Source: Candidatus Rokuibacteriota bacterium (GTDB lineage: Bacteria; Methylomirabilota; Methylomirabilia; Rokubacteriales; CSP1-6). Taken from it: a DNA stretch of 51,329 nt. Numbering within the stretch: the stretch's first letter is position 1; each line of letters begins with the position of its first letter. The notes below the pieces were generated by a model. That model ran no database searches. It was not told where the DNA came from and saw only the letters and a program-made list of their open reading frames with translations. Shown here piece by piece: positions 1 to 51,329 of this stretch. Position numbers and translations under genes: made by a program. The stretch is taken from the NCBI GenBank assembly GCA_003221515.1, contig QHSI01000123.1, forward strand, positions 1 to 51,329, written 5' to 3'.

Positions 1-947
1 TCGACGCGTTGCTGGGTCAGCATGTCGAGCTCGCGCCCGACTGCGTGGGGCCGGAGACGAGCGCGCGTGCCCACGCGCTGCAGCCCGGCGAGGTGCTCCT
101 GCTCGAGAACCTGCGCTTCCACGCCGAGGAGGAGGCCAACGACGACGGCTTCGCTCGCGCGCTGGCCGCGCTCGCCGACTGTTACGTGAACGACGCGTTC
201 GCCGCGGCGCATCGGGCGCACGCCTCGATCGCCGCGATCACCAAACACCTGAAGCCGGCGGCGGCCGGCTTGCTGATGCAGCAGGAGCTGTCGGCCCTCG
301 GCCGCATCCTCGAATCGCCGGCGCGACCGCTCGTCGCGATCCTGGGCGGCGCCAAGGTCTCCGACAAGCTGGCGCTGGTCGAGCATCTGCTCGAGCGGGT
401 GGACGCGCTGCTGATCGGCGGCGGCATGGCCTTCACGTTCCTGCGAGCGCTCGGCCACGATGTCGGCCGCTCGCTGGTCGAGGCCGACCGGATCGAGACC
501 GCGCGGAAGGCGCTCGAGGCCGCCCGGCGCCGCGGCGTCGGACTGGTGCTGCCGGTCGACGCCGTCGTGGCGGACGGTCTGGACAGCCCGCAGGGGCGCG
601 CCGTCCCGCTGCGCGCGATTCCCTCGACACAGATGGGGCTCGACATCGGGCCCCGCACGATCGAGCGATTCTCCGCCGCGCTCACCAGCGCCCGCACGAT
701 CGTATGGAACGGTCCGATGGGCGTCTTCGAGCGCGCGCCGTTCGCGGCCGGGACGATCGCGCTCGCGCGCGCCGTCGCGGAGTCGTCCGCGTTCTCGGTC
801 GTCGGCGGCGGCGATACGCTGGCCGCGGTCGCGCAGGCGGGTGTCGCGGACCGGATCGGTTACCTCTCGACGGCCGGCGGCGCGTTTCTCGAATTCCTCG
901 AGGGACGGACACTGCCGGGCGTCGAGGCGCTCACGGAGGCTGGCTGA
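1..947 (+). CDS. pgk: Phosphoglycerate kinase, 5' end missing
   Basis: PGK transfers phosphate between 1,3-bisphosphoglycerate and ADP in cytosolic glycolysis. The frame is open from base 3, so the gene starts upstream of the window; about 314 C-terminal residues of a normal ~390-400 are present. Visible family signatures are ENLRFHAEEEAND near the front, CYVNDAFAAAHRAHAS, ILGGAKVSDKL, the hinge and nucleotide region IVWNGPMGVFE, and the C-terminal VVGGGDTLAA followed by STAGGAFLEFLEG. The apparent TTG start at base 9 is internal and not real. The stop TGA overlaps the ATG of tpiA (TGATG), so the two are translationally coupled, the usual pgk-tpiA order. Confidence 0.97.
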   Translation, partial: DALLGQHVELAPDCVGPETSARAHALQPGEVLLLENLRFHAEEEANDDGFARALAALADCYVNDAFAAAHRAHASIAAITKHLKPAAAGLLMQQELSALGRILESPARPLVAILGGAKVSDKLALVEHLLERVDALLIGGGMAFTFLRALGHDVGRSLVEADRIETARKALEAARRRGVGLVLPVDAVVADGLDSPQGRAVPLRAIPSTQMGLDIGPRTIERFSAALTSARTIVWNGPMGVFERAPFAAGTIALARAVAESSAFSVVGGGDTLAAVAQAGVADRIGYLSTAGGAFLEFLEGRTLPGVEALTEAG

Positions 948-1726
948 TGCGCGCACCGCTCGTGATCGGCAACTGGAAGATGCACGGCACACTGGTCGAG
1001 GCGCGGGCCCTGGCCGCCGGAATCCGCGACGGGCTCAAGCGACCGCGGGGTGTCCAGGTTGCCGTCTGCCCGCCGTTCACCGCGCTCGCCGCGGTGTCGG
1101 AGATCCTGGCCGGCACCCCGATCCAGCTCGGCGCGCAGACCTGCCACCACGACGCGGCCGGTGCCCACACCGGTGAGATCTCGCCGCCGATGCTCGCCGA
1201 GCTCGGCTGCCGCTGGGTGCTGGTGGGCCATTCGGAGCGGCGAAAGGAGATCGGCGAGTCGGACGAGCTGATCAACCGAAAGCTTCGCGCCGTTCTCGCC
1301 AACGGGATGACACCCGTGCTCTGCGTCGGCGAGACCTCGGACGAGCGACGCCAGGGGTTGACGTTCACGACCGTCGAGGGACAGCTGCGCGCCGGCCTGG
1401 CCGGGCTCGGGGCCGACGAGATCGCCAAGACCATCCTCGCCTACGAGCCGGTGTGGGCGATCGGCACGGGCGTCAACGCGACACCCGCGCAGGCCGCCGA
1501 GGTGCAAGCGTACCTTCGCGGGCTCCTGTCCGAGCTCTCGTCGAAGGAAATCGCGCAGACCGTCCGTATCCTGTATGGCGGCAGCGTCAAGGCCGAGAAC
1601 GCCGACGCGCTGCTGGCGGAGCCCGAGGTGGACGGAGCCCTCGTCGGCGGCGCCAGCCTCAACGCGCAGGGGTTCATCGGGATCGTTCGCAAGGCGGCGC
1701 GCATCGGCACCGCGACGAAGGAGTGA
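947..1726 (+). CDS. tpiA: Triosephosphate isomerase
   Basis: Interconverts dihydroxyacetone phosphate and glyceraldehyde-3-phosphate in the cytosol. The 259-residue length is normal. The N-terminus carries the substrate lysine in IGNWKMHG; the catalytic His lies in VLVGHSERR; the catalytic Glu is in LAYEPVWAIGTG; the phosphate-binding loop is ILYGGSVKAENA and GALVGGASL closes the barrel. The start ATG overlaps the pgk stop. The stop is followed by 4 nt and then secG, so pgk-tpiA-secG form one transcription unit, a very common bacterial arrangement. Confidence 0.98.
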   Translation: MRAPLVIGNWKMHGTLVEARALAAGIRDGLKRPRGVQVAVCPPFTALAAVSEILAGTPIQLGAQTCHHDAAGAHTGEISPPMLAELGCRWVLVGHSERRKEIGESDELINRKLRAVLANGMTPVLCVGETSDERRQGLTFTTVEGQLRAGLAGLGADEIAKTILAYEPVWAIGTGVNATPAQAAEVQAYLRGLLSELSSKEIAQTVRILYGGSVKAENADALLAEPEVDGALVGGASLNAQGFIGIVRKAARIGTATKE

Positions 1727-1730
1727 GCGG

Positions 1731-2093
1731 ATGTACATTGCCCTGACCATCCTGCACGTCCTCGCGTGCTTCGCCATCATCGGGATCGTCCTGCTGCAAT
1801 CCGGCAAGGGCGCCGACATCGGCTCGGCGTTCGGCGGCGCCGGCAGCCAGGCGGTGTTTGGGTCGATGGGAACGCCCACGCTGCTCGGCAAGATCACGAC
1901 CGGCATCGCGGTCGTCTTCACGATCACGTCGTTCACGCTGGCGATCCTGGGCGGCGAGCGCGCGAGCTCGGTCGTGCGCGAACCGGCCCCGGCGCCCACC
2001 GCCGCGCCGGCGCCCGCCGGATCCGCCCCCGCCGAATCCGCCCCCACCGCGCCGGCGGCGCCGGCGTCACCCACGCCGGGCCAGCCGCGCTGA
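1731..2093 (+). CDS. secG: Protein-export membrane protein SecG
   Basis: Small accessory subunit of the SecYEG translocon in the inner membrane. 120 residues: a first membrane helix at about 4-22, the conserved cytosolic loop with LLQSGKGADIGSAFGG and SQAVFGSMG, and a second helix at about 48-70. The start ATG at 1731 follows tpiA by 4 nt. Unusual is the C-terminal tail of about 40 residues, made almost only of Ala, Pro and Ser; Pro/Ala-rich tails occur in SecG of several phyla and are poorly conserved. Position after pgk-tpiA supports the call. Confidence 0.95.
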   Translation: MYIALTILHVLACFAIIGIVLLQSGKGADIGSAFGGAGSQAVFGSMGTPTLLGKITTGIAVVFTITSFTLAILGGERASSVVREPAPAPTAAPAPAGSAPAESAPTAPAAPASPTPGQPR

Positions 2094-2098
2094 TCGTG

Positions 2099-3754
2099 AT
2101 GAGGCGGGCCGACCTGCCGCGCCTCCTCGCTCCGCTCCTCTTGCTCGTCGCCGCCGGGTGCGGCGGCGAGGCCGACAGCGCCGTGGATCCGGGAACCGGC
2201 CAGCTCGCCGGCAAGCCGGCGTACGGCGATACCTATATCGAGGCGCTGCAGGGCAACATCTCGGGCCTGATCCCCAACGTCCTCAGCGACGGGCCCTCGT
2301 TCGAGGTCGGCTCGTTGATCTACAACGGCCTGGTCAAGCACGACAAAGACGTCAACCTCGTGCCGGAGCTGGCCGAGTCCTGGCAGTTCAGCCGCGACTG
2401 TCTGGACCTCACGTTCAAGCTTCGACGCAACGTGCGCTGGCACGACAACCAGCCGTTCACCGCTGATGACGTCGTGTTCACGTACGACACGATGGTCAAC
2501 CCCAAGACTCCCACCGCCTACGCCGGCGACTTCAAACCGGTGGCGTCGGTGACGGCGGTCGATCCCTACACGATCCACGTCCACTACAAGCATCCCCACG
2601 CCAGGGCGCTGCAGAGCTGGGGCATCTGGATGCTGCCCAAGCACCTGCTCCAGAAGCCCATGCTCGAGGGCAAGCTACGCGAGTCCCCCCAGAACCGCAC
2701 CGCGCCGGTGGGGACGGGTCCGTACAAGCTCAAGGAGTGGAGGTCGGGCGAGAAGGTGGTCCTGATCGCCAACCCCGACTACTTCGAGGGCCGGCCGTAC
2801 ATCTCGCGGGTCGTCTACCGAATCATCCCCAGCTCGGCGACGACGTTCCTCGAGCTGAAGGCCAAGGGCGTCGACGGCGCCAAGCTCACCGCGCTCCAGT
2901 TCAAGCGCCAGACCGAGTACCCGGCGTTCCGCAAGGCGTACACCAAGTACCAGTACGCCGCGAACGTCTACGTCTACCTCGGGCTGAACCTGAGAGACCC
3001 GCGGTTCGCTGATCGACGGGTGCGGCAGGCGTTCGCCCACGCGATCAACAAGCGCGAGCTGATCGAGGGCGTCCGTCTGGGCCTGGCGCGCGAGGCGACG
3101 GGGCCGTACAAACCCGGCACGTGGCCCTACAACCCGAACGTCAAGACCTATCCCTACGACGTGAAGAAGGCGCGGGCGCTGCTGGCCGAGGCCGGATGGA
3201 CGGAGATGAATCCGGACGGCGTCCTCGTCAAGAACGGCCAGCCGTTCAAGATCGAGCTGCTGAGCGCCCAGGGGAGTGACGAAGGGCGGAAGGTCGCCGA
3301 GATCATCCAGGCGGCGTTCAAGGATCTCGGCGTCCAGGTGGAGATCCGGGTCATCGAATGGGCGGCGCTCCTGAAGGAGTACATCAAGAAGCGGAACTTC
3401 GAGGCGGTGATCCTCGCCTGGGGCATCACGCCTGACCCCGATCAGTTCGACATCTGGCACTCGTCCAAGACCTCGCCCGACGAGCTGAACCGGATCGGCT
3501 ACGCCAATCCTGAGGTCGACGACCTCTTGGAGAAAGGGCGGAGCACCTGCATCGAGGCCGAGCGGAAGAAGTACTACGATCGCCTGCAGGAAGTGCTCGC
3601 CGAGGATCAGCCGATCGTCTTCCTCTACTTCCGCGACGGATTGCCCGTCGTCTCGTCCCGGGTGCGCGGCATCATGCCGGCGCCGATCGGCATCATGTAC
3701 AACTTCAACGAGTGGTTCGTCCCGAGGCAGCTACACCGCTATACCGCCGGGTAG
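2099..3754 (+). CDS. Peptide-type ABC transporter substrate-binding lipoprotein
   Basis: Extracytoplasmic solute-binding protein of family 5 (DppA/OppA-like), 551 residues. The N-terminus has Arg residues, a hydrophobic stretch and a lipobox ending VAAGC, so it should be a lipoprotein. Typical motifs are LVPELAESW, the WHDNQPFTADDVVFTYDT segment, APVGTGPYKL and DRRVRQAFAHAINKREL. The ATG at 2099 is 5 nt after the secG stop; GTG at 2096 is an alternative. Two permease genes follow 30 bp downstream. The ligand cannot be read from sequence: family 5 members bind peptides, nickel or other small molecules. No ATPase genes are in the window. Confidence 0.95.
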   Translation: MRRADLPRLLAPLLLLVAAGCGGEADSAVDPGTGQLAGKPAYGDTYIEALQGNISGLIPNVLSDGPSFEVGSLIYNGLVKHDKDVNLVPELAESWQFSRDCLDLTFKLRRNVRWHDNQPFTADDVVFTYDTMVNPKTPTAYAGDFKPVASVTAVDPYTIHVHYKHPHARALQSWGIWMLPKHLLQKPMLEGKLRESPQNRTAPVGTGPYKLKEWRSGEKVVLIANPDYFEGRPYISRVVYRIIPSSATTFLELKAKGVDGAKLTALQFKRQTEYPAFRKAYTKYQYAANVYVYLGLNLRDPRFADRRVRQAFAHAINKRELIEGVRLGLAREATGPYKPGTWPYNPNVKTYPYDVKKARALLAEAGWTEMNPDGVLVKNGQPFKIELLSAQGSDEGRKVAEIIQAAFKDLGVQVEIRVIEWAALLKEYIKKRNFEAVILAWGITPDPDQFDIWHSSKTSPDELNRIGYANPEVDDLLEKGRSTCIEAERKKYYDRLQEVLAEDQPIVFLYFRDGLPVVSSRVRGIMPAPIGIMYNFNEWFVPRQLHRYTAG

Positions 3755-3770
3755 ATCGGGCTCGCCGCGC

Positions 3771-3776
3771 TAGAAT
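3771..3776 (+). promoter_or_regulatory. Possible -10 box (TAGAAT) before the first permease gene
   Basis: TAGAAT lies 8 nt before the ATG at 3785, in the 30-bp gap after the binding-protein gene. There is no good -35 element at the right distance. If used, the transcript would start almost at the ATG (leaderless); no Shine-Dalgarno sequence is visible in front of this ATG, which fits. Weak evidence. Confidence 0.3.
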
Positions 3777-3784
3777 AGCGCGCC

Positions 3785-4780
3785 ATGCTCGGCTACGCGC
3801 TACGGCGTCTCGTCCTGGCCATCCCGCTCTTGATCGGAATCACGTTCGTTTCGTTCCTGGTGATCCACCTGGCGCCCGGCGAGCCGGTCGAGACCACCGG
3901 AGGTGAGAGCAGCACCCAGTCGGATCGGGAACTTCGCCAGCGGTTGACGGAGATCTATGGCCTCGACAAGCCGCTGCACGTGCAGTACTGGAACTGGCTG
4001 ACCCGGCTGGTCCGGCTCGACTTCGGCCGATCGTTCTCGCCGGACGCGCGCCCGGTGCTGCAGAAGATCGGCGAGCGGATGCCGGTCACGCTGCTCCTCA
4101 ACATCGCCGAGATGATCATCATCGTCGCGTTCGCGATTCCCATCGGCGTCCTGTCGGCCACGCGCCAGTACTCCAAGTTCGACAAGGTCACGACGGTCTT
4201 CGTGTTCGTCGGGTTCGCCACGCCGGACTTCTGGCTGGCCCTGATGCTCATGATCCTGTTCGGCGTCCAGCTCGGCTGGCTCCCGATCTCGGGCCTGCGC
4301 TCGCCCACGTGGGAGTACCTCTCGTTCTGGCGCCAGCAGTGGGACTTCGTGGGCCACCTGCTCCTGCCGATCCTGGTCGCGACGTTCGGCGGGCTGGCCG
4401 GCTTCTCGCGCTACATGCGGCAATCGATGCTCGAGGTCGTCCGCCAGGACTACATCCAGTCCGCGCGCGCCAAGGGGCTCGCCGAGTCGGTGGTGATCGG
4501 CAAGCACGCGCTCCGCAACGCGCTGCTGCCGATCGTGACGGTGCTGGGACTCTCGCTGCCGGGCCTCATCGGCGGCAGCGTGATCGTCGAGTCGATCTTC
4601 GCCATCCCCGGCATGGGCCAGCTCATGGTCCAGGCGGTGTTCGAGCGCGACTACCCGGTGATCATGGGCAACCTCGTCATCGTGGCGACGCTCACGCTGG
4701 TCGCGAACCTGCTCGCCGATCTCACGTACAGCCTGGTCGATCCGCGAATACGCGTGTCCGCCCGCCGGGCCCGCCGGTGA
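3785..4780 (+). CDS. ABC transporter permease, DppB/OppB-like
   Basis: Inner-membrane permease of the dipeptide/oligopeptide/nickel importer family, 331 residues. It opens with the family N-terminus YALRRLVLAIPLLIGITF and has about six membrane helices. The EAA-type coupling loop that docks the ATPases is visible as QSARAKGLAESVVIGKHALR, and the C-terminus has GSVIVESIFAIPGMG, typical of DppB. The next gene, a DppC-type partner, starts 4 nt after the stop. Confidence 0.96.
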   Translation: MLGYALRRLVLAIPLLIGITFVSFLVIHLAPGEPVETTGGESSTQSDRELRQRLTEIYGLDKPLHVQYWNWLTRLVRLDFGRSFSPDARPVLQKIGERMPVTLLLNIAEMIIIVAFAIPIGVLSATRQYSKFDKVTTVFVFVGFATPDFWLALMLMILFGVQLGWLPISGLRSPTWEYLSFWRQQWDFVGHLLLPILVATFGGLAGFSRYMRQSMLEVVRQDYIQSARAKGLAESVVIGKHALRNALLPIVTVLGLSLPGLIGGSVIVESIFAIPGMGQLMVQAVFERDYPVIMGNLVIVATLTLVANLLADLTYSLVDPRIRVSARRARR

Positions 4781-4784
4781 GCGC

Positions 4785-5645
4785 GTGAGGGCATTCTGGC
4801 GTGCGTTGAGACGAAACCAGCTCGCACTGTTCGGCGGAGTGGTCGTGGTCTGCCTGGCCACGCTGGCCATCCTGGCGCCACTGATCGCGCCGTGGGACCC
4901 GAACCGACCCGACATCAAGAAGATCCTCGACCCGCCCTCGAAGAGCCACCCGCTCGGCACCGATCAGCTCGGACGCGACGCCCTCTCGCGCATGCTCTAC
5001 GGCGCGCGCGTCTCGCTCGCCGTCGGCTTCGTGTCGGTCGGGATCGCGACGCTGATCGGCATCGCGCTGGGAGCGGTGGCCGGCTACCACGGCGGAACGG
5101 TCGACGCGATGGTGATGCGGCTCGTCGACCTGATGCTGGTCTTCCCGCGCTTCTTCCTGCTCCTGGCGGTGCTGGCGTTCCTGCGCCCGTCGATCTGGAC
5201 GATCATGGTGGTGATCGGCCTCACCGGCTGGATGAGCGTCGCCCGGCTCGTCCGCGCCGAGTTCCTGTCGCTCCGGGAGCGTGAGTTCGTCCTGTGGTCG
5301 CAGTCGATCGGCGCCAGCGCCTTCCGGATCATCTGGCGCCACATCCTGCCGAACGCGATGGCGCCGGTGCTGGTGGCGATGACGCTCGGGATCCCGGCGG
5401 CGATCCTCACCGAGTCGGGGCTGTCGTTCCTCGGACTCGGCGTTCAGCCGCCACACGCCAGCTGGGGCAACATCCTGAACGAGGGCAAGGACGCGATCGA
5501 GATCGGCTGGTGGCTCTCGGCCTATCCCGGCGTCGCCATCCTCGTCACCGTGCTCTCGTACAACCTGCTCGGTGAGGGTATCCGCGACGCGCTCGACCCG
5601 CGGCTCCGCCAGAGCGCCGGGCGAATTGTCAGCCGCGCGCGATGA
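4785..5645 (+). CDS. ABC transporter permease, DppC/OppC-like
   Basis: Second inner-membrane permease of the transporter, 286 residues, GTG start 4 nt after the DppB-type gene. The DppC hallmark HPLGTDQLGRDALSRMLYGA is present near residue 50, the coupling loop reads SIGASAFRIIWRHILPNA, and GLSFLGLGVQPPHASWG and YPGVAILVTVLSYNLLGEG follow. The DppD and DppF ATPases expected to complete the system are missing from this window, because a tRNA gene and unrelated genes follow. The tRNA promoter overlaps the last codons of this gene. Confidence 0.96.
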   Translation: MRAFWRALRRNQLALFGGVVVVCLATLAILAPLIAPWDPNRPDIKKILDPPSKSHPLGTDQLGRDALSRMLYGARVSLAVGFVSVGIATLIGIALGAVAGYHGGTVDAMVMRLVDLMLVFPRFFLLLAVLAFLRPSIWTIMVVIGLTGWMSVARLVRAEFLSLREREFVLWSQSIGASAFRIIWRHILPNAMAPVLVAMTLGIPAAILTESGLSFLGLGVQPPHASWGNILNEGKDAIEIGWWLSAYPGVAILVTVLSYNLLGEGIRDALDPRLRQSAGRIVSRAR

Positions 5646-5654
5646 CGCTATACT
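5626..5654 (+). promoter_or_regulatory. Sigma-70-type promoter for tRNA-Leu
   Basis: TTGTCA at 5626-5631 and TATACT at 5649-5654 are separated by exactly 17 nt. The expected transcription start (about 5661) is just ahead of the tRNA 5' end at 5665. The -35 element lies inside the 3' end of the preceding permease gene. Confidence 0.75.
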
Positions 5655-5664
5655 CCATCCTCGC

Positions 5665-5749
<85 letters not shown>

Positions 5750-5868
5750 TCCTTCCAGCAGTCCCTCTGATCGTCCTTGCTCGCGCACGACGCCGGCGTT
5801 CGCCGCTTGACGGCGCGCGACAGGCGCGTGAGCATTGGACGAGAGACCGAATCGCCCTGGAGGAAATC

Positions 5869-5901
5869 ATGGATCAGGGCCCGGTCGCGTGCTCGCCATG
5901 A
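5869..5901 (+). promoter_or_regulatory. Possible 10-codon leader ORF coupled to the methyltransferase
   Basis: A strong Shine-Dalgarno stretch (GGAGGA, 5859-5864) precedes ATG 5869, which opens a 10-codon frame, MDQGPVACSP, ending in TGA at 5899-5901. That stop overlaps the ATG (5898) of the methyltransferase in the ATGA arrangement. The methyltransferase ATG has no Shine-Dalgarno of its own, so translation could depend on re-initiation. An alternative is that a sequencing or real frameshift separates this ATG from the gene's true N-terminus. Confidence 0.35.
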
Positions 5902-6512
5902 CGCACAGCCCGTGGGCGCGCGAGTACGAGCGCACCCCCCACGAATACGTCCTGGGTACCCAGCCGTCCGAGTTCGCCTCCTCGATCCGGGAGCTCCTCT
6001 CGCCGGGCGCGCGCGTCCTCGAGGTCGGCTGCGGGGAGGGCCGTGACAGCGTGTTCTTCGCCACGCGCGGCTGCGACGTGACCAGCCTGGACGTGTCGGC
6101 GGCTGGCCTGCGCAAGGCGGAGCGGCTCGCGAGCGCGCACGGGGTGAGGGTTCGATGGGTGTGCGGTGATGCCGCAAGTGACATTCCGGACGGCCCGTTT
6201 GATTTCGTCTACTCGTGTGGCGCCCTTCACTACGTCCCGCGTGACCGGCGGCCGGGCCTCTTCGATCGCCTCGCGGCAGTGACGAGGCCCGGTGGTCACC
6301 ACGCGCACGTCGTCTTCACCGATCGCCGAGTCCACGTGGAGATGCGCGAGCAGATCGACTACTTCACCATCGGGGAGCTGCGGCGCGTGTACGCCGGCTG
6401 GGCGGTTCTTGAGTGCGAATCGGGGCTCATCACCTGTGCCCAGGACGGCACGCGCCATCGCCACAGCGTGGACCGGCTCGTCGCGAGGAAGGCTCGCGTG
6501 AGCGGGCCCTGA
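5898..6512 (+). CDS. Class I SAM-dependent methyltransferase, substrate unknown
   Basis: 204 residues with a Rossmann-type methyltransferase core: motif I VLEVGCGEGRDSVFFA near residue 35, an acidic residue ending strand 2 in SLDVSAAGL, motif II/III around WVCGDAASDIP and the post-motif PFDFVYSCGALHYVP. This pattern matches small tellurite-resistance TehB-like or thiopurine-like methyltransferases; the substrate cannot be read. The ATG at 5898 is preferred because the sequence before it is not conserved-looking; TTG 5835 is an in-frame alternative. It stands alone between a tRNA gene and lipA. Confidence 0.85.
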   Translation: MTHSPWAREYERTPHEYVLGTQPSEFASSIRELLSPGARVLEVGCGEGRDSVFFATRGCDVTSLDVSAAGLRKAERLASAHGVRVRWVCGDAASDIPDGPFDFVYSCGALHYVPRDRRPGLFDRLAAVTRPGGHHAHVVFTDRRVHVEMREQIDYFTIGELRRVYAGWAVLECESGLITCAQDGTRHRHSVDRLVARKARVSGP

Positions 6513-6581
6513 CCGGTCGCTCCGGCGGCCGGGTCCGTGTGGCATAATGGCCCGGTTGAAAAGAACGGAACGGCTGTGCCC

Positions 6582-7484
6582 ATGATGCACTCACTTCCGG
6601 TGATCCAGCCCGATACCCCGTCGCTCCTCGGCCGAAAGCCGGCGTGGCTCAAGGTGCGGGCGCCCGGCGGCCCGAACTACATGCGGCTCAAAGGCCGGCT
6701 GCGCGAGTGGAACTTGCACTCGGTCTGCGAAGAGGCGCACTGCCCCAACATCGGAGAGTGCTGGGAAGACGCGACCGCGACCTTCATGATCCTGGGCGAC
6801 GTGTGCACGCGCAACTGCGGCTACTGCGCGGTGACCCACGGCAAGCCCGTCTGGGAGGATCGCGAGGAGCCCGAGCGCATCGGCCGGGCCGTGGCCGATC
6901 TCGGCCTCGAATACGTGGTGATCACGTCAGTGAACCGCGACGACTTGGCCGATGGCGGCGCGGCGCACTGGGCGGCGACGGTGCGCGCGGCGCGGCGGCA
7001 CGCGCCGCGGTGCCGGGTGGAAGTCCTCATTCCGGATTTCCAGGGGCGCGCCGCGTCGCTCGAGGCGGTGATCGCCGCCGGCCCGGACATCCTCAACCAC
7101 AACACCGAGACGGTGCCGCGGCTCTACAAGGTCGCCCGCCACGGCGGACGCTACGAGCGGACGCTCGCGCTCTTCCGTCACGCGCGTTCGGTGGCGCCGG
7201 CGCTGCCGCGGAAGTCGGGGATCATCCTCGGGCTCGGTGAGACGCGCGACGAGCTCGTGGCGACGATGCGCGACCTGCGCGAGGTGGACGTCGCGATCCT
7301 CACGCTCGGCCAGTATCTCCGGCCCTCGGCCCGCCATCTGCCGGTCGAGAAGTACTACCACCCCGATGAGTTCGCGGAGCTGGCCGTGATCGGTCGCGCG
7401 CTCGGCTTCCGCCACGTGGAGTCGGGTCCGCTGGTGCGCAGCTCCTACCACGCCAAGCGCCAATCCGAAGAAATTCGTGCCTGA
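6582..7484 (+). CDS. lipA: Lipoyl synthase
   Basis: Radical-SAM enzyme that inserts two sulfurs into octanoyl groups on lipoyl domains, cytosolic. 300 residues. The auxiliary iron-sulfur cluster Cys set is in CEEAHCPNIGECW, and the radical-SAM CX3CX2C motif is CTRNCGYC. Other signatures are TSVNRDDLADGG, FQGRAASLEAVIAAGPD, NHNTETVPRLYK, SGIILGLGET and the C-terminal GPLVRSSYHA with the serine ligand. The MM start at 6582 is chosen over the GTG at 6537, which would add 15 poorly typical residues. A CATAAT hexamer at 6543-6548 could be a -10 box. lipB is not in view; the likely client, PdhC, is encoded about 11 kb downstream. Confidence 0.95.
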   Translation: MMHSLPVIQPDTPSLLGRKPAWLKVRAPGGPNYMRLKGRLREWNLHSVCEEAHCPNIGECWEDATATFMILGDVCTRNCGYCAVTHGKPVWEDREEPERIGRAVADLGLEYVVITSVNRDDLADGGAAHWAATVRAARRHAPRCRVEVLIPDFQGRAASLEAVIAAGPDILNHNTETVPRLYKVARHGGRYERTLALFRHARSVAPALPRKSGIILGLGETRDELVATMRDLREVDVAILTLGQYLRPSARHLPVEKYYHPDEFAELAVIGRALGFRHVESGPLVRSSYHAKRQSEEIRA

Positions 7485-7504
7485 CGCAACGAGCCGCATC
7501 ACAT

Positions 7505-7594
7505 CGAGGGTGGACCGGGCGTGTCGGAGCCGGCTCGCATCTATCTCAGGCCACCCTCGGTCCAAGCCGGCCTCGAGGCACCCGCTACAATGAC
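7505..7594 (+). repeat. Dispersed 87-bp module, copy 1, with terminal inverted repeat
   Basis: Bases 7508-7594 match 10356-10442 with only three mismatches in 87. The module includes the start codon of nuoA (ATG 7590) and of nuoE in the other copy. Near its left edge a perfect 9-bp inverted repeat pairs CGAGGGTGG (7505-7513) with CCACCCTCG (7551-7559), and the loop holds the palindrome GAGCCGGCTC. GAGG lies 11 nt before the ATG and may act as the ribosome site. The fifteen bases 7525-7539 recur exactly at 14903-14917, just upstream of nuoI. Confidence 0.9.
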
Positions 7595-7940
7595 CTACGC
7601 GCCGATCCTGATGGTCTTCGCGTTTGCGGCCGTGGTGGCGGGCGCGCTCCTGTTCATCCCGTCGCTGCTGGCCCCGCGCCGGCTCACGCCGGTGAAGGCC
7701 GCGCCCTTCGAGTGCGGCAAGGATCCGATCGAGGTGGCCGAGGGACGGTTCGCGATCAAGTTCTCCACGGTCGCGATCTTCTTCATCATCATCGACATCG
7801 AGCTCATGTTCATCTGGCCGTGGGCGATGCTCTACCGGCGGCTGGGATGGTTCGGCTTCACCGAGATGGTCGTGTTCCTTTCGATCCTGATGCTCGGCTT
7901 CCTCTATATCTGGCGGAAAGGGGGCCTCGAGTGGGAGTAG
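7590..7940 (+). CDS. nuoA: NADH-quinone oxidoreductase subunit A
   Basis: Membrane subunit of respiratory complex I at the junction of the peripheral and membrane arms. 116 residues with three membrane helices and the typical sequence APFECGKDP with KFSTVAIFFIIIDIELMFIW and the closing FLYIWRKGGLEW. ATG 7590 is chosen; an upstream in-frame start at 7521 would translate the repeated intergenic module and is rejected. nuoB starts 10 nt before its stop. Confidence 0.96.
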   Translation: MTYAPILMVFAFAAVVAGALLFIPSLLAPRRLTPVKAAPFECGKDPIEVAEGRFAIKFSTVAIFFIIIDIELMFIWPWAMLYRRLGWFGFTEMVVFLSILMLGFLYIWRKGGLEWE

Positions 7941-8389
7941 GCAGCTTCTTCACGAGCAAGCTCGACGAGGCCCTCGGCTGGGCCCGGAAGTACTCGATCT
8001 TCCAGTACCCGTTCGTGACGGCGTGCTGCGGGATGGAGTACATGGCGACGGCGTGCTCGCATTACGACATCGACCGGTTCGGCGCCGGGCTGCCGCGCTT
8101 CTCGCCCCGGCAGGCCGACGTGCTCTTCGTGGTCGGCACGATCAGCCACAAGATGGCGCCGGTCCTCAAGCGCATCTACGACCAGATGACCGAGCCCAAG
8201 TGGGTCGTCGCCTTCGGCGTGTGCACGTGCACCGGCGGCTTCTACGACAACTACGCCACCGTGCAGGGCATCGACACCATCATCCCCGTCGACATCTACA
8301 TTCCCGGGTGTCCGCCCCGCCCCGAGTCGGTGATCGACGGGCTCATGAAGCTGCAGGACAAGATCGCCGGCCAGGCGCAGAGGTACTGA
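7931..8389 (+). CDS. nuoB: NADH-quinone oxidoreductase subunit B
   Basis: Hydrophilic complex I subunit that carries the terminal 4Fe-4S cluster N2 next to the quinone site. 152 residues, GTG start overlapping nuoA. The ligand cysteines are visible: the adjacent pair in TACCGMEY, one in FGVCTCTGGFYDNY and one in YIPGCPPRPE. The sequence is otherwise canonical, with SHKMAPVLKRIYDQM. Stop is 4 nt before nuoC. Confidence 0.97.
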   Translation: MGVGSFFTSKLDEALGWARKYSIFQYPFVTACCGMEYMATACSHYDIDRFGAGLPRFSPRQADVLFVVGTISHKMAPVLKRIYDQMTEPKWVVAFGVCTCTGGFYDNYATVQGIDTIIPVDIYIPGCPPRPESVIDGLMKLQDKIAGQAQRY

Positions 8390-8393
8390 GCGC

Positions 8394-8882
8394 GTGGAGA
8401 TCCTCGCCGAGCTCCAGCGTCGGTTCGGCGACGCCATCGTCGAGACGCACGAGCACCACGGCGACGCCACCGCCGTCGTGGCCCGCGACGCCATCCTCAC
8501 CGTGCTCGCCCACTGCCGCGACGACGTCGCGCTGGCCTTCGACGTGCTCATGGATCTCACCGCGGTCGACTATCTGCGCTACCCCGGGCGCGAGGATGGG
8601 CCGCGCTTCGAGGTCGTCTATCACCTCTACTCGATCGCCCACAACCACCGCCTGCGGCTGAAGGTGCGGCTGGACGAGGACGACGCCACGGTCCCGTCCG
8701 CCGTCGCGCTGTGGCCGATCGCGAACTGGCTCGAGCGCGAGGTGTGGGACATGTTCGGCGTGCGTTTCGACGGCCATCCCGATCCCCGGCGGCTCCTGAT
8801 GTACGAGGAGTTCGTCGGCCACCCGCTGCGGAAGGACTACCCGATCACCCGGCGCCAGCCGCTCATCGGTCCGGCGACCTAG
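8394..8882 (+). CDS. nuoC: NADH-quinone oxidoreductase subunit C
   Basis: Peripheral-arm complex I subunit without cofactors (30-kDa type), 162 residues, GTG start. Signature elements are LTAVDYLRYPG, YHLYSIAHNHRLRLKV, WPIANWLEREVWDMFGV with the DMFGV hallmark, and HPLRKDYP near the end. It is separate from nuoD, not fused as in E. coli; nuoD follows after 12 nt. Confidence 0.96.
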   Translation: MEILAELQRRFGDAIVETHEHHGDATAVVARDAILTVLAHCRDDVALAFDVLMDLTAVDYLRYPGREDGPRFEVVYHLYSIAHNHRLRLKVRLDEDDATVPSAVALWPIANWLEREVWDMFGVRFDGHPDPRRLLMYEEFVGHPLRKDYPITRRQPLIGPAT

Positions 8883-8894
8883 GAAACCGGGACG

Positions 8895-10268
8895 ATGGCG
8901 GAGACCACGCGGCAGGAGTTCATGCTCGGCGAGGGCAGCGGCACCGGCGGCGGGCCCCAAAATATACAACTCGGCGTGGGCCCGGCCCATCCCGCGATGC
9001 ACGGGATCATCCGGATCGTCACCGAGCTCGACGGCGAGGTGATCGTCAACGCCGACGTCGAGATCGGCTATCTGCACCGGGCCTTCGAGAAGGACTGCGA
9101 GCAGGGCGGCTGGAACAACGCGATCCCGTTCACCGACCGGCTCAACTACGTCTCACCGCTGATCAACAACTTCGGGTACGCATCCGCCGTCGAGAAGCTC
9201 CTCGGCATCGACGTCACCGAGCGGTGCAAGTACATCCGGGTGATCATGTCGGAGATCTCGCGGATCTCCGATCACCTCACCTGCGTGGGCGCCTCCGCGA
9301 TGGAGCTGGGCGCGTTCACGGTCTTCCTCTACATGATCAAGGCGCGCGAGTACCTGTGGGAGCTGGTCGAGGCGGTGACCGGCGCGCGGCTGACGATCTC
9401 GTACGGTCGGGTCGGCGGCGTCAAGGCGGACCTGCCGGAGGGATTCGCCGAGCGGACGCTCAAGGCCTTCAAGGAGACGCGGGAGGTGCTCGACGAGGTG
9501 CACCGCCTGCTGACCGGCAACCGCATCTTCATGGACCGCATGGTCGGCGTCGGCGCCCTTTCGCGGGAAGAGACGATTGCCTACGCCATCACCGGACCGC
9601 TGCTGCGCGCCGTCGGCGTGGGCTACGACGTCCGCCGCGCTCAGCCGTACTACACGTACGATCGCGTGGAGTTCGAGATCCCGACGCAGAAGGACGGCGA
9701 CAACTACGCGCGCTATCTCGTGCGGATGGCCGAGATGGAGCAGTCGATGCGGATCGTCGAGCAAGCGCTCGCCGCGATCCCCGACGGCCCCATCAACGTG
9801 GACTTCGAGGGTCGCCCGATCGACCCGGCGGCGTACGTCGACCAGGGCAAGCAGGGGAAGACCGAAGGGCTGCTCTTGCTGCCGATCACGCTCTCGCCGA
9901 ATCTCCAGGGGCAGCAGCGCGCCGACCTCAACCGCGTCAACATGGGGGACAAGCGCGTCGTGCTGCCGCCGAAGGAGACTGCGTACGGCTCGATCGAGGG
10001 GCTGATGAACCACTTCATGCTGATCATGGAGGGCTACGGCATCCAGCCCCCCCCGGGCGAAGCGTATTTCCCGGTGGAAGGGGCGAACGGCGAGCTCGGG
10101 TTCTACGTCGTCTCCGACGGCACCGATCGGCCGTATCGCGTCCGCTGCCGGCCGCCGTGCCTGCCGCCGGTGGCGGCGCTGCCCCGGATGATCGCCGGCG
10201 AGATGGTGGCCGACCTGATCCCGACCTTCGGCTCCGTCAACATGATCGGCGGCGAGCTCGACCGATGA
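8895..10268 (+). CDS. nuoD: NADH-quinone oxidoreductase subunit D
   Basis: 49-kDa complex I subunit forming the quinone pocket with NuoB. 457 residues. The quinone-site HPAMHG motif is present near residue 35 and EIGYLHRAFEK, MSEISRISDHL and GRVGGVKADLP follow. The C-terminus has the expected RCRPPCLPPVAALPRM-like region ending in GELDR. A central insertion-like segment (about residues 290-345, with PINVDFEGRPIDPAAYVDQGK) makes it longer than the usual ~400 residues. Confidence 0.96.
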   Translation: MAETTRQEFMLGEGSGTGGGPQNIQLGVGPAHPAMHGIIRIVTELDGEVIVNADVEIGYLHRAFEKDCEQGGWNNAIPFTDRLNYVSPLINNFGYASAVEKLLGIDVTERCKYIRVIMSEISRISDHLTCVGASAMELGAFTVFLYMIKAREYLWELVEAVTGARLTISYGRVGGVKADLPEGFAERTLKAFKETREVLDEVHRLLTGNRIFMDRMVGVGALSREETIAYAITGPLLRAVGVGYDVRRAQPYYTYDRVEFEIPTQKDGDNYARYLVRMAEMEQSMRIVEQALAAIPDGPINVDFEGRPIDPAAYVDQGKQGKTEGLLLLPITLSPNLQGQQRADLNRVNMGDKRVVLPPKETAYGSIEGLMNHFMLIMEGYGIQPPPGEAYFPVEGANGELGFYVVSDGTDRPYRVRCRPPCLPPVAALPRMIAGEMVADLIPTFGSVNMIGGELDR

Positions 10269-10284
10269 CGATTGTTGCGCGATG

Positions 10285-10392
10285 GGTGGACCGGGCGTGT
10301 CGGCGGCGGCTCGCACCTCGGGTGGACCGGGCGTGTCGGCGCCGGCTCGCACCTCGGGTGGACCGGGCGTGTCGGCGCCGGCTCGCACCTAT
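10285..10392 (+). repeat. 36-bp tandem repeat, three copies, upstream of nuoE
   Basis: Units begin at 10285, 10321 and 10357, each starting GGTGGACCGGGCGTGTCGG and running through a CCGGCTCGCACCT-like half. Units 2 and 3 are identical except for the last two bases, unit 1 has one extra change. The third unit runs directly into the 87-bp module shared with nuoA, so the tandem looks like an amplification of that module's left end. All three frames stay open across it, which creates a false 12-residue protein repeat. Confidence 0.93.
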
Positions 10393-10442
10393 CTCAGGCC
10401 ACCCTCGGTCCAAGCCGGCCTCGAGGCCCCCGCTACAATGAC
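10356..10442 (+). repeat. Dispersed 87-bp module, copy 2, at the nuoE start
   Basis: Copy 2 of the module described at 7508-7594; mismatches are limited to three positions. It ends just after the nuoE start codon (ATG 10438), so the translation initiation region itself is duplicated between nuoA and nuoE. Confidence 0.92.
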
Positions 10443-10920
10443 TACGACGGACCCCACCTTCTCCGCCGAGCAGCTCGCGGAGGTGCGCCGCCTGCAGGCG
10501 CTCTATCCCGACGCGCGCGGCGCACTGCTGCCCGTCCTTTACATGGCGCAGGACACGTTCGGCTGGATCTCGCTCGAGACCGAGGAATACGTCGCCGGGC
10601 TCTTCGACCTTTCGCCCGCCCACGTGCACGAGGTCGTCACGTTCTACACGCTCTACTTCCGCGAGCGGCCGGGCCGCCACGTCGTGTCGGTCTGCCACAA
10701 CCTCTCCTGCCACCTGGCCGGAGCCGGATCGATCATCGCGCACCTCAAGCAGCGGCTGCGCGTCGAGGTGGGCGAGACGACCGAGGACGGCCGGGTGACG
10801 CTGCTCTCGGTCGAATGTCTCTGCGCGTGCGAGGCGGCGCCGATGATGCAGGTCGACGACCGCTACGAGATGAACCTGACGCCGGTGAAGATCGATCGCA
10901 TCCTCGAGGGGCTCGCGTGA
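10438..10920 (+). CDS. nuoE: NADH-quinone oxidoreductase subunit E
   Basis: Peripheral complex I subunit with a 2Fe-2S cluster (N1a), 160 residues. Cluster ligands are in VCHNLSCHLAG and VECLCACEAAP (CX4C ... CX3C). The start ATG 10438 gives MTTTDPTFSAEQLAEVRRLQ, a normal N-terminus; extending upstream to 10282 would add 52 residues encoded by the tandem repeat. The TGA overlaps the GTG of nuoF. Confidence 0.96.
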   Translation: MTTTDPTFSAEQLAEVRRLQALYPDARGALLPVLYMAQDTFGWISLETEEYVAGLFDLSPAHVHEVVTFYTLYFRERPGRHVVSVCHNLSCHLAGAGSIIAHLKQRLRVEVGETTEDGRVTLLSVECLCACEAAPMMQVDDRYEMNLTPVKIDRILEGLA

Positions 10921-12185
10921 CCGACGAAAAGATCCTCACCCGGAACTTCCATCGCCAAGACTCCCACACGCTCGACGGGTACCGGGCGACGGGCGGCTAC
11001 CAGGCGTGGCCCAAGGCCCAGGCGATGGAGCCCGCGGCCATCGTCGAGGACGTCAAGGCCTCGAACCTCCGCGGGCTCGGCGGCGCGGGCTTCCCGACCG
11101 GCACGAAGTGGTCGTTCATTCCGAAGACCCACACCGGGCCCGTGTACCTCGTCATCAACGCCGACGAGGGCGAGCCGGGGACGTTCAAGGACCGCTACCT
11201 GCTCGAGCGTGACCCGCACGCGCTGATCGAGGGCATGTTGATCGCGGCGCGCGCGATCCGCTGCGCGACGGGCTTCGTCTACATCCGCGGCGAATACGTC
11301 GAGCCCTGGCGTCGCTTCTCCGCGGCCGTCCGTGAAGCGTACGCGGCGGGATATCTGGGCAAGGGCTTCGACATCGTCGTGCACCGAGGGGCCGGGGCCT
11401 ATATCTGTGGCGAGGAAACAGGACTCATCTCGTCACTCGAGGGCAAGAAGGGCTGGCCGAAGCTCAAGCCTCCCTTTCCCGCGATCAAGGGCGCGTTCGG
11501 CGCGCCGACGATCGTGAACAACGTCGAGACGATCTGCCACGTGCCGCACATCATCAGCCGGGGGGCCGCGTGGTTCGCCGGGCTCGGCACGAAGACCCAG
11601 GGTGGCACGCGCATGTATTCCGTCTCCGGCCGCGTGGCCCGCCCAGGCTTGTACGAGGAGTCCGTCGCGGTCACGCTGCGCCAGCTGATCTACGAGCGCG
11701 CCGGCGGCGTCACCGGCAACGGGCGGCTGAAGGCGGTGGTGCCGGGCGGATCCTCGGCAGCGATCCTGACCGCCGCCGAGATCGACGTCACGATGGACGT
11801 CGACGGGCTCAAGAACGCCGGCACCATGGCCGGCTCGGCGGGCATCATCGTGATGGACGAGACCGTGTCGATCCCCGAGGCGCTGATGGTGGTCGCGCGC
11901 TTCTACGCCCACGAGAGCTGCGGCCAGTGCACGCCGTGCCGGGAGTCGACCGGCTGGATCTACAAGATGACCCACCGGATCGTGGAGGGACGGGGACGCC
12001 GCGCGGACCTGGACACGATCCTCGACGTGGCGCGTCGCGGCGCCGGCACGACGATCTGCGCGTTCTACGACGGCGCGGTCGGCCCGTACATCTCGTACAT
12101 CGAGAAGTTCCGGAGCGAGTTCGAGGCGCTGACCGACGGCGCGGCCGCCACGCCGTCGCGGCGCGAGGCCGTGTCGCATGCCTAG
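10917..12185 (+). CDS. nuoF: NADH-quinone oxidoreductase subunit F
   Basis: NADH-oxidising, FMN- and 4Fe-4S-carrying subunit of complex I, 422 residues. The GTG start overlaps nuoE by 4 nt. The NADH/FMN motifs GLGGAGFPTGTKW and NADEGEPGTFKDRYL are present, with GAGAYICGEETGLISSLEG for FMN. The N3 cluster ligands are in HESCGQCTPCREST and TTICAFYDG. Its stop overlaps the nuoG ATG by 8 nt. Confidence 0.97.
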   Translation: MTDEKILTRNFHRQDSHTLDGYRATGGYQAWPKAQAMEPAAIVEDVKASNLRGLGGAGFPTGTKWSFIPKTHTGPVYLVINADEGEPGTFKDRYLLERDPHALIEGMLIAARAIRCATGFVYIRGEYVEPWRRFSAAVREAYAAGYLGKGFDIVVHRGAGAYICGEETGLISSLEGKKGWPKLKPPFPAIKGAFGAPTIVNNVETICHVPHIISRGAAWFAGLGTKTQGGTRMYSVSGRVARPGLYEESVAVTLRQLIYERAGGVTGNGRLKAVVPGGSSAAILTAAEIDVTMDVDGLKNAGTMAGSAGIIVMDETVSIPEALMVVARFYAHESCGQCTPCRESTGWIYKMTHRIVEGRGRRADLDTILDVARRGAGTTICAFYDGAVGPYISYIEKFRSEFEALTDGAAATPSRREAVSHA

Positions 12186-13776
12186 GCTCACGGTCAACGG
12201 CCAGCAGGTCGAGGTCCCAGCCGAGACCAACCTCATCGAGGCCGCGCGCAAGGCGGGCGTCGAGGTGCCGCACTACTGCTACCATCCCGGCCTCTCGATC
12301 GCCGGCCAGTGCCGCCTGTGCATGGTCGACATCGAGAAGGCGCCGCGGCCCACGATCGCGTGCAACACGATCGCGACCGAGGGCATGGTCGTGCTGACCG
12401 AGACCGACCGGGTGCGCGAGACGCGGAAGTCGATCATGGAATTCCACCTGATCAACCATCCGCTCGACTGCCCCGTGTGCGATCAGGCGGGCGAGTGCTG
12501 GCTGCAGATCTACTACATGAAGCACGGCCTGTACGACCCGCGGATGAGGGACGAGAAGGTCCACAAGCCGAAGGCCGTGCCGCTCGGGCCGCACGTGATG
12601 CTCGACGCCGAGCGCTGCATCCTCTGCTCGCGCTGCGTGCGGTTCTGCGACGAGATCACCGCCACCGGCGAGCTCGGCATCTTCGAGCGCGGCGATCACT
12701 CGGAGATCGGCCTCTTCCCGGGTCGTGCGCTCGAGAACCCGTACTCCGGCAACGTGGTGGACATCTGTCCCGTCGGCGCCCTGACCGACCGCGACTTCCG
12801 CTTCCAGGTGCGCGTGTGGTACCTCGACAGCGCGAAGTCCGTCTGCCCCGGGTGCGCGCGCGGCTGCAACATCGACGTCCACGTGAACCGCCGGAGGCCC
12901 CACCACGCCGAGGGCCGCCGGGTGGCCCGGCTCAAGCCGCGTTACAACGGGTCCGTCAACCGCTGGTGGCTCTGCGACGCCGGGCGCTATGGGTTCACGT
13001 TCGTCGACGACAAGGACCGCCTGCTCGCGCCCACCCGCCGGGAGGGCGAGACGGTCAGCGACGCGACGTGGGACGAGGCGATCGCGGCGCTGGCGGCGGC
13101 GCTCCGGCGGTCGCCGCCGGACGAGATCGGGATCATCGCGTCGCCGAAGATGGCGAACGAGGATCTCTTCGCGGTGCGCCGCCTGCTGGACAACCGGGCC
13201 CTCCGGCGGGTGGCCTTCCGGGTGCCGCCGCGGGTGGCCGGCGACCAGGACAACTTCTTGATCCGCGCGGACAAGAACCCGAACTCGCTGGGCGCGGAGC
13301 TGGTCGGGCTCGGCGGCGACTCGCGAGCCGTGCTCGAGGCGGCGCGGGCGCATCGCCTGCGGTGCCTGATGATCTTCGGTCACGACCTGCTGGCGAGCGA
13401 GTGGCCGGCGGCCGAGGTCCGCGAGGCGCTCGGCGCGGTCGAGACGGTCGTCTTCGTCGGCGCCAACGCCAACGCGACGAGCGCCGCCGCGCACTGGGTG
13501 CTGCCGGCGGCGGCGTGGGTCGAGCGCGACGGTACGTACACGAATTTCGAAGGACGGGTGCAGCGCTTCCGGCAAGCGACGGAGCCGATCGGCCAGGCGC
13601 TGGCCGAGTGGGAAATCGTGGGCCGGCTGTTGGCGGCGCTTGGCGACGAGTCGACGGCGACCCGCGCGGAGCACTGGTTCCGTCAGCTCGTCGCGGCCGT
13701 GCCGGCCTTCGCGGGGCTCAGCTACCAGGCGCTCGGGGACGGCGGCCGCCTGCTCGCCGGCGCGGTCAAGGCATGA
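12178..13776 (+). CDS. nuoG: NADH-quinone oxidoreductase subunit G, compact form
   Basis: Peripheral subunit carrying several iron-sulfur clusters, 532 residues, much shorter than the usual 680-900. An N-terminal 2Fe-2S domain (PHYCYHPG, AGQCRLCMV) is followed by the His/Cys N5 region (LDCPVCDQAGECWLQ) and CILCSRCVRFC for N4. CPGCARGC together with WLCDAGR fits the ligands of the extra cluster N7, found only in some bacteria. The molybdopterin-like domain from about residue 270 is reduced, with retained HWVLPAAAWVERDGTYTNFE. The stop overlaps the nuoH start. Confidence 0.95.
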   Translation: MPRLTVNGQQVEVPAETNLIEAARKAGVEVPHYCYHPGLSIAGQCRLCMVDIEKAPRPTIACNTIATEGMVVLTETDRVRETRKSIMEFHLINHPLDCPVCDQAGECWLQIYYMKHGLYDPRMRDEKVHKPKAVPLGPHVMLDAERCILCSRCVRFCDEITATGELGIFERGDHSEIGLFPGRALENPYSGNVVDICPVGALTDRDFRFQVRVWYLDSAKSVCPGCARGCNIDVHVNRRRPHHAEGRRVARLKPRYNGSVNRWWLCDAGRYGFTFVDDKDRLLAPTRREGETVSDATWDEAIAALAAALRRSPPDEIGIIASPKMANEDLFAVRRLLDNRALRRVAFRVPPRVAGDQDNFLIRADKNPNSLGAELVGLGGDSRAVLEAARAHRLRCLMIFGHDLLASEWPAAEVREALGAVETVVFVGANANATSAAAHWVLPAAAWVERDGTYTNFEGRVQRFRQATEPIGQALAEWEIVGRLLAALGDESTATRAEHWFRQLVAAVPAFAGLSYQALGDGGRLLAGAVKA

Positions 13777-14870
13777 GCGTGGTCGCCGACCTCGGCATCG
13801 CGTTCGGCCGCGTCGCCTTCGTGATGCTCTTCGTCCTGAACCTGGGCGGCTTGCTGACCTGGGTCGAGCGCAAGCAGTCGGCCATCATGCAGGACCGGAT
13901 CGGCGCCAACCGCGCGTCGATCTTCGGCTTCCGCGTGCTCGGACTGTTCCATCCCCTGGCCGACGCGATCAAGATGCTCGCCAAGGAAGACTTCCGACCG
14001 GCGCGGGCCGACCGGTTCCTGTTCGGGTTCGCGCCGTTCGTGTCGGTGTTCTTCGCGCTCGTCGCGTTCGCGTCGATTCCCTTCGGTGACACGCTCCGTG
14101 TTGCCGGCCGCGAGATCCCGTTGCAGGCGGTGACGCTCAACGTCGGGATCCTCTACCTGTTCGCCATGCTCTCGCTCGGCGTCTACGGTGTCATGATGGC
14201 CGGCTGGTCGTCGGCCAACAACTTCGCGCTGCTCGGCGGCCAGCGCGCCGCCGCGCTGATGATCTCGGCCGAGATCGCGATCGGCGCCTCGATCATGGGC
14301 GTGATCATGATCTACGGCTCGCTGAACATGCAGGACATCGTGCGCGGCCAGGGCCGCTCCTTCCTCGGCGGCTGGCTGCCGGCGTGGGGGATCGTCACCC
14401 AGCCGCTCGCGTTCGTGCTCTTCCTCACCGCCGGCATCGCCGCGACCAAGCGCATTCCCTTCGACACCCCCGAGGGCGAGTCGGAGATCATCGGCTACTT
14501 CGTCGAGTACAGCGGCATGAAGTTCGGGATGTTCGCGATGGCCGACTTCCTCGAGACCGTCGTGATCGCCGGGATGACGACGTCGCTGTTCCTCGGCGGC
14601 TGGCAGGTGCCCTACCTCGGCCCCGAGGGCTTCCACTTGCCATGGGGGTGGGCGTGGTCCCTGCCGCACCTGGTGATCGTGCTGCTCCAGGTGGGCGCGT
14701 TCGTCGTCAAGGTCTGCGGCATGATCTTCTTCATGATGCTGATCCGCTGGACCCTGCCGCGCTTCCGCTACGACCAGGCGATGCGCCTCGGCTGGCTCGG
14801 CCTGTTCCCGCTCTCGATCGCGAACATCGTGCTCACCGGCTTTCTCCTCCTGCTCTGGGACGCTCGATGA
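13773..14870 (+). CDS. nuoH: NADH-quinone oxidoreductase subunit H
   Basis: Membrane subunit linking the quinone site to the membrane arm of complex I, 365 residues, about eight membrane helices. Signatures are LLTWVERKQSAIMQDRIG, GLFHPLADAIKMLAKED, the loop RIPFDTPEGESEIIGYFVEY and the final RFRYDQAMRLGWLGLFPLS. The ATG overlaps the nuoG stop (ATGA). Confidence 0.97.
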   Translation: MSVVADLGIAFGRVAFVMLFVLNLGGLLTWVERKQSAIMQDRIGANRASIFGFRVLGLFHPLADAIKMLAKEDFRPARADRFLFGFAPFVSVFFALVAFASIPFGDTLRVAGREIPLQAVTLNVGILYLFAMLSLGVYGVMMAGWSSANNFALLGGQRAAALMISAEIAIGASIMGVIMIYGSLNMQDIVRGQGRSFLGGWLPAWGIVTQPLAFVLFLTAGIAATKRIPFDTPEGESEIIGYFVEYSGMKFGMFAMADFLETVVIAGMTTSLFLGGWQVPYLGPEGFHLPWGWAWSLPHLVIVLLQVGAFVVKVCGMIFFMMLIRWTLPRFRYDQAMRLGWLGLFPLSIANIVLTGFLLLLWDAR

Positions 14871-14919
14871 TCACGCAAACCACGAGCGTCGAGGCGCGCG
14901 TACGGAGCCGGCTCGCACC
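14871..14919 (+). other. 49-bp nuoH-nuoI gap with a remnant of the dispersed module
   Basis: The only sizeable gap in this part of the operon. Bases 14903-14917 are identical to 15 bases of the 87-bp module (CGGAGCCGGCTCGCA), including its palindromic core GAGCCGGCTC, and end three bases before the nuoI ATG. Confidence 0.5.
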
Positions 14920-15462
14920 ATGACCCTCGATCTCAGGCGCTTCTACCTCCTCGAAGTCTTCTCGGGTCTTGCGCTCACCGCCGCGCACTTCTTCCGGAAC
15001 ATGGGGCGCCACGTGGCCTTTGCCGTCGGCGCCTCGCGGACCGGCGGCGCGGTGACGATCCAGTATCCGGAAGAGCGTCGGCCGTACTCGCCCCGCCTGC
15101 GCTCGCTGCACCGGCTCGTGCGCCGCGAGGACGGCTCGCCGCGCTGCGTCGCCTGCATGATGTGCGAGACGGTCTGCCCCGCGCACTGCATCTACATCAT
15201 CGCGGACGAGCACCCGAACCCCGAGATCGAGAAGGTCCCGCGCCGCTTCGACATCGATCTCGGGAAGTGCGTGTTCTGCGGCTACTGCGTGGAGGCGTGC
15301 CCGGAAGACGCGATCCGCATGGACACCGGGATTCTAGAGTTTTCCTCGTACTCCCGCGGCGGCATGATCTACTCCAAGGAGATGCTGCTGTCGCTCGAGG
15401 CCGCCGGCGCCGACGGCCGCCCGCGCTCCCCGATCCCCGTGCCGGCGGACCGGAAGGCGTGA
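14920..15462 (+). CDS. nuoI: NADH-quinone oxidoreductase subunit I
   Basis: Peripheral subunit with two 4Fe-4S clusters (N6a, N6b), 180 residues. Both ferredoxin motifs are intact: CVACMMCETVCPAHC and CVFCGYCVEACPEDA. The N-terminal amphipathic region contains LTAAHFFRNMG. The stop overlaps the nuoJ ATG (TGATG). Confidence 0.97.
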   Translation: MTLDLRRFYLLEVFSGLALTAAHFFRNMGRHVAFAVGASRTGGAVTIQYPEERRPYSPRLRSLHRLVRREDGSPRCVACMMCETVCPAHCIYIIADEHPNPEIEKVPRRFDIDLGKCVFCGYCVEACPEDAIRMDTGILEFSSYSRGGMIYSKEMLLSLEAAGADGRPRSPIPVPADRKA

Positions 15463-15953
15463 TGGCTCGCGCGGTGTTCCTCCTGGTGGCCGCGGTCGCC
15501 GTCGGCTCGGCGCTCGGCTTGATCCTCAGACGGAACGCGATTCACGGCGCGCTGTTCCTGGTCGTCAACCTCGGATCGATCGCCGCGCTCTACCTGATGA
15601 TGGGCGCCGAGTTCCTGGCGGCGGCACAGGTGATCGTGTACGCCGGCGCGATCATGGTGCTGTTCGTGTTCGCGATCATGGTGCTGATCCCGGGCAAGGA
15701 GGAGATCGGCCCCGACCCCCACCGCCGCGCGCGGCTGGCGGCGCTGCCGGTCGGCGCGCTGCTGTTCGTGCTCCTGGTGCTCGTGGTGGGCCGGCGGTGG
15801 GCCGGACCGGCCGCCACGACGACGGCGAGCGGGACCCCGGACGCGGTCGGGCGGCTGCTCTTCACCAGCTACCTGTTCCCGTTCGAGCTCACGTCGGTGC
15901 TGCTGCTGGCGGCGATGGTCGGGGTGCTGGTCCTGGCCAGGCGGCGGGCGTAA
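15462..15953 (+). CDS. nuoJ: NADH-quinone oxidoreductase subunit J
   Basis: Membrane-arm subunit of complex I, 163 residues, with five predicted helices. Typical sequence: RRNAIHGALFLVVNLGSIA, LGAEFL-type segment MMGAEFLAAAQVIVYAGAI and VLFVFAIMVL. Starts on the nuoI stop; a 30-bp gap then precedes nuoK. Confidence 0.95.
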   Translation: MARAVFLLVAAVAVGSALGLILRRNAIHGALFLVVNLGSIAALYLMMGAEFLAAAQVIVYAGAIMVLFVFAIMVLIPGKEEIGPDPHRRARLAALPVGALLFVLLVLVVGRRWAGPAATTTASGTPDAVGRLLFTSYLFPFELTSVLLLAAMVGVLVLARRRA

Positions 15954-15983
15954 TCGGCGAATATCTGGAAGTGATGGCGAGAC

Positions 15984-16286
15984 ATGGTGCCTGAGAGCTA
16001 CTATTCATCGTTGTCGGCCGTGTTGTTCACGATCGGTGTGGTGGGCGTCGTGGTCCGCCGCAACCCGCTCGTGATCTTCATGTCGATCGAGCTGATGCTG
16101 AACGCGGCGAACCTCGCGCTGGTCGCCTTCGGCCAGCGGTTCGGCAACCTCGACGGCCAGGCCGTCGTTTTCTTCGTGATGGCGGTGGCGGCGGCCGAGG
16201 TCGCCGTTGGGCTCGCGATCATCGTCTCGATCTTTCGCGTCCGCCGGCGGCTTTCGGTGGACGATCTCAGTCTCATGCGCTGGTAG
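15984..16286 (+). CDS. nuoK: NADH-quinone oxidoreductase subunit K
   Basis: Small antiporter-like membrane-arm subunit, 100 residues with three helices. The motif [19 protein letters not shown] contains the essential membrane Glu, and a second Glu sits in [15 protein letters not shown]. It is the last nuo gene here: the next gene, 12 nt on, is pdhA, and nuoL, nuoM and nuoN are not in the window. Confidence 0.96.
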
Positions 16287-16298
16287 CAGGGGGAGGGC

Positions 16299-17309
16299 AT
16301 GGCGAAGACACTGACACGGAGTGGGACGTCCTCAGGCCTCGGCGTCGATGCCGCCGTCGCGAGGCAGCTGCTGGGCGATATGCTCTTGATCCGCCGCTTC
16401 GAGGAGAAGGCCGCCGAGGCGTACGCGCTCGGGAAGATCGGCGGGTTCCTCCATCTCTACATCGGCGAGGAGGCGGTGGCGGTCGGCACCACCTCGATGC
16501 TCCGGCCCGACGACTACGCGATCTCCGCGTACCGCGAGCACGGCCACTGCCTGGCGAAGGGCTCCGATCCCAAGCGGGTCATGGCCGAGCTGTTCGGTCG
16601 CCGCGACGGGCTCTCCAAGGGCAAGGGCGGCTCGATGCACCTGTTCGACAAGGGCACCAACTTCCTCGGCGGTCACGCGATCGTCGGCGCGCACCTGCCC
16701 ATCGCGGTGGGCGTCGGCTTCGCCATCAAGTACCGGGGCGGCGACCAGGTGATCGTGTGCTACTTCGGCGACGGCGCCGTACCGGAGGGGGAGTTCCACG
16801 AGGCGATGAACCTGGCGGCGCTCTGGAAGCTGCCGGTGCTGTTCCTCTGCGAGAACAACCGCTACGCGATGGGCACCTCGACCGACCGCGCGCTCGCCCA
16901 GACCGAGATCTGGAAGTTCGCCGAGACCTACGGCGTGCCCGGTGAGCGCGTGGACGGCATGGACGTGCTGGCGATCCGCGACGCGGTCGGCCGCGCGGTG
17001 GCCCGGGCGCGCACGGAGAAGACGCCGTCGCTCATCGAGGCCGACACCTACCGGTTCCGGGGCCATTCCATGCGCGATCCGGCCGGCGCGGTCTATCGCA
17101 CCAGGGAAGAGGTCGAGCGCGAGAAGCTCCGGGATCCCATCGTCCTGTTCCGCGAGAAGGTCGTGAGCGCGGGCGTGCTCTCCGAGGCCGACGCGCGCGC
17201 GGTCGAGAAGGACGTCAACGACCGGATCGACGAAGCGGTCGCGTACGCCGACGCGTCGCCGGAACCGCCGGGCGAGTGGCTCTTCACCGACATCTACAAG
17301 GAGTCGTGA
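16299..17309 (+). CDS. pdhA: Pyruvate dehydrogenase-type E1 component, alpha subunit
   Basis: Thiamine-diphosphate-dependent 2-oxoacid decarboxylase, alpha chain of the alpha2-beta2 E1, 336 residues. A good Shine-Dalgarno GGGAGG (16290-16295) precedes the ATG. Motifs: MLLIRRFEEKAAEAYA, the YREHGHCLAKG region, GKGGSMHLFD, the ThDP/Mg motif FGDGAVPEGEFHEAMNLAALW and ENNRYAMGT. RFRGHSMRDPAG is the phosphorylation-loop region. Order E1a-E1b-E2-E3 supports a pyruvate (or acetoin-type) dehydrogenase complex. Confidence 0.93.
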   Translation: MAKTLTRSGTSSGLGVDAAVARQLLGDMLLIRRFEEKAAEAYALGKIGGFLHLYIGEEAVAVGTTSMLRPDDYAISAYREHGHCLAKGSDPKRVMAELFGRRDGLSKGKGGSMHLFDKGTNFLGGHAIVGAHLPIAVGVGFAIKYRGGDQVIVCYFGDGAVPEGEFHEAMNLAALWKLPVLFLCENNRYAMGTSTDRALAQTEIWKFAETYGVPGERVDGMDVLAIRDAVGRAVARARTEKTPSLIEADTYRFRGHSMRDPAGAVYRTREEVEREKLRDPIVLFREKVVSAGVLSEADARAVEKDVNDRIDEAVAYADASPEPPGEWLFTDIYKES

Positions 17310-17310
17310 G

Positions 17311-18300
17311 ATGGCGGTGATGACCTATCGCGACGCCCTGAACATGGCGCTCCGCGAGGAGATGCGGCGCGACGGGCGCGTGTTCCTGATCGGCGAGGAG
17401 ATCGGCCTCTACGACGGCGCCTACAAGGTGACCCAGGGGCTCCTGAAAGAGTTCGGGCCGCAGCGCGTCGTGGACACGCCGATCGCCGAGTCGGGCTTCA
17501 CCGGCGTCGGCATCGGGGCGGCCATGGTGGGGCTGCGCCCGGTCGTCGAGATGATGACGTTCAACTTCGCGCTGCTGGCCCTCGACCAGATCGTCAACTC
17601 GGCGGCGAAGATGTGCTACATGTCCGGCGGCCAGTTCAACGTGCCGATCGTCATCCGCGGTCCCGGCGGCCCCGCCGCTCAGCTCGCGGCGCAGCACTCG
17701 CAGTCGATGGAGACGTACTTCTACCACGTGCCCGGGCTCAAAGTCGTCCGGCCCACGACTCCGATGGACGCCAAGGGGCTGCTGAAGGCTGCGATCCGGG
17801 ACGACAACCCGGTCATCTTCATCGAATCCGAAACTCTCTACCACGTCAAAGGAGAGGTTCCTGAAGACCCCGAGTTTTTGATCCCCCTCGGCAAGGCGCT
17901 GGTGCGCCGCGAGGGGACCGACGTCACGGTCATCGCGTACATGGGCATGATGTACCGGGCGATGGAGGCGGCGGAGGACCTCGAGAAAGAGGGGATCTCC
18001 GTCGAGCTGGTCGATCCTCGTACGCTTCGTCCCATGGATACGGAGACCATCATCAACTCGGTGCGAAAGACCCACCGCTGCGTCGTCGTGGAGGCCGGGG
18101 CCGGCTTCGCCGGCATGGGCTCGGAGATCGGCGCGTTCGTCACCGAGCAGGCCTTCGACGACCTCGACGCGCCCGTGGAGCGTGTGACCGGCGCCAACGC
18201 CCCGATGCCGTACGCGCGCAACCTCGAGAAGCTCAAGACCCCTTCGAAGGACAGGATCGTCGCCGCGATCCGCCGCGTGTGCAACGTGAACGGGAGCTGA
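17311..18300 (+). CDS. pdhB: Pyruvate dehydrogenase-type E1 component, beta subunit
   Basis: Transketolase-like beta chain of E1, 329 residues, starting one base after the pdhA stop. Motifs include GEEIGLYDGAYKVTQGL, TPIAESGFTGVGIGAAM, PVVEMMTFNFALLALDQIVN and GPGGPAAQLAAQHSQS; the C-terminal part holds LVDPRTLRPMDTETI. The preserved pair of alpha and beta chains indicates a heterotetrameric E1 rather than the single-chain AceE type. Confidence 0.94.
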   Translation: MAVMTYRDALNMALREEMRRDGRVFLIGEEIGLYDGAYKVTQGLLKEFGPQRVVDTPIAESGFTGVGIGAAMVGLRPVVEMMTFNFALLALDQIVNSAAKMCYMSGGQFNVPIVIRGPGGPAAQLAAQHSQSMETYFYHVPGLKVVRPTTPMDAKGLLKAAIRDDNPVIFIESETLYHVKGEVPEDPEFLIPLGKALVRREGTDVTVIAYMGMMYRAMEAAEDLEKEGISVELVDPRTLRPMDTETIINSVRKTHRCVVVEAGAGFAGMGSEIGAFVTEQAFDDLDAPVERVTGANAPMPYARNLEKLKTPSKDRIVAAIRRVCNVNGS

Positions 18301-18303
18301 GCC

Positions 18304-19635
18304 ATGGCCGTCACGAAGGTCGTCATGCCCAAGCTCTCCGAGGCGATGGAAAGCGGCAAGATCATCAAGTGGCTCAAGAAGGAAGGCGACCGGATCCAGG
18401 GCGGCGACATCCTGGCCGAGGTCGAGACGGACAAGGCCGACGTCGAGATGGAAGCGTTCGGCGCCGGAGTCCTCAGAAAGATCCTGGCGCCGGCCGGTGA
18501 GACCGTGCCGGTGGGCGTGCTCATCGGCGTCATCGCCGAGCCGGGCGACGACGTCGCCGCGCTGATAGCGAGCGCCCCAGCGCCGGCGCCCCCGAGCGCC
18601 GCTCCGGCGACTACCAGCGCTGCCGGCGCCGCGCCGGCCCGCGCCGGCGCTCCCGCGCTCGCCGTTGCGGCTCCGTCGACCCCGGCCCCGACTCCCGCCG
18701 CATCCCCGCGCCCGCCCGCCGTGGCGCCGGTGCCCATGCGGCCGTCGCCGGTAACGAGCGCGCCGGCCGCCGCCGTTGCCGCCCAACCGTCCGGCGGTCG
18801 CGTGAAGGCCTCGCCGCTGGCGAAGAAGATCGCCGCCCAGACCGGCGTCGACCTGCGACTGCTCCAGGGCACGGGCCCGGGCGGGCGCATCGTCCGGCGC
18901 GATGTCGAGACCGCGGGCGCGGCGCCGGCGGCGATGCGCGCGGTGCCCGACGCCGAGTTCGAGGACCGTCCGTTGTCGCCGATGCGCGCGGCGATCGCGC
19001 GGCAGATGCCCCTGTCCAAGGCGCCGGTGCCGCACTTCTACGTCACGAACGAGGTCGCGATGGACCGCGCGTGGGAGCTCCGCGAGGAGCTCAACGCGCT
19101 CGAGGGCCAGCCGAAGATCTCGCTGAACGACCTGGTGATCCGCGCCTGCGCCCTGGCGCTCCTGCAGCACCCCGGCGTCAACGCCTCGTTCCGCGGCGAC
19201 GCGATCCGCGTCTTCCATCGGGCGCACATCGGCATCGCCGTCGCGCTCGAGGAGGGGCTCATCACGCCGGTGCTGCGCGATTGCCACGCCAAGTCGCTGG
19301 CGCAGATCGCCGTCGAGTCCCGCGACCTGGCCGAGCGCGCGCGCGTGCGGAAGCTGCGCGCCCAGGAGCTGTCCGGCGCGACCTTCTCGATCTCGAACCT
19401 CGGCATGTTCGACGTCGCCGAGTTCTCGGCCATCATCAACCCGCCCGAGGGCGCGATCCTCGCGGTCGGCTCGGTCCGGCGGGTGCCGGTGGTGGACGAG
19501 GCGGGCCTGGGGGTCGGCCGGCGCATGGCGCTGACGATCTCGTGCGATCACCGGGTGATGGACGGCGCGATGGGCGCCCGGTTCCTGCAGGACGTCAAGC
19601 GCCTGCTCGAGGAGCCGCTGCGGCTCCTGATATGA
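18304..19635 (+). CDS. pdhC: Dihydrolipoyl acetyltransferase (E2) of the dehydrogenase complex
   Basis: Core E2 subunit, 443 residues. One N-terminal lipoyl domain carries the lipoylated lysine at about residue 44 (EVETDKADVEME). An Ala/Pro-rich flexible linker (about 85-155) leads to a peripheral-subunit-binding domain (ASPLAKKIAAQTGVDLRLLQ ... GPGGRIVRRDV), then the catalytic domain with SISNLGMFDV and the active-site SCDHRVMDGAMGARF. Lipoylation would need LipA, encoded at 6582-7484. 3 nt separate it from pdhB. Confidence 0.95.
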   Translation: MAVTKVVMPKLSEAMESGKIIKWLKKEGDRIQGGDILAEVETDKADVEMEAFGAGVLRKILAPAGETVPVGVLIGVIAEPGDDVAALIASAPAPAPPSAAPATTSAAGAAPARAGAPALAVAAPSTPAPTPAASPRPPAVAPVPMRPSPVTSAPAAAVAAQPSGGRVKASPLAKKIAAQTGVDLRLLQGTGPGGRIVRRDVETAGAAPAAMRAVPDAEFEDRPLSPMRAAIARQMPLSKAPVPHFYVTNEVAMDRAWELREELNALEGQPKISLNDLVIRACALALLQHPGVNASFRGDAIRVFHRAHIGIAVALEEGLITPVLRDCHAKSLAQIAVESRDLAERARVRKLRAQELSGATFSISNLGMFDVAEFSAIINPPEGAILAVGSVRRVPVVDEAGLGVGRRMALTISCDHRVMDGAMGARFLQDVKRLLEEPLRLLI

Positions 19636-19668
19636 CCCTCCATGGTTGCCGCCCGAACGTCGGGCGCG

Positions 19669-19708
19669 GAGGCGCCCCGACGGTGAATCCTAAAGAGGCG
19701 CCCCGACG

Positions 19709-19720
<12 letters not shown>
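19669..19720 (+). repeat. 26-bp tandem duplication covering the lpdA start
   Basis: Two copies, 19669-19694 and 19695-19720, differ at one base. Each contains GAGGCGCCCCGACGGTG, i.e. a GAGG ribosome-like site 10 nt before a GTG start. The second GTG (19709) starts lpdA. The first GTG (19683) starts a 9-codon frame, MNPKEAPRR, whose TGA overlaps the real start. Confidence 0.93.
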
Positions 19721-21088
<1,368 letters not shown>

Positions 21089-21138
21089 CGCGCCCGCCCG
21101 CCGCGCCGCCCAGGTGGCGACGCGCTCGCAGCTGGATC

Positions 21139-23091
21139 GTGGTCGCGGGGGTGGTCGTGACCTTCATCGCCTTCGCGCCGTCGCTGCTGAGCCAGTTCGT
21201 CGACTGGGACGACCTCGAGAACTTCACCGTCAACCCGTTCTACCGCGGGCTCGGCTGGAGCCACCTCAAGTGGATGTGGACGACCACGCTCCTCGGCCAC
21301 TACGTCCCCCTCACGTGGATGACGCTGGGCGCCGACTATCTCGTCTGGGGGATGAACCCGGCCGGCTACCATCTCACCAACGTCGTCCTGCACTGCGCGA
21401 ACGTGGCGCTCCTCTACTTCGTCACGCTGCGCCTGCTCGGCGCGGCGATGCCGGCGACCGCGGGTCACCCTCTCGCCTGGCGGCTCGGCGCGGCCTTCGC
21501 GGCGCTCGTCTTCGGCGTGCACCCGCTACGGGTGGAGTCGGTGGCGTGGATCACCGAGCGGCGCGACGTCCTGTCCGGGTTCTTCTACCTGCTCGCGATC
21601 TGCGCGTCCCTGCGTGACGCCGAGGCTCCGTCGGGGCGATCGATCCGGCGGCGGGCGTGGTACTGGGTCGCGCTCGGAAGCTTCGCGCTGGGCCTGCTCG
21701 CCAAGGCGATCGTCGTGACGCTCCCCCTCGTCCTCGTCGTGCTCGACGTGTATCCGCTGCGGCGTCTCGGGGGCGCGCGGGGCTGGTGGAATGCCGAGGC
21801 GCGCCGCCGATGGGTCGAGAAGGTCCCCTTTTTCCTCGGGGGCGCGCTCGTGATCCCGATCGCTCTCGTGGCCGCCCGGACCGGCGCGAACCTCGTGACG
21901 ATCGCCGCGCTCGGGATCGTCGACCGCCTGGCGATCAGCGTCTACGGGCTGACTTTCTATGTATGGAAGACGGTCGTTCCGCTGGACCTCTCGCCGTTCT
22001 ACGCGCTGAGAACGCCGCTCGTGCCGCTGAGCGCTCCCTACGTCGTGAGCGGCCTCGCGGTGGCCGGCGTGACGGCGGCGGCGATCGCGCTGCGCCGGCG
22101 CTGGCCCGCCCTGGGCGCCGCGTGGCTCGTGTACGTCGTCACCGTGTTGCCGGTGTCCGGCGTCTTCCAGAACGGGCCGCAGATCGCCGCCGACCGGTAC
22201 AGCTACCTCCCGTCGCTTCCATGGGCCGTGCTGGCCGGCGCCGGCGCGATCGCGGGCTGGAACGCGTGGCGCGAACGGCGCGGGCGCTCCCCGGCGCTCG
22301 CCGTGCCCGGTGCCGCCGCGCTCGTGATCATCGTCCTCGCGGCGCTCACCTGGCTGCAGGTGAGCGTCTGGCGCGACTCGGAGCGACTCTGGACTCACGC
22401 GCTGGTACTCGGTCCGTCGTCGATGGCCCACTCGCACCTGGCCAACCTACGCCGTCAGCAGGCGCGCTGGGCCGAAGCCAACGAGCACTATCGTCTGGCC
22501 TCGGCGATGCGGCCTGACGCCGCGCATCTTCATGTGAATTGGGGGACGGCGCTCGCCCAGCAGGGGAAGCTCGCCGAGGCGATCGATCGCTATCGCGAGG
22601 CGCTCCGCATCTCACCACGCAGCGCCGATGCTCACTACCACTGGGGCAACGCGCGGTTCGCGGCCGGCGACCTCGAGGAGGCGATCGGCCACTACCGCGA
22701 AGCGGTGCGGATCGACCCCGCCGCCGCCGAGGTCTACAGCAACTGGGGCAGGGCCCTGGCCCAGCAAGGCAAGCGCGACGAAGCGATCGCCCGGTATCGC
22801 GAGGCGTTGCGCATCGCGCCGCACAGCGTCCCGCACTATAACTGGGGCAACGCGCTGTTCGCGGCCGGCGAGCTCGAGGAGGCGATCAGCCATTACCGCG
22901 AAGCGACCCGAATCGCCCCCGACGCGGCCGAGGCCTACAACAACTGGGGTCGCGCGCTCGCGCAGCTGGGCCGGTGGGACGAGGCGATCGACAAGTATCG
23001 CGAGGCCCTGCGCATCCGACCGAACTATCCGCTGGCGTCGGCGAACCTGGATCAGGCCCTGGCGCGCGCCGGACGAGCCCCGGCGCGCTGA
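21139..23091 (+). CDS. TMTC-like membrane protein with C-terminal TPR repeats
   Basis: About 650 residues: roughly ten membrane helices (1-410) followed by about six TPRs (430-645). The membrane part resembles the GT-C glycosyltransferase fold of eukaryotic TMTC O-mannosyltransferases and their bacterial relatives. The first periplasmic loop has the acidic DWDD (residues 22-25), followed by HYVPLTWMTLGADYLVWG, HPLRVESVAWITERRDVLSG and NGPQIAADRYSYLPSLP. TPRs have AEAYNNWGRALAQLGRWDEA-type units. The start is uncertain: GTG 21139 is the first standard in-frame codon after lpdA, and basic residues encoded just upstream suggest translation may begin earlier. No sugar donor or acceptor can be named. 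Confidence 0.8.
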   Translation: MVAGVVVTFIAFAPSLLSQFVDWDDLENFTVNPFYRGLGWSHLKWMWTTTLLGHYVPLTWMTLGADYLVWGMNPAGYHLTNVVLHCANVALLYFVTLRLLGAAMPATAGHPLAWRLGAAFAALVFGVHPLRVESVAWITERRDVLSGFFYLLAICASLRDAEAPSGRSIRRRAWYWVALGSFALGLLAKAIVVTLPLVLVVLDVYPLRRLGGARGWWNAEARRRWVEKVPFFLGGALVIPIALVAARTGANLVTIAALGIVDRLAISVYGLTFYVWKTVVPLDLSPFYALRTPLVPLSAPYVVSGLAVAGVTAAAIALRRRWPALGAAWLVYVVTVLPVSGVFQNGPQIAADRYSYLPSLPWAVLAGAGAIAGWNAWRERRGRSPALAVPGAAALVIIVLAALTWLQVSVWRDSERLWTHALVLGPSSMAHSHLANLRRQQARWAEANEHYRLASAMRPDAAHLHVNWGTALAQQGKLAEAIDRYREALRISPRSADAHYHWGNARFAAGDLEEAIGHYREAVRIDPAAAEVYSNWGRALAQQGKRDEAIARYREALRIAPHSVPHYNWGNALFAAGELEEAISHYREATRIAPDAAEAYNNWGRALAQLGRWDEAIDKYREALRIRPNYPLASANLDQALARAGRAPAR

Positions 23092-23102
23092 GCGCCCACG
23101 CG

Positions 23103-23123
23103 GCGCCGGGCGAGTGCCGGCGC
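23103..23123. terminator. Hairpin between convergent genes
   Basis: GCGCCGG (23103-23109) pairs perfectly with CCGGCGC (23117-23123) around a 7-nt loop, in the 38-bp gap between two convergent genes. There is no T-run on either side, so intrinsic termination is doubtful. Confidence 0.35.
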
Positions 23124-23129
23124 AGTTCC

Positions 23130-23720
23130 TCAGTGGTGATGCAACAACGGTAGCGTGAAGAGCGGGACGAACCCGTTCAGGGCGAGCACGGCCCCCAGCA
23201 GCGCCAGGATCAGCGAGAACCAGAACATCGGACGCGAGGTCGAGAGGATCGAGACCGACGCGGACACGATCGCGACCTGAAGGAACACCTCGCCGAACTC
23301 GAAGTACGGGTGCCGGTCGCGGTGGCGGTCCCTGACCCCCTCGAGCTTCTTGGCGTCCTTCTCGATATCCTTCTTCTCGGCGTTGTAGCGCTTCTCCTCC
23401 TCGCCGAACTTCGCCACGAGCGCCTCGAACTTGGCCCGCTCTGCGCCCTTGAGGGTCGAGGGCTCGGCCAGGTTCGCCTCCAGCAGCATCTTCTGGCTGC
23501 GGTACTGGTGCTCGCGGATCACCTTCGCCTGATAGAAGGCCCACTGGTCGGACGACTGCTGCTGGGCGAGCAGCATCTCCTTGACGGAGTTGTTGCCGCC
23601 GAGCGCCGCGATGGAGAGCGCGACCGCGTAGATCGCGGTGGTCAGGGCGACGCGCCGGCTGAAGCTCTTCTCGGCGTGCTCGTGGAGCTCTTCCGGGTTC
23701 GGCAGCTCGACCTCAGTCAT
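23130..23720 (-). CDS. DUF4337-family membrane protein
   Basis: 196 residues, matching the DUF4337 type: an N-terminal cytosolic segment, one helix at about 25-43 ([17 protein letters not shown]), a long charged coiled-coil region (60-135; [33 protein letters not shown]) and two C-terminal helices (about 148-190). Function unknown. It ends in three His. It is the last of three overlapping minus-strand genes; its start overlaps the YtxH gene by 8 nt. Confidence 0.8.
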
Positions 23721-24027
23721 GCGACTCCGTTCCCCTGCGGATCTCCTCTCGCATGGCGTCCCGGCCCGCCTCGAACGCGCTCATGAGCCGCTGGGTCTGC
23801 TCCTCGAAGAGCTCACGGCTCTTGTCCAGCAACTCGCCGGCGTGGCCCTGTGCGTGGCTGGCGAAGTCCTGCGCCCGCTTCGCGACGTCGCCGCCGCGCT
23901 CCAGCAGCAGCTCGCGCGCCTGGGCGCCGGTCTTCGGGGTCAGCAACAGCGCGGCGGCGGCGCCGAGCGCCGCGCCGAACAAAAACCAGCCCATGTATCC
24001 GGCGGCGTCGCCTCGCTCGTCACTCAT
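23713..24027 (-). CDS. YtxH-domain membrane protein
   Basis: 104 residues. One N-terminal membrane helix [20 protein letters not shown] with the short TPKTGA turn typical of YtxH (general-stress-protein-like) proteins, then a charged amphipathic region likely to form a coiled coil. Function not established. It overlaps its neighbours on both sides by 8 nt, so the trio is one operon. Confidence 0.82.
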
Positions 24028-24409
24028 GGTCGTCTCCTCGATGCCACAGGCGGTTGACGAACACGTCGATACCCTTCTTGAGACCCGCCGCGACGCCGAC
24101 GATCTGGCCGGCCCGCGTCAGCCCGCTCAGCGTCCCCACGAATCGACCGAGCCCCTCGGCGATCTTGTCGACACGATCGGCGACGGCGCCCACCCGCTCG
24201 AGCTCACGGCCGGCTTCGCGCGCGAGCGCGCGCACGTCCTCGGTGAGGGCGTGGGCCTGGCCGATCAGCGGCCGCAGCTCCTGCTCGACGATCGCCAGGA
24301 CGGCCTCGGCGCGCAGGGCGACCCGGCGCATCGCCAGGACCGTCGCCACCAGCGCCAGCACGAAGATCAGCGTCGCGACCGAGAGGGATACCAGGGCCCA
24401 ATAGGGCAT
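24020..24409 (-). CDS. DUF948-family membrane protein
   Basis: 129 residues: an N-terminal helix (about 6-27) and a long helical region ([37 protein letters not shown]) typical of DUF948 proteins, which are often encoded next to YtxH genes. First gene of the minus-strand trio; divergent from the carboxylase gene, with only 54 bp between the starts. Function unknown; envelope stress or cell-surface roles are only suggested by family context. Confidence 0.8.
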
Positions 24410-24463
24410 GGGCCTGAATTATTGGTGGATAATCAACTGGAAGTCAATGAAACTAGGACCTTG

Positions 24464-26014
<1,551 letters not shown>

Positions 26015-26019
26015 TGGCA

Positions 26020-26109
26020 GCGAGTCTATGATGGCGGGGCGAGCCGCAGCCGTCGGCGAGGCGAGTCTGTGATGGGTGCGCGAGCCGCAGCCGCAGGCGA
26101 GGCGAGTCT

Positions 26110-26112
<3 letters not shown>
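26020..26112 (+). repeat. 41-bp tandem repeat ending on the mutase start codon
   Basis: Units at 26020-26060 and 26061-26101 match at 35 of 41 bases, and a third partial unit from 26102 supplies GCGAGTCTGTG, which contains the GTG start (26110) of the next gene. Each unit has a CGAGCCGCAGCCG core and ends GGCGAG. The CTATGATGGC motif at the stop of the preceding gene also recurs in unit 1. Confidence 0.9.
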
Positions 26113-27695
<1,583 letters not shown>

Positions 27696-27699
<4 letters not shown>

Positions 27700-28511
27700 G
27701 AACGCGGCTCGGGCCCATCGTCGGTCTGGTCGCTGCCGGAGTCCTCGCGTTGGCGTCGAGCGCCGGCGCCGGGATGGCGGACCGCATCGGCGCCACCTTC
27801 GTGATGATGTCCGATCAGTTCATCAAGGCCTTCAACCCGCTCGAGGGGCTCGTGGTCGGGGTGGAGGGCAGCACTCTCTATCTGGATCTCGGCGAAGGCA
27901 ACGGCGCCCAGGTCGGCCAAGAGTACACGATCTTCCGCAAGGGCGAGGAGTTCCGGCACCCACTCACCCGCAAGGTGCTCGGGCGCTTCGAGGAGATTCT
28001 GGGGCACGCGCAGATCCGCCGCGTCCAGCCGCGCTTCTCCGAGGCCGTGTTCGTCCCGATTGACGGCAAGCCGCTCCCGGCTTCGGATGACGGGGTGCGC
28101 ATCACCCGGGGACGGATCAAGGTCGGCGTCACGCCCGTCCTCGATCTGACCCAGGCGCAGACGAAGCCCGACTTGCGACGCGTTCCGTATCTGATGGCGG
28201 TGGTGCTCGAGCAGTCGAAGCGCTTCCAGGTCAGCGACCCCTTCACGGTCAACGACCTCTTCGTCAGCGGCGGCGAGGACGTCAAGGCGGTCCTCGCGCT
28301 TCCGGAGCGGGCGGTGTCGATCTCGAAGCGGTTCGACGTGGCCGGCTGGGTCGTTCCGGTCCTGATCGAGCGGCGCGGCGTCGTCTACGTCGACGTGACG
28401 TGGATCTCCGCGGTGACCGGGACCGCGATGTTCTCGCGTCGCGAGCCCCTCTTGCCGCCGGCGGCGGCGGAGGAGCAGCGGTTCTCGTGGGAGCCGGTCA
28501 GCGAAGACTGA
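27696..28511 (+). CDS. Exported FlgT-C-like domain protein
   Basis: 271 residues, TTG start overlapping the mutA stop (TTGA). A signal peptide covers about residues 1-27 ([19 protein letters not shown]). Residues about 45-115 read [20 protein letters not shown] ... [14 protein letters not shown] ... [15 protein letters not shown], the pattern of the FlgT C-terminal domain (x-D-G-x-x-x-G with the basic HPxTxxVLG turn). The C-terminal half ([13 protein letters not shown] ... SKRFQVSD) looks like a small TolB/CsgG-like domain. The same two-domain arrangement recurs at 37679-39538. No flagellar gene is nearby; periplasmic or outer-membrane role inferred. Confidence 0.7.
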
Positions 28512-28550
28512 GGGCTTTCTCGGTCAGCCCTGGTATGGTATGACCGCGTC

Positions 28551-29267
28551 ATGAAGGGGCAATGTCTTGTGGTAGTCGCGGTCGTGGCGGCGTTCGCGAC
28601 CTCCGGCTGCTCGACCGCGAAACAGATCCTGGGCGTCCAGTCCCCGGGCGATCCCTCCGTCACCATCAAGGCCGCTGAGACTCGGTGGCTGCTGATCAAG
28701 AACCCGCGATTCGGCGAGGTCGCCAGCGAGCCCGAGTACGTGTGGGTCGAAGAGGACAAGATGCCGATCACCCTCACGACCCTCGTGCGCGGCCAGGGCG
28801 CGATCATCGCGACGCCGGAGATCGTCGCCAAGTACGGCGCCCCGCCCGGCGGGGGCAAGATCAGCCCGCGGCAGGGTGTCCCGACCCAGACGACACCGTC
28901 CGCGACCGGGTCGACGGCAGCGGACGCTGAGGCGCCGCCCCGCCGCGCCGCGGCCGCGGTGTCGCCGCCGACGAACGGGAGGGCGCACGAGGGCCCGAAG
29001 CGGGGCCTGGTCGTCTACGTCGACACGCCGCGGATCGTCGTCGACCTGACGGCCGCCGACGGCATGCGCGCCGGCACGCTGGTGAGCGTGCGTCGCGACG
29101 CCATCCCGATCGTCCATCCCGTGACCGGGGAAGTGCTCGGCGAGCTCGACCAGGAGGTCGCGACGGTGCGCCTGACCGAGGTGCGTGAGAAGTTCTCGGT
29201 CGGCGATGTCCAAACCGTGGCGCCCGGCGCGCGGATCCAGATCAAGGATCGCGTCGTCCCGAAGTAG
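28551..29267 (+). CDS. Lipoprotein with C-terminal FlgT-C-like domain
   Basis: 238 residues. Signal peptide with lipobox ending ATSGC (Cys20). Residues 25-110 are of unknown type (TRWLLIKNPRFGEVASEPEY, VWVEEDKMPITL), then a Pro/Thr/Ala-rich linker, and a C-terminal domain with VYVDTPRIVVDL, HPVTGEVLGELDQEVATVRL and VREKFSVGDVQTV, close to the FlgT C-terminal pattern. No Shine-Dalgarno is visible; TATGGT/TATGAC hexamers lie 6-11 nt before the ATG, so a leaderless start is possible. Function unknown. Confidence 0.75.
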   Translation: MKGQCLVVVAVVAAFATSGCSTAKQILGVQSPGDPSVTIKAAETRWLLIKNPRFGEVASEPEYVWVEEDKMPITLTTLVRGQGAIIATPEIVAKYGAPPGGGKISPRQGVPTQTTPSATGSTAADAEAPPRRAAAAVSPPTNGRAHEGPKRGLVVYVDTPRIVVDLTAADGMRAGTLVSVRRDAIPIVHPVTGEVLGELDQEVATVRLTEVREKFSVGDVQTVAPGARIQIKDRVVPK

Positions 29268-29273
29268 CCCCGC

Positions 29274-30272
29274 GTGCCCCCGCCCACTCTCGAACGAGTC
29301 CTCAAGGAGCGCGTCGCCGGTCTCGTCGGCGCCGAGCTCGAGCTCGTCGAGGCGGAGATCCGTCGCGAGCTCGACTCCCCGGTGGGGCTGATCCAGGAGA
29401 TGGGCGGTTACATCGCGGGCGCGGGCGGCAAGCGTCTCCGGCCCATCCTCCTGCTGCTGGCGGCGCGGCTGGCCGGCTACCAGGGGCCGCGCAGCGTGCG
29501 CCTGGGCTGCGTCGTCGAGCTGCTCCACACCGCGACGCTGATCCACGACGATGTCGTCGACCAGGCGCCGCTCCGCCGCGGGCGGCCGTCGGCCAACGCG
29601 CAGTGGGGCGACGACGCGTCCGTGCTCGTCGGCGACCACCTCTATTCGAAGTCGTTCGCGATGCTCGTGCGGGACAACGACCGCGCCGTGATGGAGACCC
29701 TCGCGCGCTCGACGGTCTCGATGACCGAGGCGGAAGTGTTCCAGCTGGAGCTCAAGCGCAGCGGGATCATGACCGAGGCGGACTACGTGCGGATCATCAC
29801 CCAGAAGACCGCCTCCTTCATGTCCGCGTGCTGCCGGATCGGCGCGCTCCTGGGCGGGCTGCCGGCCGCGCAGATCGACGCGCTCACGCGCTACGGGCTC
29901 GACATCGGCGTGGCCTTTCAGATCTCGGACGACTCGCTCGATTTCGTGGCCGACCAGGACCGGCTCGGCAAGGCCATCGGCGCCGACCTCCGCGAGGGCA
30001 AGCGGACGCTGCCGCTCATCGCCATGCTCGAGCGGGCGACGCCGGCCGAGGCGGCGCGCGTCAAGAGCCTGCTCAAGCGCCCCGGCCTCGATGCCGAGGA
30101 GGTCGAGGAGATCCGACGCTACGTGGTCGACCACGAGGGCGTCGAGTACGCGCTGGCCCGCGCCCACGAGTACGCGCGCGCGGCCAAGGCCGACCTCGAA
30201 GCGTTCGCGCCGTCGGAGGAGCGGGAGACGCTCGCCCTGGTCGCGGACTTCGTGGTCGACCGCGATCGGTGA
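29274..30272 (+). CDS. Polyprenyl diphosphate synthase (long-chain type)
   Basis: Trans-isoprenyl diphosphate synthase that extends farnesyl diphosphate for quinone side chains or carrier lipids, cytosolic. 332 residues, GTG start 6 nt after the lipoprotein gene. The first Asp-rich motif is LIHDDVVDQAPLRRGRPSAN (D92-D96) and the second is FQISDDSLDF near residue 220; GGKRLRPILLLLAARL and KAIGADLREGKRTLPLI are also typical. Small residues at positions 4-5 before the first DD are consistent with a long product. IspB/heptaprenyl-type chain length not determined. Confidence 0.93.
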   Translation: MPPPTLERVLKERVAGLVGAELELVEAEIRRELDSPVGLIQEMGGYIAGAGGKRLRPILLLLAARLAGYQGPRSVRLGCVVELLHTATLIHDDVVDQAPLRRGRPSANAQWGDDASVLVGDHLYSKSFAMLVRDNDRAVMETLARSTVSMTEAEVFQLELKRSGIMTEADYVRIITQKTASFMSACCRIGALLGGLPAAQIDALTRYGLDIGVAFQISDDSLDFVADQDRLGKAIGADLREGKRTLPLIAMLERATPAEAARVKSLLKRPGLDAEEVEEIRRYVVDHEGVEYALARAHEYARAAKADLEAFAPSEERETLALVADFVVDRDR

Positions 30273-30273
30273 C

Positions 30274-31080
30274 GTGGCGGTCATCACCCTCACCACCGAC
30301 TTCGGGGCGCGCGACACCTACGTGGCCGAGATGAAGGCCGCGATCCTCGCCATCACGCGTGACGTCCACCTGGTCGACATCACCCACGAGATCGCGCCCC
30401 ACGACGTGCTCGAGGGCGCGCTCGCGCTCGAAGCGGCGGCGCCGGCCTTTCCGGCCGACACCATCCACGTGGCAGTGGTCGACCCCGGCGTCGGCACCCC
30501 GCGGCGCGGCCTCGCCGTCGCCGCGCGCGAGGGGGTGTTCATCGGCCCCGACAACGGGCTGTTCACTCCGTTCCTGGAGGGCTCGCGCTGGACCGCCTTC
30601 GAGCTCAGCGAGCGACAGTTCCGTCGGGCGGTCGTGAGTCGCACGTTCCACGGGCGCGACGTCTTCGCGCCGGCGGCCGCCCACCTTGCCCATGGCCTCG
30701 AGCCGGCGCGGCTCGGCCCGCCCGTGGCGGACCCCGTGCGGCTCCCGTGGCCGGAGGCCCACGAAGCCCGGGGGACGATCCGCGGCACCGTCGTCCACGT
30801 CGATCGGTTCGGCAACCTGATCACCTCGGTCGGCGCCGAGGCGCTGGCATCACTCGGGCCGTCGGTTTCCGTGCGTGTGGCCGGCCGGGCTCTGCAGCTG
30901 GTGGAGACCTACGCCGAGCTGGCGCGGGGACGGGCCGGAGCCCTCGTGGGCTCGCACGACCGCTTGGAGATCGCGGTACACGCCGGCAGCGCCGCCGCCC
31001 TGCTCGGCGCCCGGCGCGGGAGCCCGGTGGTCGTCAGTCGGACTTCGGCGCCGGTGCGGCGGGCGAGGAGGCGGTCGTAG
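30274..31080 (+). CDS. SAM hydroxide adenosyltransferase / SAM hydrolase family (DUF62)
   Basis: 268 residues of the fluorinase/chlorinase superfamily (DUF62). Known members without halide chemistry hydrolyse S-adenosylmethionine to adenosine and methionine. Visible motifs: ITLTTDFGARDTYVAEMKA, VVDPGVGTPRRGLA, GPDNGLFTPFL, SRTFHGRDVFAPAAAHLA, and C-terminal VDRFGNLITSVG. GTG start lies one base after the previous stop. The last 47 bp overlap the convergent zinc-ribbon gene on the other strand. No halide biosynthesis genes are nearby, so hydrolase activity is more likely. Confidence 0.85.
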   Translation: MAVITLTTDFGARDTYVAEMKAAILAITRDVHLVDITHEIAPHDVLEGALALEAAAPAFPADTIHVAVVDPGVGTPRRGLAVAAREGVFIGPDNGLFTPFLEGSRWTAFELSERQFRRAVVSRTFHGRDVFAPAAAHLAHGLEPARLGPPVADPVRLPWPEAHEARGTIRGTVVHVDRFGNLITSVGAEALASLGPSVSVRVAGRALQLVETYAELARGRAGALVGSHDRLEIAVHAGSAAALLGARRGSPVVVSRTSAPVRRARRRS

Positions 31081-31396
31081 TGCTGTCGCTCTTCGCAGCC
31101 GGCTTCTCGGCGGGCTTGTCAGCCGGCTTGTCGGCAGGTTTGTCAGCCGGCTTGTCGGCGGGTTTGTCCGCGGTCGTCCCCGACGACTTCTCGGACTGGA
31201 GCGCCTTCTTCCGTGACTCCGACGGATAGTCGGTGACGTACCAGCCCTCACCCTTCAAGATGAACGGCGCCGCGGAGAGGAGACGACGTACTTCGCCGCC
31301 GCACTCGTCACACTTTTTGAGGGCTGGCTCGGAGATGCGCTGACGGATCTCGAACACGCGTTTGCATTTGAGGCACTCGTATTCATAGGTAGGCAT
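31034..31396 (-). CDS. FmdB-type zinc-ribbon protein with ADKP repeat tail
   Basis: About 120 residues. The N-terminal ~50 residues are the FmdB/CxxC regulatory zinc ribbon: PTYEYECLKCKRVFEI and KCDECGGEVRRLL supply the four Cys ligands, followed by FILKGEGWYVTDY. The rest is a low-complexity tail with five ADKP units, AEKP and an Ser/Ala/Pro end. The second of two close ATGs (31396) is chosen because family members begin MPTYEY; 31402 is the alternative. The 3' end overlaps the SAM hydrolase gene by 47 bp. Role unknown; often encoded near translation genes. Confidence 0.88.
   Translation of the reverse strand: MPTYEYECLKCKRVFEIRQRISEPALKKCDECGGEVRRLLSAAPFILKGEGWYVTDYPSESRKKALQSEKSSGTTADKPADKPADKPADKPADKPAEKPAAKSDSTTTASSPAAPAPKSD
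31103..31174 (-). repeat. 12-bp tandem repeat encoding ADKP units
   Basis: Six near-identical 12-bp units (for example CTTGTCAGCCGG and CTTGTCGGCGGG on the plus strand) encode the ADKP repeats of the zinc-ribbon protein. Being a multiple of three, gain or loss of units would keep the frame. Confidence 0.9.
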
Positions 31397-31428
31397 TCTC
31401 ATTCGAAGCTACATGGGGAGGATTGAGG

Positions 31429-32106
31429 GTGTCAAGAAGACACGGAATCGCGTCTGCATTGCTTCTCTCCGCGCTTTCGTTGCTCGGATGCGCGAGCGCG
31501 TCGTCCCAGCAGGCGGCCGAAGTCCAGAAGCTCCAGGCCCGCGAAGCCTACGATCGTGCGCTGAGCCATCTCAACGACAAGCAGCCGGCACCGGCGGTGA
31601 CGGCGCTGATGCAGGCGATCAACGTCAATCCGATGTCCGCGCTCTATCGCGACACGCTCGGCCTCGTCATGCTGGACCTCGGGCAGCCCGATAAGGCGCT
31701 CGAGCGCTTCAAGCAGGCGGTCGAGCTCGATCCCAACTACGCCGACGCCCACTTCCACCTGGGCACGGCCCTCGCCGAGACGCGCCAGTGGGCCGAGGCG
31801 GTCAAGAGCTATCGGCGCGCGCTCGAGCTTCCGACCCTGACGATCCCCGAGTCGGCCAACCAAAATCTGGGTTTGGCCCTGTACCACCTCAAGCGCTACC
31901 AGGAGGCCGAGCAGACGCTGCGATTCGCCATCAAGCTCGATCCCAAGATGCAGCTCGCCTACTACAACCTGGGGCTGGTCCTGGTGGCCGAGGAGCGGCG
32001 GGAGGAAGCCAAGGCGGTCTTCCGTCAGGCCCGCCAGCTCGGGCCGGACTCGCCGGTCGGCCAGGCCGCCCAGGATCGTCTCAAGGCCCTGGGCGAGGGA
32101 AGCTGA
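31429..32106 (+). CDS. TPR lipoprotein, PilF/PilW-like
   Basis: 225 residues. GTG 31429 is chosen because GGGGAGG (31415-31421) lies 7 nt upstream; the earlier TTG at 31423 would sit almost on the Shine-Dalgarno. A lipobox ALSLLGC gives an N-terminal lipid anchor. Four to five TPRs follow (for example DKALERFKQAVELDPNYADA and AEAVKSYRRALELP, EAEQTLRFAIKLDPKMQLAY). This resembles PilF/PilW pilotins and BamD-like TPR lipoproteins, but no pilus genes are in the window. Divergent from the zinc-ribbon gene with 32 bp between starts. Confidence 0.82.
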   Translation: MSRRHGIASALLLSALSLLGCASASSQQAAEVQKLQAREAYDRALSHLNDKQPAPAVTALMQAINVNPMSALYRDTLGLVMLDLGQPDKALERFKQAVELDPNYADAHFHLGTALAETRQWAEAVKSYRRALELPTLTIPESANQNLGLALYHLKRYQEAEQTLRFAIKLDPKMQLAYYNLGLVLVAEERREEAKAVFRQARQLGPDSPVGQAAQDRLKALGEGS

Positions 32107-32119
32107 GCAGTTTTTTGTC

Positions 32120-32149
32120 TTGACCTTCGGCGAGCACGTGCGGTAAAAG
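32120..32149 (+). promoter_or_regulatory. Promoter of barrel gene 1
   Basis: TTGACC (32120-32125), an 18-nt spacer and TAAAAG (32144-32149), preceded by GCAGTTTTTT, a possible UP-type T-tract. The same string GCAGTTTTTT plus TTGACC, 18 nt and TAAA occurs before barrel gene 3 (35884-35913). It leaves a leader of about 100 nt with several GACCCGTAG/GTCCCGTAG repeats before the ATG at 32258. Confidence 0.65.
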
Positions 32150-32257
32150 CGCTCCGTCATACGTTCGTGTCCCGTAGTGGTGTCCCGTTCCGCAGTCGAC
32201 CCGTAGTACTGACCCGTAGCGGATTCGGAAGCAGGACAACATTCGGGAGGATCCTCG

Positions 32258-33943
32258 ATGAAGAGTGTCCGTGTCCCCATTCTCGCCGCACTCCTGATTG
32301 TTGCGTTGACGGCGCCCTCGGCATTCGCGCAGGCGCCGACACCCAAAGTCACGATCAACGGCCTCTTCGACCAGGTGACGGCGATGGGTCGGAACTTCTA
32401 CGACGGCAACTTGGCCCGGGACAACGACCGGGAGTGGTATGCCCGGACCCGGTTCCGCCCCGACTTCACGTTCGAGGTCGGGCGGGTCAAGGCTGTGCTC
32501 GGTCTCGAGATCGACCTGCAGTACGGCCAAGGCGGGCCCAACGACGGCGGCTTCCCGGGCAACAATACCGGGACGGCAGGCGGCGTACTCAACGTCGTCG
32601 GCGGAAACGTTCAAAATTCGAACAGCGGCTGCAAGAACAACTCGAACGGCTGTCTGGACCTCAACACCGACGTCGGCGGCATGATCGAGATCAAGTGGAT
32701 CTACACCGAGTTTCCGCTGACCGGCAAGGACAGCTTGATGCCGTTCATCCCGGTCGACACCATCGCGCGGGCCGGCGGCCAACCATTTGGTTCCCTGGCC
32801 AACTACAAAGTGGTCTATGCAAACGGTGACTTCGCCGGCGTGTCGGCAGTGACGACGTTTGCGCCGAATCTCAAGACCAGCGTTGCCTTCGTCGTGGTCG
32901 AGGACCAGTTGGCGGGTGGCAACCGCGCCGCGGCGAACACGCGGACGAGCCGCGGCGAGGACTACGCGATCATCGTGAGCCCGGAGATCACTCCGTTCAA
33001 GGGGCTCGACATCAAGCCGCTGTACTCGTACTTCCACGCCGACGGCGCGACGTCCGGTACGGCCCGGCACAACGTGATCAATCGCCGCTTCGTCGGAAGC
33101 GGCGCGACCAACTCCGCGGGAGCGCTCGGCGGCGCGCTGGCTGCCGTCTCTACCGCGGGCGACTCGACGAACCAGGAAGAGCGACACACGATCGGCGTCG
33201 ACATGCGCTGGCGCATGGGTCCCTTCGGCTTCGATCCGTCGCTCATGTACCAGTGGGGCACCAGTGACCACCAGGCCCAGAGGACGAACGGCCAGGTTGG
33301 GCGCGTCGAGGCCGACATGAGCTCCTGGATCGTGGACCTGCTCGGATCCTTCACGGCGGGGCCGTTGCTGCTCGAGGCGCGAGGCGTGTACACGCCCGGC
33401 AACAAGGCGCGCGACAACCTCGCCCAGAGCATCCGCTACTATCAGCCGCTCACCATGGACGGGAACTGGTGGGCGGGCTGGGGCGGGATCCTGGGCAGCG
33501 GAATCGATTACTTCAACGGTGCGCTACTGACCAACCAGGCCCGCTTCATCGGGTACGACCGGTACGGCTCCGCGCGAGCCGCCCTCCGGGCCACGTACAA
33601 CATCACGCCAGCGTTCGCCGTGTGGGGCATCGCCAGTCCTTCGTGGACGGCGGAGAAGGTCGACACCGACACGGGCGCCTCGCCGGGTCTGGGGACGAGC
33701 TCGATCAGCCGGACGACGATAGACGAGCAGAGCTGGGTCAAGGGCGACTCCCGCTACATCGGGACCGAGACGGACCTTGGGTTCACGTGGCGGTTCGCGC
33801 CGAACGCGGCGTTCGACCTCGAAGGCTCCTATCTGTTCGCGGGCGCGGCACTGGGAACCGCTGAGATTCTCAATGGCGTGCACACGCGGCGTGACCCGAA
33901 CGATGCCTACCAGTTGGCCGCGCGTGTGCGCTTCGCGTTCTAG
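32258..33943 (+). CDS. Outer-membrane beta-barrel protein, tandem paralogue 1
   Basis: 561 residues with a clear signal peptide (VPILAALLIVALTAPSAFAQ, cleavage near residue 25). Body is rich in alternating hydrophobic/aromatic strands (YARTRFRPDFTFEVGRVKAV, WWAGWGGILGSGIDYFNG) and ends RVRFAF, a C-terminal Phe as recognised by the BAM machinery. It is therefore probably a porin, ligand unknown. Two Cys in SGCKNNSNGC could form a loop disulfide. Shine-Dalgarno GGGAGG is 7 nt before the ATG. The two following genes are paralogues; gene 2 is nearly identical over long DNA stretches. Confidence 0.82.
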   Translation: MKSVRVPILAALLIVALTAPSAFAQAPTPKVTINGLFDQVTAMGRNFYDGNLARDNDREWYARTRFRPDFTFEVGRVKAVLGLEIDLQYGQGGPNDGGFPGNNTGTAGGVLNVVGGNVQNSNSGCKNNSNGCLDLNTDVGGMIEIKWIYTEFPLTGKDSLMPFIPVDTIARAGGQPFGSLANYKVVYANGDFAGVSAVTTFAPNLKTSVAFVVVEDQLAGGNRAAANTRTSRGEDYAIIVSPEITPFKGLDIKPLYSYFHADGATSGTARHNVINRRFVGSGATNSAGALGGALAAVSTAGDSTNQEERHTIGVDMRWRMGPFGFDPSLMYQWGTSDHQAQRTNGQVGRVEADMSSWIVDLLGSFTAGPLLLEARGVYTPGNKARDNLAQSIRYYQPLTMDGNWWAGWGGILGSGIDYFNGALLTNQARFIGYDRYGSARAALRATYNITPAFAVWGIASPSWTAEKVDTDTGASPGLGTSSISRTTIDEQSWVKGDSRYIGTETDLGFTWRFAPNAAFDLEGSYLFAGAALGTAEILNGVHTRRDPNDAYQLAARVRFAF

Positions 33944-33968
33944 GGAGGTGTCCCGGCAGTAGCAGTAG

Positions 33969-33995
33969 ACCGGACCGGTAATCGGCCGGTCCGGT
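33969..33995. promoter_or_regulatory. Perfect 10-bp inverted repeat between barrel genes 1 and 2
   Basis: ACCGGACCGG (33969-33978) and CCGGTCCGGT (33986-33995) pair perfectly around a 7-nt loop, 26 bp after the stop of barrel gene 1. No T-run follows, so it may be an mRNA-stabilising hairpin, an attenuator or a protein-binding site rather than an intrinsic terminator. No TTGACC-type promoter was seen between genes 1 and 2, which suggests shared transcription across this hairpin. Confidence 0.6.
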
Positions 33996-34093
33996 AGTCG
34001 ATCTGTCCCGTAGGCGACCCGTCCCGCTGTCGACCGGTAGTGCGGATCCGACACAGGTTCGCGGACGCAAGACAACATTCGGGAGGATCCTCG

Positions 34094-35788
34094 ATGAAGA
34101 GAGTCTCCTTCCTACTATTCGCCGCGCTGCTCGTCCTCGCGGTCACCGCCCCCTCGGTCTTCGCGCAGGCGCCGGTCCCCAAGGTCACGATCAACGGGCT
34201 CTTCGACCAGGTGACGTCGATGGGCCGGAACTTCTACGACGGCAACTTGACCCGGGACAACGATCGCGAATGGTACGCCCGGACCCGGTTCCGTCCCGAC
34301 TTCACGTTCGAGGTCGGACGGGTCAAGGCCGTGCTCGGCCTCGAGATCGACTTGATGTACGGCCAGGGGGGGCCAAACGACGGCGGCTTCCCGGGCAACA
34401 ACAGCGGGGTCGCGGGCGGCGCCATAAGTGTTGGTGCCGGCAACGCGACCACTGGTTGCAAGAACAACGCGAACGGCTGTCTGGACCTCAATACCGACGT
34501 CGGCGGCATGATCGAGATCAAGTGGATCTACACCGAGTTTCCGCTGACCGGCAAAGACAGCGTGATGCCGTTCATCCCGGTCGAGACCATGGCGCGGGCG
34601 GGAGGCCAACCCTGGGGTTCACTGGCCAACTACAAAGTCGTGTACGCCAATGGCGACTTCGCCGGTCTGTCGACCGTGACGAAGATCTCGCCGAACCTCA
34701 CGGCCAAGCTCGCCTTCGTGGTCGTCGAGGATCAGCTGGCGGGCGGCAACCGCGCCGCGGCGACCACGCGGACGAGCCGCGGCGAGGACTACGCGATCAC
34801 CGTGAGCCCGGAGATCACGCCGTTCAAGGGGCTCGACATCAAGCCGCTGTACTCGTATTTCCACGCCGACGGCCTGACGGCCGGTACGTCTCGGCACTCC
34901 GTGATCAACCGCCGCTTCGTTGGAGGCGGCGGGACCAACTCTGCGTTGGCGAACGGCGGGTGCCAAACCGCGGCAGCCGCCTGTACAGCGGCGGGCAATG
35001 CGGGCGACTCCACGAACCAGGAGGAGCGACACACGATCGGCATCGACATGCGCTGGCGCATGGGTCCCTTCGGCTTCGATCCGTCGGTCATGTACCAGTG
35101 GGGCACCAGTGACCACCAGGCCGTGAGGACGAACGGCCAGGTTGGGCGCGTCGAGGCCGACATGAGCTCCTGGATCGTGGACCTGCTCGGATCCTTCACG
35201 GTGGGTCCGTTCCTGCTCGAGGCGCGAGGCGTGTACACGCCCGGCAACAAGGCGCGCGACAACCTCGCCCGGAGCATCCGCTACTATCAGCCGCTCAGCA
35301 TGGACGGGAATTGGTGGGCGGGCTGGGGCGGGATCCTGGGCAGCGGAGTTGATTACTTCAACGGTTCGCTGCTGACCAACCAGGCCCGCTTCATCGGGTA
35401 CGACCGGTACGGCTCCGCGCGACTCGCCCTCCGGGGCACGTACCACATCACGCCAGCGTTCGCCGTATGGGGCATCGCCAGTCCTTCGTGGACGGCGGAG
35501 AAGGTCGACACCGACACGGGCGCCACGCCGGGTCTGGGGGCGGGCTCGATCAGCCGGACGACGATAGACGACCAGAGCTGGGTCAAGGGCGACTCCCGCT
35601 ACATCGGGACCGAGACGGACCTTGGGATCACGTGGAGGTTCGCGCCGAACGCGGCGTTCGACCTCGAAGGCTCCTATCTGTTCGCAGGTGCGGCACTGGG
35701 AACCGCGGAGCTTGTCAATGGCGTGCACACGCGGCGTGACCCGAACGATGCCTACCAGCTGGCCGCGCGTGTGCGCTTCGCGTTCTAG
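34094..35788 (+). CDS. Outer-membrane beta-barrel protein, tandem paralogue 2
   Basis: 564 residues, same architecture as paralogue 1: signal peptide ending VTAPSVFAQ, barrel strands and terminal RVRFAF. ATG 34094 is preceded by the same upstream block as gene 1 (ACAACATTCGGGAGGATCC, with Shine-Dalgarno), so the duplication included the ribosome site. Besides the SGC/TGCKNNANGC pair it has an extra Cys pair in a loop (GGCQTAAAACTAAG) not found in paralogue 1. Long identical DNA stretches in the second half point to recent duplication or gene conversion. Confidence 0.82.
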   Translation: MKRVSFLLFAALLVLAVTAPSVFAQAPVPKVTINGLFDQVTSMGRNFYDGNLTRDNDREWYARTRFRPDFTFEVGRVKAVLGLEIDLMYGQGGPNDGGFPGNNSGVAGGAISVGAGNATTGCKNNANGCLDLNTDVGGMIEIKWIYTEFPLTGKDSVMPFIPVETMARAGGQPWGSLANYKVVYANGDFAGLSTVTKISPNLTAKLAFVVVEDQLAGGNRAAATTRTSRGEDYAITVSPEITPFKGLDIKPLYSYFHADGLTAGTSRHSVINRRFVGGGGTNSALANGGCQTAAAACTAAGNAGDSTNQEERHTIGIDMRWRMGPFGFDPSVMYQWGTSDHQAVRTNGQVGRVEADMSSWIVDLLGSFTVGPFLLEARGVYTPGNKARDNLARSIRYYQPLSMDGNWWAGWGGILGSGVDYFNGSLLTNQARFIGYDRYGSARLALRGTYHITPAFAVWGIASPSWTAEKVDTDTGATPGLGAGSISRTTIDDQSWVKGDSRYIGTETDLGITWRFAPNAAFDLEGSYLFAGAALGTAELVNGVHTRRDPNDAYQLAARVRFAF

Positions 35789-35883
35789 TTCTACATGTTG
35801 TGGAGCCCACGAGAAGGGCCCCCAAGATGAGAGGGAGGCGCCCCGAGACGATGGGGAAACATGAGCTAAATAGCAGTTTTTTC

Positions 35884-35913
35884 TTGACCCAAAGCTGATC
35901 AGCGGGGTAAATA
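35884..35913 (+). promoter_or_regulatory. Promoter of barrel gene 3
   Basis: TTGACC (35884-35889), 18-nt spacer, TAAATA (35908-35913), preceded by GCAGTTTTTT. Same module as at 32120-32149. It lies in the 265-bp gap after gene 2, in which no other gene is apparent; the rest of the gap is unremarkable leader. Confidence 0.62.
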
Positions 35914-36053
35914 CCGGAAATGCGCGGGGGTCCGTCCCGTCATTCGGGCGGGCCTCTCTGCGCGCGGCTTTCGCAGGAGTTGTTGGTGATGTCGGCGTTG
36001 GGCGTTGGCAACGGGGTGGCAAGTTGCTGCTCACCACTTCTGAGGAGGCGGTA

Positions 36054-37551
36054 ATGAGGAAAGTCCTCACCACTGCAGTTTTCGCCGTCGTCGCCCTCGC
36101 GATGCTGGCTCCGCCTGTGCTCGCACAGGCGCCCGCACCGAAGGTGACGATCACCGGTCTCTTCGACCAAGTCACGACGGCGGGCCGAAACTTCTACGAC
36201 GGCAACTACTCGCGCGACAACGATCGCGAGTGGTATGCCCGGACGCGCTTCCGTCCTGACTTCACGTTCGAAGTCGGACGCACCAAGGCCGTGCTCGGTC
36301 TCGAAATCGACCTGATGTACGGCCAGGGTGGCTCGAACGACGGCGGTTTCCCCGGCAATAGCACCGGCTTCGCCGGTGGCTTCGCCGGCGGTACCAAGGG
36401 GGCCACCAACGGCGCCCTGGACCTCAACACCGACGTCGGCGGCATGATCGAGATCAAGTGGGCCTACACGGAGTTCGACCTGACTTCACGCCGGAGATCA
36501 AGAACCACCTCGCCTTCGTGGTCGTGGAAGACCAGCTTGCGGGCGGTAACCGAGCGCTCGCGAACGTGCGGACCAACCGCGGCGAGGACTACGCGTTCAT
36601 CCTGAGCCCCGAGATCACGCCGATAAAGGGGCTCGACATCAAGCCCGTGGTGTCGTGGTTCCACGCTGACGGCACTACCAGCAGTAACTCTCGCCGCAAC
36701 TCGGTCAACGTCCGCACGGCCGGCACGCAGGTGGCTGGCGGCGCGTTCGTTGGAAGCGGCGGCATGAACAGTGGCACGGCCACGGGCGGCGGCAACGCGG
36801 CCGGCGACGCCACGAACCACGAAGATCGCTACACGATAGGTGTCGATGCGCGCTGGCGCATGGGTCCTTTCGGCCTCGATCCCTCGCTCTTCTATCAGAC
36901 CGGTCCCTACCACACCCAGGCTCAGCGGTCGAACGGCGCGGTCACCCGGGTGAAGGGCGACACGGCTGCGTGGCTGGCCGACATCATCGGCAGCTGGCAG
37001 GCCGGGCCGCTGCTCGTCGAAGCCCGCGGTGTGTACACCACGGGCAACAAGGCGCGCGACAACCTGGCGCTCAGCAAGCGCTACTTCGAGCCGCTCGATC
37101 TGGACACCGGCTACTGGGCCGGGTGGGCCTCGATCCTGGCCCTCGGAATCGACTACTTCAACGGCGGTGGCGGTTCCAACCAGGGCCTCGACAGCAACAT
37201 CGGATACGACCGCTATGGCCGGTTGGGTTTCGGCGTTCGGGTGACGTACAACATCACCCCGGCGTTCGCGGTCTATGGGACGATCAACCCGACGTGGGCG
37301 GCCGAGAAGGTCGACACGGACACCAACTGCGGGACGCTGTCGGTCGCTCAGGCCAACGGCGGTTGCCCGAATCGGCTGACGGTGAACGACAAGAGCTGGG
37401 ACGAGGGTAAGTCTCGCTACATCGGCACTGAGGCGGACCTCGGCGTCACCTGGCGGTTCGCGCCGAACGCGGCTCTCGATCTGCTGGGAGCTTATCTCTC
37501 CGCAGGCCACGCACTAGACACCGCCGAACTCCTGAACGGCTGTCCTTCTAA
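36054..37551 (+). pseudogene. Outer-membrane beta-barrel protein, tandem paralogue 3, disrupted
   Basis: Starts well (Shine-Dalgarno GAGGAGG 36042-36048, signal peptide VALAMLAPPVLAQ) and follows paralogues 1 and 2 to ...WAYTEFDLT. At about 36481-36485 roughly 130 nt of the paralogue sequence (some 44 codons) is missing and the frame shifts; the homologous protein resumes in another frame as FTPEIKNHLAFVVVEDQLAG. Near 37540 a second loss removes the last ~20 residues and shifts again: the third frame gives RLSF and a stop at 37549, mirroring the RFAF ending of the paralogues. Both breaks could be real decay or assembly error across near-identical repeats. Confidence 0.78.
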
Positions 37552-37574
37552 GTCGTCGCAGTACGGTGGTCAGC

Positions 37575-37612
37575 AACGGGGCATGGGGTCGTTCGCCCAT
37601 GCCCCGTTTCAT
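37575..37612 (+). terminator. Strong intrinsic terminator after the barrel array
   Basis: AACGGGGCATGGG (37575-37587) pairs perfectly with CCCATGCCCCGTT (37596-37608) around an 8-nt loop, followed by TTCATTT. It ends the barrel array just before the next promoter. Confidence 0.8.
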
Positions 37613-37623
37613 TTCCCCTTTCC

Positions 37624-37652
37624 TTGACTCTCCTGGTGCCGTGGGCTAGCCT
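37624..37652 (+). promoter_or_regulatory. Candidate promoter for the FG-GAP protein
   Basis: TTGACT (37624-37629) and TAGCCT (37647-37652) with a 17-nt spacer, starting 12 bp after the terminator and 27 bp before the GTG start at 37679. Confidence 0.45.
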
Positions 37653-37678
37653 CGGTCCATGTTGGCGGTAGTTTCCAC

Positions 37679-39538
37679 GTGAACTCCCTTGCCGCCCGGG
37701 CGGCGCTGCTCGCTCTCCTGATCGGGATGACGAGCGCCGCGACGGCGCTGGCGCAGACTCAGACGCAGCCCACCTTGAGTGTGCTCGTCGATCAGGTCCT
37801 CGCACTCTTTCCGAAGGTCGACGGCGACGTGATCGAGGTACAAGGGTCCACCGTGACGGTCGGGATCGGCCGCAAGGATGGCCTGGTGGCCGGAGTCGAG
37901 CTGGCCCTTTATCGGGAAGGACGAGAGCTTCGTCATCCGAAGACCGGCGAGGTCCTCGGCAAAACCGAGCAAGCCGTCGGCCGCATGGTGGTTCAGCAGG
38001 TGCTCGAGGCTTACGCGACGGGTACCATGAGCCAGCCCGGCGACGTCCAGGCTGGAGACAGGGCGCGCGTCTCTGCGGGCAAGGTCAAGCTGAGCGTCTT
38101 GCCCATCAGCGAAGGTCCCGGCGTGAAGGGCGGGCTGGTCGAAGCGGCAATCCACGAACTGGTCGAGGCGCTCAACCGGACCGGTCGCTTCCAGGTCGGG
38201 ATGGGCGACGCCATCGGCGTCTGGCTGACGCAGCAGGGCATCAAGCGCGACGACGTGCTCGCGGGCAAGGGGCTGGCTCAGGCCGCCGAGCGCTTCAAGC
38301 TCGAACAGCTCCTGATCGTCGCCTTCACCCGCGTGCAGAACAAGCCGTACATGGACGTCCGGCTCTTCGCGCTGCCCGCGGTCAATCCGCTCCTGACGAC
38401 GGCGCTCTTCGTGCCGCCCGCCATCAAGGCGGCGCCCAAGGGCGACTTCTCGGCGGGCCGCCCGCGCGAGAGCCAGGCCCCGAACCCGCAGCGATCGTTC
38501 CTCGCCCGACTCTTGTTCGGGGATCTCGACGCGGGGACGTACTCGAGCGGTGAGGCGGCGATCCCGTTGAAGGAGGTTGCGAAGTTCCCGTTCATCGTGA
38601 CGTCCATGGACGTCGCGGTCGGGGCGAAAGACCGCATTCCGCGGATGGTCATCACCGATGGCGAGCGCATCTTCCTCTACCGGATCTCGTCCGAGCGCGT
38701 CCTGGAGCCGGAGTGGACGTACAAGGGTGACTCGCGCGGGCACATCTTCAGCGTGCAGCTCGCGGAGCTGGCCGAGGAAGGTGCGATCCACGTCGTCGCC
38801 AACCGCTACAACCCCATTCCGGCGATCTTGCTGAACTCCTTCATCCTGGCGTCGAGGGACCAGAAGCCGGTCGTGGTCGTCGAGGACGTGTCGGACATCC
38901 TGCTGGCCGTGGACGCGAACGGTGACGGCGTCAAGAAGACGCTGTGGATGCAAGCGTTCGAGCAGAAGGGATTCTTCAAGCAAGGGGACGCTCAGCGCGG
39001 GGTGATCCGGAACGGCCGCCTGGTGGCCGAACAGCGCGTGCGAGTTCCGAGCGCCTTCCGAGCCACCGGCGCGACCGCCACCAACATCACCGGCAAGGGG
39101 CCGCGCGCCCTGGCCTTCGTGGACGAGCACAGCCGGCTGCGGATCTCGATCGATACCCAAGAAGTGTTCCGGTCCGCGACGCAGGTCGGCGGCAGCCTGA
39201 CGAAGCTGGTGGTGCAGACGCAGGTCGAGCGCGGCGGACGCGACTACATCTACCAGACGGAGCCGATCCCGCTATCGATCGACCTCGACGGCGACGGCAT
39301 CGACGAGATCGTGGTGCCGCAGAACCAGTTCCCCGGACGGCTGGCCGTGATCTACAAGGGCCCTGCCGGCTACCGGTTCCAAACCGTCAACTCCGGTTTC
39401 GAGGGCATGGTGATCGCGCTGGGCGCCATCCCCGGTGACTCCGGCACCCCGTCGCTCGTCGCGGCAGTCGTCCGCTCCACCGGCGCCATCTTCAGCAGCC
39501 AGGGCGAGACGCAGATCATCATGACGCTCGTGGAGTGA
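37679..39538 (+). CDS. Exported FlgT-C-like and FG-GAP/VCBS protein
   Basis: 619 residues, GTG start, signal peptide to about residue 30 (ALLALLIGMTSAATALAQ). Residues about 45-130 are FlgT-C-like (VIEVQGSTVTVGIGRKDGLV, YREGRELRHPKTGEVLGKTE), then a TolB/CsgG-like region (VKLSVLPISEG ... TGRFQVGMGD, LEQLLIVAFTRVQNKPYMDV). The C-terminal ~320 residues look like a beta-propeller with calcium-type loops VDANGDGVKK and DLDGDGIDEIVVPQN. The first two domains match the order in the protein at 27696-28511. Probably periplasmic or surface exposed; function unknown. Confidence 0.75.
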   Translation: MNSLAARAALLALLIGMTSAATALAQTQTQPTLSVLVDQVLALFPKVDGDVIEVQGSTVTVGIGRKDGLVAGVELALYREGRELRHPKTGEVLGKTEQAVGRMVVQQVLEAYATGTMSQPGDVQAGDRARVSAGKVKLSVLPISEGPGVKGGLVEAAIHELVEALNRTGRFQVGMGDAIGVWLTQQGIKRDDVLAGKGLAQAAERFKLEQLLIVAFTRVQNKPYMDVRLFALPAVNPLLTTALFVPPAIKAAPKGDFSAGRPRESQAPNPQRSFLARLLFGDLDAGTYSSGEAAIPLKEVAKFPFIVTSMDVAVGAKDRIPRMVITDGERIFLYRISSERVLEPEWTYKGDSRGHIFSVQLAELAEEGAIHVVANRYNPIPAILLNSFILASRDQKPVVVVEDVSDILLAVDANGDGVKKTLWMQAFEQKGFFKQGDAQRGVIRNGRLVAEQRVRVPSAFRATGATATNITGKGPRALAFVDEHSRLRISIDTQEVFRSATQVGGSLTKLVVQTQVERGGRDYIYQTEPIPLSIDLDGDGIDEIVVPQNQFPGRLAVIYKGPAGYRFQTVNSGFEGMVIALGAIPGDSGTPSLVAAVVRSTGAIFSSQGETQIIMTLVE

Positions 39539-39651
39539 CTCCGGCACGCGTCCAACCGTCGCGCTGATCCCCTCGCGTTTCATCAAATGATTCGTCGCCA
39601 TCCGTCCGCGCCCGCCGGCCCTGTCGGGACCGTGGTCTGCGAGGAGCCCAC

Positions 39652-40959
39652 GTGGTCGTGAAGCACGACACGGCGCCGCCGCGCGGGATGAAGGACCTGC
39701 TGCCACCCGAGGTGGAGCTGCGGGACCGCGCGACCGCCATGATCCTCGCCACGTACACGCGGTACGGCTTTCGGCGTATCGAGACGCCGGCGCTCGAGAA
39801 CCTCCGTCTCCTGACGGGCAGCGGCGGCGGGGAGAACGAGAAGCTGATCTACAAGGTCTTGAAGCGCGGCGCGAAGCTCGACTCGGTGACGACGCTGCGG
39901 GAGGACGATCTGGCCGACCTCGGGCTGCGGTTCGATCTGACGGTGCCGCTGGCGCGCTACTACGCCAACAACCGGGCGACGCTGCCGGATCCGTTCAAGG
40001 CGATCCAGATCGGGCCGGTGTGGCGGGCCGATCGTCCCCAGAAGGGACGGTTCCGCCAGTTCACCCAGTGCGACATCGACATCCTGGGCGTCGCGTCGGA
40101 GATCGCGGAGATCGAGCTCATCCTCGCCACCGCCGAGGCGTTGATCGGGCTCGGCGTCGAGCGGCCGACCATCCGCCTCAACGATCGGCGGATCCTCGCG
40201 GCGATCGCGGAGCACTGCGGCTTCGCCGCCGACCGCCAGAACGACGTCTTCGTCACGCTCGACAAGCTGGACAAGATCGGACGCGAGGGTGTCGAGCGTG
40301 AGCTGCGCGACGACGGCCACCGCGAGGCGCCGATCACGCGCCTGTTCACGCTGTTCGCGCCGTCTGGCGCGCCGGCCGCGTCGGCGCTCGACAAGCTATC
40401 GGGGATGGTTCCCGAGGCCAGGCCGTTCGTCGAGGGCCTCCGGACGATCGTGCTGACGGTCGAGCGGGAGGCGGCGGAGCGCTACACGATCGCCTTCGAT
40501 CCCACGCTGGTGCGAGGCATGGGGTACTACACCGGGCCCATCTTCGAAGCCGCGTACGGCGACTATGGGTCCTCGATCGCCGGCGGCGGCCGCTACGACC
40601 GGCTGATCGGTCGACTCTCCGGTCACGACGTTCCGGCGTGCGGCTTCTCGATCGGGTTCGAGCGGGTCGTGTCGATCCTCGAGGAGAAGGTCGGCACGGT
40701 CGGCGCCGAGCGCGCGCGGGTCGCGCTCCTGTTCGACGCGGAGGACGATCTTCCGGAGGTCGTCGCGGCGGCGGGCGCCCTGCGCGGGGACGACCGGGTG
40801 GTCTCGCTGACCGTGAAGCGGAAGAACCTCGCCAAACAGCTCGACGATCTGGCCGGCGAGGGGTTCGGCTCCTACGCGGTGTTCCGCGCCGGTGTGGGTG
40901 AGGCGGAGGTCAAGCCGTTGGCCCGGCGCGCGCCGGCTCGCGGGAGCGGCGATGCATAG
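39652..40959 (+). CDS. hisS: Histidine--tRNA ligase
   Basis: Class II synthetase charging tRNA-His, 435 residues. Start GTG 39652 has GAGGAG (39641-39646) 5 nt upstream. Motif 1 region [16 protein letters not shown], motif 2 [15 protein letters not shown], the histidine-specific [24 protein letters not shown] and motif 3 [13 protein letters not shown] are visible, followed by the anticodon-binding domain. aspS overlaps its last 8 nt. No T-box leader was recognised in the 113-bp gap upstream. Confidence 0.96.
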
Positions 40960-42747
40960 CCTCCGCACCCATACGTGTGGCGAGCTCCGCCGGGAGCACG
41001 CCGGCGCCACCGTGCGCCTCTCGGGCTGGGTCCACCGCAAGCGAGACCATGGGAACCTTTTGTTCCTTGACGTCCGGGATCACTACGGGATCACCCAGTG
41101 CGTGCTCGACGGATCGAGCCCGCTCTTCCGGACCGCCGAGGGGTTGCGGCTGGAGAGCGTGATCACGCTGACCGGCCGGGTCGTGCCGCGCGCGCCGGCG
41201 GCCGTCAACCCCCGGCTGCCGACCGGCGAGATCGAGCTGACGGTCGCCGAGCTGGTGGTGCAGTCGATGGCGGAGCCGCTGCCATTACAAGTCAACAGCG
41301 AGGCGGAGTTCCCCGAGGAGACGCGCCTGCGCCATCGCTTCCTCGACCTGCGCCGCGAGAAGCTCCACCGCAACATCGTGCTGCGGAGCCGGGTTATCGC
41401 GTCGATCCGCCGCCGGATGATCGAGGCTGGCTTCACCGAGCTCCAGACGCCGATCCTGACCTCCAGCTCGCCGGAGGGGGCGCGGGACTACCTGGTGCCG
41501 AGCCGCGTGCACCCGGGCAAGTTCTACGCGCTGCCGCAAGCGCCGCAGCAGTTCAAGCAGCTGCTGATGACCGCCGGGTTCGATCGCTATTTCCAGATCG
41601 CGCCGTGCTTCCGCGACGAGGATGGACGCGCCGATCGCTCGCCCGGCGAGTTCTATCAGCTCGACTTCGAGATGTCGTTCGTCACGCAGGAGGACGTCTT
41701 CGCCGCGATCGAGCCGGTGCTCCACGGGGTGTTCGAGGAATTCGCCGGCGGTGCCACGGTGACGCCGGCCCCATTTCCGCGCATCCCGTTCGCCGAGGCG
41801 ATGACCGCCTACGGCTCCGACAAGCCCGACCTGCGCAATCCGATTCGCATCGCCGACGTGACCGACGTCTTCCGCGGGTCGGAGTTCGCGGCCTTCGCGA
41901 CGGCGGTCGCCGGCGGCGCGGTGGTGCGGGCGGTGCCGGGGCCCGGGGCGGCGCGGCAGCCGCGCAGCTTCTTCGACAAGCTCGGTCAGTGGGCCCGTGA
42001 GCAGGGCGCGCCGGGGCTCGGCTACGTGGTCCTGGCCGACGGCGGTGCCCGGGGGCCGATCGCGAAGTTCGTCGACGGGGCCCGGCTGGCCCAGCTCATC
42101 GCCGCGACCGGCGCCCGCGACGGCGACGCGCTCTTCTTCGTCTGCGATCAGAAGGGCGTGGCCGAGAAGCTGGCCGGGCGAGTGCGGACACGACTCGGCG
42201 ACGAGCTCGGACTCGTCGAAGCCAACGCCTTTCGCTTCTGCTGGGTGACGGACTTTCCGATGTACGAGCTGAACGAGGACACCAAGCGGATCGAGTTCAG
42301 CCACAACCCGTTCTCGATGCCGCAGGGCGGACTGGAGGCGCTCGAGGGCGCCGACCCGCTGACGATCAAGGCGTACCAGTACGACATCGTCTGCAACGGG
42401 GTCGAGCTCTCCAGCGGCGCGATCCGCAACCATCGCCCCGACATCATGTACAGGGCGTTCGCGATCGCGGGCTACCGCCGCGAGGAGGTCGAGGCCCGCT
42501 TCGGGGGAATGTTGAATGCGTTCAAGTACGGCGCGCCCCCGCACGGCGGCTCGGCCCCGGGCATCGACCGCATCGTGATGCTGCTCGCCGGCGAGACGAA
42601 CATCCGTGAGGTCATCGCGTTCCCGATGAACCAGCAGGCCCAGGATCTGCTGATGCAGGCGCCGGGCCCGGTCTCGCCGGAGCGGTTAAAAGAATTGCAC
42701 CTGAAGCTTGATTTGCCGAGCCCAGACTCAGGAGGGAATTCCAGGAG

Positions 42748-42751
<4 letters not shown>
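40952..42751 (+). CDS. aspS: Aspartate--tRNA ligase, probably non-discriminating
   Basis: Bacterial-type class II synthetase, 599 residues, with OB-fold anticodon domain, catalytic core and GAD insertion. Motifs: [36 protein letters not shown], the [17 protein letters not shown] loop and [19 protein letters not shown], and motif 3 [10 protein letters not shown]. His33 in RKRDHG matches the position that is His in non-discriminating enzymes (Leu in E. coli), suggesting it also makes Asp-tRNA-Asn for GatCAB. Overlaps hisS by 8 nt; Shine-Dalgarno CGGGAG is upstream. Confidence 0.95.
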
Positions 42752-44099
<1,348 letters not shown>

Positions 44100-44103
<4 letters not shown>

Positions 44104-44996
44104 CCGGCCGCGCCGGGTTCGTGTCGCTCATCGGCCGGCCCAACGCCGGAAAGTCGACCCTCCTGAACCGCCTGGTGGGCGAGAAGCTCTCGATCGTGTC
44201 GGCGCGGCCGCAAACGACGCGCAACCGCATCACCGGCATCAAGAACCTCCCGCACGCGCAGGTCATCTTCGTCGACACGCCCGGCCTCCACCCGGCCGCG
44301 GGCAAGCTGGGCCACTTCATGCTGACGACGGCGCGGCGCTCGGTCGAGGACGTCGACGTCGTGTGCCTCGTCGTCGACGCGCCGGAAGGGGACGATCCAG
44401 GCGAGATCGTCCTCGATCCCCTACGCAGGTATGCCGGTCCGGTCTTCTGCGTGCTGAACAAGGTCGATCGCGTGCGGCCCAAGAGCCGGATGCTGCCGCT
44501 CATCGAGACATGGCAGCGGGGCTATGCGTTCGCCGAGATCATTCCGGTCTCGGCGACCGAAGGCACCAACTGCGATCGGCTGCTGGATTTGATCGTGCGG
44601 CGGCTGCCCGAGCATCCGCCGTTCTTTCCACCGGACGCCACCAGCGACCAGCCCGAAACCTTCTTCGTCGCCGAGATGATCCGCGAGAAGGTGTTCCACC
44701 TCACGCGGGAGGAAGTCCCGTACGCCGTCGCGGTCCGCGTCGAGGAGCTGACCGAGCGCGAGCGCCCCGCCTGTATCTACGCGCGAGCGACCATCTTCGT
44801 CGAGCAGGATTCGCAGAAGGGGATCCTGATCGGCAAGGGCGGCGCGATGCTGAAGCAGATCGGCACGGCGGCGCGGCGTGACCTCGAGGCGTTCTTCGGC
44901 ATCAAGGTGTTTCTACAATCGACGGTGGAGGTGCGCCGCCACTGGCGGCGGGACGAGCGCGCGCTGCGCGAGTTCGGGTTCCGGCTGACGTCCTGA
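44100..44996 (+). CDS. era: GTPase Era
   Basis: Essential GTPase for 30S assembly and 16S 3'-end processing, 298 residues. G1 IGRPNAGKSTLLN, G2 TTRNRITGI, G3 VDTPGLH, G4 NKVDRV and G5 SATEGTN are present, followed by a KH domain with FVEQDSQKGILIGKGGAMLK. GTG start overlaps the YbeY end by 4 nt; the functional pairing Era-YbeY-PhoH is common. Confidence 0.97.
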
Positions 44997-45811
44997 TGGC
45001 GCTGGGGAAGTCGGCTGCCGTGGTGATCGGGTCGTTCCCGCTCGGCGAAAGCGATCGCGTCGTCACGTTCTACTCGCGTGAATTCGGCAAAATCCGGGGC
45101 GTCGCCAAGTCGGCGCGGCGCCTACGCTCCCGCTTCGGGAGCGCGCTGGAGCTCGGCACGCTCGGAGAGCTCGTGTTCTTCGACACCGGGCGGAGCGAGC
45201 TGGTGCGCGTCGATCACTTCGACATCACGCGCCCCTTCAACCGCGTGCGCGAGGATCTGGAGCGGCTCGGCCGGGCGGCGTGGATCATCGAGTGCGTGGC
45301 ACGCATGACCGCCGACCGAGACCGCCACGTGGCCCTCTTCGGTCTGCTGGTCCGCGCCATGCGGGCGCTCGAGGGCAGCGTGAAGCCAGCGCGGGTCGCG
45401 CTCGCCTTCGGGGTGCGGTGCATCGAGGCGTTGGGCCACCGGCCGCGGCTCGACGCCTGCGTCGAATGCGGCCGCGCCTACCCATTCCCGCGCGCTTCTC
45501 TCGGCGCCGGTGGCCTCGTGTGCGAGGCGTGCGCGCGGAGGGCCGGCGACGCGCTCCCGATCTCACCGTCGGCGATCGACGCGCTGGACCGGCTCCGATC
45601 GCTCGCGTGGGACGAGGCGCTCGTGCGGCCCATCGGCCGGGCCGAGGCCGAGCTGGGCGACCTGCTCGACGCGCAGGTCTCGCGCCTCATCGGCCACCCG
45701 ACCCGGTCGACCAAGTTCCTCCGCGAGCTCCAGCGAATCTCGCCGGCGCCGGCCGACCGCGCCGAGACGAAGCGTGAGACCATGAAGGGCATGACCGAGG
45801 CAGGATCATGA
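44996..45811 (+). CDS. recO: DNA repair protein RecO
   Basis: Recombination mediator that loads RecA with RecF/RecR, 271 residues. An N-terminal OB fold (VVIGSFPLGESDRVVTFYSR, KIRGVAKSARRLRSRFG), a helical region and a CX2C...CX2C zinc site (CVECGRAYPF ... VCEACA). Overlaps era by one base and glyS by four. Confidence 0.95.
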   Translation: MALGKSAAVVIGSFPLGESDRVVTFYSREFGKIRGVAKSARRLRSRFGSALELGTLGELVFFDTGRSELVRVDHFDITRPFNRVREDLERLGRAAWIIECVARMTADRDRHVALFGLLVRAMRALEGSVKPARVALAFGVRCIEALGHRPRLDACVECGRAYPFPRASLGAGGLVCEACARRAGDALPISPSAIDALDRLRSLAWDEALVRPIGRAEAELGDLLDAQVSRLIGHPTRSTKFLRELQRISPAPADRAETKRETMKGMTEAGS

Positions 45812-47292
45812 ATGCCACCATGGACGTGCTGGTTTCTCTCTCGAAGCGACGCGGCTTCGTCTTCCAGTCGAGCGAGATCTACGGCGGCACTGGCTCGTGC
45901 TGGGATTACGGGCCGCTGGGCGTGGAGCTCAAGAACAACATCAAGCGCGTGTGGTGGCGGGACTTCGTCCAGGCCCGCGCCGATATGGTCGGGATCGACG
46001 CGTCCATCCTCATGCATTCCACCGTGTGGAAGGCCAGCGGGCACCTCGACCACTTCACCGATCCCATGGTGGACTGCCGGGAGTGCAAGCACCGGTTCCG
46101 CGCCGATCACGTGAACGACCTGCCATGGACCCACTACTGCCCGGCTACCAAGGGCAACAAGTTCACGATCCCCCCCGGCGAGCCGTGCGGCCACTGCGGC
46201 CAGCGCCGGACCCTGTGCCCGGAGTGCGGCAAGGGCGAGCTGACCGCGCCCCGCCAGTTCAACCTGATGTTCAAGACGTTCATGGGGCCGGTGGAAGAGG
46301 ACGCGGCGGTCACCTATCTGCGCCCGGAGACCGCGCAGGCGATGTTCGTGAACTTCGACAACGTGCTGCAGTCGATGCGACTCAAGCTGCCCTTCGGCGT
46401 CGCCCAGGCCGGACGCTCCTTCCGCAACGAGATCACGCCCGGGAATTTCATCTTCCGGACGCGCGAGTTCGAGCAGATGGAGATCGAGTACTTCGTCAAC
46501 CCGCACGACCGGGTGGACGGGCGGTCGGCCGACGAATACTGGCATGATCGGTGGATCGGGGACTGCATGGCGTGGTTCCAGCGCTACGGCCTCCGTGACG
46601 AGAACCTGCGCCTCCGCGAGCACGACAAGGACGAGCTCGCTCACTACGCCAAGCGCACCGTGGACATCGAGTACAAGTTCCCGATCGGCTGGAGCGAGCT
46701 GATGGGGATCGCCAACCGCACCGACTTCGATCTCAAGCAGCACTCGAAGTGGAGCGGCAAGTCGCTCACGTACTTCGACGAGGAGCGCAAGGAGCACGTG
46801 GTGCCGTACGTCGTCGAGCCGGCCGCAGGCGTCGATCGCGCGCTGCTCGCGTTCATGGCCGACGCGTACCGCGAGGAAGAGGTGCGCGGAGAGAAGCGGG
46901 TCGTGCTCCGGTTCCATCCGGAGCTGGCGCCGCTCAAGGTCGCCGTACTGCCGCTGCTCAAGAAGCGCGAGGACATCGTGCGGGTGGCGCAGACGATTCG
47001 CGCGGATCTCGCCAGGCAGTGGCGGGTCGTCTACGACGACACCGCGGCGATCGGACGCCTCTACCGGAGGCAGGACGAGGTCGGCACTCCGTACTGCGTC
47101 ACCGTGGACGTCCAGACCGTCGGCGACGCGGAGCGTGGTGAGACCGGCGACCAGCGGGTAACGATCCGGGAGCGAGACTCGATGGAGCAGATCCGCGTTC
47201 CCGTCGCCGAACTGGCGGCCGTGTTCCGCGAGCTCCTCGGCGGCGTCACGTGGACCGACCTCGCCCCGCGGTACCCGCCGGTACGAAGCTAG
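45808..47292 (+). CDS. glyS: Glycine--tRNA ligase, single-chain (alpha2) type
   Basis: Class II synthetase, 494 residues. GSEIYGG-type N-terminal FQSSEIYGGTGSCWDYGPLG, zinc-like pairs CREC and CGHCGQRRTLCPECG, motif 2 RSFRNEITPGNFIFRTREFEQ-like segment (about 212-233), FDLKQHSKWSGKSL and motif 3 VVEPAAGVDRALLAF, then an anticodon domain. This is the dimeric form found in Gram-positives, Thermus, archaea and several diderm phyla, not the alpha2-beta2 form of most Proteobacteria, and so is a lineage clue. Last gene of the block; convergent with PBP1A. Confidence 0.95.
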   Translation: MNATMDVLVSLSKRRGFVFQSSEIYGGTGSCWDYGPLGVELKNNIKRVWWRDFVQARADMVGIDASILMHSTVWKASGHLDHFTDPMVDCRECKHRFRADHVNDLPWTHYCPATKGNKFTIPPGEPCGHCGQRRTLCPECGKGELTAPRQFNLMFKTFMGPVEEDAAVTYLRPETAQAMFVNFDNVLQSMRLKLPFGVAQAGRSFRNEITPGNFIFRTREFEQMEIEYFVNPHDRVDGRSADEYWHDRWIGDCMAWFQRYGLRDENLRLREHDKDELAHYAKRTVDIEYKFPIGWSELMGIANRTDFDLKQHSKWSGKSLTYFDEERKEHVVPYVVEPAAGVDRALLAFMADAYREEEVRGEKRVVLRFHPELAPLKVAVLPLLKKREDIVRVAQTIRADLARQWRVVYDDTAAIGRLYRRQDEVGTPYCVTVDVQTVGDAERGETGDQRVTIRERDSMEQIRVPVAELAAVFRELLGGVTWTDLAPRYPPVRS

Positions 47293-47352
47293 GCTCCGGT
47301 CGCCGCGCAACATCGAGGCGCGCCACGGCTACGCCGGGGCGTGTCCGAGCGC

Positions 47353-47382
47353 GGGGGGCTTGGGGGCCCCTCTAGGCCCCCC
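47353..47382. terminator. Bidirectional terminator between glyS and PBP1A
   Basis: GGGGGGCTT (47353-47361) pairs with AGGCCCCCC (47374-47382) with one G-T wobble, around a loop containing the inner palindrome GGGGCCCC. It lies between convergent genes; only short T-poor flanks follow, so strength is uncertain. Confidence 0.6.
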
Positions 47383-47388
47383 ATGTAG

Positions 47389-49563
47389 TTAAGGCGTCTG
47401 GCCCTTCGGGGGTGAGACCACCGGAGCGGCCATCGGTGGTGGTGTTGTCGGCGGCACTGGGCCGGGACCCGGCCCGGGTGTTACGACTGGCGTCGGGACG
47501 GGCATCTGCTGCACCGGAGTCGCTACCGGCAGAGCTTGGACTCGGGGCTGTCCCACGGCGGTGCAGATGACGCCCGCTTCGGTGCCCCTGATGAACGCCA
47601 TCGTGACCGGACGCGCGCAGGCCCCGGTCGGATCCTCGTCGACGAGGAGCGACACCACGCGCTCCGGGACTGGAAAGTCTTCCTTGGGGCTGTCGCCGAG
47701 AATTTTGCCCATGTAGGCCGTCCAGATGGGTACCGCCACGCGCGAGCCCGTTTCGTCCTTGCCAAGGCTGCGCGGCCGGTCGTACCCGACCCACACGCCC
47801 GTTGCGAGTCGCGGAGTGAACCCGATGAACCAGGCGTTCGAGTAGTCGTTGGTCGTCCCGGTCTTGGCCGCGACGGGGCGTCCCAGGGCCTTCGCGCCCT
47901 GACCGGTGCCGCGCTCGACGACGCCGCGGAGCATGTTGGTGATCACGTACGCGGTCTCGGGCGACAGCGCCTCGCGGCCTTCCGGCACGTGCTCCTCAAG
48001 GAGCTTGCCCTGCGAGTCGGTGACGTAACGGATCGTCACCGGCGGCATCCAGACCCCTTGGTTCGCGAATGCGCTGTAGGCCGAGGTCAGCTCGAGCAGC
48101 GAGAGGTCCGAGGTGCCAAGGGCCAGACTGAGATTGATGTCCAGTCGGCTCGAGATGCCGAGCCGCCGCGCGACCTGGACCGTCTTGTTGATCCCGACGC
48201 GCTCCTGGAGCTTGACGGTCACGACGTTCACCGACTCCTCGATGGCCTGCTGGAGCGTGGTTGCCCCGCGGAACTTGCGATCGTAGTTCTCCGGCTTCCA
48301 CGACTGTCCGTTCGAGCCGACCGCGTAGGAGACCGGCGCGTCTTCGATTTGCGAGGCGGCGGTGAAGCCAGCTTCGAGCGCCGCGATGTAGATGAAGGGC
48401 TTGAAGGCCGAGCCGGGCTGACGCTTGGCCTGCACCGCCCGGTTGAACTCGCTGCGGAAGAAGTCGGTACCACCGACGATCGCCTTCACGTAGCCGGTCT
48501 GCGGCTCGACCGTGATCACCGCACCCTCGGGGGAGTCGCCGGGCTGGCCCTTGGCGGTACGCCCCTGGAGCGCCTTCAAGCCTTCCCGCAGCGACTGCTC
48601 GGCTACGAGCTGCATCGTGGGATTCAGCGTCGTGTAGACGTTGAGGCCGCCCTTGAAGACCAGGTCGGCGCCGTACTTGGCTTCGAGCGCCTGCTGGACG
48701 TAGTCCACGAAGTATTGGCCGGTCGTGCGGCGGCGCTCCGGCGGGATCAGCCCGAGATCCGTCTTGGCCAGTCGCTTGGCGTCGTCGTCCTTGAGCGCGC
48801 CGAACTCCACCATCCGGCGGAGCACGACCTCGCGCCGCCGCTTCGCGGCCTCGGAGCGCTCGAACGGCGAATAGTTCGACGGCGCCCGCGGTAGGCCGCC
48901 GATCAGCGCGGACTCGCGCACGTTGAGCTCGGAGACCGATTTGCCGAAGTAGGTCCGCGCCGCCGCCTCGACGCCGTACGCGCCGTGGCCGAAGTACACC
49001 TGGTTCATGTACATCTCGAGGATGCGGTCCTTCGAGTAGCGGCGCTCCAGCTCCAGCGCCAGCACCGCCTCCTTCAGCTTCCGCTCCAGACTCTTGTCCG
49101 GCGTGAGAAAGAGGACCTTCGTGAGCTGCTGCGTGATGGTGCTGCCCCCCTCGACGAAGCGCCCACGCCGGTAGTTCTGGACCACCGCGCGCGCCACGCC
49201 GATCGGATCGATGCCCCAGTGGGAGTAGAAGCGCTTGTCTTCCGTCGCGATCACCGCGTCCCGGAGCGATTGCGGGATCTGGGCCAGCGGCACGAAGATG
49301 CGCCGCTCCACGTGGAGCTCGGTGAGCGGCTCGTCGTTGTCGTCGTAGATCTTGGTGCCCAGGATGGGCTGCAGCGTCTCGAGCGCGGTGACCGAGGGAA
49401 GCGAGCGGGGGAAGATCGTGAATGCCCACAGCGCGGCGACCGCCGCCGCGGCGAGGACCAGGAGCGAGACGGCCCCGACCCCGATGAGAAGGCGTCGCAA
49501 CCAGCGGCGGGGCCGGACGGGGCGATCGGTCGACGGTGTCGACGGCTTCTTCGCACGGACCAT
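47389..49563 (-). CDS. mrcA: Penicillin-binding protein 1A (class A)
   Basis: Bifunctional peptidoglycan synthase of the inner membrane, about 724 residues. N-terminal basic/Pro segment, one helix (about 27-48), glycosyltransferase domain (IATEDKRFYSHWGIDPIGVA, GGSTITQQLTKVLFL, LERKLKEAVLALELE), and transpeptidase with SxxK in GSAFKPF, SVN in EESVNVV and KTGTTND. The C-terminus is a Pro-rich tail of ~45 residues. Start: ATG 49563 is favoured because a TATAAT hexamer overlaps the upstream ATG at 49572; the longer form adds three residues. Confidence 0.93.
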   Translation of the reverse strand: MVRAKKPSTPSTDRPVRPRRWLRRLLIGVGAVSLLVLAAAAVAALWAFTIFPRSLPSVTALETLQPILGTKIYDDNDEPLTELHVERRIFVPLAQIPQSLRDAVIATEDKRFYSHWGIDPIGVARAVVQNYRRGRFVEGGSTITQQLTKVLFLTPDKSLERKLKEAVLALELERRYSKDRILEMYMNQVYFGHGAYGVEAAARTYFGKSVSELNVRESALIGGLPRAPSNYSPFERSEAAKRRREVVLRRMVEFGALKDDDAKRLAKTDLGLIPPERRRTTGQYFVDYVQQALEAKYGADLVFKGGLNVYTTLNPTMQLVAEQSLREGLKALQGRTAKGQPGDSPEGAVITVEPQTGYVKAIVGGTDFFRSEFNRAVQAKRQPGSAFKPFIYIAALEAGFTAASQIEDAPVSYAVGSNGQSWKPENYDRKFRGATTLQQAIEESVNVVTVKLQERVGINKTVQVARRLGISSRLDINLSLALGTSDLSLLELTSAYSAFANQGVWMPPVTIRYVTDSQGKLLEEHVPEGREALSPETAYVITNMLRGVVERGTGQGAKALGRPVAAKTGTTNDYSNAWFIGFTPRLATGVWVGYDRPRSLGKDETGSRVAVPIWTAYMGKILGDSPKEDFPVPERVVSLLVDEDPTGACARPVTMAFIRGTEAGVICTAVGQPRVQALPVATPVQQMPVPTPVVTPGPGPGPVPPTTPPPMAAPVVSPPKGQTP

Positions 49564-49570
49564 CCTGGAC

Positions 49571-49576
49571 ATTATA
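49571..49576 (-). promoter_or_regulatory. -10 box TATAAT of the PBP1A gene
   Basis: A perfect TATAAT on the minus strand ends 7 nt before ATG 49563, so transcription would begin at or next to the start codon (leaderless). The -35 region is poor (about three of six matches). Confidence 0.5.
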
Positions 49577-49605
49577 CCGGCCAGGTCGCCGAGCCGTGCA
49601 GTGCC

Positions 49606-49635
49606 TTGCGTCCTCGGAATCCCCTGTGATACAAC
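49606..49635 (+). promoter_or_regulatory. Promoter of tyrS
   Basis: TTGCGT (49606-49611), 18-nt spacer, TACAAC (49630-49635), 9 nt before the TTG start of tyrS; the transcript would have almost no leader. It overlaps the divergent PBP1A promoter region. Confidence 0.45.
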
Positions 49636-49644
49636 GCCGGTGCT

Positions 49645-50901
49645 TTGAGCCGCCTGGAGTTCCCGCCGGTCGACGAGCAGCTGAAGATCATTCGGCGAGG
49701 CGCCTCCGATGTCATCGTCGAGGCAGAGCTTTCGCAGAAGTTGGAGCGGTCACGCCGCGCCCGGGCGCCGCTGAAGGTCAAGCTGGGCCTCGACCCGACG
49801 GCGCCCGACCTGCACCTGGGGCACACCGTCGTGCTGACCAAACTGCGCGATTTCCAGGAGCTGGGCCATCAGGTGATCGTGATCATCGGCGATTTCACCG
49901 GCATGATCGGTGACCCCACGGGCCGGTCGGAGACGCGCAAGCCGCTCACCCGCGACGAGATTCGCGCGAACGCGGACACCTACCGCGCGCAGCTCGGCAA
50001 GGTCATCGACATGTCACGGACGCGCGTCGAATTCAACTCGACGTGGCTCTCGGCCTTGACCTTCGAACACATCATCCGCGAAACGGCGAGCCTCACGGTC
50101 GCCCGGATGCTCCAGCGCGAAGACTTCGCCGCGCGCTACGCTGCCGAGCGCCCGATCAGTCTTCACGAGTTCTTGTACCCGATCGCCCAGGCCTATGATT
50201 CGGTGGCGCTGAGCGCCGACGTGGAGCTGGGCGGCACCGACCAGACGTTCAACCTGCTGGTCGGACGTGACCTGCAGCGGGCCCATGGCCAGGAGCCGCA
50301 GATCGCGCTGACGCTTCCGCTGCTCGAGGGGCTCGACGGCGTGCAGAAGATGTCCAAGAGCCTCGGGAACTACGTCGGCATCAACGAGAGGCCCGAGGAC
50401 ATCTTCGGCAAGCTCATGTCGGTCTCCGACACGATGATGTGGCGCTACTTCGAGTTGCTCACGCGCATTCCGCCAGCCGAGATCGCGACCCTTCGTGCCG
50501 CGCACCCCATGGACGCCAAGAAGCGACTGGCCCGCGCGATCACAGCCCAGTATCACGGCGACGGTGCGGCCACGGAGGCGGAAGCGCACTTCGCGCGCGT
50601 TCACCAACACCGGGATCTGCCCGACGAAATCGAGACCGCCCGCGTGCCCGCCGACGGGGGTACGGCCGCGGGCCGGGCGCTGCCTCCACGAGGAGCGCCG
50701 TGGCCGCTGGGGCTCGTCCTCAAAGAGGCCGGGCTTGTGAGCTCGACATCGGAAGCGCGGCGGATGATCCAGCAGGGGGCCGTCGAGATCGATCGCCGGC
50801 GGGTCACCAGTGTCGAAGAGACGCTCGCGCCGGGCCGTGAGTACCTGATCCAGGTGGGCAAACGCCGATTCAAGCGCGTCGTGCTCGGGTCCGATGGGTA
50901 A
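49645..50901 (+). CDS. tyrS: Tyrosine--tRNA ligase
   Basis: Class I synthetase, 418 residues. HIGH-type motif in DPTAPDLHLGHTVVL, GDFTGMIGDPTGRSETRKPL, the tyrosine-pocket region ELGGTDQTFNLLVGRDLQ and KMSKS in VQKMSKSLGNYVG; a C-terminal S4 RNA-binding domain (EAGLVSSTSEARRMIQQGAV). This resembles the TyrZ/TyrRS type with KMSKS rather than the E. coli KFGKT type. TTG start; stop is 4 nt before the rRNA promoter -35 box. Confidence 0.94.
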   Translation: MSRLEFPPVDEQLKIIRRGASDVIVEAELSQKLERSRRARAPLKVKLGLDPTAPDLHLGHTVVLTKLRDFQELGHQVIVIIGDFTGMIGDPTGRSETRKPLTRDEIRANADTYRAQLGKVIDMSRTRVEFNSTWLSALTFEHIIRETASLTVARMLQREDFAARYAAERPISLHEFLYPIAQAYDSVALSADVELGGTDQTFNLLVGRDLQRAHGQEPQIALTLPLLEGLDGVQKMSKSLGNYVGINERPEDIFGKLMSVSDTMMWRYFELLTRIPPAEIATLRAAHPMDAKKRLARAITAQYHGDGAATEAEAHFARVHQHRDLPDEIETARVPADGGTAAGRALPPRGAPWPLGLVLKEAGLVSSTSEARRMIQQGAVEIDRRRVTSVEETLAPGREYLIQVGKRRFKRVVLGSDG

Positions 50902-50905
50902 AAGC

Positions 50906-50934
50906 TTGACAAGGGTATGATCGATCCGTATAGT
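50906..50934 (+). promoter_or_regulatory. rRNA operon promoter
   Basis: Consensus -35 TTGACA (50906-50911), 17-nt spacer and TATAGT (50929-50934). The best promoter in the window, as expected for rRNA. Confidence 0.88.
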
Positions 50935-50939
50935 CAGGC

Positions 50940-50963
50940 GTTGCTCGTGGAGCAGTGAGCAAC
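50940..50963 (+). promoter_or_regulatory. boxB-like hairpin in the rRNA leader
   Basis: GTTGCTC (50940-50946) pairs perfectly with GAGCAAC (50957-50963), 10-nt loop, just after the promoter and ahead of boxA. Position fits a boxB-type antitermination element. Confidence 0.6.
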
Positions 50964-51000
50964 ACGACGTAAGCCCGGTCACCTTCCAAGCTGACCGTAG

Positions 51001-51012
51001 TGCTCTTTGAAA
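51001..51012 (+). promoter_or_regulatory. boxA antitermination element
   Basis: TGCTCTTTGAAA closely matches the bacterial boxA consensus (TGCTCTTTAACA), which binds NusB-S10 to keep polymerase processive through rRNA. Confidence 0.8.
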
Positions 51013-51028
51013 GCTGGATATGCTACTG

Positions 51029-51049
51029 GCTCACCAAAAAGGTGTGAGC
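51029..51049 (+). other. Second leader hairpin before 16S
   Basis: GCTCAC (51029-51034) pairs with GTGAGC (51044-51049) around an A-rich loop. It may belong to a processing stalk or leader structure; function not established. Confidence 0.45.
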
Positions 51050-51144
51050 ACCCATCCGTTCTATCGAGCCTTGCGCTCGGCCGAGTAACTGCGAAGCAGC
51101 AATAGCAGTGAAACGTTCGAGCTTGAGGACCAGGTTCATCGCTT

Positions 51145-51329
51145 TCTATGGCGAGTTTGATCCTGGCTCAGAGCGAACGCTGGCGGCGTACTTAACACAT
51201 GCAAGTCGAACGAGGATCGTCGGGTTAGCAATAATTCGGCGGTCCTAGTGGCGTACGGGTGAGTAACACGTGGGTAACCTGCCCTCGAGTCCGGGATACC
51301 CTCTCGAAAGGGAGGCTAATACTGGATAC
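51145..51329 (+). rRNA. rrs: 16S ribosomal RNA, first ~185 nt
   Basis: GAGTTTGATCCTGGCTCAG at 51153-51171 corresponds to E. coli positions 9-27, placing the 5' end near 51145. AACGCTGGCGGCGTACTTAA and the ACACATGCAAGTCGAACG region follow, then GGTGAGTAACACGTGGGTAA. The gene continues beyond the window. Confidence 0.97.

Follow-up and report, generated by a model that had tools for sequence, protein, structure and literature searches.

The porin array of this uncultured soil Rokubacterium comprises three related genes, of which two are intact and one is apparently broken. It was analysed within a window of 51,329 nucleotides, which is the whole stretch of DNA studied here (Table 1). The explanation in which we place good overall confidence combines a family-wide porin locus, an A-B history, a transcription scheme, a diffusion-porin role and gene conversion. 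A single porin gene flanked by a TPR gene and a FlgT_C-like gene would be the ancestral state, from which a tandem A-B pair would have arisen in the genus. In the lineage of the window, A would have doubled to give genes 1 and 2, and B, now gene 3, would have acquired two deletions. Gene conversion within the array would keep the copies alike and sometimes reassort them, with copy gain and loss alongside. The underlying evidence is computational and covers A/B relationships, synteny, promoter conservation, a conversion tract, deletions in the assembly and a fold prediction. Most parts of the arrangement already have known counterparts in other bacteria.

Table 1. Features of the porin array and its flanks (positions in the window).
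Feature	Position	Strand	Details	Basis
TPR-repeat gene	31423..32106	+	conserved 5' neighbour of the array	Pfam TPR families; syntenic loci of relatives
Gene 1 promoter, predicted	32120..32149	+	TTGACC 32120-32125, 18-nt spacer, TAAAAG 32144-32149; T6 at 32111	pattern conservation
Gene 1 leader	32171..32257	+	repeated CCCGTAG motifs and a 23-nt SD-bearing block common with gene 2	
Gene 1, type A	32258..33943	+	intact, 561 aa, predicted outer-membrane porin	ORF, Pfam, tree; fold via gene 2 model
Gene-conversion tract in gene 1	33164..33943	+	partner tract in gene 2, 35009-35788	dS shift, run test
Inverted repeat, gene 1/2 spacer	33969..33995	.	perfect, 10 bp, 7 nt between arms; no T run after	
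Gene 2, type A	34094..35788	+	intact, 564 aa, predicted porin	ORF, tree; AlphaFold model, mean pLDDT 76.6
Gene 3 promoter, predicted	35884..35913	+	TTGACC 35884-35889, 18-nt spacer, TAAATA 35908-35913; T6 at 35877	
Gene 3 leader	35974..36056	+	UGUUGGUGA 35981-35989, UCACC 36031-36035	model R1; 34-leader alignment
Gene 3 5' piece, type B	36054..36605	+	in frame to 36484, then frameshift, stop 36603-36605; 183 aa	
Gene 3 3' piece, other frame	36485..37540	+	preceded by 136-bp gap; C-terminal strand lost (deletion near 37537)	
Probable transcription terminator	37575..37608	+	13-bp perfect stem-loop 3' of the array	-27.7 kcal/mol, z -4.9
Conserved 3' neighbour	37679..39538	+	619 aa	weak FlgT_C match under cut-off; synteny

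The order of TPR gene, one or more porins and FlgT_C-like gene is conserved in the genus and the family. Of 72 porin copies tested, 36 had a TPR gene in the 420 nt ahead of them, and the syntenic locus mostly holds one copy in the other genera of the family and an A-B pair in relatives from the genus. Pfam searches identified eight array neighbours as TPR, zinc-ribbon, SAM hydroxide adenosyltransferase, polyprenyl synthetase, two FlgT_C-like proteins, HisRS and a tRNA synthetase of class II (D, K, N). In the Rokubacteria literature, titles and abstract openings gave no account of this locus, and the word porin is absent from the available text of three Rokubacteria papers (PMC5712423, PMC5103831, PMC6784897).

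The proteins of genes 1 and 2 are 87% identical. A sequence-only reading of this DNA had described both genes as nearly identical over long stretches with a common upstream block, and this was confirmed. DNA identity is 92-100% per 60-bp window from approximately 33164 in gene 1 and 35009 in gene 2 to the stop codon, and 71-97% per window 5' of these positions. An identical stretch of 31 nt spans the start codon (32235-32265 in gene 1 and 34071-34101 in gene 2, by eye), and the upstream windows covering 32167-32281 show 76% and 81% identity over aligned columns. The spacer between the two genes is overall not unusually stable (z -1.4). The high identity of the 3' ends across ~780 bp could also point to a single gene doubled by the assembler, a case which the earlier reading had itself raised. 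We regard this as extremely improbable, because 12-13% of the residues differ, the 5' and 3' flanks of both genes differ and two-copy arrays are found at the same place in the separately assembled relatives G002, G005 and G007. Moreover, dS is 0.450 before codon 313, which likewise speaks against a doubled gene, and 0.056 after codon 312 (Fisher P 1.6e-13). Together with the run test (P 0.0005), this shift delimits the conversion tract.

Genes 1 and 2 are paralogues that lie side by side and have a delimited tract in which synonymous identity is raised; in this they are comparable to the omp2 porins of Brucella, which belong to another porin family. In the available part of a study on these loci, omp2a and omp2b are described as closely linked porin paralogues, 82-100% identical, which are homogenised as well as diversified by gene conversion and which carry deletions in surface-loop segments (PMC7050475). 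The Rokubacterial array likewise shows linked porin paralogues under gene conversion. However, according to the same partial text the Brucella copies run in opposite directions, whereas the Rokubacterial copies are arranged head-to-tail and one of them is broken as assembled. Unlike in Brucella, the Rokubacterial promoter pattern is common to a whole family.

In the whole-protein tree the A and B groups were supported with 97/95 and 100/99, each including several genus members; gene 3 groups with G002B as its sister (100/99), and genes 1 and 2 form a sister pair (100/99). The A/B history is blurred: on the A side of this tree lie both copies of G004 as well as the copies that G001 and G008 carry at the B position. 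In half-protein trees A and B are not both single groups, and G007A and G007B join in the N-half. We also screened seven A-B pairs of relatives for inter-copy windows, in which a copy resembles its partner from the same genome more than any sequence from the other genomes in the set. More than one such window was present in G007 and in G001, one in G008 and none in the other four pairs, which shows that G007 and G001 underwent inter-copy exchanges of their own. The recombination suggested by the sequence-only reading is therefore borne out by these windows as well as by the tract in genes 1 and 2.

Gene 3 starts with the ATG at 36054 and its reading frame breaks at 36484/36485, where it lacks 136 bp that four of five type-B relatives carry (139 bp in the fifth). 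A second deletion near 37537 comprises 55 bp compared to four type-B relatives and 91 bp compared to G002B. The TAA at 37549-37551, previously taken as the end of the array, is out of frame with both the gene 3 start and the long 3' piece. Three barrel paralogues had been proposed; tandem barrel paralogues are indeed present, but functionally the count of three does not stand, since in the assembly gene 3 is broken by a frameshift and two deletions and codes for 183 aa. It is probably a pseudogene, and the deletions would then be biological. The dN/dS of the remaining sequence against G002B is 0.30 and 0.41, close to that of five other pairs (0.19-0.35); such values are as compatible with a very recent loss or an error of assembly as with decay. 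A smaller yet appreciable chance is that gene 3 is whole in the organism, both deletions being local errors of metagenome assembly, and that the true array holds three working porins. The source is a draft metagenome assembly of 5.1 Mb in 191 contigs, the remaining gene 3 sequence has a dN/dS like that of intact genes, and five of the eight other genomes of the genus (G001, G003, G004, G006, G008) have contigs that break off within porin copies, as would be expected if repeats disturb assembly. Nevertheless, two independent errors would be required, both deletions have clean edges without an N run, and genes 1 and 2 are free of such defects although they are more alike. Gene 3 also differs most from the other two copies and should therefore be the hardest to mistake for one of them.

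The AlphaFold model of gene 2 has 18 main strands (counted manually from the DSSP string, short extra strands excluded), as in the AlgE/OprD/MOMP barrels. Its best structural matches are AlgE (Z 26.1, 351 residues, rmsd 3.3), Occ/OprD and MOMP (Z 24 for OccK and MOMP), and genes 1 and 2 are accordingly predicted to encode 18-strand outer-membrane barrels of this fold. Pfam PF13372 (Alginate_exp, cut-off 25.2 bits) matched gene 1 with 33.2 and gene 2 with 29.8 bits, both above the cut-off; the 3' piece of gene 3 reached 21.8 bits, below it, and the 5' piece had no match. At E <= 1, 18 of 28 alignment members matched. The likeness to Pseudomonas AlgE and OprD/Occ and to Campylobacter MOMP thus lies in the predicted fold (Z ~20-26 over 299-379 residues) and in the Alginate_exp match; however, identity is only ~7-14%, and an alginate exporter with AlgE function was rejected, as no alginate gene was present among the eight Pfam-tested neighbours. 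The homotrimeric porin model DESULF_POR1 (NCBIfam NF033939) had matches in 22 of 28 alignment members, the best with 1.3e-15, with genes 1 and 2 at 30.7 and 30.6 bits, far under the 250-bit cut-off. For Desulfovibrio vulgaris, the available part of one report describes DVU0799 as the major porin, measured as a general porin and modelled with 18 strands (PMC5686591). As far as that text goes, distant sequence similarity, a predicted 18-strand barrel and a plausible general-porin role connect it with the Rokubacterial array. The products of genes 1 and 2 would form pores, most likely diffusion porins for small solutes. Two further matches were dismissed as chance, namely a single PDB-chain row of the family profile (glucokinase regulatory protein, E 1.2) and Pfam 'Amanitin' rows that stayed far under the cut-off (E 0.01-0.04).

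The array had also been placed under repeated promoters, which applies to genes 1 and 3; before gene 2 no promoter pattern was found. The proposed GCAGTTTTTT-TTGACC-N18-TAAA module was recovered at genes 1 and 3 as the only two matches in the window, with none in 100 shuffles, and across the entire assembly there are only two occurrences of its T6-TTGACC-N17-19-TAAA core. The pattern TTGACN-N16-18-TAnA precedes all 36 TPR-adjacent porins, compared to 55 of 5730 background windows (~1%). Judged from its conservation, the promoter module is genuine. The gene 3 promoter pattern also precedes G002B, and no such pattern was found upstream of the B copies in G001, G003, G005, G006, G007 and G008. 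A stem similar to that 3' of the array follows the B copy in all five aligned relatives (by eye). Promoter and terminator calls rest on conservation, because a scan for a strict sigma-70 consensus and generic terminators called nothing in the region. Transcription would start at the conserved promoter just 3' of the TPR gene and proceed through genes 1 and 2, gene 2 probably being read from the promoter of gene 1. It would restart at the promoter of gene 3 and stop at the strong hairpin past this gene.

Leaders resembling that of gene 1 precede G002A and G002x (by eye). The CCCGTAG motif of the gene 1 and 2 leaders occurs 10 times in the window (3.9 expected; one of 100 shuffles had as many). 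The gene 3 leader carries the SD GAGGAGG at 36042-36048 ahead of the AUG at 36054 and matches model R1, whose training set includes it, with E 2.0e-16, the next best match in the genome having 0.008. Leaders of this type are widespread in the family, and among the matches listed the full-length ones lie only before porins. Pairing of the leader arms is suggestive only, because relatedness is uncontrolled in the statistics: own arms gave -9.74 vs -9.31 kcal/mol for swapped arms (sd 0.24), 15 of 500 permutations were as good, and only 6 of 34 rows ranked among the top 5% when compared with their own shuffles. RNAalifold yielded no consensus structure on the MAFFT alignment of 34 leaders, and Rfam gave no real match on 31900-37800, where two sub-threshold rows were taken as chance. 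Many rows contain an AUG inside the leader; a conserved upstream ORF was rejected and no leader peptide is claimed, because the row lengths of genus members (83-89 nt) differ by non-multiples of three. It is conceivable, though we hold it to be rather doubtful, that the gene 3 leader is an undescribed cis-acting RNA element for one porin family across much of the Rokubacterial family. It would set translation by pairing of its arms (UGUUGGUGA and UCACC) or by binding a partner, and type-A copies of the genus would have escaped by exchanging their leader.

In the family as a whole, variation is greater in extracellular loops than in strands, which gives weak support to the surface variation that had been suggested for the array. 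The loop excess between genes 1 and 2 is not significant (differences at 37/251 in loops vs 23/252 in strands, P = 0.055). The array might even be a surface-variation device of the msp2 or tprK type, in which genes 1 and 2 receive loop segments from gene 3 as a silent cassette. We consider this improbable. Gene conversion does occur between the copies, loops are the more variable part, and defective copies exist elsewhere (G007:C97 with an internal stop and the fragment G002:C44). Yet genes 1 and 2 hold no gene 3-derived window in this one genome, and gene 3 is in no window mutually nearest with either of them (one window per pair was unscorable due to a deletion). Furthermore, the tract common to genes 1 and 2 raises likeness, gene 3 retains its own promoter and leader, and a single genome makes no population variation visible.

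This Rokubacterial soil bacterium is not known to have a host, which makes immune evasion an unlikely driver of its porin array. In genome curation, gene 3 should be annotated as a working porin only with read support. Its leader is a testable candidate regulatory element. The array clearly illustrates the gain of porin copies, gene conversion between them and the probable loss of one in a soil bacterium. It also supplies an uncultured soil lineage with a candidate main outer-membrane pore whose promoter is conserved, whose leader is widespread and which has a probable terminator.

The tandem barrel paralogues proposed in the sequence-only reading were recovered as two intact open frames, genes 1 and 2 (both of porin group type A), on contig C125 of a 5.1-Mb draft genome in 191 contigs. 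Both products begin with signal-like sequences and exceed the Pfam Alginate_exp cut-off. The gene 2 product is a predicted barrel of 18 strands, counted by hand from the DSSP string of the model, and the top solved structures compared with this model were AlgE (Z 26) as well as OccK and MOMP (Z 24). In an alignment of 28 members, R63, R65, R67, K78, E84 and D86 are invariant charged residues which alternate with mostly hydrophobic ones on strands 2 and 3; judged from this alternation, they would line a pore wall. Among the named close relatives in the gene 2 search, 17 of 18 loci belonged to Candidatus Rokuibacteriota MAGs and one to a Candidatus Methylomirabilota MAG.

Features at and around the porin array
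Feature	Position	Strand	Remark
12-bp tandem repeats	31096-31171		tail of reverse-strand zinc-ribbon gene; encode repeated ADKP motif
FlgT_C-like gene, 5' side	28551-29267		above FlgT_C Pfam cut-off
CCCGTAG repeats	32171-32219, 34007-34013	+	all four + strand occurrences of the window
Gene 1	32258-33943	+	open frame intact, 561 aa
Inverted repeat between genes 1 and 2	33969-33995		perfect, 10 bp, no T run after it
Gene 2	34094-35788	+	open frame intact, 564 aa
Porin leader UGUUGGUGA...UCACC adjoining Shine-Dalgarno	35974-36056; loci L039-L121		widespread within the family
FlgT_C-like gene, 3' side	37679-39538		below FlgT_C Pfam cut-off

Recombination within the array, which had been suggested earlier, is borne out by genes 1 and 2. 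Their dS falls from 0.450 in codons 1-312 to 0.056 in codons 313-564, with 78 of 231 synonymous sites differing before and 10 of 185 after a boundary that was picked after inspection of the profile (Fisher P = 1.6e-13). A boundary-free run-length permutation was concordant (P = 0.0005; longest run, P = 0.027). The tract of high identity begins near 33164 in gene 1 and 35009 in gene 2 and ends at the stop codon. In a nearest-sequence scan of 21 sequences in 180-bp windows, which scores whether the two copies of a genome are nearer to one another than either is to another genome, genes 1 and 2 were mutually closest in 14 of 21 windows. Such windows were also found for the pairs of the relatives G007 (window starts at residues 199, 258, 280 and 291), G001 (starts at 317 and 346) and G008 (start at 199 only), with none for gene 3 against gene 1 or 2 and none for the pairs of G002, G003, G005 and G006, the last taken with its copy on contig C63. 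The dN/dS of genes 1 and 2 was 0.67 in the converted tract versus 0.23 before it (P = 0.03), a contrast of little weight as one among several comparisons. Surface variation found weak support: across 28 sequences the extracellular loops exceed the strands in mean entropy (1.59 vs 1.13, P = 7e-10), whereas the loop bias of the differences between genes 1 and 2 was not significant (P = 0.055).

An intact third barrel paralogue is not upheld, as gene 3 (type B) is broken by two losses in the assembly. Aligned with five type-B relatives, it lacks 136 bp after 36484 (139 bp against G007B) and, near 37537, another 55 bp against four of them and 91 bp against G002B; the sequence flanking both losses is intact, and the G006 row is the C63 copy, not the array copy. 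The frame from the ATG at 36054 yields 183 aa, which would be below barrel size, and the stop at 37549-37551 formerly taken as its end fits neither main frame. Among the relatives, intact copies of type B occur. As dN/dS between gene 3 and G002B is still 0.30 for the 5' piece and 0.41 for the 3' piece (0.19-0.35 in five other pairs), the loss would be recent if it is biological rather than an assembly error.

With a profile of the 28 sequences (E <= 1e-10), the porin was found in 43 of 57 family genomes and in none of the 38 genomes examined from the class outside the family, one of which (G036) gave a weak match with gene 2 alone as query (E 6e-4). In the loci read, a TPR gene, a porin and a FlgT_C-like gene recur in this order, often with hisS next; both FlgT_C-like genes recur at the same place in relatives. 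Outside the genus, eight genomes (G009, G010, G012, G013, G015, G017, G018 and G022) have a contig on which a single porin is flanked by the TPR gene and the downstream gene, the TPR gene lying about 2 kb off in G015 and about 1 kb in G022; G019 has two porins at the locus and G070 likewise two adjacent copies. Within the genus, exactly two porins lie on one contig in G002, G005 and G007, and at least two in G001, G003, G006 and G008, where contig ends cut through. Three porins at the locus were seen in the window alone. In G006, contig C67 carries the TPR-A-B start, and L050 on C63 is a type-B porin ahead of hisS and the usual downstream gene, whereas the 5.7 kb read on its 5' side matched neither a TPR gene nor a porin; this split may be either rearrangement or misassembly.

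In the whole-protein tree, genes 1 and 2 form a sister pair within the A side (100/99), and gene 3 pairs with G002B (100/99). Also on the A side are both copies of G004 and, from the B position, those of G001 and G008, so that copies have been exchanged or replaced. In the half trees, genes 1 and 2 remain joined (93/88 N-half, 100/99 C-half), gene 3 stays with G002B, and A and B are not both recovered as single groups. The further copies raised by the sequence-only reading exist as extra dispersed porins in genus relatives (L040 on G002:C141, L046, L049, L055, L053 and L075), some of which share the promoter or the type of leader; L053 (G007:C97) has an internal stop and L075 (G002:C44) is a fragment. 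Dispersed and defective copies point to repeated porin copy birth and loss.

Repeated promoters were confirmed for genes 1 and 3, the only two places in the genome with the T6-TTGACC-N17-19-TAAA core, but not for gene 2. The looser TTGACN-N16-18-TAnA pattern precedes all 36 porins with a TPR gene within 420 nt upstream and 7 of 36 other porins, including gene 3 and G002B; the background count was 55 of 5730 windows of 250 nt, the promoters themselves being part of this background (upstream stretches < 150 nt were dropped). Since this pattern was not found upstream of gene 2, that gene is probably transcribed from the gene 1 promoter. A generic strict-consensus scan of the region called no promoter and no terminator. 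A 13-bp perfect stem lies 3' of gene 3 (-27.7 kcal/mol, z -4.9), and a like stem was read by eye in 5 of 5 aligned relatives. The hairpin between genes 1 and 2 possibly has a role in mRNA processing or stability.

Of 76 porin upstream stretches, 34 passed a string filter for the leader that precedes gene 3; a few of the 76 are truncated at contig ends. The leader is also present upstream of the G006 C63 copy. It is widespread, not universal: of the 36 TPR-adjacent copies, 21 belong to the 34, and those that do not are the eight A copies of the genus and seven further ones. In genes 1 and 2, G002A and the further copy G002x, the leader is of another kind and has CCCGTAG-like repeats. A sequence model built on the 34 leaders gave 36 matches (E < 1e-6) across the 57 genomes of the family, each ending at a porin start; 34 are training rows, expected by construction, and the remaining two are porin leaders too. 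Under stricter filters, this search scored 79 of at least 1000 first-look candidates per genome; a repeat on the own genome scored 150 of 3280, and the runner-up after gene 3 had E 0.008. In the own genome, gene 3 is the single site of the 13-nt core TTGGTGATGTCGG. Nine genomes of the genus contain it 23 times (11 porin leaders, 12 places away from porins, none of these 12 among the leader-model matches listed); its backward control occurs once. Among the candidates scored, full-length leaders thus seem confined to porins. Two leader arms could pair, a putative pairing that is suggestive only; a covariation test did not establish it, and Rfam gave no leader match. That the leader is an undescribed cis-acting RNA element dedicated to the porin family appears rather unlikely, and slightly more so given the limited scope of the search.

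Linked porin paralogues open to gene conversion are already known from Brucella omp2a/omp2b, which the array resembles in this respect (PMC7050475). Distant similarity was found to DVU0799, a general porin with a modelled 18-strand barrel (PMC5686591). Searches of the Rokubacteria literature listed no paper on the porin locus; new here are the lineage, the locus, the promoter and the leader. Although A and B are less clearly separated in the half trees, which lowers our confidence a little, we still consider it quite likely that the array reflects a family-wide porin locus with an A-B pair in the genus, followed by copy gain, conversion and the probable loss of gene 3.
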